Below are positions 1 to 63,690 of a stretch of 63,690 bases of DNA, one piece after another (positions within the stretch are counted from its first letter, which is position 1; each line of letters begins with the position of its first letter). The position numbers were made by a program, and so were the translations under genes. Origin of the DNA: an uncultured Pseudomonadota bacterium. GTDB taxonomy: Bacteria > Myxococcota_A > UBA796 > SXON01. The notes beneath the pieces were generated by a model. That model did no database searches, was not told where the DNA came from, and saw only the letters and a program-made list of their open reading frames with translations. The stretch spans positions 1-63,690 of the forward strand of contig CAIXRH010000260.1 of NCBI GenBank assembly GCA_903921785.1, given 5' to 3'.

Positions 1-37
1 ATCCCAGCGATTTTGCACGGCATTCATCCCACCCTGG

Positions 38-718
38 CTACCACTTCACGGGGGCGCGATCGAGGTCCATCCTGCGTCCTCTCGAGGTCAGCTGGGTGAC
101 AGCGGGGGACGGGAGCTGGGCGAAACGACCTGGACGGGACACCGGCAGCGCGGTGACCGCGCGCGTCGCGGTGAGCGTCCCCTCGTGTTCTGCGGTGTAT
201 TCCCCGGTCATGGTGTCGCCGTCGACGTGAAACCGCATGGCGCTGTCCCACGAAGCCAGGGAGAGGGTGTGCGTCGTGGGGTCCCAGTCGCCGGTCATCG
301 AGATGGTGCCCCATGTATCGAGGACTGCCACCGCAGCACCCTGCTTGCTCACCTGGACGTCGCGGATGGCGAACCCGGAGCTGTCGGCGTCGACCCACCA
401 GTCGCCCTCAGGTGAAACGCGATCTTCCAGGGTCGACACGGCAATCCGATGGAGAGACAGCGGGACACCTCCCGCCGCCGTGACCTCGAGCGAGGGCGGC
501 TCGGTCGGGTAGGCGACGAGTCGGTCGCCCAAGGCCGACTCGAGCCCGCCGTCCACCTCCGAGAAGACGTCCGGCGACGCCGATCCCGTGTTGGATGTCG
601 CGACCACCAACCAGCGTCCGTCGGCGAGCCGTTCGAGCTCGACGGTTTCGAAGTCGCCGGCGCCTGCCCAGAGGCCGGCGCTGAAGTCGATGCAGCCGAC
701 CAGGAGGAGGAGGCTCAC
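38..718 (-). CDS. Small lipoprotein of unknown function (226 aa)
   Basis: Predicted lipoprotein. The GTG start lies inside the stop of the upstream gene (GTGA overlap), giving the very short signal peptide MSLLLLVGC with the lipid cysteine at residue 9. The rest is a beta-rich single domain with short repeated turns such as GDWDPTTHTLSL and MRFHVDGDTMTGEY, suggesting a lipocalin- or barrel-like fold exposed on an envelope surface; that is inference. No catalytic motif is recognised. It is translationally coupled to the gene at 715-1326, which shares the style of short beta-strands, so the two may be partners or ancient paralogues. The last 40 residues match a decayed gene fragment at 25254-25382, showing that this family has had another copy in the region. 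Confidence 0.7.
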   Translation of the reverse strand: MSLLLLVGCIDFSAGLWAGAGDFETVELERLADGRWLVVATSNTGSASPDVFSEVDGGLESALGDRLVAYPTEPPSLEVTAAGGVPLSLHRIAVSTLEDRVSPEGDWWVDADSSGFAIRDVQVSKQGAAVAVLDTWGTISMTGDWDPTTHTLSLASWDSAMRFHVDGDTMTGEYTAEHEGTLTATRAVTALPVSRPGRFAQLPSPAVTQLTSRGRRMDLDRAPVKW

Positions 719-1326
719 GGGAGCATCCCGGGCGCGTCGAGGCGGGAGAGGGTGACCTCCGCATGGCCGAAGGGCACATCCAACACGCCGGTGCCCGCCG
801 AAAAGTCGAGCGCGACGTTCCAGTTCGCGCCATCCTGCGCGGTGTACGTGCTCCCATCGAGCGTGCCTACCGTCGCCCCGAACGAGTCCGTCCACGTCGC
901 GGCTTCTCCGTTCGTGCGCAGCTCCGCGATCCAGATGTGGTGCTGCTGGGTGCTCGTGTCCACGACGAGCCAGTCGCCCTCGAGCGCGTCCGGGTCCTGC
1001 GCCGGAAGGGTACCGGTGCGCCTGGCCGCGAACGAGACGGAGTTGTCGGCCACGGTTCCGGTCATCCGAGCGCCTTCGATGGTGAGCGAAAGCCCATCGT
1101 CGTCGGAGAAGACCCCATCCTGGGAGACGTAGACGGTGTCGAAGGAGCCTGGGAAGGCGACCACGGTCGCGCCATCGGTGGTGTGGGTTGTGCGAATGTC
1201 GAGGGGCATCCCCGACCACACGCTCCCCGTGTCCTGATCGGCCGCGGCGGTCCACCGATCCCCGCCGGACTTGGCGGGAGTGCACGCCGTACCCAGCGCG
1301 ACGACGAGCGCAGCGAGCCCGGTCAC
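715..1326 (-). CDS. Small lipoprotein of unknown function (203 aa)
   Basis: Predicted lipoprotein: the GTG at 1326 gives MTGLAALVVALGTAC with a lipobox cysteine at residue 15. A longer in-frame GTG at 1377 would add 17 residues including one Arg; I prefer the shorter form because the other lipoproteins here also have very short, uncharged leaders, but neither start has a clear Shine-Dalgarno. The mature part contains VSQDGVFSDDDGLSLTIEG-like strands and a DALEGDWLVVDT segment similar in style to its downstream neighbour, with which it overlaps by 4 bases. Function not recognised; probably an envelope-anchored beta-sandwich or barrel protein. Confidence 0.65.
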   Translation of the reverse strand: MTGLAALVVALGTACTPAKSGGDRWTAAADQDTGSVWSGMPLDIRTTHTTDGATVVAFPGSFDTVYVSQDGVFSDDDGLSLTIEGARMTGTVADNSVSFAARRTGTLPAQDPDALEGDWLVVDTSTQQHHIWIAELRTNGEAATWTDSFGATVGTLDGSTYTAQDGANWNVALDFSAGTGVLDVPFGHAEVTLSRLDAPGMLP

Positions 1327-1599
1327 GGCGCCGCCGCGGGGCGGGGGATGGAGAGCGGCTCCAGACACGTGGGACACTCCAGGGGAAGCATGGGGTACGC
1401 CGGAGGCGCGCGCCGGTTTCGCACTTTTTCAGGGCAGGCCTTTTTGTCCTGCTCCCGTCGTCGACGCGCATCCGGATGGGTCACGGATCCTGTTGGAGAT
1501 GAGAGGTTAACTCGGCGGTGAACCGGCAGCACGGGTGCGGCGACGCCGCCCGAACACGAAGGGCTCCGACGGGCGCTCGCGGAGCGCCTTCGGATCCGC

Positions 1600-1905
1600 G
1601 CGTACGCCGGCGGTGACGGCGGGCGAGCAGCCCGAGGAGTCGGGCCAGGGGCCCCAGGCCGCTGCTCCTGCCGGCCGACTGCGTCCATCCGCACCTCGCG
1701 CTCGTGCCGTCCCCGGCGTCCTCCGCGTGCTTACTCCCGTTGGCGGGGCTGCAGCCCTCGTCGGTCGAGCCGTTGCAGTTGTACTCGAGCCCGTCGGCGC
1801 GTTGGCGTCCCCCCTTGACGCTCCGTCCCCCCGCGCCTACTCCCTTCCTGCCGACGGGGTTCCCGTCGACCGTGGTGATTTGGCTCCGCTTGCCGCCACG
1901 TAAAA
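1600..1905 (-). pseudogene. Possible remnant of a secreted MopE-like protein
   Basis: The 650-base gap before the MoxR operon holds no convincing intact gene. On the minus strand, however, one open frame reads GLEYNCNGSTDEGC near 1750-1780, which closely resembles the DNDCDGxxDEGC metal-binding motif of myxobacterial secreted proteins. It is followed near 1600-1690 by a Leu-rich and then Arg-rich tail (LLGLLARRHRRR) like the C-terminal sorting tags of such proteins. There is no credible start or full domain, so I read it as a decayed C-terminal end. The call rests on two short motifs and is weak. Confidence 0.25.
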
Positions 1906-1985
1906 CCAAGGTGCTAAAGTTGTCTTCGACGGATTCCTCCGCCGGGATCGCTATGTGCCGCGGTCCCACCTGCTGGAGGAACGCG

Positions 1986-3371
1986 ATGCTGTCTAACGAA
2001 CCCCACTCGTCACCCAACCCCCCCTCCGTGCTCGATGCGCTCGGCATCCTCGGCTGGCGCTCCCGCGAGCCGATCGTCCTCGCGGCGCTCGCGACGGAGG
2101 AGCCGCTGCTCCTCGTCGGCCCCCACGGCACGGCCAAAAGCCTGCTCCTCGAACGGCTCGCCGAGGCGATGGCGCTCCGCCTGCGTCACTACAACGCCTC
2201 GATCCTCAACTTCGACGACCTCATCGGGTTCCCCGTCCCCGACGGCGACGCCGTGCGGTACCTGCGCACGCCCGGCGACGCCTGGGACGCCGAGGCGGTC
2301 TTCGTCGACGAGCTCAGCCGCTGCCGCCCGGACATGCAGAACCGCCTGCTCCCGCTGATCCACGAGCGTCGCCTCCAGGGCCGCCGCCTCGACGCGCTCC
2401 GCTACCGGTGGTCCGCGATGAACCCGCCGCCCCCGCCGGACGCCGAACCGGAGGATGAGCGCTACGTCGGCGCGGAGCCGCTCGACGCCGCGCTCGCCGA
2501 CCGCTTCGCCTTCATCCTGGAGGTACCCGGGCTGCCGTTCGGGGAGGACCGCCTGCGCCTGATCCGTGGGCCGCAGGTGGCCGAAGACGCGGGGGCCCGC
2601 CTTCGGGACGCCGTCGCGACGGTTCGGGGGGGACTCCGCACGGTGGAGCAGGTCCATGGGGAGGCGGTCGCCCGGTACGTGGATGTCGTCGGGGACGTGC
2701 TCGCTCGGGCGCATCTGCCGCTGTCGGGGCGTCGTCTCCGCTTCCTGTTCCGGAACATCCTGGCGGTCGCCGCGACGTGGGTGGCGTCGATCGAGGACGC
2801 CGCCATGATGGCGCTCACCTGGTCGATGCCGCAGCGCGCGTCGGGGCGGGTCGACGAGGAGGCGCTCGTGCGTGCCCACCACGTGGCGTTGCAGGTGCTT
2901 CAAGCCCCGCTCTCGAGCAGCCAGCGTGAGCTGCTGCGCGAGCGCGACCCGGTGCAGCGCGTGTGTATCGCCCTGCGGGACGACGACGACGATCTGCTCG
3001 CGGCCACGCTGCTGGACGCCCGGGCCTCCCTGGGCACGGCCGAGCGCCTCGCGCTCTCGTCGAGGCTCTTCCCGATCGTGGTCGCGACCCGCCCGGGGGT
3101 GCCGGCCATCGCGCTGGAGGCGTTGGCCGAGGACGTCGCGAAGCTCAACCGGGTCGTGGAGCGCAGCGAATCGGTGTCCACCGCGGACCGACAGTACCAG
3201 CGCGCGGGGGAGATCTCGCGGGCCATCAGCCGGCTCGAGGGCCCCGACCGGTGGGTCGCCGAGGTGCTCTGGGCGGCCTGGGAGGAGGGCTTCGACCTGT
3301 CCGCGGACGCGGTCGTGGTCTTCGCCCTCTCCACCGCTGCGGCGCTCGCGCCGTTCCGGAGGGCGGCATGA
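1986..3371 (+). CDS. MoxR-family AAA+ ATPase (461 aa)
   Basis: ATP-driven remodelling ATPase of the MoxR clade, which usually works with VWA-domain partners. Walker A is GPHGTAKS (residues 45-52), the GxxGTAKS form typical of MoxR. Walker B reads VFVDELSR about residues 106-113, and sensor 1/arginine-finger-like segments (WSAMNPPPPP, LADRFAF) follow. The C-terminal 200 residues are helical and not assigned. The ATG at 1986 is chosen because GGAGG sits 6 bases upstream, although the frame is open further back. Its stop overlaps the next start (ATGA), placing it first in a four-gene coupled operon with a metallopeptidase/VWA protein. Family function is chaperone-like activation of a partner complex; the substrate here is unknown. 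Confidence 0.88.
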   Translation: MLSNEPHSSPNPPSVLDALGILGWRSREPIVLAALATEEPLLLVGPHGTAKSLLLERLAEAMALRLRHYNASILNFDDLIGFPVPDGDAVRYLRTPGDAWDAEAVFVDELSRCRPDMQNRLLPLIHERRLQGRRLDALRYRWSAMNPPPPPDAEPEDERYVGAEPLDAALADRFAFILEVPGLPFGEDRLRLIRGPQVAEDAGARLRDAVATVRGGLRTVEQVHGEAVARYVDVVGDVLARAHLPLSGRRLRFLFRNILAVAATWVASIEDAAMMALTWSMPQRASGRVDEEALVRAHHVALQVLQAPLSSSQRELLRERDPVQRVCIALRDDDDDLLAATLLDARASLGTAERLALSSRLFPIVVATRPGVPAIALEALAEDVAKLNRVVERSESVSTADRQYQRAGEISRAISRLEGPDRWVAEVLWAAWEEGFDLSADAVVVFALSTAAALAPFRRAA

Positions 3372-3889
3372 TTCAGCGCGTGCAACCTGTGTTCGGCCCC
3401 GGGGGGCGGTATCCGACCCTCCAAGGCCTCTGCGGTGGCGGGATCGACCTGGTGTTCAACATGAGCGCGCCACCCCGCTCCCACGTGCGCGTCGGCTCAG
3501 GGATCGAGTCCCGGAACGGGGCGTACTTCGACCTGACCGGCGCCGACGTGCCGGCGGACCTCGGGGACGACGTCCTGGCCCTCGCGGCCTTCGTCGGCGT
3601 GGACCCGGGCAGCGACGCCGAGGCCGCCCTGGAGCGGGCGACGGAGAGGGTGCTCGAGGCGGTGAACGCGCCGATCGCCGCGGTTGCGGTGGTCGCCGCA
3701 CCCGACAGCGTGCACCGGGTGCTCGCGCCTCCCTGCCCGGACCGCCTCCTCGCGGTGGCGGTCCTTTCGCGGACGTCTGGGCACCTCTTCCTGCGGGGGC
3801 GCTCGCCCCGCTTCATCCCGTCCCGGCTGCGCCGCGCGGTGCTCTTCCTCGACGATGCGCTCGGACGGTCGGCGGGGGGTGCGCAATGA
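3368..3889 (+). CDS. Unknown protein of the MoxR/VWA operon (173 aa)
   Basis: Not recognised. It starts at the ATG overlapping the MoxR stop and itself ends in an ATGA overlap with the metallopeptidase/VWA gene, so it is almost certainly made in stoichiometric coupling with both. It opens with a Gly-rich stretch (GPGGRYPTLQGLCGGG), has an acidic helical middle (about residues 75-100) and a hydrophobic beta-alpha core (AVAVVAAPDSVHRVLAPP), and ends in an Arg-rich amphipathic helix. There is no signal peptide or membrane segment, so it is probably cytoplasmic. By position it could be an adaptor or substrate-recognition subunit, but that is only inference from operon order. Confidence 0.8.
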   Translation: MIQRVQPVFGPGGRYPTLQGLCGGGIDLVFNMSAPPRSHVRVGSGIESRNGAYFDLTGADVPADLGDDVLALAAFVGVDPGSDAEAALERATERVLEAVNAPIAAVAVVAAPDSVHRVLAPPCPDRLLAVAVLSRTSGHLFLRGRSPRFIPSRLRRAVLFLDDALGRSAGGAQ

Positions 3890-5202
3890 AGTCCATTCCG
3901 GCTCGCCTTCGCGACTGCATCCCCCTGCTCGGCTACGGCCTCATCCCGCTCGTGGAGCTCTTCTCGGTGGAGGAGACGCGGACGATCCCGACGGCCGCCG
4001 TGCCCTTGGGCGGCTCTCCCCGCCTGCTGCTGAACCCGGACTTCGTGGCGGCGAACTGTCGCACGGACCACGACCTGGCGATGCTGGTGCTCCACGAGCT
4101 GCACCACGTGCTCCTCGGGCACACGCGGCTCTTCCCGCGGATCACCCCGTTGCACAACCTCGCCTTCGACGCGGTGATCAACGCGATGCTCTGCCGCCGC
4201 AACCCCGGCCCGGAGTGGACGGCCTTCTTCCGGAGGATGTACGCGGCCGATCGCTTCCCGGACCTGCTCCTTCGTCCGCCGGAGGGCTTCCCGGAGCGGC
4301 GCTTCTTCCCGCCGTCGCTCCCCACGCCCATCCGTCGGCTGATGCGGGACCTTTACTACACCCCTCACGGCACGTTCCACGAGGTCTTCGAGGTGCTGCT
4401 GAGCTCGCGGTTCCTGTCGGCGATCGACGTCCAGCTCCTGGGGAACCACGACGAGGACGCCCGCGGCCTGGAGGTCGGGGACAACCCGTCCCTCTTCGCG
4501 GCTGTGCGCCGCATTGTCGAGCGCTGGCCGCAGCCGGAGGACCCGCGGGTGGGGCGGTCGATGCAGGAGGCGATGGGGACGATGGTCGTCCCGCCGCCGA
4601 GCCGGTCCCCGGTCGACGTGGTGCGCACCGCGCTCCTCGCGGCCGCCCGCGCGGGAAGCGTGAGCCGTGGCCGTCGGGGTCAGCCCCCCATGGCCGGGGA
4701 GGTCGCCTGGCCCACCTCCGACCGCCGCGCCTTCGCGCTCACGGCGTCCGGGGAGCGGCCGCTGCTCTACCGCGGCCCCCTCGCCGGCCCCCGCCGTCCC
4801 CAGGGGATCACGCCGATCGACGTGTACGTCGACGTCTCGGGGAGCACCTCCCGGTGGATCGGGGCGATGCTCGAGGCGATCCGCGGGTGTCGGGACCTGC
4901 TCTCGCCGTCCCTCTACAGCTTCGACGTCACGCTCCAGCGGATCAGCGCCGCCGATCTCTCCCGGCGTCGCGTGCGGTTCGGGGGCGGGACGAGCGGGGA
5001 GGTGGTCACGGCCGACATCGCTCGCCGTCGCCCGCGCTCCGCCGTGATCTTGACGGACGGGTACGTCGGCCCGATCCCCCCCGAACATGTCGCCGCCTGC
5101 CGGGCGGCCCAGTTGCAGGTGGTGCTCACCCCCGGCGGGTTCCGGGACGACCTCGCCCCGGTGGCGAAGGCGTTCCACTACATCCCGGAGGGGACGCCAT
5201 GA
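3886..5202 (+). CDS. Metallopeptidase-like plus VWA-domain protein (DUF2201-type, 438 aa)
   Basis: Two-domain protein. The N-terminal half carries HELHH (residues 70-74) followed by GH at 78-79, the HExxHxxxGH zinc-peptidase motif. The C-terminal half has a von Willebrand A fold with a MIDAS motif DVSGS at residues 316-320, GGGTS about 366-370 and LTDGYVG further on. This architecture matches the putative metallopeptidase/VWA-like family known as DUF2201, whose members commonly pair with MoxR ATPases. It overlaps both neighbours by 4 bases. Likely role: the ATPase acts on the VWA metal site to assemble or activate the peptidase. Whether the HExxH is a working protease is unproven. Start fixed by the ATGA overlap. 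Confidence 0.85.
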   Translation: MKSIPARLRDCIPLLGYGLIPLVELFSVEETRTIPTAAVPLGGSPRLLLNPDFVAANCRTDHDLAMLVLHELHHVLLGHTRLFPRITPLHNLAFDAVINAMLCRRNPGPEWTAFFRRMYAADRFPDLLLRPPEGFPERRFFPPSLPTPIRRLMRDLYYTPHGTFHEVFEVLLSSRFLSAIDVQLLGNHDEDARGLEVGDNPSLFAAVRRIVERWPQPEDPRVGRSMQEAMGTMVVPPPSRSPVDVVRTALLAAARAGSVSRGRRGQPPMAGEVAWPTSDRRAFALTASGERPLLYRGPLAGPRRPQGITPIDVYVDVSGSTSRWIGAMLEAIRGCRDLLSPSLYSFDVTLQRISAADLSRRRVRFGGGTSGEVVTADIARRRPRSAVILTDGYVGPIPPEHVAACRAAQLQVVLTPGGFRDDLAPVAKAFHYIPEGTP

Positions 5203-6269
5203 TCGACCTCGCCGAGGCCGTCCTCCCCGGTCACCCCGACAAGCTGTGCGACTGCATCGCCGACCGCCTTGTGGACGCCGCGATCGCCCGGCACCCTCGC
5301 GCGCTCGTGGGCGTCGAGGTGGCGATCCACCGCGACACCGTCTTCGTGACGGGGTGCATCACGACCTCTCCGCCGATGACGCCGGACGACGTCGACGGCG
5401 TGGTCCGGGACGTGCTCGCCCGCGCCGGCTACGGCCCCGAGTGGCCCCCGGACCCGTCCGCCGTGCGCGTGCTCACGGACCTGCGCCTCGAGCCGATGGA
5501 CGACGCGCTCTCCGCCTTGCGATCGGTCTCTGACGACCAGGCGATCACGATCGGCTGGGCGGGGGGAGTTGCCGAGAACCGTTCGCTCCCGGCCGCCCAC
5601 CGCCTCGCCTGGCGGCTCGCCCTCCTCCTCGACGAACGCCGGGGCTCCCTCGGGCTCGGTCCCGACGGGAAGGTGGTGGTCGGACTGCCCGCGCTCGGGC
5701 CCCCTCGCGTCAGCTTCTCGATGCATCACCGCCCCGGAGCCGACCGCACCGCCCTCTTCGCCCTCGCCCAGTCCGTGGTGGAGGCGGCCGGGCTCGTCGG
5801 CGTGGCGCCCGAGGTCAACGGCGGCGGTGACTTTGACGTCGGGGGTTCGATGGGGGACAACGGGCTCTCGGGGAAGAAGCTCGTGGTGGACGCCTACGGG
5901 CCGAGCGTGCCCATCGGCGGCGGGGCGTGGAGCGGCAAGGACCCGCACAAGGTGGACCGTCTCGGGGCGATCCGGGCGCGTCACCTGGCCCGGGTGGCGG
6001 TGGAGCGCGGGCTCGCTCGGCAGGCGCTCGTCCGCTTCGGCTGGTTCCCCGGGGACCGCGCGCCGTCGCTCGCCGAGCTCGTCCTCGACGGCCGCCCCGC
6101 CGACCTTCGCCTCCTCGGCCCCGTCGACCTCACCATCGCCGGCACCGTCCGCGACCTCGACCTTACCCGCGTCCGCTACGCCCCTCGCGCCGCCCGGGCG
6201 AGTTGGTTCCAGGAGCCGGCCCCCTGGGAGGGGCGGGACGCCGCGGTGGCGGGGCGCCTTGTGGGGTGA
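5199..6269 (+). CDS. Divergent S-adenosylmethionine synthetase (356 aa)
   Basis: Methionine adenosyltransferase homologue, which makes SAM from ATP and methionine. It keeps GHPDK (residues 11-15), a DDQ segment where housekeeping enzymes have GAGDQG, GDNGLSGKK (family GDxGLTGRK, so Arg becomes Lys) and GGGAWSGKDPHKVDR carrying the two active-site lysines. It lacks the usual SESVxEGHPDK lead-in and is shorter than the roughly 380-aa norm. It ends a coupled operon with a MoxR ATPase and a VWA metallopeptidase, a very unusual place for metK, so it is probably a specialised enzyme (local SAM supply or a SAM-like nucleotide) rather than the only MetK of the cell. Start fixed by the ATGA overlap with the VWA gene. 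Confidence 0.82.
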   Translation: MIDLAEAVLPGHPDKLCDCIADRLVDAAIARHPRALVGVEVAIHRDTVFVTGCITTSPPMTPDDVDGVVRDVLARAGYGPEWPPDPSAVRVLTDLRLEPMDDALSALRSVSDDQAITIGWAGGVAENRSLPAAHRLAWRLALLLDERRGSLGLGPDGKVVVGLPALGPPRVSFSMHHRPGADRTALFALAQSVVEAAGLVGVAPEVNGGGDFDVGGSMGDNGLSGKKLVVDAYGPSVPIGGGAWSGKDPHKVDRLGAIRARHLARVAVERGLARQALVRFGWFPGDRAPSLAELVLDGRPADLRLLGPVDLTIAGTVRDLDLTRVRYAPRAARASWFQEPAPWEGRDAAVAGRLVG

Positions 6270-6292
6270 GGGGAGCGGATGCCGGTCACCCC
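6263..6292. terminator. Inverted repeat between convergent genes
   Basis: GGGGTGA (6263-6269) and TCACCCC (6286-6292) form a perfect 7-bp stem around a 16-base loop. Each arm contains the stop codon of one of the two convergent genes. There is no T-tract, as is common at this GC content. A bidirectional terminator is plausible but untested. Confidence 0.4.
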
Positions 6293-6507
6293 GCCGCGCG
6301 AAGGCGAGCTTCGAGGGCGGCGAACTCCGTGCACGAAGCCGCTTCCACCATCCCGTCTATTTCCTTGGTCTCCCGGAGGACTTCGCCGACGTCTCCATCC
6401 ACGCACAGCGGCATCGTCGCTCCGCCGACGAACACCAGAGGCAGCTTCACGACCTCGAGGGCGGCAGCCGCGCGATCCAGGCGATCGAACTGTTCCCTTC
6501 GCGTCAT
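6286..6507 (-). pseudogene. Truncated nucleotidyltransferase (AbiEii/MNT-like) fragment, 73 aa
   Basis: N-terminal fragment of the nucleotidyltransferase-fold toxin-like family that sits beside winged-helix regulators. It has FVGGATMPLCVDG and then ETKEIDGMVE where the family has an (R/P)TKDVDVxVE metal-binding motif: the first catalytic Asp is Glu and the surrounding motif is altered. The reading frame stops after EARLRAAG, about a third of the usual length, just 17 bases from the convergent SAM synthetase gene. ATGA overlap with the upstream regulator fixes the start. Both the truncation and the motif change point to an inactive relic of a toxin-antitoxin-like module. Confidence 0.6.
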
Positions 6508-7058
6508 GGTGCCAGTCCCGCTGCGTGCTGCGCGGCGAGCCAACGCGTGTCGCGGCCGGTCTCGGCGAGGAGTTGCTCCAACTCGATCACCGCGAGGCTG
6601 CGCTCGCGTGCTCGGCCGACCCTCAGGGCGTCGATCAAGGCCAGCGCCGCGTAGAGGCGCGCGTCCGCCGCCGCCGCCTCGGGCACCGCGGGGTGAAGGG
6701 GTACGAGGGCGCGACCGAGCACGCCTGCCGGAGCCGGCCAGACGTAGGATTCGACGAAGGTCAGAAGATCGCGCAACGGCGGCGCCGCGTGAGCGGTGGG
6801 CAGGCCGACGACCTGCTCACCCAGGCCGGCCGGGAACGCGAACGGAATGCCGTGAGCGGCGAACAACGCGAAGGCGTGGGTGCGCAAGCTGCGGTCGCTG
6901 CGCCGATAGAGCCCCGCGTGTTCTAGTCGTCCCAAGGACATGTGGGCCTGAGACGGAGAGATTCCAATCGCGCCTGCGAGTCGTTCGTACGTCCACGCGG
7001 CGGTGTCAGCCCACAAGTGCGCCTTCAGGCCGACGACCACGTCGAGAGGCTTCAGCAT
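6504..7058 (-). CDS. Winged-helix regulator of a nucleotidyltransferase module (184 aa)
   Basis: DNA-binding protein with an N-terminal winged helix (TYERLAGAIGISPSQAHMSL, about residues 23-42) followed by GLPTAHAAPPL and a C-terminal helix rich in Leu and Glu. Proteins of this shape are often the upstream partner of nucleotidyltransferase-fold genes, and the overlapping downstream gene is a truncated member of that family. It therefore probably acted as antitoxin or autorepressor. The ATG at 7058 lies 5 bases downstream (minus strand) of an inverted repeat at 7064-7082, consistent with autoregulation. The protein itself looks intact. Confidence 0.75.
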   Translation of the reverse strand: MLKPLDVVVGLKAHLWADTAAWTYERLAGAIGISPSQAHMSLGRLEHAGLYRRSDRSLRTHAFALFAAHGIPFAFPAGLGEQVVGLPTAHAAPPLRDLLTFVESYVWPAPAGVLGRALVPLHPAVPEAAAADARLYAALALIDALRVGRARERSLAVIELEQLLAETGRDTRWLAAQHAAGLAP

Positions 7059-7063
7059 TGATG

Positions 7064-7082
7064 CATTCTGGCTTCTAGAATG
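7064..7082. promoter_or_regulatory. Inverted repeat at the winged-helix gene start
   Basis: CATTCT (7064-7069) and AGAATG (7077-7082) are a perfect inverted pair with 7 bases between, overlapping the 8-bp palindrome TTCTAGAA (7073-7080). It lies directly upstream of the ATG at 7058 and in a local AT-rich patch, so it is a likely operator/promoter for the regulator. Confidence 0.45.
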
Positions 7083-7104
7083 ATGAGGGTCAAGCGGAAG
7101 GTGT

Positions 7105-7180
7105 CTGGTGGTGGCCGGCGAGTTCGGGCGGCGAGTGCTTCGGGTAACGGTTGCCCTCCGGCCCCCCCTCACCCGATCGC
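7105..7180. repeat. Intergenic repeat, copy 1 (second copy 14481-14565)
   Basis: The stretch following mcrC (minus strand) shares strings such as GTGGTGGCCGGCG, GGCGGCGAG and ACGGTTGCCC with 14481-14565. The similar block includes the mcrC stop region, so it may mark the 3' border of a duplicated segment rather than a free repeat. Confidence 0.5.
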
Positions 7181-8602
7181 CTCCATCAACGCCGTCCGCC
7201 CCTTCTCTGCGGATGCCCCCAGCGGCAGCGCACAGACCACCAGGTCCACTCGCCGGCCGGCGGCCGTCGCGACCGTGGCCCGAGCGTGGGTGCGTCCGCG
7301 CTCGCTGAGCGACGCCCAGCGCTCGGACCTGCATGGGTATGCCAGCACTGCCGTCACTCTTTCCGTGGCGAAGAGCGAGGAGTAGGCGAGCGCCTGGAGC
7401 ACGTCGTCGCGGTGAACCTCCCGCTCGTCTTCGCGGAGCCCGGCCCGACCCTGGGCGCCGAGCGCCTCGCCGTGAGGCTTGTACTTCGCGTCGATCACGA
7501 TGGTGCGGTCGGAACGCGCGAGCACCAGATCGGGGAGCAACGACTTCATGCCTCCTCCTCCTCGCGGCTCCCAATGGAGAGGGACGCGGGTCGCCTCGGT
7601 GCGGCCAGCGCGCAGAACGGCGCCGATACGCTGGCTCACCCCATCGGCCAGCGACTCCACCCACGCCTCGAAGAACCGCTCCATGTCGAGCCGCCACGAG
7701 AGACCGGTCGTCTCGACCACCCCCGCGAGGCCTGTCTCGTCTGCGGTCCAGCCCACGGCTTCGAGCCCATCGCGGAAGACCTGCGATCTGAGCGGCTCGC
7801 GCGCCCATCGGTCCCGATCCGAGGACACCGGCCGGAGCTGGAGGGAGCCGCCGACCGCCGCGAGGATTCGCTCGCAACGGTCCAGAAGCGGGCGGAGCGC
7901 ACCCATGCCGCCGCTGGCTGCCGCACCCCGAAGTCCCTCCATCTGGCGACGTACAACCCAGTGGATGGCGGCACGGAGGCGCTCATCATCCCGCAGGTCC
8001 GGGTAAGCGCAGGGCACGGCGAGGGGCCTGCAGCGCGCAAGCCCGTCGGTGGCCCATCGTCCGACGTCAACCTGTCCTCGCGGTGCGGGGAGCACCGCGC
8101 GGGTGACGACGAACCGACGGGTCAGGCTCTGGAGGAGGGCCTCGACCCGTGCCAGGACGACGCTCGCGAGAACCCAGGGCGGGATTGATTTTTCGGACTG
8201 CGGCAGCGTCGGGAGCGGGAGCAGCTCAGGCGTCACCCTGAAGCCCGCGACCCCGAGCGCCTCCCCAATCGACAGCCACGAGAACCGTGGCGAGACGACG
8301 AGACCGAAGTCCGTGCGTCCGGTGGCGGGCGAGCGGAGTGGGATGGCGCCGACACGGGTCGACGTGCGCACGGTCAGGCCGGCGAGCCCGCCTCGCCGGG
8401 TCGGCTCCGCATCCACGTTCAGGGCGCGCAGAACGCCGGCGTTGGTGGACAGGAGGCTCTCCGCGTACTTCTCCAGCGCCGCGCCACGGCTGGCGTCGCC
8501 AAGCCAGCCCGCGACCGAGACGAAGGCCGTGGAGCAGTCGGGGATCGCCCGACTCCCAGCATCGAGTCGGGTTGGCGGGCGCGCCCTGGGCTTGACCGCC
8601 AC
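7169..8602 (-). CDS. mcrC: McrC-like PD-(D/E)xK nuclease subunit (477 aa)
   Basis: Nuclease partner of a type IV (modification-dependent) McrBC-type restriction system. The C-terminal half contains the PD-(D/E)xK core: PDL with Asp358, then VIDAKYK with Asp371 and Lys373. The N-terminal half is less conserved and probably contacts the McrB ring. I place the start at the GTG 8602, one base after the mcrB stop, because a longer TTG start at 8680 would be buried in mcrB; there is no strong Shine-Dalgarno for either. It follows mcrB on the same strand, as expected for a two-subunit complex that cleaves modified foreign DNA. The recognised modification cannot be read from the sequence. Confidence 0.8.
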   Translation of the reverse strand: MAVKPRARPPTRLDAGSRAIPDCSTAFVSVAGWLGDASRGAALEKYAESLLSTNAGVLRALNVDAEPTRRGGLAGLTVRTSTRVGAIPLRSPATGRTDFGLVVSPRFSWLSIGEALGVAGFRVTPELLPLPTLPQSEKSIPPWVLASVVLARVEALLQSLTRRFVVTRAVLPAPRGQVDVGRWATDGLARCRPLAVPCAYPDLRDDERLRAAIHWVVRRQMEGLRGAAASGGMGALRPLLDRCERILAAVGGSLQLRPVSSDRDRWAREPLRSQVFRDGLEAVGWTADETGLAGVVETTGLSWRLDMERFFEAWVESLADGVSQRIGAVLRAGRTEATRVPLHWEPRGGGGMKSLLPDLVLARSDRTIVIDAKYKPHGEALGAQGRAGLREDEREVHRDDVLQALAYSSLFATERVTAVLAYPCRSERWASLSERGRTHARATVATAAGRRVDLVVCALPLGASAEKGRTALMEAIG

Positions 8603-8603
8603 C

Positions 8604-10118
8604 TCAGGTCGTCGCACTGCGGCTCCGCGCCTCCGCCTCCGCTTCCGCCCAGTCCAGCACAGCACGAAGCTCGTCGGCAAAGCCAGAGACGAAACCCTGG
8701 GCGATGTACTCGGACAGGAGCGGCCGAAGCCCCGTGCGGAGGCACGTCGCCTCGCTCATCCCTGGCGGGGCGATGAAGTACGAGGGTCCCGGGATCAGCG
8801 TGAACGCCTCGGCGGCGGCGTACTCGATGAACACCCGCAGGACCTCGTCGAAGGCGTCCAGCATGACCGTACGACCGTTGGCAGCCTGGTCCTTCAACCA
8901 CGAACGATCCGGCCACAGGGCCTGGAACGCGAACCTACGGCGAACTGCAACGTCCAGGATCGCGATGCTGCGGTCGGCGCTGTTCATCGTCCCGAGGACG
9001 TCGAGGTTGTCCGGGAGGTCCAGCTCGCGCTTGCCGCCGAACACCAGGGGCAGCTCGACCGTGCGGCGCTTCCCAGGCTCGAACAAGAAGATCGCTTCGC
9101 CCAAAACCTTGGCGAGGTCCGCGCGGTTGATCTCGTCCAGGACGAGCAAGTAGCGCTCGCCGTTGCGGAGCTCTCGGGCGGCCTCGGCGGCGCGAATCAG
9201 CACTCCCGCCTCCGGGGCGAAGGTCACGCCAAGACCCCCGGTTGTCTCGCGGGGCATCAGCCCGCCGACAAAGCTCTCGTAGGTCGTTCCGGGGTGAAAC
9301 TGTCGGGTCGTACCCCGGCCGCCATAGTGCTCCTCGAGCACGCGCCCGGCGAGCTCGGACTTTCCCGTCCCGGGCGGGCCCTCCAGCACTGCGAACCGCC
9401 GCGCCCTCAGCAACTCGACGACGGCCTGGTCGCTCGTTCGCGGCAAAAGGGTGCTCATCCAGCCATCCCGGTGTCGGTCGGCGTCAGCCCGGTTGGCTGC
9501 AGTGGGCTCGATTCCGCGTTCACCGAGGGTGAGGTCGATCAGCGCTGCGAAAGCGATGCGGGCGTCCTCGTCGCTTTCGGCGGTTCGGACGCGGGGGAGT
9601 CGGACCAGTGCATAGGTGCATGGCCCATACTTTTTTGCGAGGGCATCGCCGATCCCGAACGTTCGGAGCACCGTCTGAGGCAGAGCAAGGTCGATTCGCA
9701 CGGGGTCGTTCTTCGCCCATGCGGGCAGGCGGGTCGAGAGCCACCGTGCGATCGCGGCGACCTTCCGAGCGTGGCCGGGGCGCCCGAGGATGGCTTCGTC
9801 GGGGGCAAGACCAGAGGTCCCCACCACCATTCCCAACAGGGCGGGCTCGCCGGCCTCCGAGGACGGGAACATCACGAAACTCATCCCGCCGTACGGTCCG
9901 CTCCGTTCCTGCTCCGGTGGGATGAGCGCGGCATACGGCATCGCGCCTTCCTTCGTGTCTGCGTTCACGCGAAGTTGGAAGCGCTTTTCGTCGTTTCGGG
10001 GGTCGGTGAGGTCCCTGACGCGAGGATAGCGACCACCGATTGACGCGGCGAAGGCTGCGCGCGCGGAGCCCTCCCAGGCGGCGACCGGTTGGTATGCGAG
10101 GTTGACCAACTCGAGCAT
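8604..10118 (-). CDS. mcrB: McrB-like AAA+ GTPase/ATPase (504 aa)
   Basis: Motor subunit of an McrBC-like restriction system. Walker A is GPPGTGKSE with Lys253. LVLDEINRADLAKVLGE is the McrB-type Walker B, and TMNSADRSIAILDVAVRRRF the sensor/arginine-finger region, both diagnostic of the McrB clade. The first 200 residues are a different domain that probably recognises the modified base; it has no obvious EVE or DUF3578 signature by eye. The ATG at 10118 is used because GGAGA lies 6 bases upstream. mcrC follows after one base. A TPR gene lies just upstream on the same strand, but the 190-base gap and its own operator suggest separate transcription. Confidence 0.85.
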   Translation of the reverse strand: MLELVNLAYQPVAAWEGSARAAFAASIGGRYPRVRDLTDPRNDEKRFQLRVNADTKEGAMPYAALIPPEQERSGPYGGMSFVMFPSSEAGEPALLGMVVGTSGLAPDEAILGRPGHARKVAAIARWLSTRLPAWAKNDPVRIDLALPQTVLRTFGIGDALAKKYGPCTYALVRLPRVRTAESDEDARIAFAALIDLTLGERGIEPTAANRADADRHRDGWMSTLLPRTSDQAVVELLRARRFAVLEGPPGTGKSELAGRVLEEHYGGRGTTRQFHPGTTYESFVGGLMPRETTGGLGVTFAPEAGVLIRAAEAARELRNGERYLLVLDEINRADLAKVLGEAIFLFEPGKRRTVELPLVFGGKRELDLPDNLDVLGTMNSADRSIAILDVAVRRRFAFQALWPDRSWLKDQAANGRTVMLDAFDEVLRVFIEYAAAEAFTLIPGPSYFIAPPGMSEATCLRTGLRPLLSEYIAQGFVSGFADELRAVLDWAEAEAEARSRSATT

Positions 10119-10305
10119 GAGGTCTCCGAAGGGGACCACCGTACCAGGTCGACGGGGAGAAGGAAACGTGTCGTCGGCTCCGGGCTCACTCGCGGATCCG
10201 GCAGGGGGTGGGTCGTGTGGTACGCACACGGCGCGCTGCCCAGCGAGTGGTTGGGTCGCCTCTCCGGGCTACACCCCGGGCCAGGTGCCAGCGCGTCGCG
10301 CCCGC

Positions 10306-11676
10306 TCACCCCTCGTCGCGAGTCGCGACGGCCCCGTGGAGGCCAGCCTCCCTCGCCAACTTCTCGGCCTGCGAGGGGTCACGCAGCTGATGGAGGGTGT
10401 CCAGCGCGTTCGGGGCGTTGCTCCGCCACGCAACCTCCGCTTCCCGGAGCTCGGTGAGGGCGCGGCGGACCGGCGCGGCGTCGAGCACCTTCCGGAGGAG
10501 GATGAGCCCGGGACGGCGCCTCGCACGGAGCCAGCCGGCGAGGTTCTCGCGCAGGGAACTTCCGGCGTCGTCGTCCCGCCATTCATCGCGGGTCGTGGCC
10601 TTGGGAACGCGCCCCCCGACCACGACTTGCGCGGCTCGGGGATGGTGGAGAACGGCCCGGACCAGCAGGGTGGCGGCCCGAGGGTCGCCCGCTTCGGCAA
10701 GGGCGAAGCCGGCCACGAACAGCTCGTCCGGCCAGAGGTTCACGAGCCGCAGCGAGCGAACTGCCGCTTCCGCATACCGCCCGGTGTTCAGGAAGATGGA
10801 CGACCGGAAAACGTCCGCTGCTAGGTCGTCGTGGCACTCCGTCTCGAGGGTCTGGCACACCTGCAGCGCCTCGTCGTAACGGCCCAGCCGGTTGAGGGTA
10901 AGCGTGAGGTTGCGCAGCCCGCGCATGTAGGGGCGGGTGGCGAGGTCGCCCCACCACGAGTCCTTGGGGATGCGCTTCGGGAACAGACGCCGTCCCTTCT
11001 CGGCGGTGATCCGGAACTCCTCCACGGCATCGGCGAGTCGGCCCTGCGCCAGCGCGATGAGGCCCAAGTAGTTGTGCCCCTCCGCGTAGGAGGGAAAGCA
11101 CGCGATGAAGAGCCGGAACGCGCGGTCGGCCTCGGGGTACTTCCCACGCTCGTAGAGTCCCACGGCGTGCTCCTCGGCGTCCACCGACACGCCGTCGGCC
11201 GGGGCCTCGAAGCGCCAGTGGAACTCGTCCGCTCGCCGGAAGCGGTCCGTCTCCTTCGCGGTTTGGAGCCGCCAGCTGATCAGCCACGCGAGGAGCTCGA
11301 GCTCATGTCGATGCTCCTCTACGAGCGCGCCGGCCTGCGGCTGCATCCGGGGGTCAGCCACCAGGAGCTCGCGCGAGAAGGCACGGAGGCCCTCCTCGAA
11401 CCGCTTCCGCGATCGATCTTGGTAGTCGTAGGACTCCGGCAGGGCGTGCAGTTGCTCACCCACGGCCTTCCATACGTTCTTCCAGTCGAACCGAACCTGT
11501 GGGTGCCGTTCCTCCAGGATCTGTTCCAGCTCGTGGCGGCGGGGGCCCGCGGCCGCCTCGGCCTCGGCCCGCGAGTAGAACGTGAAGAGGGTCTTCTGCT
11601 CCACGGCCGTGGTGTCGACGGCTCGGGACCCATGGAGGATGGCCAGCTGGTGGCCGCGGACTCGAACGAAGGGCAT
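10306..11676 (-). CDS. TPR-repeat protein of unknown function (456 aa)
   Basis: Cytoplasmic helical-repeat protein. Clear TPR-type units occur about residues 170-330 (ERGKYPEADRAFRLFIACFP, AEGHNYLGLIALAQGRLADA, LNRLGRYDEALQVCQTLE). The N-terminal 150 residues are charged and helical with no recognised domain. AGGAGG stands 3 bases before the ATG at 11676. It lies upstream of mcrBC on the same strand, and a degraded copy of its C-terminus lies at about 14690-14800 beside other relics, so it may belong to the same mobile defence module. The upstream region carries four GTTGTG half-sites, implying tight regulation. Function not recognised. Confidence 0.75.
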   Translation of the reverse strand: MPFVRVRGHQLAILHGSRAVDTTAVEQKTLFTFYSRAEAEAAAGPRRHELEQILEERHPQVRFDWKNVWKAVGEQLHALPESYDYQDRSRKRFEEGLRAFSRELLVADPRMQPQAGALVEEHRHELELLAWLISWRLQTAKETDRFRRADEFHWRFEAPADGVSVDAEEHAVGLYERGKYPEADRAFRLFIACFPSYAEGHNYLGLIALAQGRLADAVEEFRITAEKGRRLFPKRIPKDSWWGDLATRPYMRGLRNLTLTLNRLGRYDEALQVCQTLETECHDDLAADVFRSSIFLNTGRYAEAAVRSLRLVNLWPDELFVAGFALAEAGDPRAATLLVRAVLHHPRAAQVVVGGRVPKATTRDEWRDDDAGSSLRENLAGWLRARRRPGLILLRKVLDAAPVRRALTELREAEVAWRSNAPNALDTLHQLRDPSQAEKLAREAGLHGAVATRDEG

Positions 11677-11685
11677 GTGCCTCCT

Positions 11686-11748
11686 GTTGTGTGGACATGA
11701 GGATACCGCACAACGAGGTGTTGTGCAAGTCGACCATCTGTGCACAAC
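11686..11748. promoter_or_regulatory. Four half-site operator upstream of the TPR gene
   Basis: Four copies of one half-site alternate in orientation: GTTGTGT (11686-11692), GCACAAC (11708-11714), GTTGTGC (11720-11726) and GCACAAC (11742-11748). The pattern is two identical dyads (half-site, 15 bases, inverted half-site) offset by exactly 34 bases, with a central compact palindrome of 5-base spacer. It begins 10 bases upstream of the TPR ATG. This is the layout of a cooperative repressor or activator site; the regulator is not identified. Confidence 0.6.
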
Positions 11749-11798
11749 GGCCGAATTTCGCCCAGCCACACCCGGATGGGCCCCAACGGCTCGCATGG

Positions 11799-11823
11799 TT
11801 GGACCACCTCTATGATGGTTCAA
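11799..11823. promoter_or_regulatory. Second inverted repeat in the TPR upstream gap
   Basis: TTGGACCA (11799-11806) and TGGTTCAA (11816-11823) pair with one mismatch across a 9-base spacer. The gap 11677-12033 holds this element and the four half-sites; I see no gene in it. It could be a site for a dimeric regulator of either flanking gene. Confidence 0.3.
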
Positions 11824-12033
11824 GGAGCAGAAAGACCGGGGGGCCTCACGCGTCGGGTGCGATCGCGGGGATGCGCGTCCGGCTCGGGAAAGGTCAAGGC
11901 TCCGCACCAGTCGCGCAGCCCCGGCGGGACATGCGGGTCCGGCTCCGGGTGCCCTCCTTCGCGCCGTCACATCGGGGTCGAGCTGCGCCCAACGTGCATG
12001 AGCGACGCGCCCTTCCCTGGATAGGAGGGCGCC

Positions 12034-12369
12034 ATGTCCACCCCGCCCGCCCTCCTCGGCCGTTGGCACATCGAGTCGATGGACCTCTGGGACGCCGACG
12101 CCATCAACCTCGTGCGCCAAGGTCACATCACATTCGATGAGGGCGGCGGCGAAATGGCGTTCATCTGCATGAACCTCGGGATCGACTGCCGGACCACCGG
12201 GACGAAGGGTACCGCGGTCGCCTTCACGTTCATGGGCGATGACGAGGGCGACGAAGTGAGCGGCAGCGGGACCGCCCGGATCACCGCCCCGGGACGCATC
12301 ACCGGCAAGATCCGCTTCCACCGTGGCGATGAGAGCGGCTTCGTCGCGCGTCGCGCGGAGGGCGCCTGA
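12034..12369 (+). CDS. Small conserved hypothetical protein (111 aa)
   Basis: Resembles a widespread family of 100-120-aa bacterial proteins beginning (L)xGxWxIxxMxxWDxDxI with beta-strands after it: here LLGRWHIESMDLWDADAINL, a mostly acidic middle (DDEGDEVSGSG) and a C-terminal GRITGKIRFHRGDES. It is probably a small beta-barrel; the family has no established function. AGGAGG ends about 5 bases before the ATG. It is coupled (TGATG) to the following gene. Confidence 0.75.
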   Translation: MSTPPALLGRWHIESMDLWDADAINLVRQGHITFDEGGGEMAFICMNLGIDCRTTGTKGTAVAFTFMGDDEGDEVSGSGTARITAPGRITGKIRFHRGDESGFVARRAEGA

Positions 12370-13265
12370 TGGCCCGCGGCCCCATCACCGAGCGTCTCGT
12401 ACGCGCTGCTCGTCGCGCCCATAGCGCGCAGGTCGTCGATCTCGCGGCGTTCCGCGCTGGGGGCGAGGTCGCACGCGAGCTCCAGGCGACCCTGATGACG
12501 CGAGAGGAGGCCGATGAGCTGCACCCCGTCCACGCCTTCTGGTCGCTGGTGCAGCACAACCTCGCGATGTTCGGCGAGCAGGTGCTGGCGTTGCCGGACG
12601 CCAGCAAGTTCGCCAAGCCGATCGCGGCCGCTGAGGACGAGTACATGCCGTCGGGTCCGCCGATGAGCCCGCTCACCGGCACCTACTTCTTCGGCTGGGC
12701 GTACTGCGATTTCCAGGTCGGTGTGGCCAAGGAGACCGCCGCGGGCGCCACCATCGACGTGATCACCACGCTCGGGGTCGATCCCGGGATGCTCACCCTC
12801 ATGCGCACCTTCGCGGCCAGCCGGATGGGGCTCTGGACGGTTCTGGGCCACGGCGACGGCACCACCATCCTCCGCGAGGGCGTCATGGGCGACACCCGGG
12901 AGTGCGTCGTGCCCGCTGGCTACCCCGGCAAACGTGGTGAGCTCTGGCTCGCGCGGGTGCTGCCCGCTCCGAAAGAAGGCCTCCCAAGCCTCGTGTTCAC
13001 CACCCCCTACGTGTTGTGGTCGCCAGCTTCGGCGTGGGAGGAGTACCTCGGTCGTACGCTCACGAAGATGGACCCCAAGAACCCCGCGCGGGCCTACCCC
13101 ACGCTCATGAAGCACGGCTTGTCCGCGCGCTACTGGCCAGAGTTCGTGTTCGAAGCGTATGCGAGCCACAAGCCGGAGGCGGTCTTTCTCTTGGGGATCC
13201 CCGACGTGGACGGGAGCCGACCGCATGGGGCGGGGTTTGTGGCGCCGCGCGGGTCAGGCGGCTGA
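12369..13265 (+). CDS. Unknown cytoplasmic protein (298 aa)
   Basis: Not recognised. It begins at the ATG of a TGATG overlap, so it is made with the small protein before it. The N-terminal 30 residues are basic and helical, the middle has alternating strands (GTYFFGWAYCDFQVGVAK, GLWTVLGHGDGTTILREGVM) and the C-terminal part is Pro/Tyr/Trp-rich. There is no signal peptide, no membrane helix and no known catalytic motif. It sits within the accessory island between a TPR gene and toxin-antitoxin relics, which is the only hint of role. Confidence 0.7.
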   Translation: MARGPITERLVRAARRAHSAQVVDLAAFRAGGEVARELQATLMTREEADELHPVHAFWSLVQHNLAMFGEQVLALPDASKFAKPIAAAEDEYMPSGPPMSPLTGTYFFGWAYCDFQVGVAKETAAGATIDVITTLGVDPGMLTLMRTFAASRMGLWTVLGHGDGTTILREGVMGDTRECVVPAGYPGKRGELWLARVLPAPKEGLPSLVFTTPYVLWSPASAWEEYLGRTLTKMDPKNPARAYPTLMKHGLSARYWPEFVFEAYASHKPEAVFLLGIPDVDGSRPHGAGFVAPRGSGG

Positions 13266-13350
13266 GCCAACCCACCGGCACCCGTGGTGGCGGGACTCCC
13301 ACCGTCCCGTGAGGTTCCGGGTGCCCATGCTCATGGAGCTCGCGGGGACG

Positions 13351-13593
13351 TCACTCGTCTCCGACCCAGGTGGGCCGGTCGATCTCCGATTCGTCCACGA
13401 GGAGTTCGTCGCGCTGGACACGGTGGCAGTTGCGCACCACCCGCGGCCTCAGGACGTCGGCGTCCTTGGTGCCGCGGGCGTAGTCCGTCTGGAGGATCAA
13501 CGCAGTGGACCCGAGCCGGCGCAGCGTGACCAATCCTCCGGTGTCGAGCCTCCACCGGCCGTCGAGGTCGCGGAGGAACTCCTCAACCTGCGA
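13351..13593 (-). pseudogene. Truncated DUF6036-like nucleotidyltransferase fragment
   Basis: The frame overlapping the end of the XRE gene reads VEEFLRDLDGRW and then LGSTALILQTDYARGTKDAD, which matches the N-terminus of nucleotidyltransferase-fold proteins that partner XRE regulators (family GSAALMLQTxYxRGTKDSDVL). The frame stops after roughly 80 residues, less than half the usual length, and has no ATG or GTG; the only candidate start is TTG at 13533. It is therefore a truncated remnant, the second one in the island (compare 6286-6507). Confidence 0.55.
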
Positions 13594-14368
13594 CGTGCGC
13601 CGCTCGGAGGGCGTCGGCGAAGTCCGACGGTTGAAGCTCGCTGACGATGCCCCACCTCCGCGAGATCTCCGACGACGACGCCACGACCTGGGCGAGCGTG
13701 CGCTCGCTCCGTACGCCCGGGTCGAAGTGGTCCACGCGCGGGGGTGTGCTCAGCTCGGGAGTCGGGTGCCGCGCGATGAAGTCTCCCAGTACGGTCCGGG
13801 CCCTGTGCCACCGCGCGGCGGCCGCCCGACCCGGGGCCGCCCGGTTCAGCATCAGCGCGGCGTGGACGTTCTCGATCAGCCAAGGCAGGCGCGCTGGAAA
13901 GCCGACACCGGCCAGTTCGTCGTGGAGGACGTCGAGGCTCAGGCCGTCCAGGTTCTCCACCACAACCGGGGCGAGTGCGAGGACGAGGCGCGCGTCGCGG
14001 GGGGAGAGCAGGGTCTCCCGCACGACGGTCCGCACGCCTCCGAAGCGCGCGCTCGGAACGGCGTCGGAAACCGTGCGTAGGTGCGTGGCGCCGAGGCGGG
14101 CGAGGGCGTTCTGCAGCTCATCGTCGGTCTCTGCCCGCACGGTGAACACGTCGAGCGTCACGTTGAAGAGCCGCAGCACCTCCAGCAGCTGCTCGGCCGA
14201 AAACGACCCGTCGCCACGCTCAACCTCGCTCAGCCGCGCTTGGGACAAGCCGATCCTCTTGGCGAGCTCCGCCTGCGTCCAACGGCGCTCGGTGCGCAGG
14301 TGGCGCACCTGGGCCGCGATCCGGCGTCGGGCTTGTTCGAGGTTTGAGGTGGGCTCAACGCTTCGCAT
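13583..14368 (-). CDS. XRE-family regulator, antitoxin-like (261 aa)
   Basis: N-terminal helix-turn-helix of the Cro/CI type: RRWTQAELAKRIGLSQARLS about residues 28-47. A long C-terminal domain of unknown type follows (DVLHDELAGVGFPARLPWLI). Its stop lies within the start of a truncated nucleotidyltransferase frame, the arrangement of XRE/nucleotidyltransferase toxin-antitoxin-like pairs. The ATG at 14368 lies within an 18-bp AT-rich palindrome, consistent with autorepression. The regulator looks intact although its putative partner is broken. Confidence 0.75.
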   Translation of the reverse strand: MRSVEPTSNLEQARRRIAAQVRHLRTERRWTQAELAKRIGLSQARLSEVERGDGSFSAEQLLEVLRLFNVTLDVFTVRAETDDELQNALARLGATHLRTVSDAVPSARFGGVRTVVRETLLSPRDARLVLALAPVVVENLDGLSLDVLHDELAGVGFPARLPWLIENVHAALMLNRAAPGRAAAARWHRARTVLGDFIARHPTPELSTPPRVDHFDPGVRSERTLAQVVASSSEISRRWGIVSELQPSDFADALRAAHVAG

Positions 14369-14384
14369 ATCGATTTATCGATAT
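14367..14384. promoter_or_regulatory. Palindromic operator over the XRE start codon
   Basis: ATATCGAT (14367-14374) and ATCGATAT (14377-14384) are perfect inverted arms around TT. One arm overlaps the ATG of the XRE gene. A partial third arm ATCGAAAT lies near 14391. The patch is AT-rich in a GC-rich context, so it probably includes the promoter and an autorepressor site. Confidence 0.55.
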
Positions 14385-14480
14385 TTACATCGAAATTCCG
14401 ACAGGGTCAAATATCGGGGGCGGCCTCGAACGGCCGGCGTCCGGTGTCACGTCCAGGTCGTTTCGCCCAAATCCCGTTTC

Positions 14481-14800
14481 GGGTGGTGGCCGGCGGGTTC
14501 AGGCGTTCAGGCGGCGAGCGCCCTGGGTCACGGTTGCCCCTCGGCTTCCCTCACCCCATCGCCCGGTCTTCGCACCGGCGGCAAGGCGATGGTCTCGCGG
14601 GCGCCCGCTCCCCGCCGTCGAGGTTGGTCGTGGCCCGCTCGCCGCGCCCCGGCCTCCCGCCGAGCCTCCTTTCCGCGCATCGCGCCCGTGACGGCTCACC
14701 CTCGTCCGCCGCCACGGCTCCGTGGCGGCCAGCCCCCCACGCCAACCTCTCGGCCCGGGAGTGGTCACCCAGCTGGGGGTGTGCGCAGCGTGCCCCCCAC
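14481..14800 (-). pseudogene. Decayed fragment of a second TPR/mcrBC locus
   Basis: This lies in the roughly 600-base gap between the XRE gene and hipA, where no intact gene is seen. On the minus strand, 14700-14795 encodes DHSRAERLAWGAGRHGAVA, matching the end of the TPR protein (DPSQAEKLAREAGLHGAVA), and DNA similarity extends past that gene's stop. Then 14481-14565 matches the segment just beyond the mcrC stop (7105-7180). The order and strand equal those of the intact locus at 7.1-11.7 kb with the middle missing, so I infer an internally deleted duplicate. Confidence 0.5.
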
Positions 14801-14991
14801 ACATGACGCCTCGTCAAACCGACACATGACGACGGGACGGGTCCCCATCAGGCGTTCCGTGTCCCGGGAAGACCCCCGGCCGCTGGAGAGCCTACGCCGA
14901 CCCATCCCGCGACCCCGCCGCGCTCCCCGCCGCGGCTGGAATCCGCTCGCCCGCCGCGGCTTTGTCACGCCGCGCCCCCCAGCCACCTGAA

Positions 14992-16248
14992 TCAACCCGC
15001 CCCCACCCGCGCCGTCGCCCGTGCCACCCCGCGGGCGGCCTCCCGGCTCACCGGGCTGTCGCACCCCGCGGCAGCGAGGCGGGCGCCAACGCTGGACGTG
15101 GCGGCCACCACCTCGTCGAGCACGCGCCGGGCGGTCACCGGCTTGATCCCCACGCTCGCGGCCAGCCCGAGGAGGTGCGCGCGGCTGACCTCCCGCCGTT
15201 CTCCCCCCACGCTCGTCCAGCGCTCGCCGAAGGGGCGTGGGGCATAGGTGAGGTCGAAGCCCGGCGCGAGACGCCAACGCCCCTCGGGTCCGAGCAGCCA
15301 GGCGACGTTCTTCAGGTGGTCGTCCTGATTGACGGACGCCACGTTGAAGGCCGCCAGGCGGAAGCAGGCGAGCACCTGCGCGTGGTCCCCGCGGCAGATG
15401 TGGTGCGTGGCCCGCAGGAGGTGCTCGTAGTCGGCGACGGGGACCCGAAAGTCGGCGTCGAGCGCGCCTGCCCCGGAGAGAACGTGGAAGCGGCGCCCGT
15501 CCGCGCCGCGGTCGAACCGCCGCACCGCAAAGGCGTCGCCCACCCCTGGGAGGTGGAGGATGCGGCTTGCTGGCACGTCGATGCCTGCGGCACCCGCCAT
15601 CTCGAGCCAGACCGCCTCGCGGCGCCCTGCGTCCCGGTCGTCCGTGGAGGTCGGGAACTTGACCAACCAGGCCTCCCACCCATCCGGCAGCGCGCCCTCG
15701 CCGTGGCGCACGCCGGGCCCCCCGTCGGCGCGGAGGCCGACCAGCGCCTTCGGGCGGGCGCCGCCGGAGGGGCCGCCTACGCGCAGCAGCTCGGGGAGCA
15801 CCTCCTCGGCGCGGTCGTCCCAGACCGCCTGCGCGTGGGCGGCGAGCGCTGCGAGTTCGACGGCGTCGTCCAGCTCGCCCGTGGGTCCGGTGACGGGCGC
15901 GAAGGTCAGCGCCCCCATCGTGTGCTCCCCCAGGAAGGCCAACTCCTCCAACGGGGACACCGAGGCGGCTGCGCGCCCGCGCGCGGCGAAGGTCCGGTGC
16001 AGGAGCTTGAGACCCCACCCATCGGGGCGTGCGTCGTTGAACACGCCCGGGATGGGCGCCCCCGCGTTCGCTCGATGGGCGCGGAGTTGGCTCCCCAGGA
16101 GAGGGAGGCGGATGGGGGAAATCTCCAGCCCGCCCGCGATGAACGCCGGATCGTAGGCGAACCAGACCTCGCCTCGGTCCTCCACGAGCGTGCCGACCGG
16201 CCTCACGTCTCCCGCGTGGAACCGCAGCGTGACGCCGAGCTCCCTCAC
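14992..16248 (-). CDS. hipA: HipA-family serine/threonine kinase toxin (418 aa)
   Basis: Kinase toxin of a type II toxin-antitoxin pair; the family phosphorylates aminoacyl-tRNA synthetases or other targets. Visible family marks in order are: the N-terminal HipA_N region ending DARPDGWGLKLL, the GGARPKALV phosphate-binding loop, AWLVKFPTSTDD with the ATP-binding Lys, FAVRRFDRG, VNQDDHLKNVAW (catalytic loop) and LAPGFDLTY (metal site). Nothing essential appears missing, and length matches the 400-440-aa norm. The GTG start overlaps the stop of the antitoxin gene (GTGA), giving coupled synthesis after hipB. Confidence 0.88.
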   Translation of the reverse strand: MRELGVTLRFHAGDVRPVGTLVEDRGEVWFAYDPAFIAGGLEISPIRLPLLGSQLRAHRANAGAPIPGVFNDARPDGWGLKLLHRTFAARGRAAASVSPLEELAFLGEHTMGALTFAPVTGPTGELDDAVELAALAAHAQAVWDDRAEEVLPELLRVGGPSGGARPKALVGLRADGGPGVRHGEGALPDGWEAWLVKFPTSTDDRDAGRREAVWLEMAGAAGIDVPASRILHLPGVGDAFAVRRFDRGADGRRFHVLSGAGALDADFRVPVADYEHLLRATHHICRGDHAQVLACFRLAAFNVASVNQDDHLKNVAWLLGPEGRWRLAPGFDLTYAPRPFGERWTSVGGERREVSRAHLLGLAASVGIKPVTARRVLDEVVAATSSVGARLAAAGCDSPVSREAARGVARATARVGAG

Positions 16249-16532
16249 CGGCGCCCCTTGGCGCGCCGGAGCTCTTCCAGCGTGGACGGAGCGCCCTCGG
16301 CGAGCACCCCCTCCAGGGAGTCGAGCCGGCCCAGCGCGGCGCACAGGTGCACGAAGGAGCGGAGCTGCCCCTGCCCACTCCGCTCCAGCCGCGCGACGGT
16401 GGCGACCCCGAGCCCGCTCCGCGCCCCGAGCTCCTCCTGAGTCCACCCGCGCGCCTTCCGGGCGTCCCGCAGCCGCCCGGCCAGGAGGCGCTCGACGTCC
16501 GCGGGGGTCAACAGCAGGGGCAGGACGAGCAT
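16245..16532 (-). CDS. hipB: HipB-like XRE antitoxin (95 aa)
   Basis: Small DNA-binding antitoxin with a Cro/CI helix-turn-helix (KARGWTQEELGARSGLGVAT about residues 26-45) and a short C-terminal helix. It directly precedes hipA with a 4-base overlap. Its ATG lies in a cluster of ATGAT/ATCAT inverted repeats, fitting autorepression by the HipA-HipB complex. Confidence 0.85.
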   Translation of the reverse strand: MLVLPLLLTPADVERLLAGRLRDARKARGWTQEELGARSGLGVATVARLERSGQGQLRSFVHLCAALGRLDSLEGVLAEGAPSTLEELRRAKGRR

Positions 16533-16556
16533 GATCCATCATAACCGATCGATGAT
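16531..16556. promoter_or_regulatory. hipBA operator repeats
   Basis: ATGAT (16531-16535) and ATCAT (16538-16542) form a palindrome over the hipB start codon, and ATCAT pairs again with ATGAT at 16552-16556. The run of alternating half-sites in a locally AT-rich patch is typical of HipB-type operators. Confidence 0.5.
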
Positions 16557-16713
16557 AGGGCCATGGAGGGTAGAATCGATCAGAAATGATTGATGGTCGC
16601 CGCGACCGCCGGCCCCGGCCCCGTCGGCACCCGTGCACTCCGGACGCGGTTCGGGCGTCCGCGGCCGTCACACGAGTTCCCCCCGAGGCGGTGACGACCC
16701 TCGTGCGCCCCGC

Positions 16714-17034
16714 TCAGCCGGACTGCCCCGCCACCCCCGCCGCCAGCCGCCCACCCGCGGGCACCAACGGGAAGGAAGGGGCGGCCGACGGGCGGGGGGT
16801 CAAGAAGGCGGGCGCGGCCATCCGTTGGTGGCGGTTACATTCGTTGTACCAGGAGATCAGCTCATCGGCGATCAGGTCGTCCAGGCCCGACGGCGCGTCG
16901 ATCTCGAACCGGATCCGTCGACCGTCGACCACGACGGCGCAACGTCCACCGGCTGCCCGGACCCAGTCGGTCGCGGAGAGGAGCACGCTCGCGCCGCCAC
17001 ACCGGTCCACTGCAAAGAGGGTCACGCTCACCAT
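16714..17034 (-). CDS. Hypothetical small protein (106 aa)
   Basis: GGGGAGGAGG is followed at proper distance by the ATG at 17034. The first 65 residues look like a folded alpha/beta domain (MVSVTLFAVDRCGGASVLLS, then DAPSGLDDLIADELISWYNE); the tail is Pro/Ala-rich and probably disordered. Function not recognised. It lies divergent to the ECF-sigma operon and next to hipBA. A longer in-frame ATG 63 bases upstream is possible but lacks a ribosome site. Confidence 0.5.
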   Translation of the reverse strand: MVSVTLFAVDRCGGASVLLSATDWVRAAGGRCAVVVDGRRIRFEIDAPSGLDDLIADELISWYNECNRHQRMAAPAFLTPRPSAAPSFPLVPAGGRLAAGVAGQSG

Positions 17035-17164
17035 CGCCTGCCTCCTCCCCTGATGGCCGACCGGCCCATCGGTCTTCAGCCCGAGCACCATTTTCCGGGC
17101 ACGGCGCGGTTCGGTGATTCGTACTGTGGTAGGGTCGAAGGCCTTCTTCGGCAGGAGGCGAAGC

Positions 17165-17974
17165 ATGGACGTAAGCGTAGAGGTGGTAGATGCGGTCGGT
17201 TGCAGCGACGCGGACCTGCTCTCCGAGGCGCTCGGGGCGCGGCTGGTCGGCCCGCTCGGGGTGCGGGTGGAGGTGGCCGAGGACGGGCCCGGGCGCGTGG
17301 CGCGGTTCACGGTCAACCGGGGCGCGGCGACGCTCCACGAAGGCTCGATGCGGTTCGCGACGGGGGAGTGCAAGGGCGTCGAGGAGATGCTCGCGGACAA
17401 GGTCGCAGCGGGGCTGGAGCCCTTGTGTCCTTCGTGCGTGGTGGGCGCACCTCCGCCGGACGGTCCGCTCCAGCGACTCGATCTCCCGGTCGGCGGCAGC
17501 CTCGGCGTCGGGGACACCTGGGAGCCCCGCGCCACGCTGGGGGCCCGCGCGCTCTGGGGGACCGGGGCGTGCTGCCTTGTGACCGAGCTGGTCCTCGAGG
17601 CGGGCGGCCCGGTCGACGTCCCCGGCACCGGCACCTGGGCGGAGCAGGCCAACCTCACCCTCGGGGTGGGTTGGGGCTCGCCCGCTCCCGCCGAGGGCGA
17701 CGTCGGGATCGCCGCCGGAGTGGACGCCGGACTGGGCCTCGGGTGGGGCTCCGCGCTCCCCCTGGCGCAGGCCAACGCCGCACCCGTCACCCAGCTCTGG
17801 GTGATGGGGCAGGTTCAGCCTCGGCACCTCCCGCTCCTCGGCCTGCGGGCGCGTGCGAACGTCACCCGCCTCGACCGCTACGGGCGGGGCCCGGAGGGGG
17901 AGGGCCACGTCGCGGAGCCCTGGGCTCGTCTGGAGCTGCTGGTGATTCCTGCGGTCGGCGGTGGCCGCGAATGA
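17165..17974 (+). CDS. First gene of the ECF operon, unknown (269 aa)
   Basis: GGAGG lies about 8 bases before the ATG at 17165, the preferred start; an in-frame start 51 bases earlier is less likely. The N-terminal 90 residues (MDVSVEVVDAVGCSDADLLS, then a VAEDGPGRVARFTVNRG strand region) and the C-terminal half, with alternating Gly and hydrophobic strands (AGVDAGLGLGWGSALPLA), suggest a beta-rich protein, possibly envelope-associated, although no clear signal peptide is seen. It overlaps the sigma-factor gene by 14 bases and so is co-translated with it; it may be a signal sensor or a target. Not recognised. Confidence 0.65.
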   Translation: MDVSVEVVDAVGCSDADLLSEALGARLVGPLGVRVEVAEDGPGRVARFTVNRGAATLHEGSMRFATGECKGVEEMLADKVAAGLEPLCPSCVVGAPPPDGPLQRLDLPVGGSLGVGDTWEPRATLGARALWGTGACCLVTELVLEAGGPVDVPGTGTWAEQANLTLGVGWGSPAPAEGDVGIAAGVDAGLGLGWGSALPLAQANAAPVTQLWVMGQVQPRHLPLLGLRARANVTRLDRYGRGPEGEGHVAEPWARLELLVIPAVGGGRE

Positions 17975-18545
17975 AGGTGAGGGGGCCGAGCGGCCATTGG
18001 ACTCCGAGATGGCCCACGGTCTCCCATCCCCGCACTCCGTCGACATTGGTCGTATGTTCGACGCGCATGGCGCCTTCGTCCATCGTGTGGCCGCCCGCCT
18101 GACGGGATCGTCGGCGTTGGCCGATGATGTGGCCCAAGAGGTCTTCGTACTGGCCATCCGACGGGCGGACGGCCTGGTCGACGAGCCGGGCATCCGGACC
18201 TGGCTGTACCGGGCCGCCGTCAACGTCGTCCGGGAGCGGTACCGCAGCGAACGCCGCTACCGGGACGCGCTGGACCGGCTCGCCGAGCTGCCCGGGGCCG
18301 TCCCGTCCGCCGGCCCAGATGGTCAGTTGGACGACTCCCGCCTCGGCGCGCGCATCCGCAGCTGCGTCGCCCGCCTCCCTTCGCATCACCGCGAGGTCTT
18401 CGTGCTGTATGAACTCGAGCAACTCGAAGGCGCGGAGATCGCCGCGATCTTGGAAATACCGGTGAACACCGTGTGGAGCCGCCTGCGCAACGCACGCCTC
18501 GCGTTTCGCGAAGCGTGGTCGGCCTCCGACGTGGGGGCCAAATGA
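17961..18545 (+). CDS. ECF-type RNA polymerase sigma factor (194 aa)
   Basis: Extracytoplasmic-function sigma-70 family factor. Region 2 runs from FVHRVAARLTGSSALADDVA to RTWLYRAAVNVVRERY. After a linker rich in Pro/Gly, region 4 has LPSHHREVFVLYELEQLEGA and the helix-turn-helix IAAILEIPVNTVWSRLRNAR. It starts at GTG 17961 within the preceding gene and ends in an ATGA overlap with a membrane-anchored protein that probably controls it. The operon downstream is all lipoproteins, so the sigma factor likely governs an envelope programme. ECF subgroup cannot be set by eye. Confidence 0.85.
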   Translation: MAANEGEGAERPLDSEMAHGLPSPHSVDIGRMFDAHGAFVHRVAARLTGSSALADDVAQEVFVLAIRRADGLVDEPGIRTWLYRAAVNVVRERYRSERRYRDALDRLAELPGAVPSAGPDGQLDDSRLGARIRSCVARLPSHHREVFVLYELEQLEGAEIAAILEIPVNTVWSRLRNARLAFREAWSASDVGAK

Positions 18546-19429
18546 GCGGACCGCTGCGACTGAGGGACGACCCCAACTTCCTGCGGGAGACCGGCTGCGA
18601 TCTCGCCGCCGAGGCGCGCACCCTTCCCCCGCCCGACCTCCCGGCGCTCCGCCAGCGCGTCGTTCGAGCGGGGCGGGTGGCTCGGCTGCGCCGGATCGCC
18701 GGAACCAGCACGCTTCTGGTAATCCTGGCCGGGCTCTTCGCTCACTTCGCGACCCCGGGGGCGCCCGACGCGGCGCGGGGTTCCGCGCCCACGTCGGTGG
18801 CCGTCGCGGCCGAGCCCGTCACTGCGGCGGCCGTGCCCTCTACGGGGACGGCGCGAGCGGAGCTGCCGACGCCCCCGGCCCTTCATCCCGACGCGCCTGT
18901 TCGGGCGCTTCGGGACGTCCCGTCGGTAGCGCCCGTCGTGGTACCTCCGACTCCGGAGACGCCGCCGGCCGTAGCGCTCCAGGCGGAACGGACGGGCGAA
19001 GCCGTGGCCGCCGCGGAGCTCGCCGCGACCCAACCTTCGGGCGAGGGGACTCCGGCGGCGACGGAGGGCGGCGACCTCGCGCTCCAGCACGCCGCGTTCA
19101 TGGAGGCCGAAGCGGCCCGGGACGGCGGCGATCTGGACCGGGCGACCCAGCTCTACGCGGAGTCGCTCGACCGGTGGCCGCACGGGGCGTTCGCCGCGGA
19201 GTCCCGGCTCGGCGAGCTCCGCGTCGCCGTCGCGGCGGGGGACGTCGACCGGATCGTCAGCTTGTCCGCCGTGCTGGCGAAGGACCCCGCCCTCGCTCCT
19301 CACCGCGCGGAGCTCGTGCGAACGCGCGCCGTCGCGCTCGCCAACGCCGGCCGATGCACCGAGGCCCGCGAGCACCTGCGCGACCTGTCGCGCGAAGACC
19401 GCGTGCAGGTCACGGCGAGGTGCCCGTGA
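18542..19429 (+). CDS. Membrane-anchored TPR-like protein, putative anti-sigma factor (295 aa)
   Basis: Bitopic membrane protein. About 48 cytoplasmic residues precede one hydrophobic helix (GTSTLLVILAGLFAHFA). A long Ala/Pro/Thr-rich linker follows, then a C-terminal TPR-like helical pair (AARDGGDLDRATQLYAESLD and RAVALANAGRCTEAREHL). The gene overlaps the sigma-factor stop by 4 bases and its topology suits an anti-sigma regulator, but the cytoplasmic part lacks the HxxxCxxC zinc anti-sigma motif, so this role is inferred from position. It is coupled by GTGA to the next lipoprotein gene. Confidence 0.7.
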   Translation: MSGPLRLRDDPNFLRETGCDLAAEARTLPPPDLPALRQRVVRAGRVARLRRIAGTSTLLVILAGLFAHFATPGAPDAARGSAPTSVAVAAEPVTAAAVPSTGTARAELPTPPALHPDAPVRALRDVPSVAPVVVPPTPETPPAVALQAERTGEAVAAAELAATQPSGEGTPAATEGGDLALQHAAFMEAEAARDGGDLDRATQLYAESLDRWPHGAFAAESRLGELRVAVAAGDVDRIVSLSAVLAKDPALAPHRAELVRTRAVALANAGRCTEAREHLRDLSREDRVQVTARCP

Positions 19430-19962
19430 TCTTCCTCTTCGGCTGCAGCGTTCCCGTGAACGTGTCCGGCGACTGCTCGCTCCTGGAGATCACCGAGATC
19501 CGGGCGAATCGCCCCGTAGAGGTGCCGGAGGAGTACACCTTCGTCGGCCGCGAGGACTACGTCGAGGTGCACAACCCGAGCGAGGAGCCGCTCGACATCG
19601 CGGGCTTCCAACTGCACGGGAACCAGTCCGAGCAACCCTGGTTCGTGGTGCCCGAGCCCTGCGAGCTCCCCGCGGGTGGCTACCAGGTGTTCCTCGCGAC
19701 CCTGTACGACGACGGCGCGGACCCGTGCGGGGAGGGCTCGACCCCGTCCACCTTCTTCGACCTCAACAACGACGGCGACGCCGTGTACCTGCGGGATCCG
19801 TGGGGACAAACGTGCTCGTCGGAGGTGGTCCTCATGCCCGACCAACACGCCGGCTTCGTCTGGGAGCGGGACCCGGAGTCCCCCCTGGACTGGTGCCCGG
19901 CCGCCCCGTCACCGGGGGATTCGAACCCCCCTTGCCTCTGCGGGAGCTCCGATGGTTGTTGA
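19426..19962 (+). CDS. Lamin-tail-domain lipoprotein (178 aa)
   Basis: The GTG in the GTGA overlap gives the leader MIFLFGC with the lipid cysteine at residue 7, an extremely short signal. The body is a lamin-tail-like (LTD) Ig fold: ITEIRANRP, DYVEVHNPSEEPLDIAGFQL, ELPAGGYQVFLAT and FDLNNDGDAVYLRDPWG are classic LTD strand motifs. Such domains mediate surface binding and are often fused to nucleases; none is fused here. It resembles the next gene, a probable tandem duplicate, and overlaps it by 11 bases. Confidence 0.75.
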   Translation: MIFLFGCSVPVNVSGDCSLLEITEIRANRPVEVPEEYTFVGREDYVEVHNPSEEPLDIAGFQLHGNQSEQPWFVVPEPCELPAGGYQVFLATLYDDGADPCGEGSTPSTFFDLNNDGDAVYLRDPWGQTCSSEVVLMPDQHAGFVWERDPESPLDWCPAAPSPGDSNPPCLCGSSDGC

Positions 19963-20497
19963 TCGGCTCGTGGTCCTGTCCGCGCTCGCCACGGGTTGCG
20001 GCGAGATGGAGTACGACCTCTCCTCCTGCAAGGCGGGGAGGGTCGCGATCAACGAGGTCTCCGCCGCGGCCGTCGACGAGGAGGGCGAGGACGACTTCGT
20101 CGAGCTGTACAACGGCGAGCCAGAGCGCATCGACCTCACCGGGTGGACCCTCTCCCGCGTCCAGTCCTGGCGGGAGTACGCGATTCCGGAGCAAGAAGAG
20201 GAAGATTCCGGCACCGAACCGGGCGGCTTCGTGACCGTCCTGGCGATTCCGTACGCGCCGGACGATGGGACACTCGCCACCGGCTTCGACTTGAATCGGG
20301 ACGGTGACGGCGTTTGGCTTCGCGACGATGACGGAGCGCTCTGCGACTATCTCCTGTACCCGGACCAGCACGCGTCCTTCTCCTGGGGACGCGTGGAGGA
20401 CGGCAAGCCGGAGCCGGACGAAGCTTCGGGGTGCTACCAGGTTCCCTCTGAGGACTCCGGCAACAACGAATGCGTGCACGTGGTGGTGACCCCATGA
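19952..20497 (+). CDS. Lamin-tail-domain lipoprotein (181 aa)
   Basis: Paralogue of the preceding gene. The leader MVVDRLVVLSALATGC puts the lipid cysteine at residue 16. LTD motifs are AINEVSAAAVDEEGEDDFVE, LYNGEPERIDLTGWTL and FDLNRDGDGVWLRDDDG, ending with a Cys-containing tail. Both paralogues share YPDQHASFSWGR / MPDQHAGFVWER near the end, supporting duplication. It is coupled by ATGA to the next gene. A surface-exposed ligand-binding protein is the best guess. Confidence 0.75.
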   Translation: MVVDRLVVLSALATGCGEMEYDLSSCKAGRVAINEVSAAAVDEEGEDDFVELYNGEPERIDLTGWTLSRVQSWREYAIPEQEEEDSGTEPGGFVTVLAIPYAPDDGTLATGFDLNRDGDGVWLRDDDGALCDYLLYPDQHASFSWGRVEDGKPEPDEASGCYQVPSEDSGNNECVHVVVTP

Positions 20498-21081
20498 CTC
20501 TCGTCCTCCTCACCTTCGCCGCCTGCTCGAACGACCCGTTTGCGCCCCCGGAGACGATGACGGACCGCTACACCGGCTTCCCCGTGCTTCAGGCGGTGAG
20601 CGTCGAGTGCAGCGCCGCCGACATCGGGTTCGTCGTCGAGACCCGCACCAAGGGGTGGACCGAGCGCGGCATCGTCCAGATATGGCCCGCGACCGGCGAC
20701 CCCGACGCGGACCTCGCGACGCTCGGCGGGGAGGCGTCGTCGGAGTTCGACATCGAAACCACCGAGTTCACCGAGGACGAGACCTGTGACATCCGCGAGG
20801 CGACGCAGGTGGAGGAGGACCTTCCGTGCACCGGCACCTTCGCCGAGAGCTTCACCGCGCTCGTGCGCGTCACGTTCGAGAAGGGCTGCGCTGGAGTCGT
20901 GCCGGTCGGGCGGTACGCGGACGCGATCCTCTCGGGGGAGGTCGTCATCACCGACGAGACCCCCATCGACGACGTGTGCCCCGCGCCGTTCAGCCAAGGG
21001 TGGAGCCAGACGGCCCCGGCCCCTCCGGCCATGGACGCCGAGGTGCTGCCCAGCGTGCCGCGCTGCGACGAGGCGCTCTGA
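20494..21081 (+). CDS. Lipoprotein of unknown function (195 aa)
   Basis: Leader MTLVLLTFAAC with a lipid cysteine at residue 11. The mature protein is acidic, with four further Cys (EDETCDI, DLPCTG, EKGCAG, DDVCP) that could form two disulfides in the periplasm. The beta-strand pattern (ALVRVTFEKGCAGVVPVGRY) suggests an Ig-like fold. It is the sixth gene of the ECF operon and overlaps the previous gene by 4 bases. Not recognised further. Confidence 0.7.
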   Translation: MTLVLLTFAACSNDPFAPPETMTDRYTGFPVLQAVSVECSAADIGFVVETRTKGWTERGIVQIWPATGDPDADLATLGGEASSEFDIETTEFTEDETCDIREATQVEEDLPCTGTFAESFTALVRVTFEKGCAGVVPVGRYADAILSGEVVITDETPIDDVCPAPFSQGWSQTAPAPPAMDAEVLPSVPRCDEAL

Positions 21082-21088
21082 GCTGCCC

Positions 21089-22606
21089 ATGTCACGCGCC
21101 CTCCCCACCGATGCTGCCTGGCTTCGAACCGCGGAAGCGGGTTGGCGGTTCGTCTGGTTCGCGGTGGCCCTCCTCGGTTGCCGAGCCATGCCCGGGGCGG
21201 AGCCGCCGCCCGCCGCCACCACGGACCCGACCTCCGGCGACTCCGCCCCCGACGACACGGCGCCGCTCGATGACACGGCACCGCCTGACGAAACAGGCTT
21301 CGACGACACGGCGCCGCCCGACGACAGCGGGCGCGGCGACACCGGCCCAGGGGACACCGGCCGCGAGGACACCGGCTTCGACTGCACCCCCGCCGAGCGC
21401 ACCGACGTGCCCACCGGCAACGTCTCGATCAGCGACGTCGCGTTCTTCCTCCGCGGCGGGAACGGCGACCGCGCCGGCTACGCGGTGGCCGGCGCCGATC
21501 TCGACGGCGACGGCCTCGGTGACGCCTTCGTGGGGGCGCCCTACCGGGACAGCTACGCGGGGGGCGCCTGGTGGGTGCCCGCGAGCCTCGGGGCCGTCGC
21601 GCTCGCGGACGCCCCGACCCACGTCGCCAGCTTCGGGGCGTTCACCGGGGAGCAGGTGGCGATCCTCGGCGACACGGACGGCGACGGGGTCGGGGAGATC
21701 GCGGTCACGGCCTACGGCGACGCCTGGTCCACCTTGCTGAACGTGTGGTCCGGAGCGCCGGCGGGCGAGCTCACGGACGCGGACGCCGTGGCCCGCTTCG
21801 AGATCGGCCGCGGCTCCTCGTTGTCGGCTCGCCTCGCCGCAGGGCGTGGCGACGTTGACGGGGACGGGCTGGCCGACCTGGTCGCGGGCACCGCCGGCAC
21901 CGCCGGGACCTACGTCGAGGTGTGGCATGGGCCGGTGACCGGCACCGGCGCGGCCGACGCGAGCTTCGCCACCCCGGAAGCGGTCGCGGGGCTCGCGATC
22001 CTGGGGGACACCGACGGGGACGGCATCGACGACGTCGCCATCGGCTGGTCCACCCAACTGTATGCGGTGGACGTGGCCTTCGGTCCCGTCACCGGGACGT
22101 TCTCGGCCGACGCCACGCTCACCGGGAGCGCGATGGACGGCGCCGGCTTCACGGTGGCCGGCGGCGGAGACGTGGACGGCGACGGGCTCGCGGACCTGGT
22201 GGTGGGGGGCGCCGTCGGGGACGGGGACCCGCAGGCGTGGCTCGTGACCGGGCTCGCGACGGGGAAGAGCCGGCTGTCGGCGGCGGCGGCGGCCCAGTTC
22301 ACGCTGGAGGGCCCCGGTGGCGCCGCGACCGCGACGGCGACGAGCCCCCTCGATCTCGATGGCGACTGCCTGGACGACGTGATCCTCGGCGCGGGCGGCG
22401 TCGCCTCCGTCTACGTGTACTACGGCTCCGTCACGGGCAAGCACACCGCCGCGGACGCCGACGCCCGCCTGGGGGACACCGGCGGCAACCTCGGCGCCAC
22501 GCTCGCCTCCGCGGGCGACCTCGACGGCGACGGGTGGCCGGACCTCCTCGCAGGGGTCTGGTACGCGGAGGAGTCGAGGGTCTACGGCATCACGGGCCAC
22601 CCTTGA
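21089..22606 (+). CDS. FG-GAP repeat lipoprotein (505 aa)
   Basis: Surface lipoprotein with integrin-alpha-like beta-propeller repeats. The leader ends FAVALLGC (Cys near residue 31). About 65 residues of Asp/Thr/Pro linker (DDTAPLDDTAPPDE and so on) come next, then six or seven repeats carrying calcium loops of the type DLDGDGLGDAFVGAPYRD, DTDGDGVGEIAV, DVDGDGLADLVAGTAG and DLDGDGWPDLLAGVWYA. Such proteins bind ligands or carbohydrates at the cell surface. It lies only 7 bases after the preceding lipoprotein gene and probably ends the ECF operon. An earlier start is not supported. Confidence 0.82.
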   Translation: MSRALPTDAAWLRTAEAGWRFVWFAVALLGCRAMPGAEPPPAATTDPTSGDSAPDDTAPLDDTAPPDETGFDDTAPPDDSGRGDTGPGDTGREDTGFDCTPAERTDVPTGNVSISDVAFFLRGGNGDRAGYAVAGADLDGDGLGDAFVGAPYRDSYAGGAWWVPASLGAVALADAPTHVASFGAFTGEQVAILGDTDGDGVGEIAVTAYGDAWSTLLNVWSGAPAGELTDADAVARFEIGRGSSLSARLAAGRGDVDGDGLADLVAGTAGTAGTYVEVWHGPVTGTGAADASFATPEAVAGLAILGDTDGDGIDDVAIGWSTQLYAVDVAFGPVTGTFSADATLTGSAMDGAGFTVAGGGDVDGDGLADLVVGGAVGDGDPQAWLVTGLATGKSRLSAAAAAQFTLEGPGGAATATATSPLDLDGDCLDDVILGAGGVASVYVYYGSVTGKHTAADADARLGDTGGNLGATLASAGDLDGDGWPDLLAGVWYAEESRVYGITGHP

Positions 22607-22856
22607 CGGCGCCGTTGGCCGACCCCACCCTGAGCCTCCGCGTCGTTGACGCCGAGGTCCGTAGGCGCGCGTTGTGTGCGTTTCGAGGCCATGCCCACTC
22701 GGGCAGCGAGGCCCCACGGTGACGCGCCGACATCCGCGCCGTAGCGCCGACCCATTCGCCGGCGGGGGTGAATTCCTGCTCTCGAATGATGAGTCGCCAG
22801 CGGCCACGCGCGACGATGCCCGCGACTGCCGGTTCGGTCTGTGTTACCCTCGGGGG

Positions 22857-23141
22857 GTGTTGGCGACGCTCCTGGTGATCTTCGCGTGCGCGCCGGGTAG
22901 CCCCGCCTGCCGCAGCTACGTCGATGCGCTGAACACGTGCCTGGACGAGGCGGGTCGCTCAGCGGAGGAGATCACCTACGCCGACGCTTGTGGCCAGCCA
23001 GTACTCGAGCTCGACCTGGAGACGGGCTCCGAGCCCACGGACGAGGAGTGGTCGTGCGCGGCCGACCGACTCTCGCGAAGCACGTGCGAGACGGATGATG
23101 GGCAGATCGACGCCTGGAACTACTGTCGAAACCCGCCGTAG
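22857..23141 (+). CDS. Small cysteine-rich lipoprotein (94 aa)
   Basis: The GTG at 22857 gives MLATLLVIFAC, a short lipobox leader with the Cys at residue 11. The mature part has six more Cys (SPACRSY, LNTCLDE, ADACGQP, EWSCAAD, STCETDD, YCRNPP), probably three disulfides, in a short helical acidic protein. The leader and even Cys number support a real gene although it is small. Role unknown. The gap before it (22607-22856) shows nothing that I recognise. Confidence 0.6.
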   Translation: MLATLLVIFACAPGSPACRSYVDALNTCLDEAGRSAEEITYADACGQPVLELDLETGSEPTDEEWSCAADRLSRSTCETDDGQIDAWNYCRNPP

Positions 23142-23332
23142 TGCGTCGTCGGCCAGGAGGGCCCATTCGCCCGAACGGTCCCGGAGGTGCGGGTGTTCGG
23201 GCGCGGAGCGAGAGAGGAGAGCGGAGCACGCCGCTCGGGTCCGCCCACGGCCGCGCCTACGGCTTCCGCAGCCAAGTCGTCCACCTCGCGGCGAGCGCTG
23301 CGACGGTCCCACCCCCGACCCCCGTGCGGCGG

Positions 23333-24046
23333 TCAGAGCGGGACGCCCGCCTCCACCCGCAGGCCGCTCACAAGCCCAAAGGAGTGGACGTCGGCGCGCA
23401 GGAGCAGCCGGCGCCCCTGGAACTGCCAGCCCACCCCCGGGCCCACGCTGAAGCTGCCGACCCTCACGCTGTGGCCGTGGCCGAGGGCGAACGTGAAGTG
23501 GGCCTCGGTCATCAGCACGGGCAGGAACGAGGAAAGACCCTCGATGTCGCTGAGCATCACCACGGGTACGTTCGCGTCGAAGCCCCACCTCGGCCAGCGG
23601 GCCGCCAGGGCGACGCCGATCCCGCACCCCCCGCTGAGCGCCCAGAAGTTGGGGTCGGCCGTGTCCCAGCACAGGCCATAGCCCCCGAGTCGAACCGTCT
23701 TCGAGAGCGCGGCGGAGGCGCTGGCGGCCACCGTCCCGAGCACCGCTCCGTTTGACGCGTAGCCGAGGTGTCCTTCCACGCGGACGCCGGTCGCGGGCGC
23801 CCACGCGGCGCGAACCGCCACGCCGCCGAGCGTCTGCGGCTCGCCGGTGACGGTCTCCACGTTCGCGGGCGGCAAGACCAGCACCCCGAAGCCGCCGAGG
23901 GCGACCTCCGCGCTCCCGGGAGTCCTCGCTCGGGCATCCGGGAAGAAGGAGGAGCCGGAGTACCCCAGGTCGGCCGACGGCTCGGCCGTCGGCGGGTCGG
24001 CCAGGGCCGCGGAGGTGGTGGCGAGGAGAAGGACCAGGATCGGCAC
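23333..24046 (-). CDS. Putative outer-membrane beta-barrel protein (237 aa)
   Basis: Signal peptide MPILVLLLATTSAALA with AxA-type cleavage. The mature chain alternates polar and hydrophobic residues with many Gly and aromatic residues (GGFGVLVLPPANV, AAWAPATGVRVEGHLGYAS, GVGWQFQGRRLLLRADVHSF), compatible with an 8- to 10-strand barrel. A single Cys pair (YGLCWD, GGCGIG) lies in the middle. GTG start at 24046. No specific family recognised. Confidence 0.65.
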   Translation of the reverse strand: MPILVLLLATTSAALADPPTAEPSADLGYSGSSFFPDARARTPGSAEVALGGFGVLVLPPANVETVTGEPQTLGGVAVRAAWAPATGVRVEGHLGYASNGAVLGTVAASASAALSKTVRLGGYGLCWDTADPNFWALSGGCGIGVALAARWPRWGFDANVPVVMLSDIEGLSSFLPVLMTEAHFTFALGHGHSVRVGSFSVGPGVGWQFQGRRLLLRADVHSFGLVSGLRVEAGVPL

Positions 24047-24174
24047 GGGTACTCCCGTTCGGACGAGGCTGAACCACGTCAGATGAGGGCTAGCCTACCT
24101 CGGGTAGGACCGTTCGCCACGGCCCCACCGGCGGCGGGCCGGGTCGTTGACCGTGGGGTGGACGGGCGATGGCC

Positions 24175-24651
24175 TCACTCGTTCGGCGCGTCGGGCGTTG
24201 GCGTGGGGTCCGCGACCCACTCCACGCCGCCGTCCGGCTGGCGGGCCCACGAGGTGTCGCCGCTCAGCGGACCCCAGTGGACCTTGTCGAGGACGGTGGC
24301 GTCCATCGCCGCGTCGGAGATCAGGCTGAGCTCATCGCCGTCCTTGTCGAGCCGCACGTCGACGGTGCCGTCGGTCGCGATGGCCGCTTGGACGCACGCC
24401 AGCACCACGAATCCCCCGGCGGGGACCACGAGCGAGCTGGGGAGGTCCGTCGTGTGCCCGGTCTCGTCGACGAGGCCGTACCCGTCGAGCGTGACGTCGT
24501 CGGTCCCGACATTGAAGAACTCCACCCAGTCCCCTCCAGTGTCCCGATCGGGCTGCACCTCGTTGATCCACAGCGTGGTCTCGGGGCGGGCGGGGGCGCT
24601 CTCGGAGTCGAGCGACGAGGGGTCGGCAGCGCAGGCGAGCAGGAACAGCAT
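24175..24651 (-). CDS. Lamin-tail-domain lipoprotein (158 aa)
   Basis: Short leader MLFLLAC (Cys7). LTD motifs in order: TLWINEVQPDRDTGGDWVEF, FNVGTDDVTLDGYGLVDETG, VVPAGGFVVLACVQ, RLDKDGDELSLIS and the tail HWGPLSGDTSWARQPDGG, the standard lamin-tail ending. It is the third LTD lipoprotein in the window and is separate from the pair in the ECF operon. The frame stays open upstream, but the ATG at 24651 gives the proper lipobox. Confidence 0.78.
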   Translation of the reverse strand: MLFLLACAADPSSLDSESAPARPETTLWINEVQPDRDTGGDWVEFFNVGTDDVTLDGYGLVDETGHTTDLPSSLVVPAGGFVVLACVQAAIATDGTVDVRLDKDGDELSLISDAAMDATVLDKVHWGPLSGDTSWARQPDGGVEWVADPTPTPDAPNE

Positions 24652-25253
24652 CGGAGTCTCCGCACGCTGATGGCCGCTCGGGGCGACGGCCGTCGCCGCG
24701 GCGCTCCTCCCGAGAAGCGCCCGCCGCCTGCTGAGCGCCGGGACCCCGCCCCCCTCCACCCCATCATCGCAACCCATGTCACCTGACAACCTACGTACTC
24801 CCCGAATCCCCCGCTCCGCCCTTCCCCCACCGCCCACCCCCTGTCAAACGACAACTACACACGACTCACCCAAAAAATAAACCAGCATTCAACCGCCACT
24901 CACCCCACCACCTCGAACCAAAGTCCGGACGTCAATTCTGCGAAAATCCCGTTGGGATCACCATTCTTGGAAAAATCGCCATCAGGGCGTTGTTCGTCGA
25001 CGTTGGGGCGCGGCGCAGCAAAAGCTGGGCGGTCACCCCCCCCGCGGGGGAATCGGGTCGTTCGACGATCGGATCCGGCGGTGCGAGCTGACCTCGCCGC
25101 AGTGGGTCCAGGAGGAGGAGTTCGCGACGGGCGGCGGCGTCGCGAGCACGTCCGCCCGCGAGCGCGTGCTCACGGCGTCGTGTCGATGACGTGGCTCTCG
25201 ACCACTGTGCTGTCGTTTCCCACGGCTATTGCACGACACTTCTCCCGCGTCGG
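24652..25253. other. Gene-free stretch, partly AT-richer
   Basis: About 600 bases without a convincing gene. Around 24840-24970 the composition falls to mixed A/C-rich sequence with ACCCAAAAAATAAACC, quite unlike the surroundings, and could hold the promoter of the lamin-tail gene. I see no repeat or RNA structure that I can support here. Confidence 0.4.
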
Positions 25254-25382
25254 CTAGTGCTCCGCGGGTTCGTGATCGTGGTCCATCCTGCATCCCCTCG
25301 AGCCCAGCTGGGGGATGCCTGGGACGGCGGCTCGGCGGGACAACCGGGAGGTGACCTTCAGGGTCCCGCCCTCACGCCTCTC
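25254..25382 (-). pseudogene. C-terminal remnant of a paralogue of the 38-718 lipoprotein
   Basis: On the minus strand this frame reads EGGTLKVTSRL and then PQLGSRGCRMDHDHEP before a TAG at 25254. It aligns with the end of the lipoprotein at 38-718 (EGTLTATRAV, then TQLTSRGRRMDLDRAP) and ends within a residue of the same place. Upstream of about 25382 the similarity ends, with no start or domain, so only the last 40 or so codons survive. It lies directly downstream of the lipoprotein gene 25430-25915 on the same strand. Confidence 0.5.
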
Positions 25383-25429
25383 GGTGCCCACGCCCCACCC
25401 CGCCGCGCCCGACCTATCGCCGCGCCCCC

Positions 25430-25915
25430 TCAGCCTCCCCCCAGCGCCGTCACGGTGAACCCCAACTCCTCATCGTCCGCGTCGATCTCGTAGTCGAAGT
25501 AGGCAGCGGTGGGGTACCCGCAGGTGGCATCCCAGGTGACGGTGATCTGGTCGGCCGGACGGCCGATCGCGTCGCCCACCAGGCCGAAGAGGGCGGGGAC
25601 GTCGCGGATGGTGAAGCTCTCGTCCACGGGCTCCCCGTTGCCGACGTAGGTCGCAGCGACGACCGCGCCGGCCTCCACGGTGATCGTCGCGGGGCCGGTC
25701 ATCTCTGCGGGGCAGAAGCACTGGTATTGAAGCACGAAGGTGTAGGATTCCAAGCCGCAGGCGTCCCAGTCGGCCCGCGCATCCACGAGCTCCGCGGCCA
25801 ACACATCGGCGGTGTCGGTGCCCGTGTCGGCGGTGTCCCCCGTGTCGGCGCTGGTGTCGCCGGAGGTGTCGGTGGGGCTCGAAGCGCACGCAAGAGCGAA
25901 GAGCGCGGTGATCAT
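25430..25915 (-). CDS. DUF6174-like lipoprotein (161 aa)
   Basis: Leader MITALFALAC (Cys10), then an Asp/Thr-rich linker (DTSADTGDTADTGTDTADV). The domain has the marks of the DUF6174 family: RADWDACGLESYTFVLQYQC with FCP following, GPATITVEAGAVV, FTIRDVPALFGLVGDAI and ITVTWDATCGYPTAAYFDYE. Two of the Cys (YQCFCP) stand close together. Family function unknown; probably a small periplasm-facing or surface domain. Confidence 0.72.
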   Translation of the reverse strand: MITALFALACASSPTDTSGDTSADTGDTADTGTDTADVLAAELVDARADWDACGLESYTFVLQYQCFCPAEMTGPATITVEAGAVVAATYVGNGEPVDESFTIRDVPALFGLVGDAIGRPADQITVTWDATCGYPTAAYFDYEIDADDEELGFTVTALGGG

Positions 25916-26063
25916 GCTCCTTCTTCTACACACCGAACGTCGCACCTGCTCGGTCACTGCCCTCGCGCCCCGCGCCGTGGGCCCCGCTTGGCTCTGGACG
26001 CGCTCCGTCCGCCGCCCGCTCCTGCGGCCCGCGCGGCGGCGCGCCAGGGTAAAGCGCGCCCCC

Positions 26064-27164
26064 ATGCGTACGCTCTCCCCCCTCCGCCTCCCCAACGGCG
26101 TCGTGGTCGAAAACCGCCTCGCCGTCGCGCCGATGACCACCGCCCAGAGCGAGGCCGATGGGCGGGTGAGCGTCGCCGAACGCGCGTGGCTCGAGCGCCT
26201 CGCCGGCGACGGCTACGGGATGGTGCTGACCTGCGCCGCCGCGATCTCGCGGACCTCCATCGCGTTCCCCAACCAGCTCAGTTTCGGAGAGGAGCGGTTC
26301 GTCCCCGAGCTCACCGCGCTCGCGGCGGCGATGCGCGCGGGCGGCACGCTCCCGGTGGCGCAGCTCTGCCATGGCGGCGCGCGGGCGATCCCCGCGCTCA
26401 CCGGGCAGCCCGCACGGAGCGCCAGCCGCTACGAGCTGCCGGGGATTCCGGGCTTCGTTCCGCCGGAGCCCTTCACCGAGGCCGAGCTGGCCGAGGTCGT
26501 GGAGGACCACGCGGCGGCGGCGGAGCGTGCCTGCCGGGCGGGCTTCGCCGGCGTGGAGATGCACGGCGCCAACGGGTACGTGTTCACCCAGTTCCTCAGC
26601 ACCATGACCAACCTCCGCCACGACGGCTACGGCGGGTCGTTGGCCAACCGCGCCCGCCTCGCCCGGGAGACGGTGCAGGCGGTCCGCAAGCGGGTCCCCG
26701 CCGACTTCATCGTCGGCTTCCGGCTCTCCTTCGAAGGCTTCGGCCCCGAGACCGGCCTGGACCTTGACGAGACCATCCAGGTGATGTCCTGGCTGGCGGA
26801 GGACGGCCTGGACTACGGCCACGTCTCCCACCTCCAGTTGGACGCGCGCAGCCAGAAGTACCCGGCCGATGTGGCCCTTCGCCGCATTCGCGCGGGCGTG
26901 GGCGCGGCGCTCCCGCTCATGGCGGCCGGCGGAGTCAACTCGAGCGCGGACGCGGAGGCGGCGATGGACCTCGGCGCCGACCTCGTGGCCATCGGCCGCG
27001 CCGCGATCGGCAACACGCGCGTGCCCGAGCGGTTCGCCCGCGGAGAAGCCCTCGTGCGGACCCCGTTCTCGCGTGAGCACCTCGCCGCCGTCGGAGTGAG
27101 CGCTGACTTCCTCGGCTACCTCACGGCGCCGGGACCGCTGGCGGGGCTCCACATCGTCGGCTGA
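26064..27164 (+). CDS. Old-yellow-enzyme family NADH:flavin oxidoreductase (366 aa)
   Basis: FMN-dependent TIM-barrel ene-reductase or dehydrogenase. Motifs: RLAVAPMTTAQSEADGRVS near the N-terminus, AQLCHGGARA (substrate/flavin-binding His region), GFAGVEMHGANGYVFTQFLS (the conserved HGANGYxxxQF), then NRARLARETVQAVRK and the phosphate-binding GGVNSSADAEAAMDLGADLV with AIGRAAIGN. Usual length. No operon partner is seen: a divergent lipoprotein lies upstream and a convergent peptidase downstream. The physiological substrate cannot be read off; alkene reduction of enones is typical of the family. Confidence 0.88.
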   Translation: MRTLSPLRLPNGVVVENRLAVAPMTTAQSEADGRVSVAERAWLERLAGDGYGMVLTCAAAISRTSIAFPNQLSFGEERFVPELTALAAAMRAGGTLPVAQLCHGGARAIPALTGQPARSASRYELPGIPGFVPPEPFTEAELAEVVEDHAAAAERACRAGFAGVEMHGANGYVFTQFLSTMTNLRHDGYGGSLANRARLARETVQAVRKRVPADFIVGFRLSFEGFGPETGLDLDETIQVMSWLAEDGLDYGHVSHLQLDARSQKYPADVALRRIRAGVGAALPLMAAGGVNSSADAEAAMDLGADLVAIGRAAIGNTRVPERFARGEALVRTPFSREHLAAVGVSADFLGYLTAPGPLAGLHIVG

Positions 27165-27278
27165 GCGAGGGTGCCCAAGGGCGGTGGTGCCCCACCGGCT
27201 TGCCGACCGGCGACGTCGGCGGTCGAGCGGCCACGGTCGGCGAGAATGGCCATGCTGTGGCACGTCCTCGCGCGCCGC

Positions 27279-28670
27279 CTACCCCCGCACCAGCTCCGGC
27301 ACCGCGCCCAGCTCCGCGTACAGGTGCACGTTCGCGAGGATCGCCTTCTCGAAAACGCCGAGGTGCAAGCTCTCGTTCGGGCCGTGGCAGGTGGTCTGCG
27401 GGTCGATGACGCCGTTGAGGATGAGCGGGAGGTCGCCGAAGCGGCGCCCGAAGAGCGCCACGAAGGGGATGGAGCCGCCGATGCCGACCTGCAGGAGCGG
27501 CCGGCCCCACGCCGCGGTGTACGCCCGGTCCGCCGCGGCGAAGGCGGGACCGGACGGCACGTACAACCACGCGCCGGAGGGCTGCGTCGCCATCTCCACG
27601 GTGACCTTCACCCCGCCTGGCGGGTCGCGGAGCAGCTCGGCGCGGAGCGTTTCGCGCACCACGTCGTCGTCCTGTCCCGGCGCCACGCGGATGGAGAGGA
27701 TGGCCTCGGCGCTGGCCCGGAGCGCGTTCTTCTTGCGGTCGATCGTGGGCAAGGTGGTGGAGACCACGGTGACCGCGGGCTGCCGCCACAGGTGTTCGGC
27801 CGGGGGCGCGCCGTTCGTCGGGAGCGGCGACACGCCGGCGCAGAGGTGGGCGCCGTCGCGGATCACGTCGTCGGTGAGGGGCACGTCCCAGGCCGCGGCG
27901 CTCCAGGCCGCGGGCACGTCGGCGCGCGGCGCCTTCAACCGGCCGTTCTCGTCCACGAGGCGGGCGATGAGCGTGACGAGGGCCAGGGAGACGTCGGGCA
28001 CCATGCCGCCCCAGAGCCCGGAGTGGATGTCCGCCTCGAGCGCCTCGCAGCGCACCGTGGCCTCCATGAGCCCGCGCAGCGACGTGGTGAGCCCGGGAAT
28101 CTCGGTCGAGGGGTTCTCGCAGTCGGTCAACACCATCACGTCGGCGGCGAAGGCGTCGGGGTGGGCGTCCATGTACCGTTCGAGGTTGGGACTCCCGATC
28201 TCCTCCTCTCCCTCGATGAGGAGCTTCAGGTTGGCGGGGAGGCTGCCGGTCTCCTCCAGCCACGCGCGCAGCGCGGCGAGGTGGCTCACCCAGCCGCCCA
28301 TGTCGTCTGCCGAGCCGCGCGCGTAGAGGCGCCCGTCGCGAATCGTCGGCTCGTGGGGCGGGGTGGCCCACACCTCTCCCTTCACCGGCTGCAGGTCGAG
28401 GTGCCCGTAGACCAGGATCGTCGGCTTCCCGGGTGCCTTCATCCACTCGGCGGCCACGCAGGGGAGGGCGCCGGGGAGCTCCAGCACGCGGGCGCGGTCG
28501 AGGCCGAGGGCCGTGAGGTCCGCCGCGATGGCCGCCGCCAGCTGGCGAACGTCGCCGTGGTGGGCGGGATCGCAGGAGATGGCGGGGGTGCGCAGATAGC
28601 CGCTGAGCGCCTCGATGGCGGCGGGGAGCTGGGTGCGGGCGCGGGCGGCGACGAGGGCGGGGGTGGTCAT
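27279..28670 (-). CDS. M20-family metallopeptidase/dipeptidase (463 aa)
   Basis: Zinc peptidase of the M20 type that cleaves dipeptides or N-acyl amino acids. Metal ligands are in LVYGHLDLQPV (His, Asp), RGSADDMGGW (bridging Asp), LIEGEEEIGSPN (catalytic Glu pair), LTDCEN and HGPNESLHLGVF (last His). An internal lid domain occupies about residues 190-370. Cytoplasmic, no signal. It stands alone downstream of the intergenic repeat at 28689-28925. Confidence 0.86.
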   Translation of the reverse strand: MTTPALVAARARTQLPAAIEALSGYLRTPAISCDPAHHGDVRQLAAAIAADLTALGLDRARVLELPGALPCVAAEWMKAPGKPTILVYGHLDLQPVKGEVWATPPHEPTIRDGRLYARGSADDMGGWVSHLAALRAWLEETGSLPANLKLLIEGEEEIGSPNLERYMDAHPDAFAADVMVLTDCENPSTEIPGLTTSLRGLMEATVRCEALEADIHSGLWGGMVPDVSLALVTLIARLVDENGRLKAPRADVPAAWSAAAWDVPLTDDVIRDGAHLCAGVSPLPTNGAPPAEHLWRQPAVTVVSTTLPTIDRKKNALRASAEAILSIRVAPGQDDDVVRETLRAELLRDPPGGVKVTVEMATQPSGAWLYVPSGPAFAAADRAYTAAWGRPLLQVGIGGSIPFVALFGRRFGDLPLILNGVIDPQTTCHGPNESLHLGVFEKAILANVHLYAELGAVPELVRG

Positions 28671-28688
28671 CGGGGGGGATTATCCTCT

Positions 28689-28925
28689 GCTCGCCCGGCA
28701 GGACGCGGCGCCCGGAAGCGCGGGAGTCGGCGCAGGGTCCTGCCGCCATCGCCGACGGGCGGTCGCTCCGCTCCGCCCGCCGCCGGTGACGTCACCCGCC
28801 GCGTCACCACCCATACACCCTCGGCGCCGGGCAGAGCGGCCGCTCGCCAGCGGCCGACACCCGCGTGGGCTGGCCGCACGGGCTCGCTCGTGGCAGCTCA
28901 CCCGGGGCGGCGCCCGGGTGGCGCC
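28689..28925. repeat. Dispersed intergenic repeat A, copy 1
   Basis: Shares with 40610-40932 the ordered blocks GCTCGCCCGGC with GGACGCGGCGC, then GGGTCCTGCCGCCA, ACGGGCGGTCGCTCCGCTCC, GACGTCACCC, CGGCGCCGGG and GCACGGGCTCGC. It contains a hairpin around GGGCGGTCGCTCCGCTCCGC. It fills the gap between the M20 peptidase and pheT. No gene is seen in it. Confidence 0.65.
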
Positions 28926-28934
28926 CCCTTCCCC

Positions 28935-31316
28935 TCAGGCCAGGACGAGCTTCTGCGCTTCCACGAACGCTAGGAACGCCGTACGGAAGCCTTCGAGGTC
29001 CGCCGGAGTGGGCGTACGGTCGGGCCAGCGCAGCGCGTAGCGCAGCGAGTAGCGGCCGGTCCGGCTGCGCGGGGGCTGGTAGAACGCCACCAGCGACCGG
29101 GACTCCACCGCGGGGTGGGTGAAGCCGTCGAGGCACCGGGTGAGGCCCGCGAAGCCATCGGCGACCGGCCAGTCGAACGTGAAGTCCTGCCAGGAGCCGG
29201 GGAGCGTGGGGGTGGGCACGTACCGGAGCGACGGGAACGGCTCGCCCTGGAAGGGCTCCATCCGCAGGGAGAACCACACCGCGTGCCCGCCGGTGAGCAC
29301 GTGGGGCACGAGCTCTCGGGGGAGCACGCCGAGGTGACCCACCACCTCGTCGCCCATCCGGAGCTCCAGGGTGTGACCCTCGGCCGTCCACGGCTCCCCG
29401 GGCACCGCCGCCACCGGGCCACTGCTGAGCGCCGGGCGGGCGGCGACCGCCGCGAGGTCCTCCAGGGCGCCGCGAATCCTGCGGAAGGTGTCGGCGACGT
29501 CGCCGCCGTCCTGCACCACAGCCACGCCGGCGAGGTGGTTGTCCTCGCGCTTCACGCCCGCTTCGTCGATCCAGAAGACGCGGCCGAGCTCGTAGACCTG
29601 GAACCGCTCGCGGAGTCGGCAGTTCTGGTTCGCCACGGCGAGGAGGTTCGGCACCAGCGTGTCCCGCATCTGGTTGCGGGTGGGCGCGATCGGGTTGCGG
29701 AGCACCAGCGGCCGGGCCGGCGTGTAGCCGAGGCGCGCGATCCAGTCGCCGGCGAACCAGCCGTAGGTCTGCACCTCGATGAACCCGTGGCCTTCGGAGA
29801 GCACGCGCCGGGCGCGGTGCTGGCTGCGGTTCACCGCGTTGAACGGCGTGGGCGCGAGGGGGCCGAGCGGCGGCGTGGGGGTGATGTTCTCGTACCCGTA
29901 CAGGCGCATCACCTCTTCGGAGATGTCCTCGGGGATGGAGATGTCGGCGGCGCCGCGGAAGGCGGGGACGTCCACCAGCAACGAGCCGTCCGGCGCGCGG
30001 CTGACCGCGAAGTCGATGCCGCGGAGAATCCCGGCGGCGACGTCGTCGTCGATGGCGGCGCCGGCGCGCCTGGCCAGCCAGCCCGGGGCCACGACGATGC
30101 GGCGGGGCTGGTCGCGGAAGTCGCCGACGAAGGAGTAGCGGGAGGTGCCGCGCGGCTGCACGCCGGCCGCTTCGAGCTCGCCGAGGATGCGCCCGGCGGC
30201 CATGCGGGCGTAGACCTGCGGGAGCTTCTTCTCGAACCGCAGGCTCGCGTCGGTGCGCAGCGCGAGGCGCACCGAGGTCTTCCGGATGCGGGAGGCGCGG
30301 AAGTTGGCGCTCTCCAGCACCACGGAGCGGGTGTCGGGGCGGATGCCGCTGGCGAGGCCGCCCATGATGCCGGCGAGGGCCACGGGCACATCGTCGCCGT
30401 AGATCATCAGGTCGTCGGGCTGCAGGCGGCGGGACTTCCCGTCGAGCGTGGTGAACTCGGTGGCGCCGCCGGCCGGGCCGACGCGCACGCGCTGGAAGGT
30501 GCGCGCGTCGAACGCGTGGGTGGGCTGGCCGAGCTCGAGCTGCACGTAGTTGGTGACGTCCACCAGGAGGTTCTGCGGCGTGGTGCCGAGAGTGAGCAGC
30601 CGCGCCTGCATCCGGGTGGGGGAGGCCGGGTTGTCGTTCACCGCGAGGCCGAGGGCCGAGTAGAGCGGGCAGCCGTCGGCGTCGTCCACCGCCACGTCGA
30701 ACGCGGGGAGGCCGGCGAAGCGGGCGAGGTCGGGCACGGTGTAGGCGGCGAGGGGGCGGCCGAAGATGGCGGCGAGCTCGCGGGCGAAGCCGTAGTGGCC
30801 CCACAGGTCGGGCCGGTGGGTGAGGCTCTTGTTGTCGATCTCGATGAGCGTGTCTTCCGCGGGGAAGAGCGAGGCCACCGGGGTGCCCACGGGGGTGCCG
30901 GGCGGCAGCTCCAGGAGCCCCTCGCGGGAGGTGCCGACGCCGATCTCCGAGGGCGCGCAGAGCACGCCCTCGCTGGGGTGGCCGCGGCGCTCCACCGCGC
31001 GCACGACCTCGCCGCTTCCGAGGGTGGCCCCCGGGTTGGCCCAGATCGCCTTCATCCCGGCGCGTACGTTCGGCGCGCCGCAGACGGTGGAGCGGTGAGT
31101 TCCGCCCACGTTCACGGTGACGCGTGTCAGGGTGGCCTCGCCAGGGAGCGCCTCCACGCGCACGACCTCCGCCGCGACCATCCCGCTGAAGTCACGGCGT
31201 ACGGACTCCACCCCATCCACCTCGGCGGTGCGCACGGTGAGGCGCTCCGCGATGTCCGCGTGGGCGAGCCCGCCCAAGTCGACGAACTCCGACAGCCATT
31301 CGACCGAGATTTTCAC
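28935..31316 (-). CDS. pheT: Phenylalanyl-tRNA synthetase beta subunit (793 aa)
   Basis: Large subunit of the alpha2beta2 enzyme that charges tRNA-Phe. Domains in order: start MKISVEWLSEFVDL; tRNA-binding OB fold (about residues 40-150, with GAPNVRAGMK); B3/B4 editing domain (HRPDLWGHYGFARELAAIFG, GQPTHAFDA); B5 (DISIPEDISEEVMRLYGYEN); catalytic-like core; and the C-terminal FDX-ACB domain (YVPTPTLPGSWQDFTFDWPV). Length fits the roughly 795-aa norm. It lies 7 bases after pheS. Confidence 0.95.
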   Translation of the reverse strand: MKISVEWLSEFVDLGGLAHADIAERLTVRTAEVDGVESVRRDFSGMVAAEVVRVEALPGEATLTRVTVNVGGTHRSTVCGAPNVRAGMKAIWANPGATLGSGEVVRAVERRGHPSEGVLCAPSEIGVGTSREGLLELPPGTPVGTPVASLFPAEDTLIEIDNKSLTHRPDLWGHYGFARELAAIFGRPLAAYTVPDLARFAGLPAFDVAVDDADGCPLYSALGLAVNDNPASPTRMQARLLTLGTTPQNLLVDVTNYVQLELGQPTHAFDARTFQRVRVGPAGGATEFTTLDGKSRRLQPDDLMIYGDDVPVALAGIMGGLASGIRPDTRSVVLESANFRASRIRKTSVRLALRTDASLRFEKKLPQVYARMAAGRILGELEAAGVQPRGTSRYSFVGDFRDQPRRIVVAPGWLARRAGAAIDDDVAAGILRGIDFAVSRAPDGSLLVDVPAFRGAADISIPEDISEEVMRLYGYENITPTPPLGPLAPTPFNAVNRSQHRARRVLSEGHGFIEVQTYGWFAGDWIARLGYTPARPLVLRNPIAPTRNQMRDTLVPNLLAVANQNCRLRERFQVYELGRVFWIDEAGVKREDNHLAGVAVVQDGGDVADTFRRIRGALEDLAAVAARPALSSGPVAAVPGEPWTAEGHTLELRMGDEVVGHLGVLPRELVPHVLTGGHAVWFSLRMEPFQGEPFPSLRYVPTPTLPGSWQDFTFDWPVADGFAGLTRCLDGFTHPAVESRSLVAFYQPPRSRTGRYSLRYALRWPDRTPTPADLEGFRTAFLAFVEAQKLVLA

Positions 31317-31323
31317 GGCGTCC

Positions 31324-32322
<999 letters not shown>

Positions 32323-32453
32323 GGGGTTCTCCGCGGGGCGCGGCCCTAATGCGGCGGGGCGGGACAATCAAGCGCCCGAACGCCCCCGCAGCCAGCGCTG
32401 GAAGCGGAGCACCGACGGTCGTTGCGCCTGACCCCGGTCCTCCGCGGCGCTGA

Positions 32454-32478
32454 GGGGGGTTGGCGCCCAAATCCCCCC
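32454..32478. other. Strong G/C hairpin in the pheS upstream region
   Basis: GGGGGG with TTGG (32454-32463) pairs with CCAA and CCCCCC (32467-32478) around a 3-base loop with a 2-base bulge. It lies about 130 bases upstream of pheS on the pheS leader side of the 414-base divergent gap. A leader attenuator or a boundary terminator is possible; no T-tract and no leader peptide were recognised. Confidence 0.35.
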
Positions 32479-32536
32479 TTCGTGGCGGACCTGGCCCGGA
32501 CCGGCGCCTCGCCCGGTGCATCCCCAACCCGTCCCT

Positions 32537-32553
32537 GTGACTTCGGAAATCAC
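32537..32553. promoter_or_regulatory. Inverted repeat, candidate enhancer for the sigma-54 promoter
   Basis: GTGACTT (32537-32543) and AAATCAC (32547-32553) pair with one mismatch across a 3-base spacer. The centre lies about 160 bases upstream of the -12 element at 32706-32710, a usual distance for an NtrC-type activator binding site. Confidence 0.35.
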
Positions 32554-32694
32554 ACCGATACGACAACGGTTTCTGTGCGTGGCGACACCGGATGAGTGTG
32601 AAAAGGAACAGGCCACCCTGCGGGGAATCCACCGTTCCCAGGCCGCTCGGCGACGCCGCGGGCCCTGGGCGGCCGGTCGGGGCCCGCGACCCGG

Positions 32695-32710
32695 TGGCAC
32701 ACCCCTTGCT
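32695..32710 (+). promoter_or_regulatory. Sigma-54 (-24/-12) promoter of the cytochrome operon
   Basis: TGGCAC (32695-32700), five bases, TTGCT (32706-32710) matches the sigma-54 consensus TGGCAC-N5-TTGCW exactly, with GG and GC ten bases apart. Transcription would start near 32720-32722, about 15 bases before the GTG at 32737, leaving a very short leader. This implies strict dependence on an activator ATPase. Confidence 0.65.
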
Positions 32711-32736
32711 CATCCTGGTTCTCCGCCGGGGTTGCC

Positions 32737-34053
32737 GTGAGTCGCTCCTTCTTCGCCCTCCTCGTGGCGCTCCTGTGTTTCCCTCGGGTGGCCCATGCGC
32801 TGCCGACCTTCGCCCGGAAGTACGAGACGAGCTGCCAGACCTGCCACGTCGCGTACCCGAAGCTCACGCCGTTTGGGGAGGCGTTCCGCTGGAACGGGTA
32901 CCGCTTCCCCGACCATGGCGACGACACCGCCCAGAAGCGCGACCCGGTGGAGCTCGGCAACGACGCCCAGAAGGAACGCTGGCCCAAGGCGGTCTTCCCC
33001 GGGTCGATCCCGTGGGACGCCCCGATCTCCCTCGTGCTCTCCGGCGCCGCCGGGTACGGCCCCGAGTTCGAGACGCACCACCACGGCACGGTGATGGCCG
33101 GGATGGAGGAGACCGAGGAAGAGCACGGCCACGAACCCCAGCTCGACCTCTCGACGATGGTCGACATGTTCGGCGTCCGCACGGGCGGTACGCTGGGCGA
33201 CCACGTCTCCTTCCTCGGCGCGGTGAACCTCGGCGGCATGGCCCTGGTGGAGATCGAGCGCGCCAACGTGGTCTTCAGCCCCTTTGCCCGGCCGACGGAC
33301 CTCCGGATCAAGGTCGGCATCTTCGAGCCGGAGCTCCACGGTGTCACCATCCACCGTGGCCTCTTCGGCCACATGCTGCGCCTCACCACGACGCCCTACG
33401 GCGACAGCCCGTGGACGCCGGAGATGTCCCAGTCGGGCCTCGAACTCTCGGGCATCGCCGCGCACCGGTTCGGGTGGGCCGCAGGCGTCGTCGAGAACGA
33501 GACCCCGGGGGTGTACCTGGCGAAGGACGTGTACGGGCGCGCGTTCGTGAAGCTCGGCGGCATGCCCGCCGACGGCACGGGCGGCACGTCGGCCACCGCC
33601 GCCTGGCGAGACCGCAGCTTCACCCTTGGGGCTTCGGTCTACAACGGCCGCGCCCAGATCTCCACGGACACCTCGCTCCAGGACGACCCGTTCACCCGCG
33701 TCGGCGTGGACGCCCACGCGATGTACGACGACCTCTCGGTGGACGTCGTCGCGGCCCGCGAGTGGCACGACTCGCCCTACGCGGGCGACTCCACGGACGG
33801 CTCGATGGACCGGTTGTACGCCGAGGTCACCTGGGTCGCGTTGCCCGTCGTCTTCCCCAGCCTCCGCCTCGAAGCCTCCCGCACGACCGACGGCACCGCC
33901 GACCCGAGCGAGGCCACCTGGCTGGCCGTCGGCGCCGTGACCGGGGTCGTCCGGCCGAACGTGCTCCTCCGCGGCATGGTCGGCGTCGGGGCCGAGCCCG
34001 GCGAAGAGCCAGGGTTCCACTTCGCCACCCTCAACTACTCCATCGCCTACTGA
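32737..34053 (+). CDS. Cyc2-like monohaem cytochrome fused to an outer-membrane porin (438 aa)
   Basis: Signal peptide ([16 protein letters not shown]...AHA), then a single haem c motif CQTCH at residues 33-37 within [20 protein letters not shown] and [15 protein letters not shown]. About 380 residues of beta-barrel-like sequence follow, rich in Gly and alternating strands, ending in NYSIAY with the aromatic end typical of outer-membrane proteins. This architecture, one haem plug followed by a barrel, is that of Cyc2-type Fe(II)-oxidising porin cytochromes; similar haem-porins exist in other redox systems, so the substrate is inference. A His/Glu stretch ([20 protein letters not shown]) could be a metal-binding loop. 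It is the first gene of the operon; the GTG start follows the sigma-54 promoter. Confidence 0.7.
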
Positions 34054-34065
34054 CCGGGAGCTCCC

Positions 34066-34632
34066 GTGACCCTCTGGATCGCCCTCCTCACCGCCGCCTT
34101 CGCCGCCGACACCGGAAAGGTGACCGGCACCGTGACCGCCCCCTCCGCCAAGAACCTGCCCAACACCGTCGTGTACGTGAAGACCGGCGACAAGGGCCCT
34201 GCGGTGACGAAGACCGCGAAGATGGACCAGGCGGGGCTGATGTTCGTGCCGCGGGTGCTGCCCATCCAGCTCGGCTGGACGGTCGACTTCACGAACTCCG
34301 ATCCGGTGGGCCACAGCGTCTTCACCTCCGACGGCGAGACCTACGACCTCGGGACGTGGCCGAAGGGCGAGAAGCGGAGCTACACGTTCAAGAAGGCCGG
34401 CATCTATCGCCAGCTCTGCAAGGTCCACGACGACATGATCGCGTACATCGTGGTGCTCGACACCGCGCGGTTCGGGATCTCGGACAAGGCGGGCGCCTTC
34501 ACGATCGACGGGCTCCCGGCCGGCGACTACACCCTCGGCGTCTGGAGCGAGAAGCTGAAGGCCGCCGACGTGCCCGTGCACGTCACCGCCGGCCAGGCGT
34601 CCGCGGTGACGGTCGCGCTGGGGGCGAAGTAG
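34066..34632 (+). CDS. Periplasmic cupredoxin-domain protein (188 aa)
   Basis: Signal peptide [15 protein letters not shown]. The plastocyanin-like domain shows type-1 copper ligands: His in [12 protein letters not shown] and Cys-x2-His-x3-Met in [15 protein letters not shown] short C-terminal beta domain ([19 protein letters not shown], carboxypeptidase-regulatory-like) follows. It lies between the haem-porin and the Rieske protein, so it probably shuttles electrons in the periplasm, as rusticyanin does in iron oxidisers; that pairing is inference. Confidence 0.8.
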
Positions 34633-34634
34633 GC

Positions 34635-35087
34635 ATGGCCGAGGTGGGCCGGCGGGGCTTCCTGCGCTACCTCGGGGTCGGCGCCGGGGTGCTGTTGTTC
34701 GGGGAGTCCGCCTGGGCCACCCTCCGCTTCGCCCGGGCGCCCGTCTCCTACGGCCCGCCCTCCCGGCACGCCCTCGGGCCCCCCGGCGACTACCCGGCGG
34801 GGGCGCCCACCTACGCCGACGAAGCCGGCGTCTTCGTGATGCGCGACGAGCGTGGCCTCCGTGCGCTCTCCGCCACGTGCACCCACCTCGGCTGCACCGT
34901 CCGGAAGGACGGCGACGGCTTCCTCTGCCCGTGCCACGGCAGCCGCTACGACAACGCCGGGCGCGTCCTCGCGGGGCCCGCGCCGCGCTCCCTCCGCTTC
35001 GTCCGCCTCGTCCTCGATCGCCGCGGCCGCCTCGTCGTGGACGTGGACGCCGAGGTGGACGCCGACACCCACCTGAAGCTCGGCTGA
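34635..35087 (+). CDS. Rieske iron-sulfur subunit (150 aa)
   Basis: 2Fe-2S subunit of a quinol:cytochrome/plastocyanin-type oxidoreductase. The N-terminal [20 protein letters not shown] is a Tat-type signal that can also act as the anchor. Rieske box 1 is CTHLGC and box 2 CPCHGS, with the usual disulfide cysteines. The stop overlaps the cytochrome b start (TGATG). Together with cytochrome b and the multihaem protein it makes a bc-type complex. Confidence 0.9.
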
Positions 35088-36229
35088 TGCGCGACTTCTT
35101 CCGCCGCATCCGCGACTCCGTGTTCCGCGTGGGCTGGCCCGAGGACGAACGTCGGGCGCTCATGGCGATGCGCTCGTCGTTCCTGTTGCACATCCACGCC
35201 GCGAAGGTCCGCCCCGCGTCGCTGCGCGCGACCGCCACCTGGGGCCTCGGGCTGCTCTCGCTCTTCCTCTTCGGCTCGCTGGTGATCACCGGCGTGTACC
35301 TGATGTTCTACTACGTGCCCCACCCCGATGCGGCGTGGCGCTCGATGAAGGACCTCGCGTTCGTCGTGCCCTTCGGCGTGGTGACCCGGAACCTCCACCG
35401 GTGGGGCGCGCACGCGATGGTCGCGCTCGTCCTCCTCCACATGGGCCGGGTCTTCCTCACGGGCGGCTACAAGGCGCCGCGCGAGGCGAACTGGGTGGCC
35501 GGGGTGCTCCTCGCCATCCTCACGCTCGGGCTCTCCTTCACCGGCTACCTCCTCCCTTGGGACCAGCTCGCCTACTGGGCGGTCACCGTCGGCTCGAAGA
35601 TGGTCGCGTCGGTGCCGGGCCTCGGGCCCCCGGCCGCGCTGCTCCTCCTCGGCGACCACACGGTGGGCGAAGCCGCGCTCCTGCGCTTCTACGTGCTCCA
35701 CTGCGTCGTCCTCCCGCTGGCGGTGGCGGGGCTGGTGGCCTTCCACCTGTACCGGGTCCGCAAGGACGGCGGCCTGGTCACGTCGGAGCACGCGCCCGCG
35801 CCGGCGGAGGGGCCGCGGCTCCTCCCGGCGTGGCCGCACCTGATCTACCGGGAGCTCGCGCTGCTCGGGGGGCTCGTGGTGGCGTTGTTGCTGCTCTCCA
35901 TGGTGGTGGACGCGCCGCTAGAGCCGCAGGCCGATCCCACCCGTACGCCCAACCCCGCGAAGGCGCCCTGGTACTTCCTGGGGATCCAGGAGCTGGCGCA
36001 CTACTCCGCGTTCTGGGGCGGTGTGTTCATCCCCGCGGCGACGATCGGCGTGCTCCTCGTGCTCCCCTACGTGGATCGCCATGATCAGGGGCTCGGGCGC
36101 TACTGGCCGAAGGAGCGGCGCACCGCCAACTCCGTCTTCCTGCTGATCGCCGCCTTCTTCGTGACGGAGACGGTGATCGGCACCTTCTTCCGGGGCCCGG
36201 CGTGGGCGCTGATGTGGTGGCCGGGATGA
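35087..36229 (+). CDS. Cytochrome b of a Rieske/bc-type complex (380 aa)
   Basis: Polytopic quinone-binding subunit. Haem b ligands are paired in helix B ([16 protein letters not shown]: 13 residues between the His) and helix D ([17 protein letters not shown]: 14 between, the b6-like spacing). The Qo-site PEWY segment is replaced by [12 protein letters not shown], as in many menaquinol-type complexes. It has about eight hydrophobic helices, combining the b6 part with a subunit-IV-like part in one chain. Overlaps with the Rieske and multihaem genes on both sides make it the core of the operon. Confidence 0.9.
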
Positions 36230-38061
36230 ACGACGAGCCCGCCCTCCCCCGCTGGCTCCACGTCGTGGTGCTCGGCTCGTTCTTCCTGACGGCCGCGCTG
36301 GTCGGCGTGCTCCTCGTGCAGGACGCCGCGCGCCCCGCGCAGGTGGAGCAGCGCATCGTCGCGGACCTGGAGGTCGTGGACCGCTGCGAGACGTGCCACG
36401 ACGCCGCCGATCACCCCGCGCCCTGGCTGGACGATCACCCGGTCGAACGGTTCGGCTGCACGACGTGCCACGGCGGGCAGGGGCTCGCGGTGACGAAGGC
36501 GGCGGCGCACGAGGCCGGCCCGGACTGGGAGCACCCGCTCTACGACGCGGCGGAGCGGGAGGCGGCGTGCGGAAGCTGCCACGAAGCGGCGACGGTTTCG
36601 GGCGCGCCGCGCCTCAGCCACGGACGGGCGCTCCTCGCCGAGCGCGGCTGCGCCGGCTGCCACACGATCCCCGGCTTCGACCTCCCGGAGACCGCCCCGC
36701 AGCTCGACGGGCTCCGCGACAAGGTGTCCGCGGCCTGGGTGCGCGCCTGGCTCACGGACCCGGCGCCGCTGAACCCGGTGCACAAGATGCCGAGGTTCGC
36801 CCTCACCGATGCCGAGCGGGACGCGCTGGTGGCGTTCCTCTTCTCCCTCGACGGCCCCGCCCTCGAGCCGGCCCCCGCCGCTGGCGACAGCGACCGCGGC
36901 CGCCTCGCCGTGGCCCAGCGCCGCTGCACCACCTGCCACCGCGTCGATGACCGCGGCGGCGACGTCGGTCCCGACCTCACCCTGGCCGGCGCCAAGCTCC
37001 ACCCCGCCTGGCTCGGCAGCTTCCTCCAAGACACGCACCGCCTCCGCCCCACCACCCGCATGCCGGGCTTCAAGCTCTCCGCGGAAGAAGCAGCCGACAT
37101 CGTCGCCTACGCGGGGGAGCAGTGGGTGCCGGACGCCGACACGCCGTGGGCGACCGCCGCCGACACCGTGGACCCGGGCCTCGCCGCCGCCGGCCGCGCC
37201 CTCTTCGTCGACCGGGGCTGCGCCGGCTGCCACCGCGCGGGCGACGTGCCCCGGACGCGCGCGGCCATGGCCCTCGACGACCTCGGCCGCCGCCACGTCA
37301 GCGACCTCCCCCAGGCGGGCGCCGCCCCCACGCACGATCTCCCGAGCTGGATCGCGACGAAGGTCCTCGTCCCTGCTGCGTTCGACGTGCCCGGCGTCGC
37401 CGCCGCGAAGATGCCCGCCTTCACCGGGCTCTCCGCGGACGACGCGTTCGACCTCGGCATCGCGCTCGCGGCGCTCCGCAAGGACGGCGTCCCCGGCGAC
37501 TGGAAGGTGGCCGCGCCCGCGGCGACGGCGAACGTACCCGCCGGCGAGGTCGGCGCGTTGGTCGACCGCTTCCGCTGCCTTGTCTGCCATCAGCTCGGCG
37601 GGCGGGGCGGCGAGGTGGCCGGCGTGGCGCTCGACGGCGAAGGCTCCCGCGTGCGCCGCGACTGGCTCGTCGGCTTCCTCCAGGCGCCGGTGACGATCCG
37701 CATGGACCAGTCGGCGCGCATGCCGGTGATGGGCATCTCCCCGGCGGAGGCGACCGCGCTGGCCGAGTGGATCGGCAGCTCGCTGGCCGATCCCGCCGTC
37801 GAGGAGGGCGCCACGCTCGGGGACCCCGCCGCTGGGGCGCTCGCCTACGCCGCCCGCGGGTGTGCGACCTGCCACGTGGTGCACGGCGAAGGCACGATGA
37901 AGGGGCCGACGCTCGACGGCGCCGGCGCCCGCCTCGACCCCGACTACGTCGTGGCGCTCCTGGCGAAGGGCGGCGCGGTGGTGCCGGGAAACCGGCACCC
38001 CGAGGGCGGGCTCCCGGAGGCGGAAGCCCGCGACCTCGCGGCGTGGATCGAGAGCCTGTAG
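36226..38061 (+). CDS. Membrane-anchored octahaem cytochrome c (611 aa)
   Basis: Eight CxxCH motifs are visible: at residues 54 (CETCH), 78 (CTTCH), 115 (CGSCH), 142 (CAGCH), 234 (CTTCH), 332 (CAGCH), 451 (CLVCH) and 546 (CATCH). One N-terminal hydrophobic helix ([22 protein letters not shown]) anchors it; the rest is periplasmic. The spacing of the last five suggests strings of class-I cytochrome c domains, each with a distal Met in PxM loops ([15 protein letters not shown]). It replaces the usual monohaem c1 of the complex and could wire it to the cupredoxin and haem-porin. Start by ATGA overlap with cytochrome b. Confidence 0.88.
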
Positions 38062-38526
38062 CTACATCCCGCTCATCCCGCCCATCGCGCACTCCATGGT
38101 GCCGTCGTTCCAGTCGGTCTCGGCGGCGCGGACGGTGTCGGTGTAGCCGGTCATCGCGGCCTGGTGGGTCGTCTCGGCGGCGGTGCAGTCGTCGAGGGTG
38201 GCGCAGCCCGCGGCGGCGTGGGCGGTGACCTCGGCGGTCATCGCGTCCATCGCGGTCGTGCAGCCGTCCATCGCCACGCCGTCGGCGTCGTCCATCGCGC
38301 ACTGGCTCGCCATGTCGAGGGCGTCGGCCATCGCGGCGGACTTCTCGGTCCAGGCGGTGGTGTAGTCGGTCTCCAGCGCTGCGACGGCGTCCGTGTCGAC
38401 GGCGGCGCCGACCGCGGCGACGTGGTCGGCCACGAGGGTGTCGATGTCCGCGGCGGCGGCGTCGACGCCGTCGAGCACGTCGGGGAGGTTGTCCGTGGTC
38501 GTGCAGGCGAGGAGGAAGAAGATCAT
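38062..38526 (-). CDS. Met/Asp/Ala-rich lipoprotein (154 aa)
   Basis: Leader MIFFLLAC (Cys8). The mature protein is a helical, strongly acidic Ala/Asp/Thr-rich chain with four or five further Cys (SQCAMDD, DGCTTAM, AGCATLDDC) and Met clusters, ending MECAMGGMSGM. Met/His/Cys clusters are common in copper-handling proteins, and it lies between a cytochrome operon and a multicopper oxidase, so metal binding is possible but not shown. Its stop abuts the stop of the octahaem cytochrome. Confidence 0.65.
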   Translation of the reverse strand: MIFFLLACTTTDNLPDVLDGVDAAAADIDTLVADHVAAVGAAVDTDAVAALETDYTTAWTEKSAAMADALDMASQCAMDDADGVAMDGCTTAMDAMTAEVTAHAAAGCATLDDCTAAETTHQAAMTGYTDTVRAAETDWNDGTMECAMGGMSGM

Positions 38527-38581
38527 GGAAGCTCCGCTTGTGCCCGGAAGCGGAGCAAGAGCCGTGCCACCGCGCAGAGTC

Positions 38582-38986
38582 TCAGCGGCGGAGCTTGAAC
38601 GTGCAGGCGCCGGCTTCGCAGGAGCCGGAGATGCGGTCTTCGGTGTCCACGGTGCCCACGCAGCCGTCCACGCCGTTGTCGTCCGCGAAGGTGACGGCGT
38701 CGCCGTCGAGGGTCGCGGAGTAGGGCATGCCCATGGTCATCCCGCCGACCGCGTCGTAGTCGAGGGTCAGGGTGCAGTCGGCCACGGTGATGGCGACGGG
38801 GGTGGTCATCCCCGGGCAGCTGCCCGTCCACGCCCAGTCGTCACCCGGGGTCACGGCGGCGCAGGCGGGCGCGGTGTCGCCGCCGCCGGAGTCGGCCGTG
38901 TCCGCGGCGGTGTCGTCCATGGCGGTGTCCATCGCGGTGTCGGTGGGAGCGCTCGTCGCGCACGCGAAGAGGAAGAAGAGGAGCAT
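38582..38986 (-). CDS. Small lipoprotein with Asp/Thr linker (134 aa)
   Basis: Leader MLLFFLFAC (Cys9) followed by a DTAMDTAMDDTAADTAD linker and a compact domain with six Cys (PACAAV, GSCPGM, DCTLTL, DGCVGTV, GSCEAG, ACTFKL), probably three disulfides, and the Met-rich GGMTMGM. It looks like a small beta-barrel. It precedes the Met-rich lipoprotein on the same strand and may be co-transcribed with it, divergent from the multicopper oxidase. Confidence 0.65.
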   Translation of the reverse strand: MLLFFLFACATSAPTDTAMDTAMDDTAADTADSGGGDTAPACAAVTPGDDWAWTGSCPGMTTPVAITVADCTLTLDYDAVGGMTMGMPYSATLDGDAVTFADDNGVDGCVGTVDTEDRISGSCEAGACTFKLRR

Positions 38987-39134
38987 GACGGTGGACTCAG
39001 AGGGGGCGCAGAGGTACCGCAACCGGGTGCGCCGCGCAGCGGTGACCGGCCTCGTTACGTGTGACGCTGCTGCTCACAGCGGCCTGGGAGCCGCGTCCCC
39101 GCTACCTCGTCGAACCCGCTCCACAGAGGTCCCC

Positions 39135-40586
39135 ATGCGCTACAGCCCGCTCCTCCTCGGCCTCGCCGGCTGTATGTCCGCGATGGACATGACCACCGAC
39201 TCCGCCGCCGACTCCGGCGGCGACTCGGGCGCCGACACCGCCGAGCTCGCCCCTCTGGAAGCGTGCGGCTACACCGCCATGCCCGACCTCGACCCGGCGG
39301 ACGGCGCCGTGGAGGTGAACCTCACCGCGAGCGCCCTCGCCTGGGACCCCGGCACGGGCGTGCCCCTGGAAGGCGGGATGGCGTTCAACGGCTCGGTCCC
39401 CGGGCCGGTGCTGGAGGCCACCCTCGGCGACCGGGTGACGGTCCACTTCACCAACGACACCGCCATGGAGATGAGCCTGCACTGGCACGGCCTGCGGGTC
39501 ACCCCGGAGGTGGACGGCATCCAGCAGATGATGGGCGACCCCATCGAGCCCGGAGAGAGCTTCGACTACACGTTCACCCTGCAGGACGCCGGCTTCTACT
39601 GGTTCCACACCCACATGGACACCGCGACCACCATCGAAGCGGGGTTGTACGCGCCGATCGTCGTCCACGCGCCGGGCGAGGTGAAGCCCGACTGCGACCT
39701 CCCGGTGGTGCTGGACGACGTGCTCCTCGACGAGGACACGCTCCAGATCGCCCCGCCCGACACCAGCATGATGCAGCTGATGGGCCGGCTCGGGACCGTG
39801 CTGATGATGAACGGCCGCAACGACCGGCGGGTGGCGTGGACGAAGGGGCAGACGACGCTCCTGCGCTTGGTCAACGCCAGCAACGCCCGCTACTGGGACG
39901 TGTACCTGGAGGGCCACCAGCTCACGGTCGTGGGCACGGACGGCGGCTTCCTCGCCGAGCCCTACCCGGTGGACGACCTCGTGATCGCCCCGGGCGAGCG
40001 GTACATGGTGGCGGTGGAGGCCACGGGTGAGCCCGGCCAGTCCTACCGGCTGATGAACAAGCGGGTCCAGCTCCACGAAGAAGGCGGCGACATGATCGAG
40101 GTGGACCCGCTCGGCAACGGCGAGAACCCGGTCGCCACCTTCGTCTACGGGGAGGGGGAGGTGACCGGCACCGGCTGGACCCCGCCGACGCCCGACGTTC
40201 CCGCCTGGGGCGCTCCGGTCGCGAACGTGGGCCACCACTGGCTGCTCGCCGAGGACATGATGGGCGGCACCGTGAGCATCGACGGCGCCTCCTGGCCCGA
40301 CGTCCCGATGGTGGACGTGGCCCAGAACGTCGACACCACCTTCGAGGTGGAGAACTCCTCCGAGATGCACCACCCCTTCCACATCCACGGCAACCGCTTC
40401 CAGATGGTGGAGGTCGGCGGCGTGGCCGTGCCCGCGAGCCAGGGCTGGAAGGACACCTTCGACGTGCCCCCGCGGACCACCGTGAAGCTGGTGTCCGCCC
40501 TCGACAATCCGGGTGAGTGGATGTACCACTGCCACATCCTCGAGCACGCCGACAAGGGGATGGCGGGCCTGATGACGGTGGAGTGA
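39135..40586 (+). CDS. Multicopper oxidase lipoprotein (483 aa)
   Basis: Leader MRYSPLLLGLAGC (lipid Cys13), a Met/Asp linker and three cupredoxin domains. All four copper-binding boxes are present: LHWHGL, FHTHMD, HHPFHIHGN and YHCHILEH, giving the type 1, 2 and 3 copper sites. Anchored in the envelope, it would oxidise a substrate such as Cu(I), Fe(II), Mn(II) or phenols while reducing O2; the substrate is not readable. Neighbouring lipoproteins with Met/Cys clusters and the cytochrome operon fit a copper- or metal-oxidation theme. Confidence 0.87.
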   Translation: MRYSPLLLGLAGCMSAMDMTTDSAADSGGDSGADTAELAPLEACGYTAMPDLDPADGAVEVNLTASALAWDPGTGVPLEGGMAFNGSVPGPVLEATLGDRVTVHFTNDTAMEMSLHWHGLRVTPEVDGIQQMMGDPIEPGESFDYTFTLQDAGFYWFHTHMDTATTIEAGLYAPIVVHAPGEVKPDCDLPVVLDDVLLDEDTLQIAPPDTSMMQLMGRLGTVLMMNGRNDRRVAWTKGQTTLLRLVNASNARYWDVYLEGHQLTVVGTDGGFLAEPYPVDDLVIAPGERYMVAVEATGEPGQSYRLMNKRVQLHEEGGDMIEVDPLGNGENPVATFVYGEGEVTGTGWTPPTPDVPAWGAPVANVGHHWLLAEDMMGGTVSIDGASWPDVPMVDVAQNVDTTFEVENSSEMHHPFHIHGNRFQMVEVGGVAVPASQGWKDTFDVPPRTTVKLVSALDNPGEWMYHCHILEHADKGMAGLMTVE

Positions 40587-40609
40587 TGATCCCGAGCGAT
40601 CGTGATCAC

Positions 40610-40932
40610 GGCTCGCCCGGCGAGGACGCGGCGCGGGGGCGGCTGGACTCACGGCGCCGCGAGTCGAGGGCCTGTGGCGCCGCCATTCGTGATCGTCAGC
40701 GCGGGGTCCTGCCGCCACCATCGACGGGCGGTCGCTCCGCTCCGCCCGTCGATGGCGACGTCACCCGGCCCGTCCCGGCACTCCGAACCGTCGGCGCAGC
40801 AGGGCACGATGTACCCGCGGCGCCGGGAGGCCCGCCTTGGCTGGCTGCACGGGCTCGCCCAGCGGCCTCGCGACATGCGAACGGTCGTTTCCATGGCCAG
40901 GCCCCGTGAGCTCGCTCCGCCGCTAGCTCGGG
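40610..40932. repeat. Dispersed intergenic repeat A, copy 2
   Basis: Second copy of the element at 28689-28925, with the same block order and orientation. Here the central part makes a perfect 12-bp stem (ATCGACGGGCGG at 40720-40731 with CCGCCCGTCGAT at 40742-40753) around the loop TCGCTCCGCT. It occupies nearly all of the gap between the multicopper oxidase and the histidine kinase. No gene is seen in it. Confidence 0.65.
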
Positions 40933-42291
40933 GTGGCGACGGCGGCGCTGCTGGCCCTCCAGGTCGGCGGGACCGTCTTCGGGTTCGGCACCTGGTGGCG
41001 GGTGCGGGAGGCCGGCACGCTCCAGCTGCGCATCGGCGAGGAGCGTGAGGGGCTGCTGGAGCTCGCCCGGGCCACCCGGGAGCTGTACGTGCACCAGGCG
41101 CACACGTTCATCGAGGGCGGGCCGGGCCACCTCGACCACCTCGACGAAGACGCGCTCCACGTGGAGGCGGCGTTGGCGCTCGCGTCGGCCGACACGGGGC
41201 CGGTGTCGGTGGACACCGCGCCGATCGCCGCCGCGATCGAGCGCGGCAACACGTGGTTCGCGGCGGAGGTGGCGCCCCTGGCGCGTGCGGGCACGCTCGA
41301 TCGCGAGCGGGCGTCCACGCTGCACCAGACCGCCGAGGAGCACGGCGCCGACGTGCAGGCGACGATCGAGGCCGCCCTGGCCACGCTCAACGCTGCCCAA
41401 CGCGCCGAGGTGGAGCGGGTCGGCGACGAGACGCGGCGGGCGTGGGTGGTCATCGCCCTGGTGGTGATCGGCGGGCTCGGCGCGGGCGTGGTGGTGTCCG
41501 CGCGGCTGGCGAGGTCGATCCTCGGCCCGATCGACGCCCTCCGCAGCGGGGTCCGCGCGCTCGCCGAGCGGGAGGACGCCCGCGTGCCCACCGGCGGCCC
41601 GGCCGAGCTCGCCGAGCTGGGGGGCGCGTTCAACGACATGGTCGGGCGGGTGCGCGCGGCCGAGTCCCGGCTCGTGGAGCGGGAGCGGGTGCAGGCGCTC
41701 GGGGAGATCGCCGGCGCCGTGGCCCACGAGCTGATGAGCCCGGTCGGGGCGATCCTCGGGGAGACCCGCGCCGATCCCATCGACGGGGCGCGCATCCGCG
41801 CCGAGGCGGACCACGCGCGGCGGGTGATCCAGGGCCTCCTCGGCTACGCCCGCCCCGGGGAGACCGAGGCCGCCGACGTGCGCGTGGACGAAGCGGCGGC
41901 GGCGGCCGTGGAGCGCGCGGTGCCCTTCGCCGACAGCCGGGGCGTGGAGGTGGTGTGGCGCGGGGGCCCGCCGACCGTGATCCACGCCGGACCCACGGCG
42001 GTGCGGCAGGTCCTCGACAACCTCGTGCGCAACGCCATCGAGGCCACCGCCGCGGGCACCGTCGAGGTGGAGGTCGCCGCCGGCGGGGTGGAGGTTCGCG
42101 ACCGCGGCCCTGGCCTCCCTCCGGCGGTGCGCGCGCGGCTCTACGAGCCGTTCGTCACCGGGCGCCCCGACGGGACCGGCCTCGGCCTGGCCGTGAGCCA
42201 GCGGCTCGCCCGCTCGCTCGGCGGCCGCATCGTCCACCTCGATCGTGCGGGCGGCGGCACCATCGCCCGCTGGGAGATCCTCCATGGCTGA
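40933..42291 (+). CDS. Membrane sensor histidine kinase (452 aa)
   Basis: Two-component sensor. The first hydrophobic helix follows the GTG start at once (ATAALLALQVGGTVFGFGTW), a periplasmic helical sensor of about 140 residues follows, then a second helix (VVIALVVIGGLGAGVVV) and a HAMP linker. The phosphorylated His is His265 in AVAHELMSPVGAI. The ATPase has an N box (DNLVRNAIEA), G1 (DRGPGLP) and G2 (GTGLGLAVS). It overlaps the response-regulator gene by 8 bases. Its start lies at the edge of the dispersed repeat. Confidence 0.88.
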   Translation: MATAALLALQVGGTVFGFGTWWRVREAGTLQLRIGEEREGLLELARATRELYVHQAHTFIEGGPGHLDHLDEDALHVEAALALASADTGPVSVDTAPIAAAIERGNTWFAAEVAPLARAGTLDRERASTLHQTAEEHGADVQATIEAALATLNAAQRAEVERVGDETRRAWVVIALVVIGGLGAGVVVSARLARSILGPIDALRSGVRALAEREDARVPTGGPAELAELGGAFNDMVGRVRAAESRLVERERVQALGEIAGAVAHELMSPVGAILGETRADPIDGARIRAEADHARRVIQGLLGYARPGETEAADVRVDEAAAAAVERAVPFADSRGVEVVWRGGPPTVIHAGPTAVRQVLDNLVRNAIEATAAGTVEVEVAAGGVEVRDRGPGLPPAVRARLYEPFVTGRPDGTGLGLAVSQRLARSLGGRIVHLDRAGGGTIARWEILHG

Positions 42292-43642
42292 CCGGGTGCT
42301 CCTCGCGGAAGACCGCGACAACCTCCGCGAGGTGCTCGCGCGCGCCCTCGGCCGCACCTTCGACGTGGAGGCGGTGGCCGACGGCGCGACCGCCCTCGCC
42401 CGCCTCGCCGACGAACGTTGGGTGGTGGTCGTCACCGACGTGCGCATGCCCGGCGCCACCGGCAACGAGGTGCTCGCGGCGGCCCGGGCGCTGGACCGCC
42501 CCCCCGAGGTGGTGATGATGACGGCCTACGCCGACGTGCCGTCGGCCGTGGCGGCCACCAAGGCTGGCGCCTACGACTACCTCGCCAAGCCCTTCGAGCC
42601 TGACGACCTGGTGCGCGTGGTGGGGCGCGCCGCGGAGCGCTTCCGCCTCGTGAACCGCGCCCGGGACCTCGAAGCGGCGTTGTCCTCCGGGGATGCGGGG
42701 TTCGTCGGCAGCTCCCCCGCGGCGAGCCAGCTCCGCCGGCTGATCGACCGCCTCGGGCCGATGCCGGTGCCGGTGCTCATCACCGGAGAGGCGGGGACCG
42801 GGAAGGAGGTGGTGGCGCGGGAGCTGCACCGCAAGCGCGGCCAGGGCCAGTTCATCGCCGTGAACTGCGGGGCGGTCGCCGAGAACCTCCTGGAGGTGGA
42901 GCTCTTCGGCGTGGCCCGCGGCGCCTACCCCGGCGCCACCGGGGACCGTCCGGGGCTCCTCGAGCTCGCGGCCGGGGGCACGCTCTTCCTCGACGACATC
43001 CACGACCTCCCCACGAGCCTCCAGGTGAAGCTCAACCGGGTGCTCGAAGAGGGCGAATCCCGCCGGGTCGGCGACCCCGAGCCGCGCCGGGTGGACACCC
43101 GCGTGGTCTCCGCCACCCCCCGCGACCTCGACGCCCTCGTGGCCGAAGGGCGGTTCCGCCAGGACCTCTACTACCGCCTCCGGCTGGCGACGATCCCGGT
43201 GCCCCCGCTGCGGGAGCGTCGGGAGGACCTCGTGCTCCTCGCCGCCCGGTTCCTCCACCTCGCCAGCGCCCGTTATGGCACCTCGGCCCGGCGGGTCTCC
43301 CCGGACGCGCTCGCCGTGCTCGAAGCCGCCCCCTGGCCGGGAAACGTCCGCGAGCTCCGCCACGTCCTGGAGGAGGCGGCGGTGCAGTGCGAAGGCGACA
43401 CGATCGACGCGTCGTTGTTCCCGCGAACGGTCGCCGGGATGCCGACCGAAGCGCCGCCCGGCACGTGGCGGTCGGCCCAGGAGCGCGCGATCGACGCCGC
43501 CGCCCGCGACTACTTCCCGGCGCTGCTCCGGCGCATGGCGGGCAACGTCACCAAGGCGGCGATCGAGGCGGGGACGGAGCGGGAGACGCTGCACCGGCTG
43601 CTGCGTCGCTACGCGGTGGACCCGGGGCGCTATCGGGGCTGA
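42284..43642 (+). CDS. NtrC-family response regulator with altered motifs (452 aa)
   Basis: Receiver domain with phospho-Asp52 (VVVVTDVRMPG) and Lys in LAKPF, a central AAA+ domain with Walker A GEAGTGKE, and a C-terminal Fis helix-turn-helix (GNVTKAAIEAGTERETLHRL). Two normally invariant parts differ. The sigma-54-binding loop GAFTGA is GAYPGA (residues 213-218), and the Walker B Glu of LFLDEI is Asp (LFLDDI). The R-finger region (RFRQDLYYRL) is normal. It may therefore be a weak or sigma-54-independent regulator. It is the kinase's partner and the nearest candidate activator for the sigma-54 promoter at 32695. Confidence 0.87.
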   Translation: MADRVLLAEDRDNLREVLARALGRTFDVEAVADGATALARLADERWVVVVTDVRMPGATGNEVLAAARALDRPPEVVMMTAYADVPSAVAATKAGAYDYLAKPFEPDDLVRVVGRAAERFRLVNRARDLEAALSSGDAGFVGSSPAASQLRRLIDRLGPMPVPVLITGEAGTGKEVVARELHRKRGQGQFIAVNCGAVAENLLEVELFGVARGAYPGATGDRPGLLELAAGGTLFLDDIHDLPTSLQVKLNRVLEEGESRRVGDPEPRRVDTRVVSATPRDLDALVAEGRFRQDLYYRLRLATIPVPPLRERREDLVLLAARFLHLASARYGTSARRVSPDALAVLEAAPWPGNVRELRHVLEEAAVQCEGDTIDASLFPRTVAGMPTEAPPGTWRSAQERAIDAAARDYFPALLRRMAGNVTKAAIEAGTERETLHRLLRRYAVDPGRYRG

Positions 43643-43782
43643 GCGCGGCCGGTGCGCCGGTTCGGGGGGCGGCACCGCGTCGCCCGCGCGGGAGACGACG
43701 AGGTTGTCGACGGGCTGGAGGTGCCTCACCGCCCTGCCCACCGGGGACGGTCGGCGGTCGAGGAGCCGCCGGGGCGAGAAGG

Positions 43783-43941
43783 GCTCGGCGAGGGGGGTGC
43801 TCGTGCGGCAGGGGGCCCGATGAGACCTCGGCGAGGGGGGTGCTCGTGCGGCAGGGGGCCCGATGAGACCTCGGCGAGGGGGGTGCTCGTGCGGCAGGGG
43901 GCCCGATGAGACCTCGGCGAGGGGGGTGCTCGTGCGGCAGG
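43783..43941. repeat. 43-bp tandem repeat, about 3.7 copies
   Basis: Units begin at 43783, 43826, 43869 and 43912, each starting CCTCGGCGAGGGGGG and containing GTGCTCGTGCGGCAGG and GGGCCCGATGAGA; the copies are nearly identical and the last is cut short. The period is not a multiple of three and there are no spacers, so it is neither coding nor CRISPR. It lies in the gap after the response-regulator gene. Confidence 0.85.
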
Positions 43942-43969
43942 GGGGCTGCCCAGGCACGGATCCTGGCGG

Positions 43970-44025
43970 CGGCGCCGCCGACGTTGGTGGTGGCTCGCGA
44001 GGGTCGAGGAGGGCCGGGAGGGGGA
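43970..44025. repeat. Dispersed repeat B, partial copy 1
   Basis: GCGCCGCCGAC, TGGCTCGCGAGGGT, GAGGAGG and CCGGGAGGG in this order match the left half of the element at 55047-55200. It directly follows the 43-bp tandem array. Confidence 0.5.
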
Positions 44026-44072
44026 ACGAAGCAGAACGGCACCCCGGGCAGTGGGGCGCGCGTCGGGCCGAC

Positions 44073-45113
44073 CTACCCGCCGACGATCCCCAGGCGCCGC
44101 AGCTCGGCCACCACGAACGCGGCGATCCGTCCGTTCGCCTTGGCGCTGGCGTGGAATTCGCCGGGGAGGACCACGCGCTCGGGGATGTCGAGGTTGTCCA
44201 CGGTGTGCCAGGCCTGGATCACGGCGGCGCCCTGGCCGGCGGCGCTGGTGGCGGCCATGGCGAGGATGGGGTCCGCGGCGTGGGGATCGGCCGCGTCGAA
44301 GACCGGGAGCACCAGCACCACCGGGCGGCTGTGCGCCCCGCGGCACGCCTGGACGAAGCGGCCGAACTCCCGGTCGAGGTCCTCGTGGCGGGCGCTGCGG
44401 TTCAGCCGCTCGATGTAGTCCATCGAGTCCCCGGCGACCTCCCGCGCGAGGCGACGGCGTTCGTACCCGCGCCACGCGAGGTTGTAGAGCCTCGACCACC
44501 GCCGCAGCCCCGCCTCCCGGTCGGCCCAGGGCGGCGCGGCGAGCTTCGTGGCGGCGACGTCCCCCGAGACGTGGATCGGCGGCAGCAGGTCGTTGAGGTA
44601 GAAGGCGAGGATCGTCACGCTCGGGCGGGCCTCGGCGCCGTGCACCTGCACCCACCGCACGTCCTGCCCGAGGTTGCGCCCGGGCGCCCCCGCGTTGAGC
44701 ACCGACCAGGACTCCCCGAGCGCTGCCCCCACCTGTCCCGGCCAGCTCTCGCCCTCCGCCACGCCCTGACCGAACGTGGTGGAGTCCCCCACCGCGAGCA
44801 GCACCGGCGCGCCCGGGTGCGTCGGCTCGTCGCGGAAGCCCTCGGGGGTGACCCGCGCGGAGACCTCCAGGAGCACGTCCCCGGTCGCCGCCGCCCGGTA
44901 CACCTGCTTCCCGACGTAGCCGGGCTTGAGGCGGATGCCGATGGCGTCGTCGGGGTCGGCGGTGAAGAGGTCGGCGGGCGTCCATTGGAGCTGCACGTCG
45001 GCGCCGTCCACCGGGTCGCCGAGGTGGAGGACGCGGAGGGTGGCCTCGGCCGCGAGCACGCCGACGGCGACGCCCGCCAGGACCCCCAGTAGCCGCCGCA
45101 GCCCGCGCCCCAT
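44073..45113 (-). CDS. SGNH/GDSL-type hydrolase, membrane-anchored (346 aa)
   Basis: Serine esterase fold. An N-terminal helix (LLGVLAGVAVGVLAAEATLR) anchors or exports it. Block I is LLAVGDSTTFGQG with the nucleophile Ser, block II LNAGAPGRNL and block III LAFYLNDLLPP; the C-terminal Asp-His block is less clear (LPGEFHASAKANG fits the His region). Such enzymes deacylate polysaccharides or lipids in the periplasm. The ATG at 45113 is preferred over an upstream in-frame start. It stands alone. Confidence 0.78.
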   Translation of the reverse strand: MGRGLRRLLGVLAGVAVGVLAAEATLRVLHLGDPVDGADVQLQWTPADLFTADPDDAIGIRLKPGYVGKQVYRAAATGDVLLEVSARVTPEGFRDEPTHPGAPVLLAVGDSTTFGQGVAEGESWPGQVGAALGESWSVLNAGAPGRNLGQDVRWVQVHGAEARPSVTILAFYLNDLLPPIHVSGDVAATKLAAPPWADREAGLRRWSRLYNLAWRGYERRRLAREVAGDSMDYIERLNRSARHEDLDREFGRFVQACRGAHSRPVVLVLPVFDAADPHAADPILAMAATSAAGQGAAVIQAWHTVDNLDIPERVVLPGEFHASAKANGRIAAFVVAELRRLGIVGG

Positions 45114-45195
45114 GCCCGCCCCTCGCGCCGGGGAGTATCGCACCTTGGCGCCGCCGGGCGCGGCCGGCTACGCGAGAAACGTACCCGAGCGCTCC

Positions 45196-45891
45196 GTGTT
45201 CGCCCTCTTGCTCGCCTGCGCCCCCGAGGCCGTCCCGGTGAGCCTCGCCCCGCGCGACACCACCCCGCGGGGCGAGCTCCAGTTCCGCTTCCCGCTCTTG
45301 GAGCGGGAGCTCTTCCGCACGGTCGTCGGCGTCGACCACGACCCCGACGACCACTCCCAGGGGAGCCTCGGCGAGCGGCTCACCTGCCGTGCCTACGACG
45401 GTCGGCCGTTCCCCGCCTGTTACGACGGGCACGAGGGCTCCGACTACATCCTCGAAGGCGACTGGGAAACGATGGACGCGGGCAGCGCCACCATCCTCGC
45501 CGCCGCCCCCGGGGTGGTGGTGGAGACCGCCGACGGCAACTACGACCGCTGCCACAAGACCGCCGACGGTGTGGACTGCGACGGGTACCCCGGCGACGCC
45601 AACTACGTGATCGTGGAGCACGAGGGCGGCTGGCGGACGAAGTACTGGCACATGATGAACGGGAGCGTCGCCGTGGCCGTGGGCGACGAGGTGGCGTGCG
45701 GAGACACGCTGGGGAAGGTGGGCTCCAGCGGCAACTCGTCGCAGCCGCACCTGCACTTCCAGCTCGAAGACGCCGCCGGCGTCGTGACCGACCCCTACGC
45801 GGGGGAGTACAGCCAGCCCGAGACCTGGTGGGTCGATCAGGGGACGTACTCCCAGCTCCCCGGGAGCGACTGCGCGGCGGTCGACGAGTAG
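45196..45891 (+). CDS. M23/LytM-type peptidase lipoprotein (231 aa)
   Basis: Leader MFALLLAC (Cys8, GTG start). The LytM zinc-peptidase domain has metal-site motifs GHEGSDYIL (the His/Asp ligands of the usual HxGxD), YVIVEHEGGWRTKYWHM and HLHFQLED, with the Gly-rich GKVGSSGNSS between. Four Cys in the insert suggest disulfides. Expected to cut peptidoglycan cross-links or regulate an amidase in the periplasm. Confidence 0.85.
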   Translation: MFALLLACAPEAVPVSLAPRDTTPRGELQFRFPLLERELFRTVVGVDHDPDDHSQGSLGERLTCRAYDGRPFPACYDGHEGSDYILEGDWETMDAGSATILAAAPGVVVETADGNYDRCHKTADGVDCDGYPGDANYVIVEHEGGWRTKYWHMMNGSVAVAVGDEVACGDTLGKVGSSGNSSQPHLHFQLEDAAGVVTDPYAGEYSQPETWWVDQGTYSQLPGSDCAAVDE

Positions 45892-45938
45892 CGGGCTGCG
45901 CGTCCCGGGGGGCCTCGGGTCGTGCTACCCTCCGACCC

Positions 45939-46103
45939 GTGAAGCGCGGCCAGTCCACCGTCGAGTACCTGCTCACGATCTCGGCGCTCTCCATCGCCAT
46001 CGCGGCGGTCGTCTTGTCGTTGTGCGGCACCCTGGAGGGCAGCAGCCTCGCGCTCGGGCGCTCCCTGGCGGTCTCGCTCACGACGGGGGGCGTGCAGCCC
46101 TGA
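45939..46103 (+). CDS. TadE/Flp-like prepilin peptide (54 aa)
   Basis: Starts at GTG and reads KRGQSTVEYLLTISALSIAI, the basic n-region, G|QSTVEY prepilin cleavage site and hydrophobic helix of Flp/TadE-type pseudopilins. Only about 25 residues follow the helix. No other tad genes are nearby in the window. It may be part of a small surface structure with the overlapping gene. Confidence 0.6.
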   Translation: MKRGQSTVEYLLTISALSIAIAAVVLSLCGTLEGSSLALGRSLAVSLTTGGVQP

Positions 46104-46432
46104 ACGAAGGCCAGTCCAAGGCGGAGGTCGCGTTCGACGCGCTCGCGTGGGGCCTCACGTTCGCCCGCAACCAGGGGCTCGATGTGGAGGCCCGGCAGGT
46201 CCTGCCCCGCGGGTGGTCCCTGGAGCACACCGCCGACGGCTACGTGTACTCGGGGCTGCTCACGCCCGCGGCGGAGGCGGAGATGTGGCGCGTGGTCCAC
46301 TTCCTGGCGTACCAGAGCCTCGCCGCGCTGCGGCAGGTGAAGGAGGGTCCGGAGGGCAAAGAGTACGAGCTGGTGTCGGCCACGCGCGAAGGCGTCGGCT
46401 TCCGGGCCCGCTTCGTGTTTCGGCGCGGGTGA
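46100..46432 (+). CDS. Unknown small protein coupled to the Flp-like gene (110 aa)
   Basis: A coding-like frame (GQSKAEVAFDALAWGLTFAR, RGWSLEHTADGYVYSGLLTP, ending VGFRARFVFRRG) has no ATG, GTG or TTG near its beginning. The best start is the CTG at 46100 in a CTGA overlap with the preceding stop, mirroring the ATGA/GTGA overlaps elsewhere; an in-frame GTG at 46022 would overlap the Flp-like gene almost entirely. The protein looks alpha/beta and soluble. Function unknown. Confidence 0.5.
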   Translation: MNEGQSKAEVAFDALAWGLTFARNQGLDVEARQVLPRGWSLEHTADGYVYSGLLTPAAEAEMWRVVHFLAYQSLAALRQVKEGPEGKEYELVSATREGVGFRARFVFRRG

Positions 46433-46491
46433 GCGGCTCCGGTGACAAGGTGTCGCACGGCCGGCTGCGAGGCCGGGTTACACGATCCGGG

Positions 46492-46740
46492 ATGGCCCTG
46501 CTCCTCGTGATGTTCACCGGCTGCGATCTCGTGCCCGACATCTACACGCCGGATGGAGCCCGGGAGTGTGATCCCCGGTCCGCGTGGTACCAGGACGTGG
46601 ATGGGGATGGCGCGGGCAACGCCCGGTCGGTCTACGTCGGGTGCGCGGCCCCCGCCGGCTACGTGGCCGACGCCACCGACTGCGACGACACGGATCCCGA
46701 CGTCACCACCGACTGCGGCTCCGGCGACAGCGGGAGCTGA
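46492..46740 (+). CDS. Small MopE-like lipoprotein (82 aa)
   Basis: Leader MALLLVMFTGC (Cys11). The short mature chain contains WYQDVDGDGAGNARSVY and then YVADATDCDDTDPDV, the DxDGDGxGN/CDDxDP motif of MopE-type metal-binding proteins, and ends in a Gly/Asp/Ser tail. A likely calcium-binding surface lipoprotein. Confidence 0.6.
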   Translation: MALLLVMFTGCDLVPDIYTPDGARECDPRSAWYQDVDGDGAGNARSVYVGCAAPAGYVADATDCDDTDPDVTTDCGSGDSGS

Positions 46741-46788
46741 CGGCGTGGCTCCCTCCACGAGCCGCCCGGTGCTGGCCGGGGTGCGGCG

Positions 46789-49305
46789 GTGAGCGCTCGA
46801 CCCGCCCAACCGCACAGCTCCGCCATGTTGCCGGTGCAGGGCCCGGCGTACTGGCTCAGCGGGCTGCCGCTCTTCTTCCGCCGCCTGCGGATGGAAGACC
46901 ACAGCGCCGAGCGCGTGCGGCGCGCCGCGGAGCGCGGCCCGATCGTGTACGCGCTGCACACCCGCTCGCACGTGGACTGGCTGGCGCTCAAGAGCGTCCT
47001 CTCCGAGCGCCGCCTGCCGCTCCCCGCCTTCACCGCCGACTTCGACGCGCGGCGGTGGTTCCCCTTCGGCATGCTCTCCCGGCTCTTCGGCGGCGCGGAC
47101 CCCGGGGGGCCGGAGCTCCTGCCCAACTTCGTGGCGTCGGGGCAGGCGACCTGCGTCTTCATGGGAACGCCGTGGGACGTGCGCGAGCTCATCGGCCTCG
47201 CCCCCCCGGTGGAGGACGTCGTTCCCCACCTCGTGGCCGCGCAGGCGCGGAGCGAACGCCCGATCCAGGTGCTCCCGGTCGTCGTGATCTGGGATCGGTC
47301 CCCGGAGCCGGCGCGCACCGAGGTGGGGCGGTTCCTCCTCGGCACGGAAGACCAGCCGGGCGTCGCCGGGAAGCTCTTCGCGCTGGCCAGCTCCCAGGGG
47401 GAGCCGCTGGTGCAGGTTGGCGAGCCGGTGTCGCTCCCGGAGTGGACCGCCCGGTTCGCCGAGGAGCCGCCGGCCAAGCGGGATCGGCGCCTCCGCCTCG
47501 TGCTCCGGCGGTTCTTGTACCGCGAGTCGCGCGTGGTGCGGGGGCCGCGCGCCCGCCCCCGTGGTTTTGTGCGTCGGCAGGTGCTGGAGAGCCGGGAGGT
47601 GCGCGAGCTCATCGTGCGCGAAGCCCAGGCCACCAACCGGCCCCCGGAGGAGGTGCTCCGGCGGGTCACCCGCGCGTTCGACAAGATCGCCGCGCGCTTC
47701 TCCTTCCCGGTGGTGCGCTTCGCAGGGTGGGCGTGCTTGCAGATCTGGAACCGCATCTACAGCGGGATCGACGTCCGCGAGGAGGACCTCGGGCGCATCC
47801 GCTCCGCGCTGCGCGACGGCACGCCCATCCTGGTTCCCTGCCACCGCAGCCACCTCGACTACCTGCTCATCTCCTCGCTGCTGCTCTCCAAGGACATCGT
47901 GATCCCCCACATCGTGGCGGGGGACAACCTCTCCTTCTTCCCGCTCGGCACCTTCTTCCGGCTCTGCGGCGCCTTCTTCGTGAAGCGCAGCTTCCAGGGC
48001 GACCGGGTCTTCCCCGTCGTCTTCGAGCGGTACCTCCGGGAGCTGGTGCACATGGAGGTGCCGGTCGAGTTCTTCATCGAGGGCGGGCGCTCCCGCACCG
48101 GGAAGCTCCTCCCCCCGAAGCTCGGGGTGCTCGGCATGGTGATGGACGCCGCGGTGGAGGCCCGGGAGGGCCGCGCGGTGAACTTCCTCCCCATCTACGT
48201 GGGCTACGAGCAGATCGCCGAGGAGCGGGCGTACGCGCGCGAGCTCGCGGGGGCGCACAAGGAGAAGGAGTCGGTGGGGCAGCTCGCCAAGGCGGCGGGG
48301 GTGCTGCGCGAGCGGTACGGCAAGGTGTACCTGCGGGTCGGCGAGCCCATCGCCGCCAGCTCCGTGGGCCGTCAGCCCGAGTGGAAGCAGCTCCCCAAGC
48401 CCAAGCGCGACGAAGCGCTCATGGGGCTCGGCGAGCGCATCCTCCACCGGATCAACGGGCAGGCCGTGCTCCTCCCCACCTCGTTGGTGGCGTTGGCGAT
48501 CCTCGCCCACAGCCGGCGCGGGGTGCGGCGGGCCGAGCTCCGGGCGCGGGTGGAGCGGCTCCGGGCGTTCCTCCGGGTGGCGGGGGTGCAGGAAGGCGGC
48601 GGCGTCTCCCACGTGGACGGCGTGCTCGACGAGGCCATCGCCCGCTTCCTCCGCGGGCGCATGCTCACCCAGGTGCAGGAGGGGGTGGAGACGGTCTACA
48701 TCGTGGACCCCGAGCGGCGGGTCACGATGGAGTACTACAAGAACGCGGTGCTCCACGCGTTCGCCCCGGCGGCGTACTTCGCGGCCGCGGTGCGCGCCCT
48801 CGGCGCCGATGAGGTGCAGCGCGACGAAGTCAGCCGCCTCTTCGCCACCCAGCAGTTCCTCCTCCGCTACGAGTTCGTCCTCGACCCCGACGCCGACGGC
48901 GCCGAGCTCGAACGCCGCGCTGTCGCCGCGCTGGTGGCGTACGGCGCCCTGGAGGAGCGCGAGGGCACGCTGCACGTCACGGAGCGGGCGCGGGTGGGCG
49001 AGATCGCGAACCTCACCGCGAACTTCCTGGAGTCCTACCTCCTGCTCCTGCTCACCTGCCGAGACGGGCGCTCCACGTGGAAGTCCCTGCCCAACGACAC
49101 GCTCACCCGCGGCCGGGCCATGCTCGCCGCCGACGAGCTCGTCCGCCCCGAGTCGCTCAACCTGGTGAACCTCCAGAACGCCGCCAAGGCCTACCGGGAG
49201 GACGGGGTGATCCGGGTCACCGGCGAGGGCCCGGTGACGATGGACGAAGCCGCCGCGGCCTCCTACTTCACCGACCTCAACGTGCTGCTCCAGCGGGGCC
49301 AGTAG
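46789..49305 (+). CDS. plsB: Glycerol-3-phosphate 1-O-acyltransferase, PlsB-like (838 aa)
   Basis: Acylates sn-glycerol-3-phosphate at the inner membrane, first step of phospholipid synthesis. The catalytic domain has block I VPCHRSHLDYLL, block II GTFFRLCGAFFVKR, block III EFFIEGGRSRTGK and block IV VNFLPIYVGYE, all intact. The N-terminal 250 residues hold a second, degenerate acyltransferase-like domain (YALHTRSHVDWL, where the catalytic His position aligns with Thr). A long C-terminal helical region completes the roughly 810-840-aa PlsB length. GTG start; the stop abuts the following membrane gene. Confidence 0.88.
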   Translation: MSARPAQPHSSAMLPVQGPAYWLSGLPLFFRRLRMEDHSAERVRRAAERGPIVYALHTRSHVDWLALKSVLSERRLPLPAFTADFDARRWFPFGMLSRLFGGADPGGPELLPNFVASGQATCVFMGTPWDVRELIGLAPPVEDVVPHLVAAQARSERPIQVLPVVVIWDRSPEPARTEVGRFLLGTEDQPGVAGKLFALASSQGEPLVQVGEPVSLPEWTARFAEEPPAKRDRRLRLVLRRFLYRESRVVRGPRARPRGFVRRQVLESREVRELIVREAQATNRPPEEVLRRVTRAFDKIAARFSFPVVRFAGWACLQIWNRIYSGIDVREEDLGRIRSALRDGTPILVPCHRSHLDYLLISSLLLSKDIVIPHIVAGDNLSFFPLGTFFRLCGAFFVKRSFQGDRVFPVVFERYLRELVHMEVPVEFFIEGGRSRTGKLLPPKLGVLGMVMDAAVEAREGRAVNFLPIYVGYEQIAEERAYARELAGAHKEKESVGQLAKAAGVLRERYGKVYLRVGEPIAASSVGRQPEWKQLPKPKRDEALMGLGERILHRINGQAVLLPTSLVALAILAHSRRGVRRAELRARVERLRAFLRVAGVQEGGGVSHVDGVLDEAIARFLRGRMLTQVQEGVETVYIVDPERRVTMEYYKNAVLHAFAPAAYFAAAVRALGADEVQRDEVSRLFATQQFLLRYEFVLDPDADGAELERRAVAALVAYGALEEREGTLHVTERARVGEIANLTANFLESYLLLLLTCRDGRSTWKSLPNDTLTRGRAMLAADELVRPESLNLVNLQNAAKAYREDGVIRVTGEGPVTMDEAAAASYFTDLNVLLQRGQ

Positions 49306-50262
49306 ATGGCGGTCGACGATCTGTTCGACGGGGGCCCCGCCCCGGTCGTGGACCCCATCCCGCGGCTGCGGCACTGGCTCTACTGGGCCGGGGTGCTGGT
49401 TTTTGGCGGCTTCTGCTGCTTCTCGGGGCCGTTCGGCGCGTTCGCCTCCATCGGGGTGTGGGCGCTGGCCGGGGACGAGATGGAGCGCGCCCAGGCGGGG
49501 CTCGGCCCCGCGGGCACGGAAGCGCGGGCCCGTTCGATCCGCAACCAGGCCTTCGGGCTGATGATCGTCTCGCTCCTGAGCCTCACCGTGCAGTGTATGG
49601 GCTACGGGTTCCTGGCGGCGTCGGCCGACGCGATCCAGGCGATGCAGGCGTGGATCCAGGAAGTGCTCAACGCGGTCTTGCCCGAGGAGGGGCTCACCGT
49701 TCCGGTGGGGATCGGGGCGGCGGTGATCACGTTCCTGCTCATCTCGGCGGTCTTCGGGGTGGTGAACCGGGGCCTGCGTTGGCTGAGCCAGCGCGCCGTC
49801 TTCGGCTCGGCGGGCGCGCCCCTACAGCGCCCCCGCAAACCGCTGCCGTCGGTGCCCCATGACCTGATGCAGGCCTACATCGACAAGGAGCTCGCCCTCC
49901 GCGCCGAATTCCCCGAGCTGGTGGTGGTGCACCCCGAGCTCGGAATCACCGACGACGACCAGCGCTACACCGCCGGCGAGTGGGCGTTCTGCGTCTCCGA
50001 AGCGTCGATCCTCCCGGAGGGGCTCACGTTCCTGGCGGTGGTGGTGCCCGGGGCGGCCGCGGGCGGCCCGACCGAGGGCGGCCTGGCGACGGTCGGCCCG
50101 ACCGAGGTGCTCTGGCGCGAAGCCCGGGCGGTGCTGGCGCTGCTCGGGCCGCGGGTCCGGCGCGGGCAGCGGCCGTGTGTGCACCTGCGGGTGGACGTGT
50201 CGGAGTCGGAGCGGGCGGGGCTCATCGACGCGATCCGGAAGCTGCCGGAGCGGAAGGGGTAG
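49306..50262 (+). CDS. Membrane protein of unknown function (318 aa)
   Basis: Directly follows plsB without a gap, so it is co-transcribed. It has about three hydrophobic segments: YWAGVLVFGGFCCFSGPFGA, LMIVSLLSLTVQCMGYGFLA and AAVITFLLISAVFGVVNRGL. The C-terminal 130 residues are soluble (AYIDKELALRAEFPELVVVH, LPEGLTFLAVVVPG). Not recognised. Position suggests a link to phospholipid or envelope metabolism. Confidence 0.7.
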   Translation: MAVDDLFDGGPAPVVDPIPRLRHWLYWAGVLVFGGFCCFSGPFGAFASIGVWALAGDEMERAQAGLGPAGTEARARSIRNQAFGLMIVSLLSLTVQCMGYGFLAASADAIQAMQAWIQEVLNAVLPEEGLTVPVGIGAAVITFLLISAVFGVVNRGLRWLSQRAVFGSAGAPLQRPRKPLPSVPHDLMQAYIDKELALRAEFPELVVVHPELGITDDDQRYTAGEWAFCVSEASILPEGLTFLAVVVPGAAAGGPTEGGLATVGPTEVLWREARAVLALLGPRVRRGQRPCVHLRVDVSESERAGLIDAIRKLPERKG

Positions 50263-50274
50263 GGGGGGCCGGCC

Positions 50275-50425
50275 GGCACGGGTCGGCGACGAAGGTGGGT
50301 TCACCTCCCGGTGGTCCAGGCGGCGTCGCGAGCCCGAAGTGGGCCAGCCCGAAGTGGGCCAGCCCGAAGTGGGCCAGCCCGAAGTGGGCTAGCCATGACC
50401 GGCGTCGGCGGACGCGCTGCCGCGA
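50275..50425. repeat. Dispersed repeat B, copy 2
   Basis: Shares GCGTCGCGAGCCC, AAGTGGGCC, AGCCA-GAC and GCGTCGGCG with the element at 55047-55200. The internal AAGTGGGCC part is expanded into a tandem array here (50331-50390). The gap 50263-50707 holds this element and the palindrome at 50523; I see no gene in it. Confidence 0.55.
50331..50390. repeat. 15-bp tandem repeat, four copies
   Basis: AGCCCGAAGTGGGCC repeats four times, the last ending GGGCT. Each unit can form a small stem (GCCC/GGGC) around GAAGT. No spacers, so not CRISPR. It is an in-place expansion of one segment of repeat B. Confidence 0.85.
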
Positions 50426-50522
50426 GGGCGGAGGTGCACCCGGCGAGCAACGCGGGCACGCTCCACACCGCAACGGGGCAGCGAGCCGGACCCACCATCG
50501 GGCACGCGAATCCGTCCATCGT

Positions 50523-50539
50523 TTTGACCATCGGTCAAA
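50523..50539. promoter_or_regulatory. Perfect 17-bp palindrome upstream of the redox operon
   Basis: TTTGACC (50523-50529), ATC, GGTCAAA (50533-50539) in an AT-rich patch about 170 bases before the start at 50708. It resembles a dimeric-repressor operator; the regulator is unknown. Confidence 0.5.
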
Positions 50540-50707
50540 CAACCGAGGAACGAACCTGGATATCGGATGTCTGACCGAATGGCGCCCATGAACGAAGGGG
50601 GCTAGCCTCGAAGAGTCTCGGAGCTTCCCCGCCTTCCCCCAGACCCGCCCTAGGGGGGATCGGGTGGATCGATCGCCCCCCAACCGTCGGCCACCCTCGG
50701 GTGTCGC

Positions 50708-51010
50708 GTGGATCCACAGGTACGAACTCTCCTCTCGCGGCTGCAGGCGGACTCCGGCTTCGCCGACCGTTACTTCGCGAACCCCGGCGCCGTGCTCGCC
50801 GAGTTGCAGATTCCTGAACCGGAACGCGCGGCCCTCGCCACGCTGAACCGGGACGCCGTGCTCTACCTCGGCGAAGCGGAGCGCGTGGAGCCCAAGCTCG
50901 CTCCAGAACACCCGACGAACAACACGGGGAATCGGCACATGACCGTCGTGATCGCCCTATGGGGCTGCGCGGCGTTCGTCGTGGCGTGGCTCCTCATGAG
51001 GGCGACATGA
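50708..51010 (+). CDS. LigA-like leader-type membrane peptide (100 aa)
   Basis: The first 55 residues (LLSRLQADSGFADRYFANPG, AVLAELQIPEPERAALATLN) resemble the helical leader seen in LigA-subunit-like and Nif11/Franean-type RiPP precursor peptides. A polar stretch (EHPTNNTGNRH) follows, then one C-terminal hydrophobic helix (VVIALWGCAAFVVAWLLM). GTG start. It overlaps the ferredoxin gene by 4 bases. The C-terminal helix makes a normal secreted RiPP unlikely; it may be a small membrane subunit of a redox complex. Confidence 0.55.
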   Translation: MDPQVRTLLSRLQADSGFADRYFANPGAVLAELQIPEPERAALATLNRDAVLYLGEAERVEPKLAPEHPTNNTGNRHMTVVIALWGCAAFVVAWLLMRAT

Positions 51011-52029
51011 ACCGAATCGTGCCCAAACGGCGCCGCCCCGGTGTGCTCAACCGGATCCGCCTCGGCGTCCTCGCGCTCCTCTGCGCGGCGCTCGGGTTCC
51101 ACACCTGGGCGTGGTACGCGCTCGGGTGGCACCGAATCGGAAAGTTCAGCTTCTCCGGGCTTGCTTCCGTGCTGGTCGGGCACGTGAACACTGCCGCGGT
51201 CTTCTGTCTCGTGCTGGTGGTCTCGCTCGTGTTCGTCGGTCGGTTCTTCTGCGGCTGGCTTTGCAAGTTGGGGGCGTTCCAGGAGCTCACCGAAGCGGTG
51301 TATCGGCGGATCGGCTTCCGTCCGCGGCTCATCCACAGTCGGGCGCGCATGGTGCGGCTCTTCATGTTCGTCCCGTACTTCCTGCCCGTGCTCTATGTCT
51401 GGGCGGGAGACCTTGCCTCCAAGCCGCCGTACTTCAACCTTGGCGCTGTCGAGCCCTGGACCGGCGACCTCCCCAAGACGGTGCTCGGCTCGATCTTCTA
51501 CTTTGTGACCGTGACCTTCGGGCTCACCGCGCTCTTCGGGCGGCGCGCATTCTGCCGACTCGTGTGCCCCTTCGCCCTGTTCTTCCAGCTCTTCGAGCGC
51601 ATCCCCTGGCTCCCGCGCATCCAACAGACCGGGCGCTGCATCGGCTGCGACGTGTGTGACCAGGTGTGTCCGATGGGCATCGCGGTGGAGAACGAGATCC
51701 TCCGACTGGGCCAGGTGACGGACCCCGAGTGCATCCGCTGCCTGGTGTGTGTAGATGTATGCCCGGTGAAGGCGCTGAAGTTCAAGTCGGGTCGACCGGT
51801 GGTGGCCCAGCAGCCCGACCTCGCGCCGACGTTCCGGGAGAGCGCGTTCCCCGTTTGGGTGGACGTGGTGCTCGCCACGCTGGCCGTGATTGGCGGGGTG
51901 TGGATCACCATCCCGTACACCGGCTTCTTCGTCTTCCTCGGCGCCTCCTGGGGCCTCATCGCCGGCGCCGCCGCCGTGGCCCTCGTCGCGGCATTCTCCA
52001 CGACCTCCCCCACGAAGGAGCCCGCATGA
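51007..52029 (+). CDS. NapH/MauN-type membrane ferredoxin (340 aa)
   Basis: Inner-membrane quinol- or thiol-linked electron-transfer protein of the NapH/CcoG-like group. It has four or five hydrophobic helices, the characteristic RFFCGWLCKLGAFQE and RAFCRLVCPFALF motifs, and two 4Fe-4S clusters near residues 210-260 (CIGCDVCDQVCPMG and CIRCLVCVDVCPVKA). No nap, nos or mau genes accompany it, so its partner is probably among the small proteins and nitroreductase of this operon. Overlaps of 4 bases on both sides. Confidence 0.85.
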   Translation: MNRIVPKRRRPGVLNRIRLGVLALLCAALGFHTWAWYALGWHRIGKFSFSGLASVLVGHVNTAAVFCLVLVVSLVFVGRFFCGWLCKLGAFQELTEAVYRRIGFRPRLIHSRARMVRLFMFVPYFLPVLYVWAGDLASKPPYFNLGAVEPWTGDLPKTVLGSIFYFVTVTFGLTALFGRRAFCRLVCPFALFFQLFERIPWLPRIQQTGRCIGCDVCDQVCPMGIAVENEILRLGQVTDPECIRCLVCVDVCPVKALKFKSGRPVVAQQPDLAPTFRESAFPVWVDVVLATLAVIGGVWITIPYTGFFVFLGASWGLIAGAAAVALVAAFSTTSPTKEPA

Positions 52030-52178
52030 GCGACACCCCTCCCCCGGCCGCCGGGTCGTCCGGCCTTGGTCAGCGTCAGGTGCTCTGGCTCTCGGTGGTG
52101 GCGCTTCTCGTCGTCCTCGCGGTGACCTACATGTTGGTGCCGAGCAATAGTGCTCCTTTCATATACGCTTTCTTCTAA
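52026..52178 (+). CDS. 50-aa membrane peptide of the redox operon
   Basis: ATGA overlap with the ferredoxin gene fixes the start. A polar Pro-rich head (SDTPPPAAGSSGLGQRQ), one hydrophobic helix (VLWLSVVALLVVLAVTYMLV) and a short, aromatic-rich C-terminus (PSNSAPFIYAFF). Too short for a family call; the specific tail and coupling argue that it is real. Confidence 0.6.
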   Translation: MSDTPPPAAGSSGLGQRQVLWLSVVALLVVLAVTYMLVPSNSAPFIYAFF

Positions 52179-52193
52179 GTCTGGGAGGTCCCG

Positions 52194-52808
52194 GTGCGCC
52201 CCATCATCGCTGCGATCCAGAATCGCCACAGCACCCGCAACTTCCTGGCGCAGCCGGTAGAGCCCGAGCTCATCGACACGATGATCGAGGCGGCGCGCCT
52301 CGCACCCGCGGCCTGCAACCTCTCCCATCACCGGGTCCTGGTGATCGACCAGCCCGAGGACCTTGAGGTGGTTCGCCGCGCCGCGTACAGCATGGGTGCG
52401 GTGGCCGAGGCTCCCCTCGTGCTCCTCCACATGGCGGACACCAGCCTCGACGAGCCGTTCCGCGCGATGATGGAGGCGATGGCCAGCGATCCGAACCCCG
52501 CCTTTGACCTATCAAAGCTCCGTTCCGGGCGCGGCGCCCCGTTCCAGCTCCGGGTGGGCCGCGAGTGGGCGCTGGTCAACGCGGCGTTGTGCGGCGAACA
52601 CATGATGCTCCAAGCCGTGGAGATGGGCCTCTCCGGCTGCTGGGTTCATCACTTCGCGCACGACGAGGTGCGCGAACACTTCGCGATCCCCGCCCATATC
52701 GAATTCCTGGCGTTGATGGCAATCGGATACGCCGCCAAGCCGGTGCCGGCGAGCCCCGGTCGTGGAGAGCTTCGTTACCCGAGGTATCCGGCGAACCCCG
52801 CGGGGTGA
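52194..52808 (+). CDS. Nitroreductase-family FMN oxidoreductase (204 aa)
   Basis: FMN-binding fold: NRHSTRNFLAQPVEPELID (the family RxSxRxF start with FMN-contact Arg), AARLAPAACNLSHHRVLVI (PSaxNxQPW-like loop), then ALVNAALCGEHMMLQAVEMG and GCWVHHF. Length is normal for the minimal nitroreductase. It is the last gene of the ferredoxin operon, 15 bases after the small peptide, so it may accept electrons from that membrane ferredoxin. GTG start after GGGAGG. Confidence 0.82.
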   Translation: MRPIIAAIQNRHSTRNFLAQPVEPELIDTMIEAARLAPAACNLSHHRVLVIDQPEDLEVVRRAAYSMGAVAEAPLVLLHMADTSLDEPFRAMMEAMASDPNPAFDLSKLRSGRGAPFQLRVGREWALVNAALCGEHMMLQAVEMGLSGCWVHHFAHDEVREHFAIPAHIEFLALMAIGYAAKPVPASPGRGELRYPRYPANPAG

Positions 52809-52887
52809 GGCCGACGCTTCCGAGGCGAGAGTCCCCTCACTGCGCGGCGTGCCCGGGTTGATCTCTCGCCACAATGGAACATCCCCC

Positions 52888-54171
52888 CTACCCCCACCGA
52901 AACCGCTTCACCGCGATCCCCGAGAAAACCACCGCAAACCCGAACAGCACCCCCGCGCACTCCAGCGCGTGCCCCAGGCCCAGCCCGCGCCAGGTCGCGC
53001 CGGCCATGCCGTCGAGGAGCCAGCGCGTGGGCACCAGCGGCCCCGCGGACTGGAGCGCGTGCGGCAGCATGAACGTGGGGACCCAGGCGCCGCTCACGAA
53101 GCAGAGCGCGAGGATGAGCAGGGTCGCCACCGCGTCGAGCTGCTTGCTGGAGTTCGCGAGGCCCGCGAGCAGGATCGCGAAGGACCCGACGAACGCGGCC
53201 TGCCCGAGCGCGACGACGAAGAACGCCAGCGGCCCCGAGCGCAGGGTGATCCCGAAGAACGCCATCCCCACCCCGAAGACCACGGCCGTGGCCATCAGCG
53301 AGACCACCCCGACGGACGCCGCGCTGCCGAGGAGGATCTGCGCCTTGGAGGCGCGGGTCATGCGGAGGCGGTCGAGGGTGCCGGCGTCGCGCTCGGCGTA
53401 GAGGTTTCGGGCCTGCCCGGAGGCGGAGAAGAGCAAGAACTGCATGAGCATGCCCGCGAAGGTGTGGGCGTAGCTCTGGAAGCCGGCGGTCGGTCCGGCG
53501 GCGACGAGCGTCTCCGTCTTCACGTCCAGTGGCGGCTTCAGCGCCATGCCGCCCGAGCCCGCCGTGGCCGGGTCCTTGGCCCGGGCGTCGTTCTCCCCGG
53601 CGAAGCCGGCGCCATCCTCCAGGAACTTCGCCAGCTCGGGGCGCGCCGCGGCGTCGGCGCCGAGCCCCGCGCGGAGGTCCTGGAACATCTTCTGCTGCTG
53701 CGTCGGGTCCCCGACCGCGGAGAACACACTCTCCATCATCGCCTTGGTCAAAAGCCCGGTGACGATGTCGGCTTCGGTCTTGCGCGACGGGTCCACCCAC
53801 AGGGTGAGGCCGTCGCGGTCGCCGCTGGCGAAGAGCGCCGCGGGCGTGAGCTTCGGGCTGGTGCCCGGGGCGAAGCGGATGGCGACGCCCGTCTTCCCGC
53901 CGGTGACCGCCTCGCGGGCCTCGGCCTCGGTCTTCGGCAGCACGTTGAGCGACGGCTCCGCGCCCAGCCGCGCGACGAGGTCGCCGACGGCCGCGCCGTG
54001 GTCGTCGTCCACCACGATCACGTCGAGCTTCCCGGTGCCGCCCCCCGGATCGAAGATGAGGCCCATCATCGCGCCGAGCACGAGCGGCACGATGATCACC
54101 ATCGCCGCGCCCTTGCGGTCGGAGAAGAAGACGCCGAGGTCCTTGCGGAGGATCCAGAAGAAGGCGTTCAT
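52888..54171 (-). CDS. ABC-2 type transporter permease (427 aa)
   Basis: Export permease. N-terminal helix (AAMVIIVPLVLGAMMGLIFD), a roughly 180-residue extracytoplasmic domain (DVIVVDDDHGAAVGDLVARL and on) and five C-terminal helices including the ABC-2 pattern SFAILLAGLANSSKQLDAVA. Overlaps the ATPase gene by 4 bases. Resembles YhgE/DrrB/NatB-type exporters; substrate unknown. Confidence 0.85.
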   Translation of the reverse strand: MNAFFWILRKDLGVFFSDRKGAAMVIIVPLVLGAMMGLIFDPGGGTGKLDVIVVDDDHGAAVGDLVARLGAEPSLNVLPKTEAEAREAVTGGKTGVAIRFAPGTSPKLTPAALFASGDRDGLTLWVDPSRKTEADIVTGLLTKAMMESVFSAVGDPTQQQKMFQDLRAGLGADAAARPELAKFLEDGAGFAGENDARAKDPATAGSGGMALKPPLDVKTETLVAAGPTAGFQSYAHTFAGMLMQFLLFSASGQARNLYAERDAGTLDRLRMTRASKAQILLGSAASVGVVSLMATAVVFGVGMAFFGITLRSGPLAFFVVALGQAAFVGSFAILLAGLANSSKQLDAVATLLILALCFVSGAWVPTFMLPHALQSAGPLVPTRWLLDGMAGATWRGLGLGHALECAGVLFGFAVVFSGIAVKRFRWG

Positions 54172-55007
54172 GAGGCGTCCCGGAGACCGCGACCGGTCAG
54201 CTCGAGGAAGGCAGACTCCAGGGTGCGCCCTTCGGCGGCCACCTCGGCGAGATCGAAGCCCGCCGCCTCCAGCCGCGCGCGGACGTCGGCGAGCGGGGCG
54301 GGGGCCTTGAGCGTGACGTGGAACCCGGTGGGGGCGGCGCGCGCGAGCAGCGCGGGCAGGGCGTCGCAGGCGGCGAGCTTCCCGTGGTCCACGATGGCGA
54401 CCCGGTCGCAGAGCGCCTCGACCTCCTCCATGTAGTGCGTCGTGTAGACGACGGTGCGGCCCTCGGCGTGCAGCGCCCGCACGGTCTCGAAGATGTGGTT
54501 TCGCGACTGCGGGTCCACCCCGGCGGTGGGCTCGTCGAAGATGAGGATCTTCGGATCGTGAAGGAGCGCGGCGGCGATGTTCAGCCGGCGCTTCATGCCG
54601 CCGGAGAGCTCCACCGCCTTCTTGGTCGCGTGGGCGCCGAGCTGGGAGAGCTCCAGTCCCCACTTCACCCGCTCGGCGAGCTTCGCGCCCTCCAGCCCGT
54701 ACAACCCCCCGAAGATGCGGAGGTTCTGCTGGACCGTGAGCCCGTCGTACACCGCGAGGCCCTGCGGCACGACGCCGAGCAGCGCGCGCACCGCGGCACC
54801 CTCGGTCGCCACGTCCTTCCCACCCACGCGGATCGTCCCGGACGTGGGCGCCTGGGTCGTGGCGATACACCGGATGGTGCTGGATTTTCCGGCGCCGTTG
54901 GGGCCGAGGAGCCCGAAGCACGAACCCTCCGGCACCGTGAGCGAGAGCCCGCTGACGGCGACCTGCTCGCCGTAGCGGACGTGCAGGTCCTGGATCTCGA
55001 TGGACAT
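54168..55007 (-). CDS. ABC transporter ATP-binding protein (279 aa)
   Basis: Full nucleotide-binding domain: Walker A GPNGAGKSS, Q-loop GVVPQGLAVYD, signature LSGGMKRRL, Walker B ILIFDEPTAGVD and H-loop YTTHYMEE. A short C-terminal extension is typical of drug/Na+ export ATPases. First gene of the exporter operon, coupled to the permease. Confidence 0.92.
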   Translation of the reverse strand: MSIEIQDLHVRYGEQVAVSGLSLTVPEGSCFGLLGPNGAGKSSTIRCIATTQAPTSGTIRVGGKDVATEGAAVRALLGVVPQGLAVYDGLTVQQNLRIFGGLYGLEGAKLAERVKWGLELSQLGAHATKKAVELSGGMKRRLNIAAALLHDPKILIFDEPTAGVDPQSRNHIFETVRALHAEGRTVVYTTHYMEEVEALCDRVAIVDHGKLAACDALPALLARAAPTGFHVTLKAPAPLADVRARLEAAGFDLAEVAAEGRTLESAFLELTGRGLRDAS

Positions 55008-55046
55008 GAAGCCTCGGAGGCTCGTCCCTTATCGCCGTCCGGCGCC

Positions 55047-55200
55047 CGTGGCCGTCGCGCCGCCGACCTTTGTCCTGGCTCGCGAGGGTGGAGGAGGACC
55101 GGGAGGGAAGGGCACAATTGTCCCCCCTCCCACCTCGGCAGGAACGTCGCGAGCCCAAAGTGGGCCAGCCACGACAAACGTCGGCGCGACGGGGGAGCGA
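55047..55200. repeat. Dispersed repeat B, copy 3, with terminal inverted repeats
   Basis: The left end GTCGCGCCGCCGAC, TTTGTC, TGGCT is repeated inverted at the right end as AGCCA, GACAAA, GTCGGCGCGAC (about 55160-55190), giving a roughly 140-base element with near-perfect ends, MITE-like. It contains GCGAGCCCAAAGTGGGCC shared with 50320-50345. It fills the gap between the ABC ATPase and the Rieske-domain gene. Confidence 0.6.
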
Positions 55201-55222
55201 TCCGCATCCGTCATGGACCGTA

Positions 55223-56851
55223 TCAGCCGCTCAACGTCCGCGGCGGCTTCCCGTCGTGGACCAGCCGCACCGCTTCGTGGGCGAGGCGCTGCACGGGGCG
55301 CTCTCGCACGGGCGCGGCGAAGAACCTCGCGACCGCCTGCAGCGGCAGCGGGTCGCCGAGGCGGGCGCTCTCGGCTTCGGCCACCGCGAGGGTCTTCACG
55401 TCGTGGGCGAAGAAGATGGCGCGGCCGGAACGATCGCGGAGGGCGATCGCGCGGAGCTCGGCGGCGTCGGGCGCAGGCGGCAACGTCGCGGCCGGGCCGT
55501 CCAACGGGCGCGCGATGGCGACGAAGTGCACCGCCGCGAGGACGATCCGGGTCACCTCCGGGTCGGCCCACCGCGAGACGGCTTCGCGGACCGCGCTCGC
55601 CACGGTGAGCCGATGGGTCACGTCGAGCCAGCCTTCTTCCACCGTGGGATCGGCGTCGTGGGCGAGGTCGAAGCGGGCGAGGCGGGTGGCGCCGGCGAGG
55701 ACGAGGGCGTCGAGGACGTCGTCCCAGGCGCCGCGGGTGAGGGCGGCGGCGGCGGCCGTGAAGGCTTCGGCGGCGGTGCCGTCGGCGAGGGCGGCGCGGA
55801 GGGCGGCGCGGTCCGCGGGCGGCAGGGGGGCGGCGTTGCGGGCGGCGAAGGCGAGGGCGGGGCCGTCCGCGGCGGCGAAGGCCTTCCACCGGGCGCGGAA
55901 GCCGGCCCAGGGCGGCAAGGTGTCCTCGCGGGTCCCGCAGGCGATGCCGTAGACCAGCCCGCCGAGGAGCGCGTCGGCGGTGGCGGGGCTGGCCGAGCCG
56001 GCGTCGGCAGCGTCGGCGGCCTCCGCGAGATCGAGGGTCTTCGCCACGTAGATCAGCATGTGGCCGAAGTCGAGGAAGTGGTCGGCGACGAGCGGGTAGA
56101 GCGCCGCCTCCAACGCGGGACGCGTCCAGCCGGCGGCGACCATCCCGCGCACGAGCGCTTCGGCGCCCGGCGCGTCTTCGGCCTCCACCCGGCGGCGGAG
56201 CTCCGCCGCGGCGTCGGCCCCGGGCGCTTCCGCGGCGGGGCGGACCCGCAGCGGCAGGCCCACGACGGCGCGCGCCGCGAGGTCGAGCGCCTCGGTGACG
56301 AGCTGCACCGGGTGGGCGCGGGCATCCGTCCCGGCGACGGGCGCGTCGAGCCAGCCGAGCAGCGTCCCGGCGAGGGCGGCGGTGTGGCTCGGGCCGTACT
56401 CGCCACGGTCGGCGTCCCAGGCGGCGCCCCAGGCCAGGAGCCGCGCCGGGGGAACGCCGGCCGAGAGCAGCCGGGCGACGTCCCGGGCGATGCGCCCAGT
56501 CTGCACCCGCGCCATCGCCTGCGCAAGGCTGGTCCAGGCGGCCGCCACGTCGACCTCCACGTGTCGCCGCACCTCGACCACCCCATCGACCACCCGGACC
56601 GGGTGGGTGCGGACCGCCTCCTCGCCCATCACGCAGGCGCCGGAGGTGACGTCGAACTTGAAGTTGTGCCAGCAGCAGGTGAGCGTGCCGCCGGAGAGCG
56701 TGCCCTGGGCGAGCGGATACCCCTGGTGGGGGCAGGCGTTCTCCATCGCGTGCAGCGCGCCGTCGGCGGTGCGCACGACGAGCACGCCGTGGTGGGCCTT
56801 GAGGTGGCCGGGTTCGAGGGCGGTCAGCGGGAAGAGCGGGGTCCAGTCCAT
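55223..56851 (-). CDS. Rieske 2Fe-2S protein with long helical domain (542 aa)
   Basis: The N-terminal 100 residues are a Rieske ferredoxin of the oxygenase/NirD type: CPH at 40-42 and CCWH at 59-62 supply Cys-x-His and Cys-x2-His ligands. The remaining 440 residues are Ala-rich and helical with no oxygenase catalytic domain; a few His/Asp pairs (ADHFLDFGHMLIYVAK, AAVHFVAIA) might bind a metal. There is no signal peptide. It could be an oxygenase-like or electron-transfer scaffold; the family is not recognised. Upstream and downstream genes give no hint. Confidence 0.75.
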   Translation of the reverse strand: MDWTPLFPLTALEPGHLKAHHGVLVVRTADGALHAMENACPHQGYPLAQGTLSGGTLTCCWHNFKFDVTSGACVMGEEAVRTHPVRVVDGVVEVRRHVEVDVAAAWTSLAQAMARVQTGRIARDVARLLSAGVPPARLLAWGAAWDADRGEYGPSHTAALAGTLLGWLDAPVAGTDARAHPVQLVTEALDLAARAVVGLPLRVRPAAEAPGADAAAELRRRVEAEDAPGAEALVRGMVAAGWTRPALEAALYPLVADHFLDFGHMLIYVAKTLDLAEAADAADAGSASPATADALLGGLVYGIACGTREDTLPPWAGFRARWKAFAAADGPALAFAARNAAPLPPADRAALRAALADGTAAEAFTAAAAALTRGAWDDVLDALVLAGATRLARFDLAHDADPTVEEGWLDVTHRLTVASAVREAVSRWADPEVTRIVLAAVHFVAIARPLDGPAATLPPAPDAAELRAIALRDRSGRAIFFAHDVKTLAVAEAESARLGDPLPLQAVARFFAAPVRERPVQRLAHEAVRLVHDGKPPRTLSG

Positions 56852-56939
56852 GGGGGGAGCGTAGGTGCGGGCGGCCGACTCGTCAGCCGCATGGACAACT
56901 GGTTGGCGGGGTGTCGTCGGGTTGGCGGGCCCGCAGGCG

Positions 56940-58664
56940 TCACGGGGCGGGGGCGGACCCTGCGGTCCCCGGGGCGCCGCCGGTCGCGGGGAGCGCCTCC
57001 ATCCGCCACACGAACCGCCCGCCGATCATCAGCGGCCGCCCGAACGTCTGGGTGACCGCGTCGACCTCCGGCGCGTTGTCCGCCGGGTTCGAGAGGATGT
57101 AGCGGACGCCGTGGGCGAACATCGCTGCGGAGGCTTCGGCCGGGGGGAGGGCGGCGGCCTCGCTCAACCACGCGTTCACCGCCACGACGTTGGGCTGGTC
57201 GCGCTTGGCGAACCGCACGAGCGCCGTGGTCGGGCGGTCCACGAAGACCGAGTCGAGGACCATCGCCGCGCCGGTGCGGGCGTTGTGCACCAGCGGCAGC
57301 TCCACGAGCGCGCCGGGGGTCGGGTCGGCGGCGAGCCAGGAGTACAGCGGCTCGTTCACGAGCGCGCTCTTCGCCGGCCAGATCGGCGCGAGGACCCGGT
57401 GGCTGTCCCACACGGCGGCGCCGGCGAGGGCGCAGGCGAGCAGGCCGCCGTAGCGGAGCCGGCTGGTCACCCCCATCGCGCCCACCGCCACGCCCAACGA
57501 CGCCACCGCGATCACCCGGTAGTACATCACGCTGCGGGCCAACGGGTACCCCTTCGCCGCCAACCAGAAGGCGGGGAGGGCGTACTTCTGCCCCGCCGCC
57601 GTCGTCACGTAGGCGTTGTCGGAGACGAGCAGCTCACCCAGCGCGAACGTGATGCCCACCGCCACCGCCAGCCAGGCGAACGACCGGCCCTTCCAGCGGA
57701 AGAGGCTGCCGACGAGCATCGCCCCGACCAGCGGCAGCCCCAGGTAGGTGATGTGGTTGGGGGCGCCGGGGTCGAGCTGGAGGTCGCGCGGGCCGAGCAG
57801 CGTCGGCCACGGCTGCGCCATCGGGGCGGGCAGCGGGATGCCGTGGGAGGTGAGCCGGTTGGCGGGCTCGAAGAGCTCGATGCCAGTGGAGCCCGCCGTG
57901 TCGTAGTAGAGCTTCGCGGTCCACAACCCGGCCGCGAGCGCGCCGAGGCCGGTCGCCGCGCCCAGCGCCGACCGCCAGAGCGGCCGCTGCACCGCCAGCA
58001 GCGCCCAGGGCGCCGCCACCAGCGGCACGATGAGCGCGAACGTGGGCTCGGTGTACGCCGTGGCCGCGCCCAGCGCCGCCGCCGCGATCACCCCCAGCGG
58101 GCGGCGTGGCCCGCGCACCGCCCAGGTCAGCGCCCAGAGGCAGGCGGGGATCGTCCACACCTGCGCCTTGCAGACCTGTCCCCCGGCGAAGGAGCCGAGC
58201 ACGAACGGGCTCACGGCGTAGACCACGCCGACGGCGGCCGCGCCCGCCGAGGAGAGGTCGGTGATCCGCCGGGCGAGCGCCCACGCCGCGAGCACCGCCG
58301 CCGCGGGCGTCGCGAGGATGAGGAGGTTGTAGGCGCCGAGCGGGCCGTACACCGCCCGCAGCGGGGTGGTGACCACCGCGGGGACGAGCAGCAGGCAACG
58401 CGCGGCCGCCGACCCGGGGAAGCCGGCCCGGTCGGTCAGGACGGTCCGCGGCTCCTCGCCGAGGACCATCCGGTGAACGTGGTCCACACACCAGATGTGC
58501 CCGCGGTGGAACGCCCCGGCGAGCACGGTGTGGTCGAGGTCGTCGGGCATCCGCCCGTGGAACCAGGCGGTCACGGCCACGGCGGCGGCCATGCCCAGCA
58601 CGAGCGGCACGAGCGTCGTGGCGGCGGCGCGCCACGGAGGACCGGCCGCTGGTTCGCCGCTCAC
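56940..58664 (-). CDS. Polytopic GT-C-like membrane protein (574 aa)
   Basis: About ten to twelve hydrophobic helices with a periplasmic C-terminal part, the outline of dolichol/undecaprenyl-sugar glycosyltransferases of the GT-C fold. An acidic pair near the first loop (RMPDDLDHTV) could be the catalytic DxD-like site. GTG start overlaps the SGNH gene stop (GTGA). Shares style with 60246-62066 (both end in VVELP and RYxL/VV segments), suggesting distant paralogues. Probably acts in envelope glycan or lipid modification; specific role unknown. Confidence 0.7.
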   Translation of the reverse strand: MSGEPAAGPPWRAAATTLVPLVLGMAAAVAVTAWFHGRMPDDLDHTVLAGAFHRGHIWCVDHVHRMVLGEEPRTVLTDRAGFPGSAAARCLLLVPAVVTTPLRAVYGPLGAYNLLILATPAAAVLAAWALARRITDLSSAGAAAVGVVYAVSPFVLGSFAGGQVCKAQVWTIPACLWALTWAVRGPRRPLGVIAAAALGAATAYTEPTFALIVPLVAAPWALLAVQRPLWRSALGAATGLGALAAGLWTAKLYYDTAGSTGIELFEPANRLTSHGIPLPAPMAQPWPTLLGPRDLQLDPGAPNHITYLGLPLVGAMLVGSLFRWKGRSFAWLAVAVGITFALGELLVSDNAYVTTAAGQKYALPAFWLAAKGYPLARSVMYYRVIAVASLGVAVGAMGVTSRLRYGGLLACALAGAAVWDSHRVLAPIWPAKSALVNEPLYSWLAADPTPGALVELPLVHNARTGAAMVLDSVFVDRPTTALVRFAKRDQPNVVAVNAWLSEAAALPPAEASAAMFAHGVRYILSNPADNAPEVDAVTQTFGRPLMIGGRFVWRMEALPATGGAPGTAGSAPAP

Positions 58665-60148
58665 TCCGCCCCCACCGCGGCCGCGTACCCGGCGACGTCG
58701 ACGTCCCCCGGGAGGGCGTGCGCTGCCGCCGCGAGCTGCGATCGCGCGGTCGCGAGATCGGCCTGGTAGAGGGCGAGGAGCCCGCGGTTGAGCGCGAGGA
58801 CGCCGGGGTCGGCGCCGCGGCCCTCGGCGAGCGTGTACGCCGCCGCGGCCTCACGGAGCTGCTTCCGGGCGACGAAGGTGTTGCCGCGGCGGAGCGCGGC
58901 GTCGGCGGTGCTGTCGTCGAGCACGTCGACTTCGCGGCGGGAGGTCCATGCGTCGAGGCGGCGGTCGTCGCGGGGCGGGGGCGCGGGGGCGACGGCGGCG
59001 GGCTGGCCCAGGGCGTCGAGGACGCAGGCGGCGAGGTGCGTGCCGATGGCGAGGTGCCCGGCCGCCGAGGGGTGGCAGGCGTCGTCGAAGCTCTCGTCCC
59101 CCGGGAGGCCCAGCGGCTGGCCTTCGCCGAGCGCGGTCGCGACGTCGCAGAGGGTGGCGCCGGTCTCGGCGGCGACGCGGGCGGCGATGGCGCGCGTCTG
59201 GGGCAAGGCCTGGAGCGGGCGCTCGGCCAGCGCCTCCGCTTCCCGGTACTTCGCCTGTGCCGCGGCGCCGTCGGTCTTCGCGAGGCGGTCGGACTCGGCG
59301 AACAAAGCGAGCTGCTCCGCCGTCGGCTGCTGCCGGCGGACGCTCCGTTCGTTCACCGCCACCGTGGAGACCACCACCGGCACCCCGGTGGCCTGCGCCG
59401 CCGCCACCATCGCCCGGAGGTTCTCCTCGTAGAAGTACATCGCCAACGCCCGGTCATCGGCGTCTGCCGGGGTGCCGAGCTGGTCGATCGTCGGCCACCT
59501 GCGCGGGTCCACCACGTAGGGGGCCGGCGCGGGCCGGAGCCAGGTGGCGAGCTGTCGGTACGCGTAGGAGCGCCAGAGCCGCCGCCGCAGGAGCTCCTCG
59601 TGGGCCGAGTACCCCGGCATCACCGTCTTGAGCGCGCGGAGCTCGTGCAGCTCGTTGTTGCCGACGTAGAGCACGACCGCGTCGGGCTTCTCCGCGGCGA
59701 GCGACGTGCGGACGACCTCCACGATCTGCCGGCTGCCGGCGCCAGGGGTGCCGAGGTCGAGCACGTCCACCGGGCTGGAGAGCGCGCGCCGGAGCGCCCG
59801 CTCCATCGCCCCGCCCATCGCCACGAAGGGCACGTAGCCGTCGCCCTCCGCCGCCGACTCGCCGAAGAGCTGCACCCGCACCCCGGGCTTCGGGTGCGCC
59901 GCGACCCGCCGCCGCCCGAACGGCCAGACCCGCCCACCGGGCGTCCCGGTGACGCGCTCCTTGGCGACGTCCTGGAAGGGCAGCGGGGAGGGGGCCTGCG
60001 CCGGCGCGCGCCCCCACAGCCGGGCCGCGCCCTCCGCGCCGCCCGCCACCATCAGCACCGCCAGCGTCGCGAAGCCGAGGCGCGCCGCGGCGCGCCGAAC
60101 GCGTAGGGGAGGCGGCGGGAGCGGGGCCGGCGGGTCGAGGGGCGGCAT
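58661..60148 (-). CDS. SGNH-like hydrolase with C-terminal TPR (495 aa)
   Basis: An N-terminal helix (LGFATLAVLMVAGGAEGAA) anchors it. SGNH blocks: LFGESAAEGDGYV (GES instead of GDS, Ser kept), LGTPGAGSRQIVE, VLYVGNNELHEL and DDACHPSAAGHLAIG (Asp-x2-His). The C-terminal 100 residues are TPR-like (NTFVARKQLREAAAAYTLAE). Likely a periplasmic acyl-esterase or transferase working with the GT-C-like protein it overlaps. The ATG at 60148 is used; an in-frame GTG 9 bases earlier is possible. Confidence 0.75.
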   Translation of the reverse strand: MPPLDPPAPLPPPPLRVRRAAARLGFATLAVLMVAGGAEGAARLWGRAPAQAPSPLPFQDVAKERVTGTPGGRVWPFGRRRVAAHPKPGVRVQLFGESAAEGDGYVPFVAMGGAMERALRRALSSPVDVLDLGTPGAGSRQIVEVVRTSLAAEKPDAVVLYVGNNELHELRALKTVMPGYSAHEELLRRRLWRSYAYRQLATWLRPAPAPYVVDPRRWPTIDQLGTPADADDRALAMYFYEENLRAMVAAAQATGVPVVVSTVAVNERSVRRQQPTAEQLALFAESDRLAKTDGAAAQAKYREAEALAERPLQALPQTRAIAARVAAETGATLCDVATALGEGQPLGLPGDESFDDACHPSAAGHLAIGTHLAACVLDALGQPAAVAPAPPPRDDRRLDAWTSRREVDVLDDSTADAALRRGNTFVARKQLREAAAAYTLAEGRGADPGVLALNRGLLALYQADLATARSQLAAAAHALPGDVDVAGYAAAVGAE

Positions 60149-60245
60149 GGAGCGCACGGGCTATCCGGGTGGACCCGTGGCGGCGCCTCACGTCGCGTCC
60201 GCGGGCGGCGGACCATCGTCGCGCGGTTCTGGTAGCCTGCGCTCG

Positions 60246-62066
60246 ATGGTCCCGCGTCGCCCACGCCTCCTCGCCGGGCTCAACCTCCTGTACCGCGTCC
60301 TCGTCGACGGGATCCTCCCCGTGCTCGCGCCGCTCCTGCTCGTCCGCGAAGCCGCGGCCGGCCTGCTCGCGGACCCGATGCGGTGGGTGGCCGCGCCGAT
60401 GATCGCCGCGTCGGGAGACGGCAACGGCGAGGCGTGGTTCTACTGGTGGATGGAACGTGCGGTGCGCCTCGGCCTGGACGTGGAGCTCCCCCGCGTGGTC
60501 TGCGCCCCCGAGGGCGCGCCGCTGCTCAACAACTTCGCCACCCGGGTGGACGCGTGGATCGCGCTGCCGTTCTTCGCCCGCTACCCCTTTCCGCTGAGCT
60601 TCAACCTCGCGGCGATGGCGGTGCCCATCGTCAACGCGTGGCTGGTGTGGCTCGGGCTCCGCGCCGCGCGGACGCCGTGGGCCGCGGCGGTGCTCGGGGG
60701 CCTGGTGATCGGCGCGTCCGAGCACGTGTTCAACGAGGTGAGCCGCGGCCACAGCGCCAACGCGCTCATCGGACCGGCGTTCGCGTTCCTCGGGGCGTGG
60801 TCCGCGGTGGCGGAGGGCCGGTGGGGGTGGGCGCCGGTAGCGGCGGCGGCGGGCGCGCTCACGGTGGCCGCGTACCCCCCGTTCGCGGTGGTGATCCTCC
60901 CGGTGGCGGCGCTCTTCGGCCTGGGCGGGCTCCGGGACCCCGCGCGCCGGCGACGCGTGCTCCTCGGGGCCATCGCGGTCGGCGCGGTCGTCGCCTACGC
61001 GGCGTGGGCGCAGGTGCAGGACCTCCACGCGCGCGGGTTCGCCCACCACGGCGCCAACGCGCTCGCCATGCACTGGACGCAGCTCGTCGCCGACTCGCTG
61101 CCGCTCGGCTGGCTGGGCGAGCGCGCCGAGACCTTCAAGGACCGGTACGTCGCCTTCGGGCCTGCGCTACTCGTCGGGCTCGGGGCGGGCCTCGTCGCCG
61201 GGTGGCGGGGGCGCGGCTGGGTGGCCGCCACGGCGTGGTTCTGGGTGAGCTCGCTGGGGGTGATCGTCCTGCACCGCACCGGCGCCGGGCTGGCGCCGTG
61301 GAAGCCGTTCGGGAGCGCGCTCGCGCTGCCGCTGTACGCGGCGATCGACGCCCTCCCCGCCCTCGCGGAGGTGCGTCCCTACCGGTTCGCTCCGTTCGTC
61401 GCCGGGGCGCTGGTCTTCGCGCTCGGGTCGCTCGCGCGGTGGGGGGCGGAGGCGTTCGCGGCGGGCGAGCGCGGCGGCGCGCCTTCTTCGCCCGCGCCGC
61501 CCCAGCCCACCCTGTGGCGCCCCCGCCTCGGCGTCGCCGCCGGGGTCGCCGTGGTCGCCCTCCTCGGCCTCGCGCTCCAGCAGCAGCGGGCGAGCGGCCA
61601 CCTCGTCTATTGGCGGCAGGCGTGGACGGTGCCGGCGCCGCTCCAGTGGCTCGCCGAGCAGCCCGACGACTTCGCGGTCGTGGAGCTTCCTGCTGGCCTC
61701 GGCCACGCCTACGGCCCCTACCAGGTGGTGCACGGGAAGGCGCGTTCGGAGGGCCACCACGACGCCGGGCTCGACGCCCTCGCCTCGCCGGAGGCGCCGA
61801 CGGCCTGCTACACGGACGCGCTGGTCCGGGCGCTCTGGGGGCTGGAGCGCGGGGTGCCGCTCCCGACGGAGCGGGCCGGGATGCTCCGCGCGGCGCGGGC
61901 TGCCGGCTACCGCTACGTGGTGGTCTACGAAGACGCGTACCACGGGGTCGGCGACCCGCGGCGGCTGGTCGGCCTGGAGCTCGCGCTGGAGGCGGCGTTC
62001 GGTGCCGCGGTGCGCGAGGGCGACCACGTGCGGCTCTACGCGATCCCGGAGCCTACACCGGGATGA
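60246..62066 (+). CDS. Polytopic GT-C-like membrane protein (606 aa)
   Basis: Divergent from the SGNH/GT-C pair by about 100 bases. Ten or more hydrophobic helices, GDGNGEAWFYWWMERAV in the first loop (acidic catalytic-type site) and a soluble tail containing FAVVELPAGLGHAYGPYQVV and YRYVVVYEDAYHG. The shape suits sugar-lipid transferases; no closer match is recognised. The end overlaps a convergent phosphatase gene by 14 bases. Confidence 0.7.
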   Translation: MVPRRPRLLAGLNLLYRVLVDGILPVLAPLLLVREAAAGLLADPMRWVAAPMIAASGDGNGEAWFYWWMERAVRLGLDVELPRVVCAPEGAPLLNNFATRVDAWIALPFFARYPFPLSFNLAAMAVPIVNAWLVWLGLRAARTPWAAAVLGGLVIGASEHVFNEVSRGHSANALIGPAFAFLGAWSAVAEGRWGWAPVAAAAGALTVAAYPPFAVVILPVAALFGLGGLRDPARRRRVLLGAIAVGAVVAYAAWAQVQDLHARGFAHHGANALAMHWTQLVADSLPLGWLGERAETFKDRYVAFGPALLVGLGAGLVAGWRGRGWVAATAWFWVSSLGVIVLHRTGAGLAPWKPFGSALALPLYAAIDALPALAEVRPYRFAPFVAGALVFALGSLARWGAEAFAAGERGGAPSSPAPPQPTLWRPRLGVAAGVAVVALLGLALQQQRASGHLVYWRQAWTVPAPLQWLAEQPDDFAVVELPAGLGHAYGPYQVVHGKARSEGHHDAGLDALASPEAPTACYTDALVRALWGLERGVPLPTERAGMLRAARAAGYRYVVVYEDAYHGVGDPRRLVGLELALEAAFGAAVREGDHVRLYAIPEPTPG

Positions 62067-62913
62067 TGGTGTCCGCGTCGTCGACCTCTTCGACGATGTT
62101 CGCCTCCATCCGCGCCACCAACGCCGTGATGTTGTCGTCGGACTGCCAGGCGATCGCGCGCTCGGCCAGCGCCACGGCGCAGGCCTGGGGGGCCGGGACG
62201 TTCTCGAGGGTGTCGGCGAGCAGCGCGTCGTCGAGGCGGCCGTGGAGGCCGTCGGAGCTCAGGAGCAGGCGGTCGCCGGGGCGGAGGGTCAAGGCGCCGG
62301 TGTCGAGGCCGCGGTCGATGCGCAGGGAGGCGTCGTCGCCGAGGCCGCGGCTGCCGAAGATGAAGTTCTGGGCGAGGTAGCGGGGGTGGGTGGGGATGGG
62401 GCGGCCATCCCGCATCGCGAACTCCTCGCGCGTCTGGTCGCGGGTGATGCGGGTGAGGCGCCCTTCCCGCCAGTGGTAGAGCCGGCTGTCGCCGACGTGG
62501 GCCCAGTAGGCGCGGTCCTCGACGATCCACACCACCGTCAGCGTGGTGCCCATCTTCACCTCGCCGCCCATCGCCACCCGCTCGCGCACCCGCTGGTGGG
62601 TCTCCAGGAGGAACTGGCGGAGCTCGGCCTCCGGCTCCCGGGGCACCGAGCGGCCGTAGAGCCGGCTGAGCGCCTGCACGGCGGCCGCCGCCGCGATCTC
62701 CCCGTCCTCATGGCCGCCCATGCCGTCCGCGACCGCCAAAAGCACCTCCGGGCGGGCCACGGCGTCGAGGATCTGCTCCCGGTCGCCGTCGCGCCAGCGG
62801 ACGCCAGCGTCCTGACAGACCAGGTAGTTATCCTGGTTGGATGAACGCCCGCCGCGTTCCGGGCCCACGCCCAGACTGCACACCACCCCGACCGAGACCC
62901 TCCGTTCGTCCAC
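62053..62913 (-). CDS. PP2C-type serine/threonine phosphatase (286 aa)
   Basis: Metal-dependent (PPM) phosphatase with all main motifs: GRSSNQDNYLV, AVADGMGGHEDGE (metal Asp), GTTLTVVWI, HVGDSRLYHW, LLSSDGLHG and SDDNITALV. Typical length, cytoplasmic. It starts at a GTG adjacent to the stop of the partial gene at the window edge, with which it is coupled. Bacterial PP2C enzymes usually reverse Ser/Thr kinases; such a kinase is not in view. Confidence 0.9.
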   Translation of the reverse strand: MDERRVSVGVVCSLGVGPERGGRSSNQDNYLVCQDAGVRWRDGDREQILDAVARPEVLLAVADGMGGHEDGEIAAAAAVQALSRLYGRSVPREPEAELRQFLLETHQRVRERVAMGGEVKMGTTLTVVWIVEDRAYWAHVGDSRLYHWREGRLTRITRDQTREEFAMRDGRPIPTHPRYLAQNFIFGSRGLGDDASLRIDRGLDTGALTLRPGDRLLLSSDGLHGRLDDALLADTLENVPAPQACAVALAERAIAWQSDDNITALVARMEANIVEEVDDADTIIPV

Positions 62914-63690
62914 CTATACGACCTCGAACCGGTAGACGTTGGCGCCGGCGAGCAGCCCGTCCCCCGGGCTCAGGGTGAGGGGCGAGCCGTCTTCCGGCAT
63001 GGTGCGCCAGGGGCGGCCGCGCTCCTGCACGAAGAAGGGGACGAAGCCCGTGGCGCCCGTGCGGTAGCTGGTGAGGTAGTCGCTGACGCTCACCCGCTGG
63101 CCGTCGAACGTGAAGGTGGCGGTGACCGGCCCGAGCTTGAGGACCCTCGCCCCCTTGAGCGGGAGCCCCGAGGTGAACAGGGCGGCCACGATGCGGTCGG
63201 ACACGTCGATCTCGAGGAGCTGCGCCCGGGGGTCCGGGAGGTTCGCGGCGTCGGCGAAGTGGAGGTTCACCTCGAAGTCGGGCTCCATGTTCTGGTCCCG
63301 GCGGATCACCTCGATGCGCGCTTCGCGCACCGACTCGGTGCTGCGGACGCGGGTGCCGCCCACGATCACCGAGGCTTCGCCCTCCTGCACGAGGTCGATC
63401 CGGCCCTTCTTGCCGCGGGCGTACACCCGCACGTAGTCGAGCGTCATGAACGCCTGCTCGGAGAACGCCTTGACCTCGGGGACGATCATGTCGACCCCGC
63501 GGTGGTTCCCCAAGGTGAGCTCCCCGTGCACGGACCACCCGAGCTGCACCAGCCGCGCCGGGCGGGCGAGCTCCTGCTGCCACTGGGCCTCTTCCACCGA
63601 GAGGACCGGATCGAGCTCCGATTCGTCGAGGAGCATCGGCGGGGCGACGACGGGCGTCGCGGGCGCGGCGGCGCGCGCCGGCGGCGCGGC
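62914..63690 (-). CDS. Partial gene at window edge, soluble protein (at least 258 aa visible)
   Basis: The frame is open to the end of the window, where it reads an Ala/Pro-rich linker (PARAAAPATPVVAPP), so the start lies beyond. The visible part has two beta-rich modules: VHGELTLGNHRGVDMIVPEV resembles the start of a forkhead-associated (FHA) domain (G-x-V-x-LGR-like), and VSVSDYLTSYRTGATGFVPF leads into the second, ending ANVYRFEVV. An FHA- or PilZ-like signalling protein next to a PP2C phosphatase would make sense, but this is tentative. Confidence 0.6.
   Translation of the reverse strand, partial: AAPPARAAAPATPVVAPPMLLDESELDPVLSVEEAQWQQELARPARLVQLGWSVHGELTLGNHRGVDMIVPEVKAFSEQAFMTLDYVRVYARGKKGRIDLVQEGEASVIVGGTRVRSTESVREARIEVIRRDQNMEPDFEVNLHFADAANLPDPRAQLLEIDVSDRIVAALFTSGLPLKGARVLKLGPVTATFTFDGQRVSVSDYLTSYRTGATGFVPFFVQERGRPWRTMPEDGSPLTLSPGDGLLAGANVYRFEVV

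Follow-up and report, generated by a model that had tools for sequence, protein, structure and literature searches.

The nitric oxide reductase chaperone NorQ-NorD joins a MoxR ATPase to a VWA protein with a MIDAS, and the pair is found beside the enzyme on which it acts. The CbbQ-CbbO rubisco activase likewise combines a MoxR motor with a VWA/MIDAS adaptor beside a metabolic enzyme; this MoxR-VWA pair activates the enzyme encoded next to it and depends on its MIDAS to do so (PMC4660213). The MoxR-vWA ternary conflict systems (Kaur et al. 2020, PMC7159879) are built on a MoxR and vWA core to which a third component is added. Few cofactors are used as widely as SAM, and a single housekeeping enzyme has so far been held responsible for making it. 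In the literature consulted, SAM riboswitches are said to control genes for SAM and methionine, metK for one, and a search of open-access main texts found neither a paper joining them to MoxR/VWA genes nor a description of the four-gene unit analyzed here. The locus described here places a MoxR and VWA pair beside a divergent MetK-like protein, which we term MetKv.

The four-gene cassette and its upstream aptamer

The cassette consists of four plus-strand genes at positions 1986-6269 of the window (the whole 63,690-nucleotide stretch of DNA that was analyzed), in a source genome of 7.5 Mb. The first gene (1986..3371, +) encodes a MoxR-family AAA+ ATPase of 461 aa that matches PF07728 (AAA_5, 2.4e-11) and reaches the bpMoxR model PF20030 exactly at its cut-off, a point of likeness to the ternary conflict systems. 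The second (3368..3889, +) encodes a 173-aa protein in the linker position with an N-terminal NMSAPPR motif. The third (3886..5202, +) encodes a 438-aa protein with a DUF2201-like zinc metallopeptidase domain (HELHH) and a VWA domain with a MIDAS, for which the Pfam matches to VWA_CoxE and DUF2201 are sub-threshold (for DUF2201, 15.9 bits versus a cut-off of 23.2). The fourth (5199..6269, +) encodes the 356-aa MetKv, a putative MetK-like adenosyltransferase with an altered methionine site; its MAT N- and C-terminal domains score above cut-off (PF00438, S-AdoMet_synt_N, 4e-16; PF02773, S-AdoMet_synt_C, 3e-22), and the central-domain model PF02772 has no match in it. Each stop codon overlaps the next start by 4 bp, which bears out the overlapping genes claimed in an earlier reading made from the sequence alone (the sequence-only reading), and the MetK motifs listed there, GHPDK, SDDQ, GLSGKK, and SGKDPHKVDR, were all found in the protein. 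The operon starts upstream of the boundary drawn in that reading, which had overlooked a SAM-II riboswitch aptamer (SAM_alpha, RF00521; 1862..1938, +) lying 47 nt 5' of the MoxR start codon. This aptamer scores 41.1 bits against a gathering cut-off of 36, is the sole above-cut-off Rfam match in the window, and is the genome's only RF00521 site even when E values up to 1 are admitted; SAM-I/IV gave no match there. On the canonical-metK contig (L044), a tRNA was the sole Rfam match.

The signature residues of the ATPase and of the metallopeptidase-VWA protein are well maintained. The Walker lysine, the Walker B DE, and LADRF are conserved in 11 MoxR orthologues of the window family, and in a larger set of 56 the Walker A pattern was present in 53, the ADRF finger in 54, and Walker B, by a strict pattern, in 38. 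All 66 orthologues of the VWA protein have both HExxHxxxxH and the MIDAS DxSxS, and the MIDAS residues D316, S318, S320, T369, and D391 are invariant in 28 sequences; 8 of 10 family members matched DUF2201_N at E up to 0.1, the best at 5.5e-7. A structural model of the VWA protein (pLDDT 80) was matched best by VWA domains; Foldseek ranked NorD in NorQD complexes first among PDB matches, with the small metallopeptidase selecase further down. The small protein occupies the same position in most cassettes, with an N-terminal hNMSxPP[KR] motif; it has no Pfam family, and structure comparison found neither a PDB match within E 0.001 in Foldseek nor a VIA row reaching Z 2, results that do not by themselves show a new fold. 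The methionine of NMSAPPR was set aside as an adenosyl acceptor, the position being Y, L, S, or another residue in several cassettes.

Distribution, SAM aptamers, and neighboring genes

When the VWA protein was used as a query within the window's phylum, about ten genomes yielded relatives of full or nearly full length, with MoxR upstream and MetKv downstream of the VWA gene wherever the contig was long enough. In the converse search with a MetKv profile, 8 genomes scored 261 to 498 bits, all of them cassette carriers, and the rest scored at most 229 bits; the association of MetKv with the MoxR/VWA pair in this phylum thus holds from both directions. A scan of GTDB genomes with the MetKv core yielded 80 loci (175 relatives in all), in 59 of which MoxR and VWA both lie upstream, in order. 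A VWA gene without a recognized MoxR was seen in 17 (14 of which run out of DNA), three have no upstream DNA, and a single locus, L121, lacks VWA. The carriers belong to Myxococcota, Pseudomonadota, Acidobacteriota, Chloroflexota, Planctomycetota, Verrucomicrobiota, Gemmatimonadota, Nitrospirota, Kiritimatiellota, Lentisphaerota, Cloacimonadota, and Fidelibacterota; because almost every one is a metagenome assembly, an individual placement may be in error. An identical four-gene order in about a dozen phyla puts the cassette far beyond chance, and the recurring order and co-occurrence support the MetK variant as a real partner of the MoxR/VWA pair, as the sequence-only reading had supposed. 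Occurrence is patchy even inside a genus, the cassette being present in 2 of the 60 genomes of the Limnohabitans carrier's genus; Limnohabitans sp. 2KL-51 (record NZ_NESJ01000033.1) is among the carriers. A second, canonical metK was found on another contig of the source genome (G000:C234), and a MetK above the equivalog cut-off is also present in 42 of 49 MetKv-carrying genomes, the other seven of which may be incomplete assemblies.

SAM aptamers are a frequent companion of the cassette. Besides those in the window and at L034, L037, and L042, SAM-II, SAM-I, or SAM-I/IV aptamers above the Rfam cut-off precede 29 of 50 other cassettes in the same orientation; these 50 are the ones with upstream DNA, and as some are close relatives they do not amount to 50 independent cases. 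Eight more (L047, L048, L052, L060, L063, L106, L112, and L126) have weaker matches at the same place, and about a quarter of the scanned cassettes have no recognizable SAM aptamer. The sites are often exclusive to the cassette: 10 of the 15 genomes with SAM-I/IV sites have none outside the cassette contig, and in 6 of 11 other genomes searched for SAM-II that class occurs at the cassette alone. Across 12 cassette-linked SAM-II aptamers the P1 helix covaries, with five of its six pairs changing on both sides, and is 90% paired versus 21 to 59% when slid. A chance origin of the riboswitches was rejected, since nearly every SAM aptamer in the scanned loci is upstream of the cassette and on its strand. 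The exception is a SAM-I/IV aptamer at L111:7360-7471, which comes after a MerR-like/VWA gene pair. Predicted SAM aptamers 5' of the operon suggest that SAM controls the cassette, and that several riboswitch families have been recruited to these genes argues strongly, and independently, for a function concerned with SAM. By analogy, the predicted SAM-II element presumably turns the cassette on at low SAM. The sequence-only reading had suggested that the MetK variant could supply SAM or a SAM-derived signal that switches the ATPase/peptidase; the evidence points the opposite way, with SAM as the input that controls the operon through the riboswitch.

A survey of the flanks found no gene family widely recurrent outside the cassette. 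No SAM-using enzyme recurs beside it, and a methylation or radical-SAM operon was accordingly rejected. The neighbors that do recur in some loci are a VWA protein with a MerR-like regulator, DUF3293, and FGase. The pair of a MerR-like regulator and a plain VWA protein is near the cassette at L098, L108, L111, L069, and L075. In several Burkholderiales loci (L055, L084, L093, and L108) a DUF3293-type gene stands between the SAM-I/IV aptamer and MoxR, and is therefore probably in the same transcript; macro-domain proteins are near the cassette in two Burkholderiales loci (L055, 674-1216; L084, 12093-12617). A canonical-type metK adjoins the cassette in five loci from four phyla (L050, L057, L064, L106, and L112). 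At L106 (2180-3283) it lies four bases before MoxR and has N for the catalytic H14, with a weak SAM-I/IV aptamer further upstream of it (1758-1896). The cassette-side MetKs of the Acidobacteriota loci L050 (4585-5826) and L057 (6576-8618) group in the tree with Burkholderiales MetKs, which suggests that they were horizontally acquired. A related operon at L043 (450-4344, -), in which no MetK was seen, combines a MoxR gene with genes for a 358-aa protein and a VWA protein of DUF2201-like type; it may belong to a wider family from which the cassette arose. Within the window, two sets of minus-strand ORFs follow the cassette as judged by eye: at 6286-7060 a short ORF that carries a GGAT motif of nucleotidyltransferase type neighbors one with an HTH, possibly an AbiE-like toxin-antitoxin pair, and at 7169-10229 two adjacent ORFs resemble a McrB-like AAA+ GTPase and its McrC-like nuclease partner, a possible type IV restriction pair.

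The sequence-only reading had also raised a conflict-type role for the MoxR/VWA pair. The cassette might be an anti-phage device in which the drop in SAM caused by a SAM-degrading phage enzyme opens the riboswitch and the ATPase/metallopeptidase then halts the infection. Such phage enzymes are known (PMC7877911), MoxR-VWA pairs are found in conflict systems (PMC7159879), the distribution is patchy with phyla mixed in the MetK tree, and the McrBC-like pair lies downstream in the window. Set against this, the defence-family matches in the flanks, such as AbiEii and IetA, are isolated single-protein ones with no recurring defence neighbor, so a defence island was rejected; a search of 72,556 plasmids and 50,697 phage records with the VWA protein gave no match; and PADLOC gave no strong match for any of the four cassette proteins. 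With MetKv as query, tblastn of viral contigs found no relative of it, and the phage and plasmid matches, at 35% identity or less, were mostly annotated as ordinary MetK. The anti-phage explanation moreover leaves the MetK-type enzyme in every cassette unexplained. We regard it as very improbable, and the conflict-type role in general gains little from these data.

Family and active site of MetKv

The window MetKv scores 152 bits against the metK model TIGR01034, for which the equivalog cut-off is 309.4, and the MetKv proteins of other genomes score below 200 bits. Identity between MetKv and canonical MetK is 28 to 31%. In a tree of 99 rows, built by a quick method, the 65 variants and 34 canonical sequences form the two sides of one fully supported branch, and phyla are intermixed within the variant part, which suggests that MetKv spread by horizontal transfer. 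The variant is thus a clade of its own apart from canonical MetK, it is not the only copy in the genome, and its neighborhood is conserved in relatives; on all three points the result is the reverse of what the sequence-only reading had named as grounds for discarding the partnership.

Residues were surveyed in 76 variants and 36 canonical sequences, with numbering from Escherichia coli MetK (identical to PDB 7ll3). H14, D16, E42, D118, K165, F230, D238, K245, K265, and D271 are unchanged in practically all of the variants, and K269 is nearly always kept; the residues for ATP, Mg, and triphosphate (H14, D16, K165, F230, D238, K245, K265, and D271) are therefore retained. Five positions set the variants apart from all or nearly all canonical sequences. 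E55 has become R in 74 of the 76 variants and C in the other two, the window protein and its closest relative (L047), Q98 is missing in 73 (the alignment being gappy at that position), G117 is D in 75, R244 is K, and I302 is P in every one. Published work assigns E55 and D238 to the methionine amino group, and Q98 and K269 to its carboxyl group (PMC3853416, PMC1282579). E55, Q98, and I302 all shape or line the methionine pocket of E. coli MetK, and this part of the site is lost in MetKv. With the chemistry residues kept and these changed, MetKv probably keeps adenosyl-transfer chemistry and its acceptor binding is probably changed, although methionine may still be the acceptor.

The replacement or absence of E55, Q98, and I302 in almost all variants also means that methionine may not be the acceptor. 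MetKv could instead adenosylate a methylthio compound, the keto-acid analogue of methionine, or a peptide Met side chain to give a product other than SAM, with the MoxR/VWA/peptidase part handling the product or a protein substrate. The retention of the ATP, Mg, and triphosphate residues alongside changes at E55, Q98, G117, and I302 fits such an activity, as does the uniformity of the substitution set across phyla, which is unlike decay. However, D238 and K269 also take part in holding methionine and are conserved, a methionine site could be rebuilt from the new R55 and D117, archaeal MATs use different residues for methionine binding (PMC3853416), and SAM riboswitch control is better suited to SAM production. 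On balance we consider an altered acceptor somewhat unlikely. The fuller proposal, that MetKv founds a new class of adenosyltransferases that use ATP but modify something other than free methionine, are switched on by SAM shortage, and are equipped with a dedicated AAA+/metallopeptidase machine, seems to us distinctly unlikely; if the acceptor were indeed not methionine, an adenosyl-sulfonium compound or protein modification new to science would follow.

MetKv might alternatively be a regulatory partner of canonical MetK, as part of a mixed oligomer or as the recruiter of MoxR-VWA, making the cassette an activase for the housekeeping enzyme at low SAM. The remodeled segment of MetKv includes the dimer-dimer interface around residue 98 (PMC9202080), the activase precedent exists in CbbQO (PMC4660213), and canonical MetK coexists in the 42 genomes mentioned above and is encoded beside the cassette at the five loci L050, L057, L064, L106, and L112. 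In most loci, though, the canonical gene is elsewhere. Pseudoenzyme partners also usually lack catalytic residues, whereas MetKv keeps those for ATP. We give this alternative little credence.

Proposed role and comparison with known systems

The reading that we prefer, at about even confidence, is that the cassette serves as a response module for low SAM, its MoxR and VWA proteins activating the divergent adenosyltransferase MetKv in the manner of NorQD and CbbQO. A fall in SAM would stop the 5' riboswitch, whose position and class are observed, from repressing the operon, the direction being that of known SAM riboswitches. The MoxR and MIDAS-bearing VWA/metallopeptidase proteins, from their motifs and fold, would form a remodeling complex of the NorQ-NorD or CbbQ-CbbO kind. 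As in those systems the co-encoded enzyme would be the client, so that the complex would assemble or activate MetKv, and the small protein may act as an adaptor between the two halves. MetKv, judging from its conserved chemistry residues, would be an ATP-consuming S-adenosyltransferase using the MetK reaction mechanism, and would restore SAM, or a close equivalent, in cells that also have a housekeeping MetK.

The low-SAM module is favored by the fixed gene order, the two-way co-occurrence, the upstream SAM aptamers of three kinds, the conserved chemistry residues, the coexistence of canonical MetK in 42 of 49 genomes, and the canonical-type MetK adjoining five cassettes; client activation in particular is favored by NorQD as the top structural match and by the CbbQO precedent. 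Counting against the module are the changes at E55, Q98, and I302, the score of MetKv below the TIGR01034 equivalog cut-off, its lack of a PF02772 match, and the quarter or so of scanned cassettes with no recognizable SAM aptamer. The results point to a means of withstanding SAM shortage that has not been described before. A conserved cassette that is under SAM riboswitch control in most sampled cases would give many phyla a second, regulated SAM route or safeguard, and MetKv becomes a candidate client, with a simple enzyme assay, for MoxR-VWA chaperones, whose clients often lack identification.

Compared with NorQ-NorD, the cassette differs in having a MetK-like candidate client rather than a reductase, an HExxH domain on the VWA protein, a SAM riboswitch, and an extra small protein. 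CbbQ-CbbO serves a different enzyme, and the accessible text of PMC4660213 describes no metallopeptidase motif for CbbO and reports no riboswitch. Unlike the MoxR-vWA ternary systems, the cassette is not confined to multicellular bacteria and has a MetK-like enzyme and a SAM riboswitch instead; no VMAP, iSTAND, FtsH, or beta-propeller Pfam domain was seen in the window cassette, nor any effector. Its aptamers agree with the SAM-II, SAM-I, and SAM-I/IV riboswitches in scoring at or above the Rfam cut-offs and in lying in the 5' leader. MetKv, finally, shares with canonical MetK (TIGR01034) the N- and C-terminal MAT domains and the residues for ATP, Mg, and triphosphate, and it differs in E55R/C, the absence of Q98, G117D, R244K, and I302P, in forming a separate clade, and in its cassette context throughout.

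Follow-up and report, generated by a model that had tools for sequence, protein, structure and literature searches.

The question raised by this locus is which of its tightly packed genes form a unit, and what such a unit would do. In the window, by which we mean the whole 63,690-nucleotide stretch of contig CAIXRH010000260.1 that was analysed, four frames follow one another on the forward (+) strand. Gene A (50708-51010) has a GTG start and codes for 100 residues, assigned to a helical domain of the Os1348/NHLP-clan type and a C-terminal membrane helix. Gene B (51007-52029) codes for a 340-residue NapH-type membrane protein predicted to carry two [4Fe-4S] clusters, gene C (52026-52178) for a 50-residue putative diverged DUF5989 protein with a single membrane helix and the tail APFIYAFF, and gene D (52194-52808) for a 204-residue member of the FMN-type nitroreductase family. 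The frames lie as an earlier note on this DNA had placed them, A/B and B/C each overlapping by 4 bases (ATGA), and C and D being 15 bases apart. All four look coding, since GC3 (0.78-0.89) is well above GC2 (0.46-0.48) in each, and the GTG start of A aligns with an ATG start in each of the three further copies of this gene. The same note had described a redox operon that includes two tiny membrane proteins, a description that holds for A, B and C but not for the other two proposed members, the nitroreductase and a palindrome located at 50523-50539, both of which are lineage-specific.

On sequence evidence, the conserved unit is composed of three genes, A-B-C, and not four. Searching 58 related genomes with B retrieved three closely similar copies (E ≤7e-148, 67-77% identity), after which identity fell to about 30%, and all three have A directly before and C directly after. 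The A-B-C order is identical in these four genomes, which belong to one family and three genera. A and B overlap by exactly 4 bases in every copy, and the start codon of C lies 4 bases inside B in all four, being ATG in three and GTG in genome G019, where an ATG 13 bases inside B is the alternative start; these conserved overlaps suggest translational coupling. Identity among copies ranges from 44% to 59% for A and from 46% to 67% for C, and pairwise pN/pS stays under 1 in each of the three genes (B 0.28-0.49, A 0.36-0.73, C 0.30-0.71), with synonymous sites near saturation and the values for C derived from 39 codons. Together, junctions and pN/pS argue that both small frames are real genes and that the unit is A-B-C, so that the conservation check proposed earlier for the small frames came out in their favour, A and C being conserved as proteins. 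The C-terminal tail of C, which was also to be checked, reads A-P-F-[IL]-Y-x-F-F in all four copies. The neighbourhoods, for their part, differ among the copies (an AAT-family acyltransferase gene, hemE/hemC, a GDSL hydrolase, GPAT and an ABC transporter), which indicates that A, B and C travel as a set. In G019, a gene starting at about the stop codon of C encodes a GDSL/SGNH-like hydrolase where D is found here, and the gene following C therefore varies between genomes.

With regard to distribution, when 379 genomes from across the phylum were searched with profiles, an approach that can overlook diverged copies, the same four cassettes alone were returned, for A as well as for B. A scan of 84,980 species genomes, which may omit records close to the window's own genome, named one cassette (JAUXQH010000017.1, a record labelled as a Pseudomonadota MAG), and its next match was 33% identical. 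Within its family, the cassette is carried by 4 genomes out of 22. From these searches, it appears to be rare and patchy. To our knowledge, and within the literature searched, the A-B-C combination is undescribed.

What could such a set do? We propose that the three genes, inherited in a patchy manner, together code for a small electron-transfer complex of the membrane, a reading to which we give a probability of roughly 0.45, the complex, its quinol chemistry and its topology all being predicted; the cassette gives the impression of an electron-transfer unit whose helper proteins were taken over from other systems. The proposal is centred on B, which passes the Pfam cut-offs for Fer4_5 (3.8e-13, 49.6 bits versus 22) and Fer4_10 (32.5 versus 25.5) and matches NCBIfam napH_ (8.6e-17), while staying below the cut-offs of the NapH models (61.5 of 213 bits for TIGR02163, 49.1 of 234 for NF007013, PRK09477). 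With PF12801, several membrane helices and 4Fe-4S motifs, it is a NapH-like membrane ferredoxin in the sense of PMC8238504. Its membrane helices, the CX3C (82-86) and CX3CP (183-188) motifs and the two 4Fe-4S motifs (211-221 and 242-252) mark it as NapH-type and favour the electron-transfer reading. In the structural model of B (pLDDT 69.8, moderate), the cysteine motifs lie outside six long helices, and the positive-charge pattern puts motifs and clusters on the cytoplasmic side; a structure search with this model gave no meaningful match. Most of the cluster cysteines are invariant in the alignment, even in distant relatives. Among 85 B-like proteins placed in a tree, those of the four cassettes make up a single clade with full support, on a long branch, and a pair from loci L045 and L053 lies beside it on the backbone in a grouping without support. 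As a separate observation, genome G005 encodes another NapH-like protein, a distant one that is extended considerably at its C terminus (L038:8603-9967), near genes whose translations resemble a NosZ-like reductase and a subunit of the haem-copper oxidase type.

NapH-like proteins have been described as modular and probably quinol-linked, with electrons proposed to pass from quinol through Fe-S clusters, and their partners vary (PMC8238504; PMC5928378). In the proposed complex, B would be the redox core, exchanging electrons with the quinone pool through its membrane module, as befits a NapH-like protein, and carrying them through two cytoplasmic [4Fe-4S] clusters. A would be tail-anchored, holding its Os1348-type domain in the cytoplasm near these clusters, and could serve to dock or recognise a soluble partner. 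C would be a single-span DUF5989-type subunit that stabilises B, its PF[IL]YxFF tail facing outwards or lying within the membrane. The charge bias by which A and C are oriented is weak. The soluble partner would differ by lineage, D being the candidate acceptor or donor here and the SGNH hydrolase gene following C in G019, and the electron acceptor may vary likewise. Against this reading, no terminal reductase, cytochrome or FMN-binding domain of a known kind is conserved beside the cassette, the first cysteine motif of B lacks a proline present in NapH, and a presence in 4 of 22 genomes of a single family may also fit a function that is particular to this lineage and distinct from passing electrons to a respiratory partner.

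The identity of C brings in another explanation. A profile-profile comparison of C with nine DUF5989 sequences (hhalign) gave 92.3% (E 5.7e-7) over helix and tail, against 1.1-1.2% for controls, and all four orthologs match PF19451 below its cut-off (17.6 of 27 bits for the window copy). Judged by these profiles, C is a diverged DUF5989 protein; a reading of it as a fragment of the cobalt transporter CbtA was rejected, as this match occurs in the window copy only and below cut-off, whereas DUF5989 is matched in all four. DUF5989, which is named in no paper found in the literature searched, is encoded in 46 of the 63 genomes of the order. At 60 DUF5989 loci of the order (L157-L216), a carbamoyltransferase gene lies within 4 kb in 26 and an SxtJ-like sequence in 20; one or the other is found within this distance in 42, and neither in 18. 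SxtK presumably belongs with DUF5989. The small genes sxtJ and sxtK are placed after a carbamoyltransferase gene in a different pathway (PMC2679770). From this company, the cassette could be a biosynthetic accessory unit allied to carbamoyltransferase-SxtJ-DUF5989 clusters, which we hold to be unlikely. B would then deliver electrons for the tailoring of a membrane-associated or exported product, with C as the usual DUF5989 helper. The GDSL hydrolase gene directly after C in G019 would suit such a role, as would a Bdellovibrionales MAG record (L045:3-3685) where a carbamoyltransferase with an SxtJ-like tail, a DUF5989 protein and a NapH-like protein are encoded consecutively on one strand. That arrangement is nevertheless single, without a second case in 291 genomes of its phylum; neither a NapH-like nor an A-like gene was found near any of the 60 other DUF5989 loci, and the translated frames next to the A-B-C copies, all four of them, showed no recognisable carbamoyltransferase or SxtJ-like neighbour. 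In L045, a GDSL-like hydrolase gene was also seen to converge on the row of three.

Protein A leads to a further reading, that of peptide maturation, in which A would be a precursor-like or partner protein, B would give electrons, and D or another enzyme would modify the peptide. A consists of a helical domain (about residues 1-60), a linker and a membrane helix (about 78-96, from hydropathy). All four orthologs match NCBIfam NF038399, the Os1348 family of the NHLP clan (best E 1.4e-6), the window copy remaining below the curated cut-off (23.1 of 40 bits). The AlphaFold model of A has Os1348 (6LK7) as its top structural match, with Z 6.5 over 61 residues, a value that helical bundles reach by chance, and the SonA precursor is also among its best matches, with Z 5.2, likewise possible by chance for such bundles. 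Sequence and structure matches agree on an Os1348-type domain, although Z alone could be fortuitous; a search of solved structures with the sequence profile of A gave nothing significant. The name LigA-like given to A earlier was near the mark, as one ortholog weakly matches LigA, but the Os1348/NHLP-clan domain fits better. In precursors of the NHLP/Nif11 type, a hypervariable core comes after a Gly-Gly cleavage motif (PMC2887384). The precursor nature of Os1348 and SonA, to which the domain of A is nearest, and the weak matches of all four A proteins to NHLP-clan models lend peptide maturation some indirect plausibility, yet A has no Gly-Gly site, and in place of a variable core it carries a conserved membrane helix at its C-terminal end. 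Two distant A-like domains of the Os1348 type, in two other genomes of the phylum, do adjoin genes of the MbnB/TglH/ChrH family of peptide-modifying enzymes (L147:2-1438 and L148:560-2304), while no conserved modifying enzyme, peptidase or exporter adjoins the cassette and D is not conserved. Of the peptide-maturation unit suggested in the earlier note, the domain type and putative fold of A are what survives, as weak and indirect evidence, and we regard the reading as improbable.

About as improbable is that the four genes form an operon centred on D and recently assembled in this lineage, with B and the small proteins serving as the electron supply of the nitroreductase. D matches PF00881 (1.2e-26), starts 15 bases past C on the same strand, and is preceded by GGGAGG, a sequence of the ribosome-binding type. 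Nitroreductases accept electrons from reduced carriers, which makes such a supply conceivable. The other three A-B-C copies, however, have no nitroreductase beside them, so that D cannot explain why the cassette is conserved, and no ortholog of D was matched at E 1e-25 in 57 related genomes. A four-gene operon with the nitroreductase as core was accordingly rejected, and the pairing of ferredoxin and nitroreductase, which the earlier note would have abandoned if the two were never neighbours elsewhere, does not recur within the genomes searched.

The palindrome fares similarly. TTTGACC-ATC-GGTCAAA is exact at 50523-50539, as had been reported, and lies some 170 bases upstream of A, not immediately before it. 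Perfect 7+3+7 palindromes are no rarity in this GC-rich window, which has 12, but no other among them has an A/T-rich arm, and the sole occurrence of TTTGACCNNNGGTCAAA in the 7.48-Mb genome is this palindrome. It is a possible operator in this lineage; as the operator of the conserved unit it was rejected, being missing upstream of the other three A genes, and none was found in 21 other members of the family. Also just upstream of the cassette, a 15-base tandem array of AGCCCGAAGTGGGCC (4.3 copies, 50331-50394) was noticed, with a further occurrence at 55154-55168. This array belongs to a repeat dispersed across the genome, with 95 sites that differ from CCCGAAGTGGGCCAGCC at one position at most, compared with 1 for the reversed control, and several sites of the CCCGAAGTGGGCCAGCC type sit at contig ends.

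Electron bifurcation, the remaining earlier suggestion, is unsupported: A-D contain no ETF- or NuoF-like domain, nor was one recognised in the stretches read beside the cassettes, where neighbours were scanned in part, and a role in anti-phage defence was rejected since the match to BrxP is a generic ferredoxin-type one.

Beyond the electron-transfer reading itself, it is possible, albeit rather doubtful, that A-B-C represents an undescribed type of complex, made of a NapH-type ferredoxin, a tail-anchored subunit with a RiPP-leader fold and a DUF5989 micro-subunit. If so, DUF5989, an orphan micro-protein of the membrane and a very common one, would be given a redox setting. The conserved redox pairing offers a small system for testing what DUF5989 does. 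In A, a domain of the RiPP-leader type would be tethered to the membrane, with implications for what such domains do outside peptide maturation. If the cassette is merely a clade-specific NapH variant, its importance would be modest.

Compared with known systems, D is an ordinary member of the nitroreductase family (PF00881), with 3H4O as its closest solved structure by sequence, and differs in adjoining the cassette, in this genome only. A resembles the Os1348 family (NF038399; 6LK7, PMC7726476) in the sequence and putative fold of its N-terminal domain, but differs from it by its C-terminal membrane helix and by lacking the acetyltransferase, peptidase and transporter genes that adjoin Os1348. 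With regard to flavinylated NapH-like proteins, NosR and PceC, no FMN-binding domain was found in A-D or recognised among the translated neighbours, scanned in part. B shares with NapH and NapH/MauN proteins (TIGR02163) and with NapH-like systems (PMC8238504) the membrane module, the paired cysteine motifs and the two C-terminal 4Fe-4S motifs. However, its first motif is CGWxCK, without the proline of the NapH CX3CP, two further membrane helices follow the clusters, and neither NapG, NapC, NapA nor an FMN-binding domain is seen beside it. C, finally, has the single membrane helix and P-F-[IL]-Y tail of DUF5989 (PF19451), but misses the Pfam cut-off, is two residues short before the tail and has a different N-terminal part, and its gene is partnered by a NapH-type one, not by genes for a carbamoyltransferase or an SxtJ-like protein.
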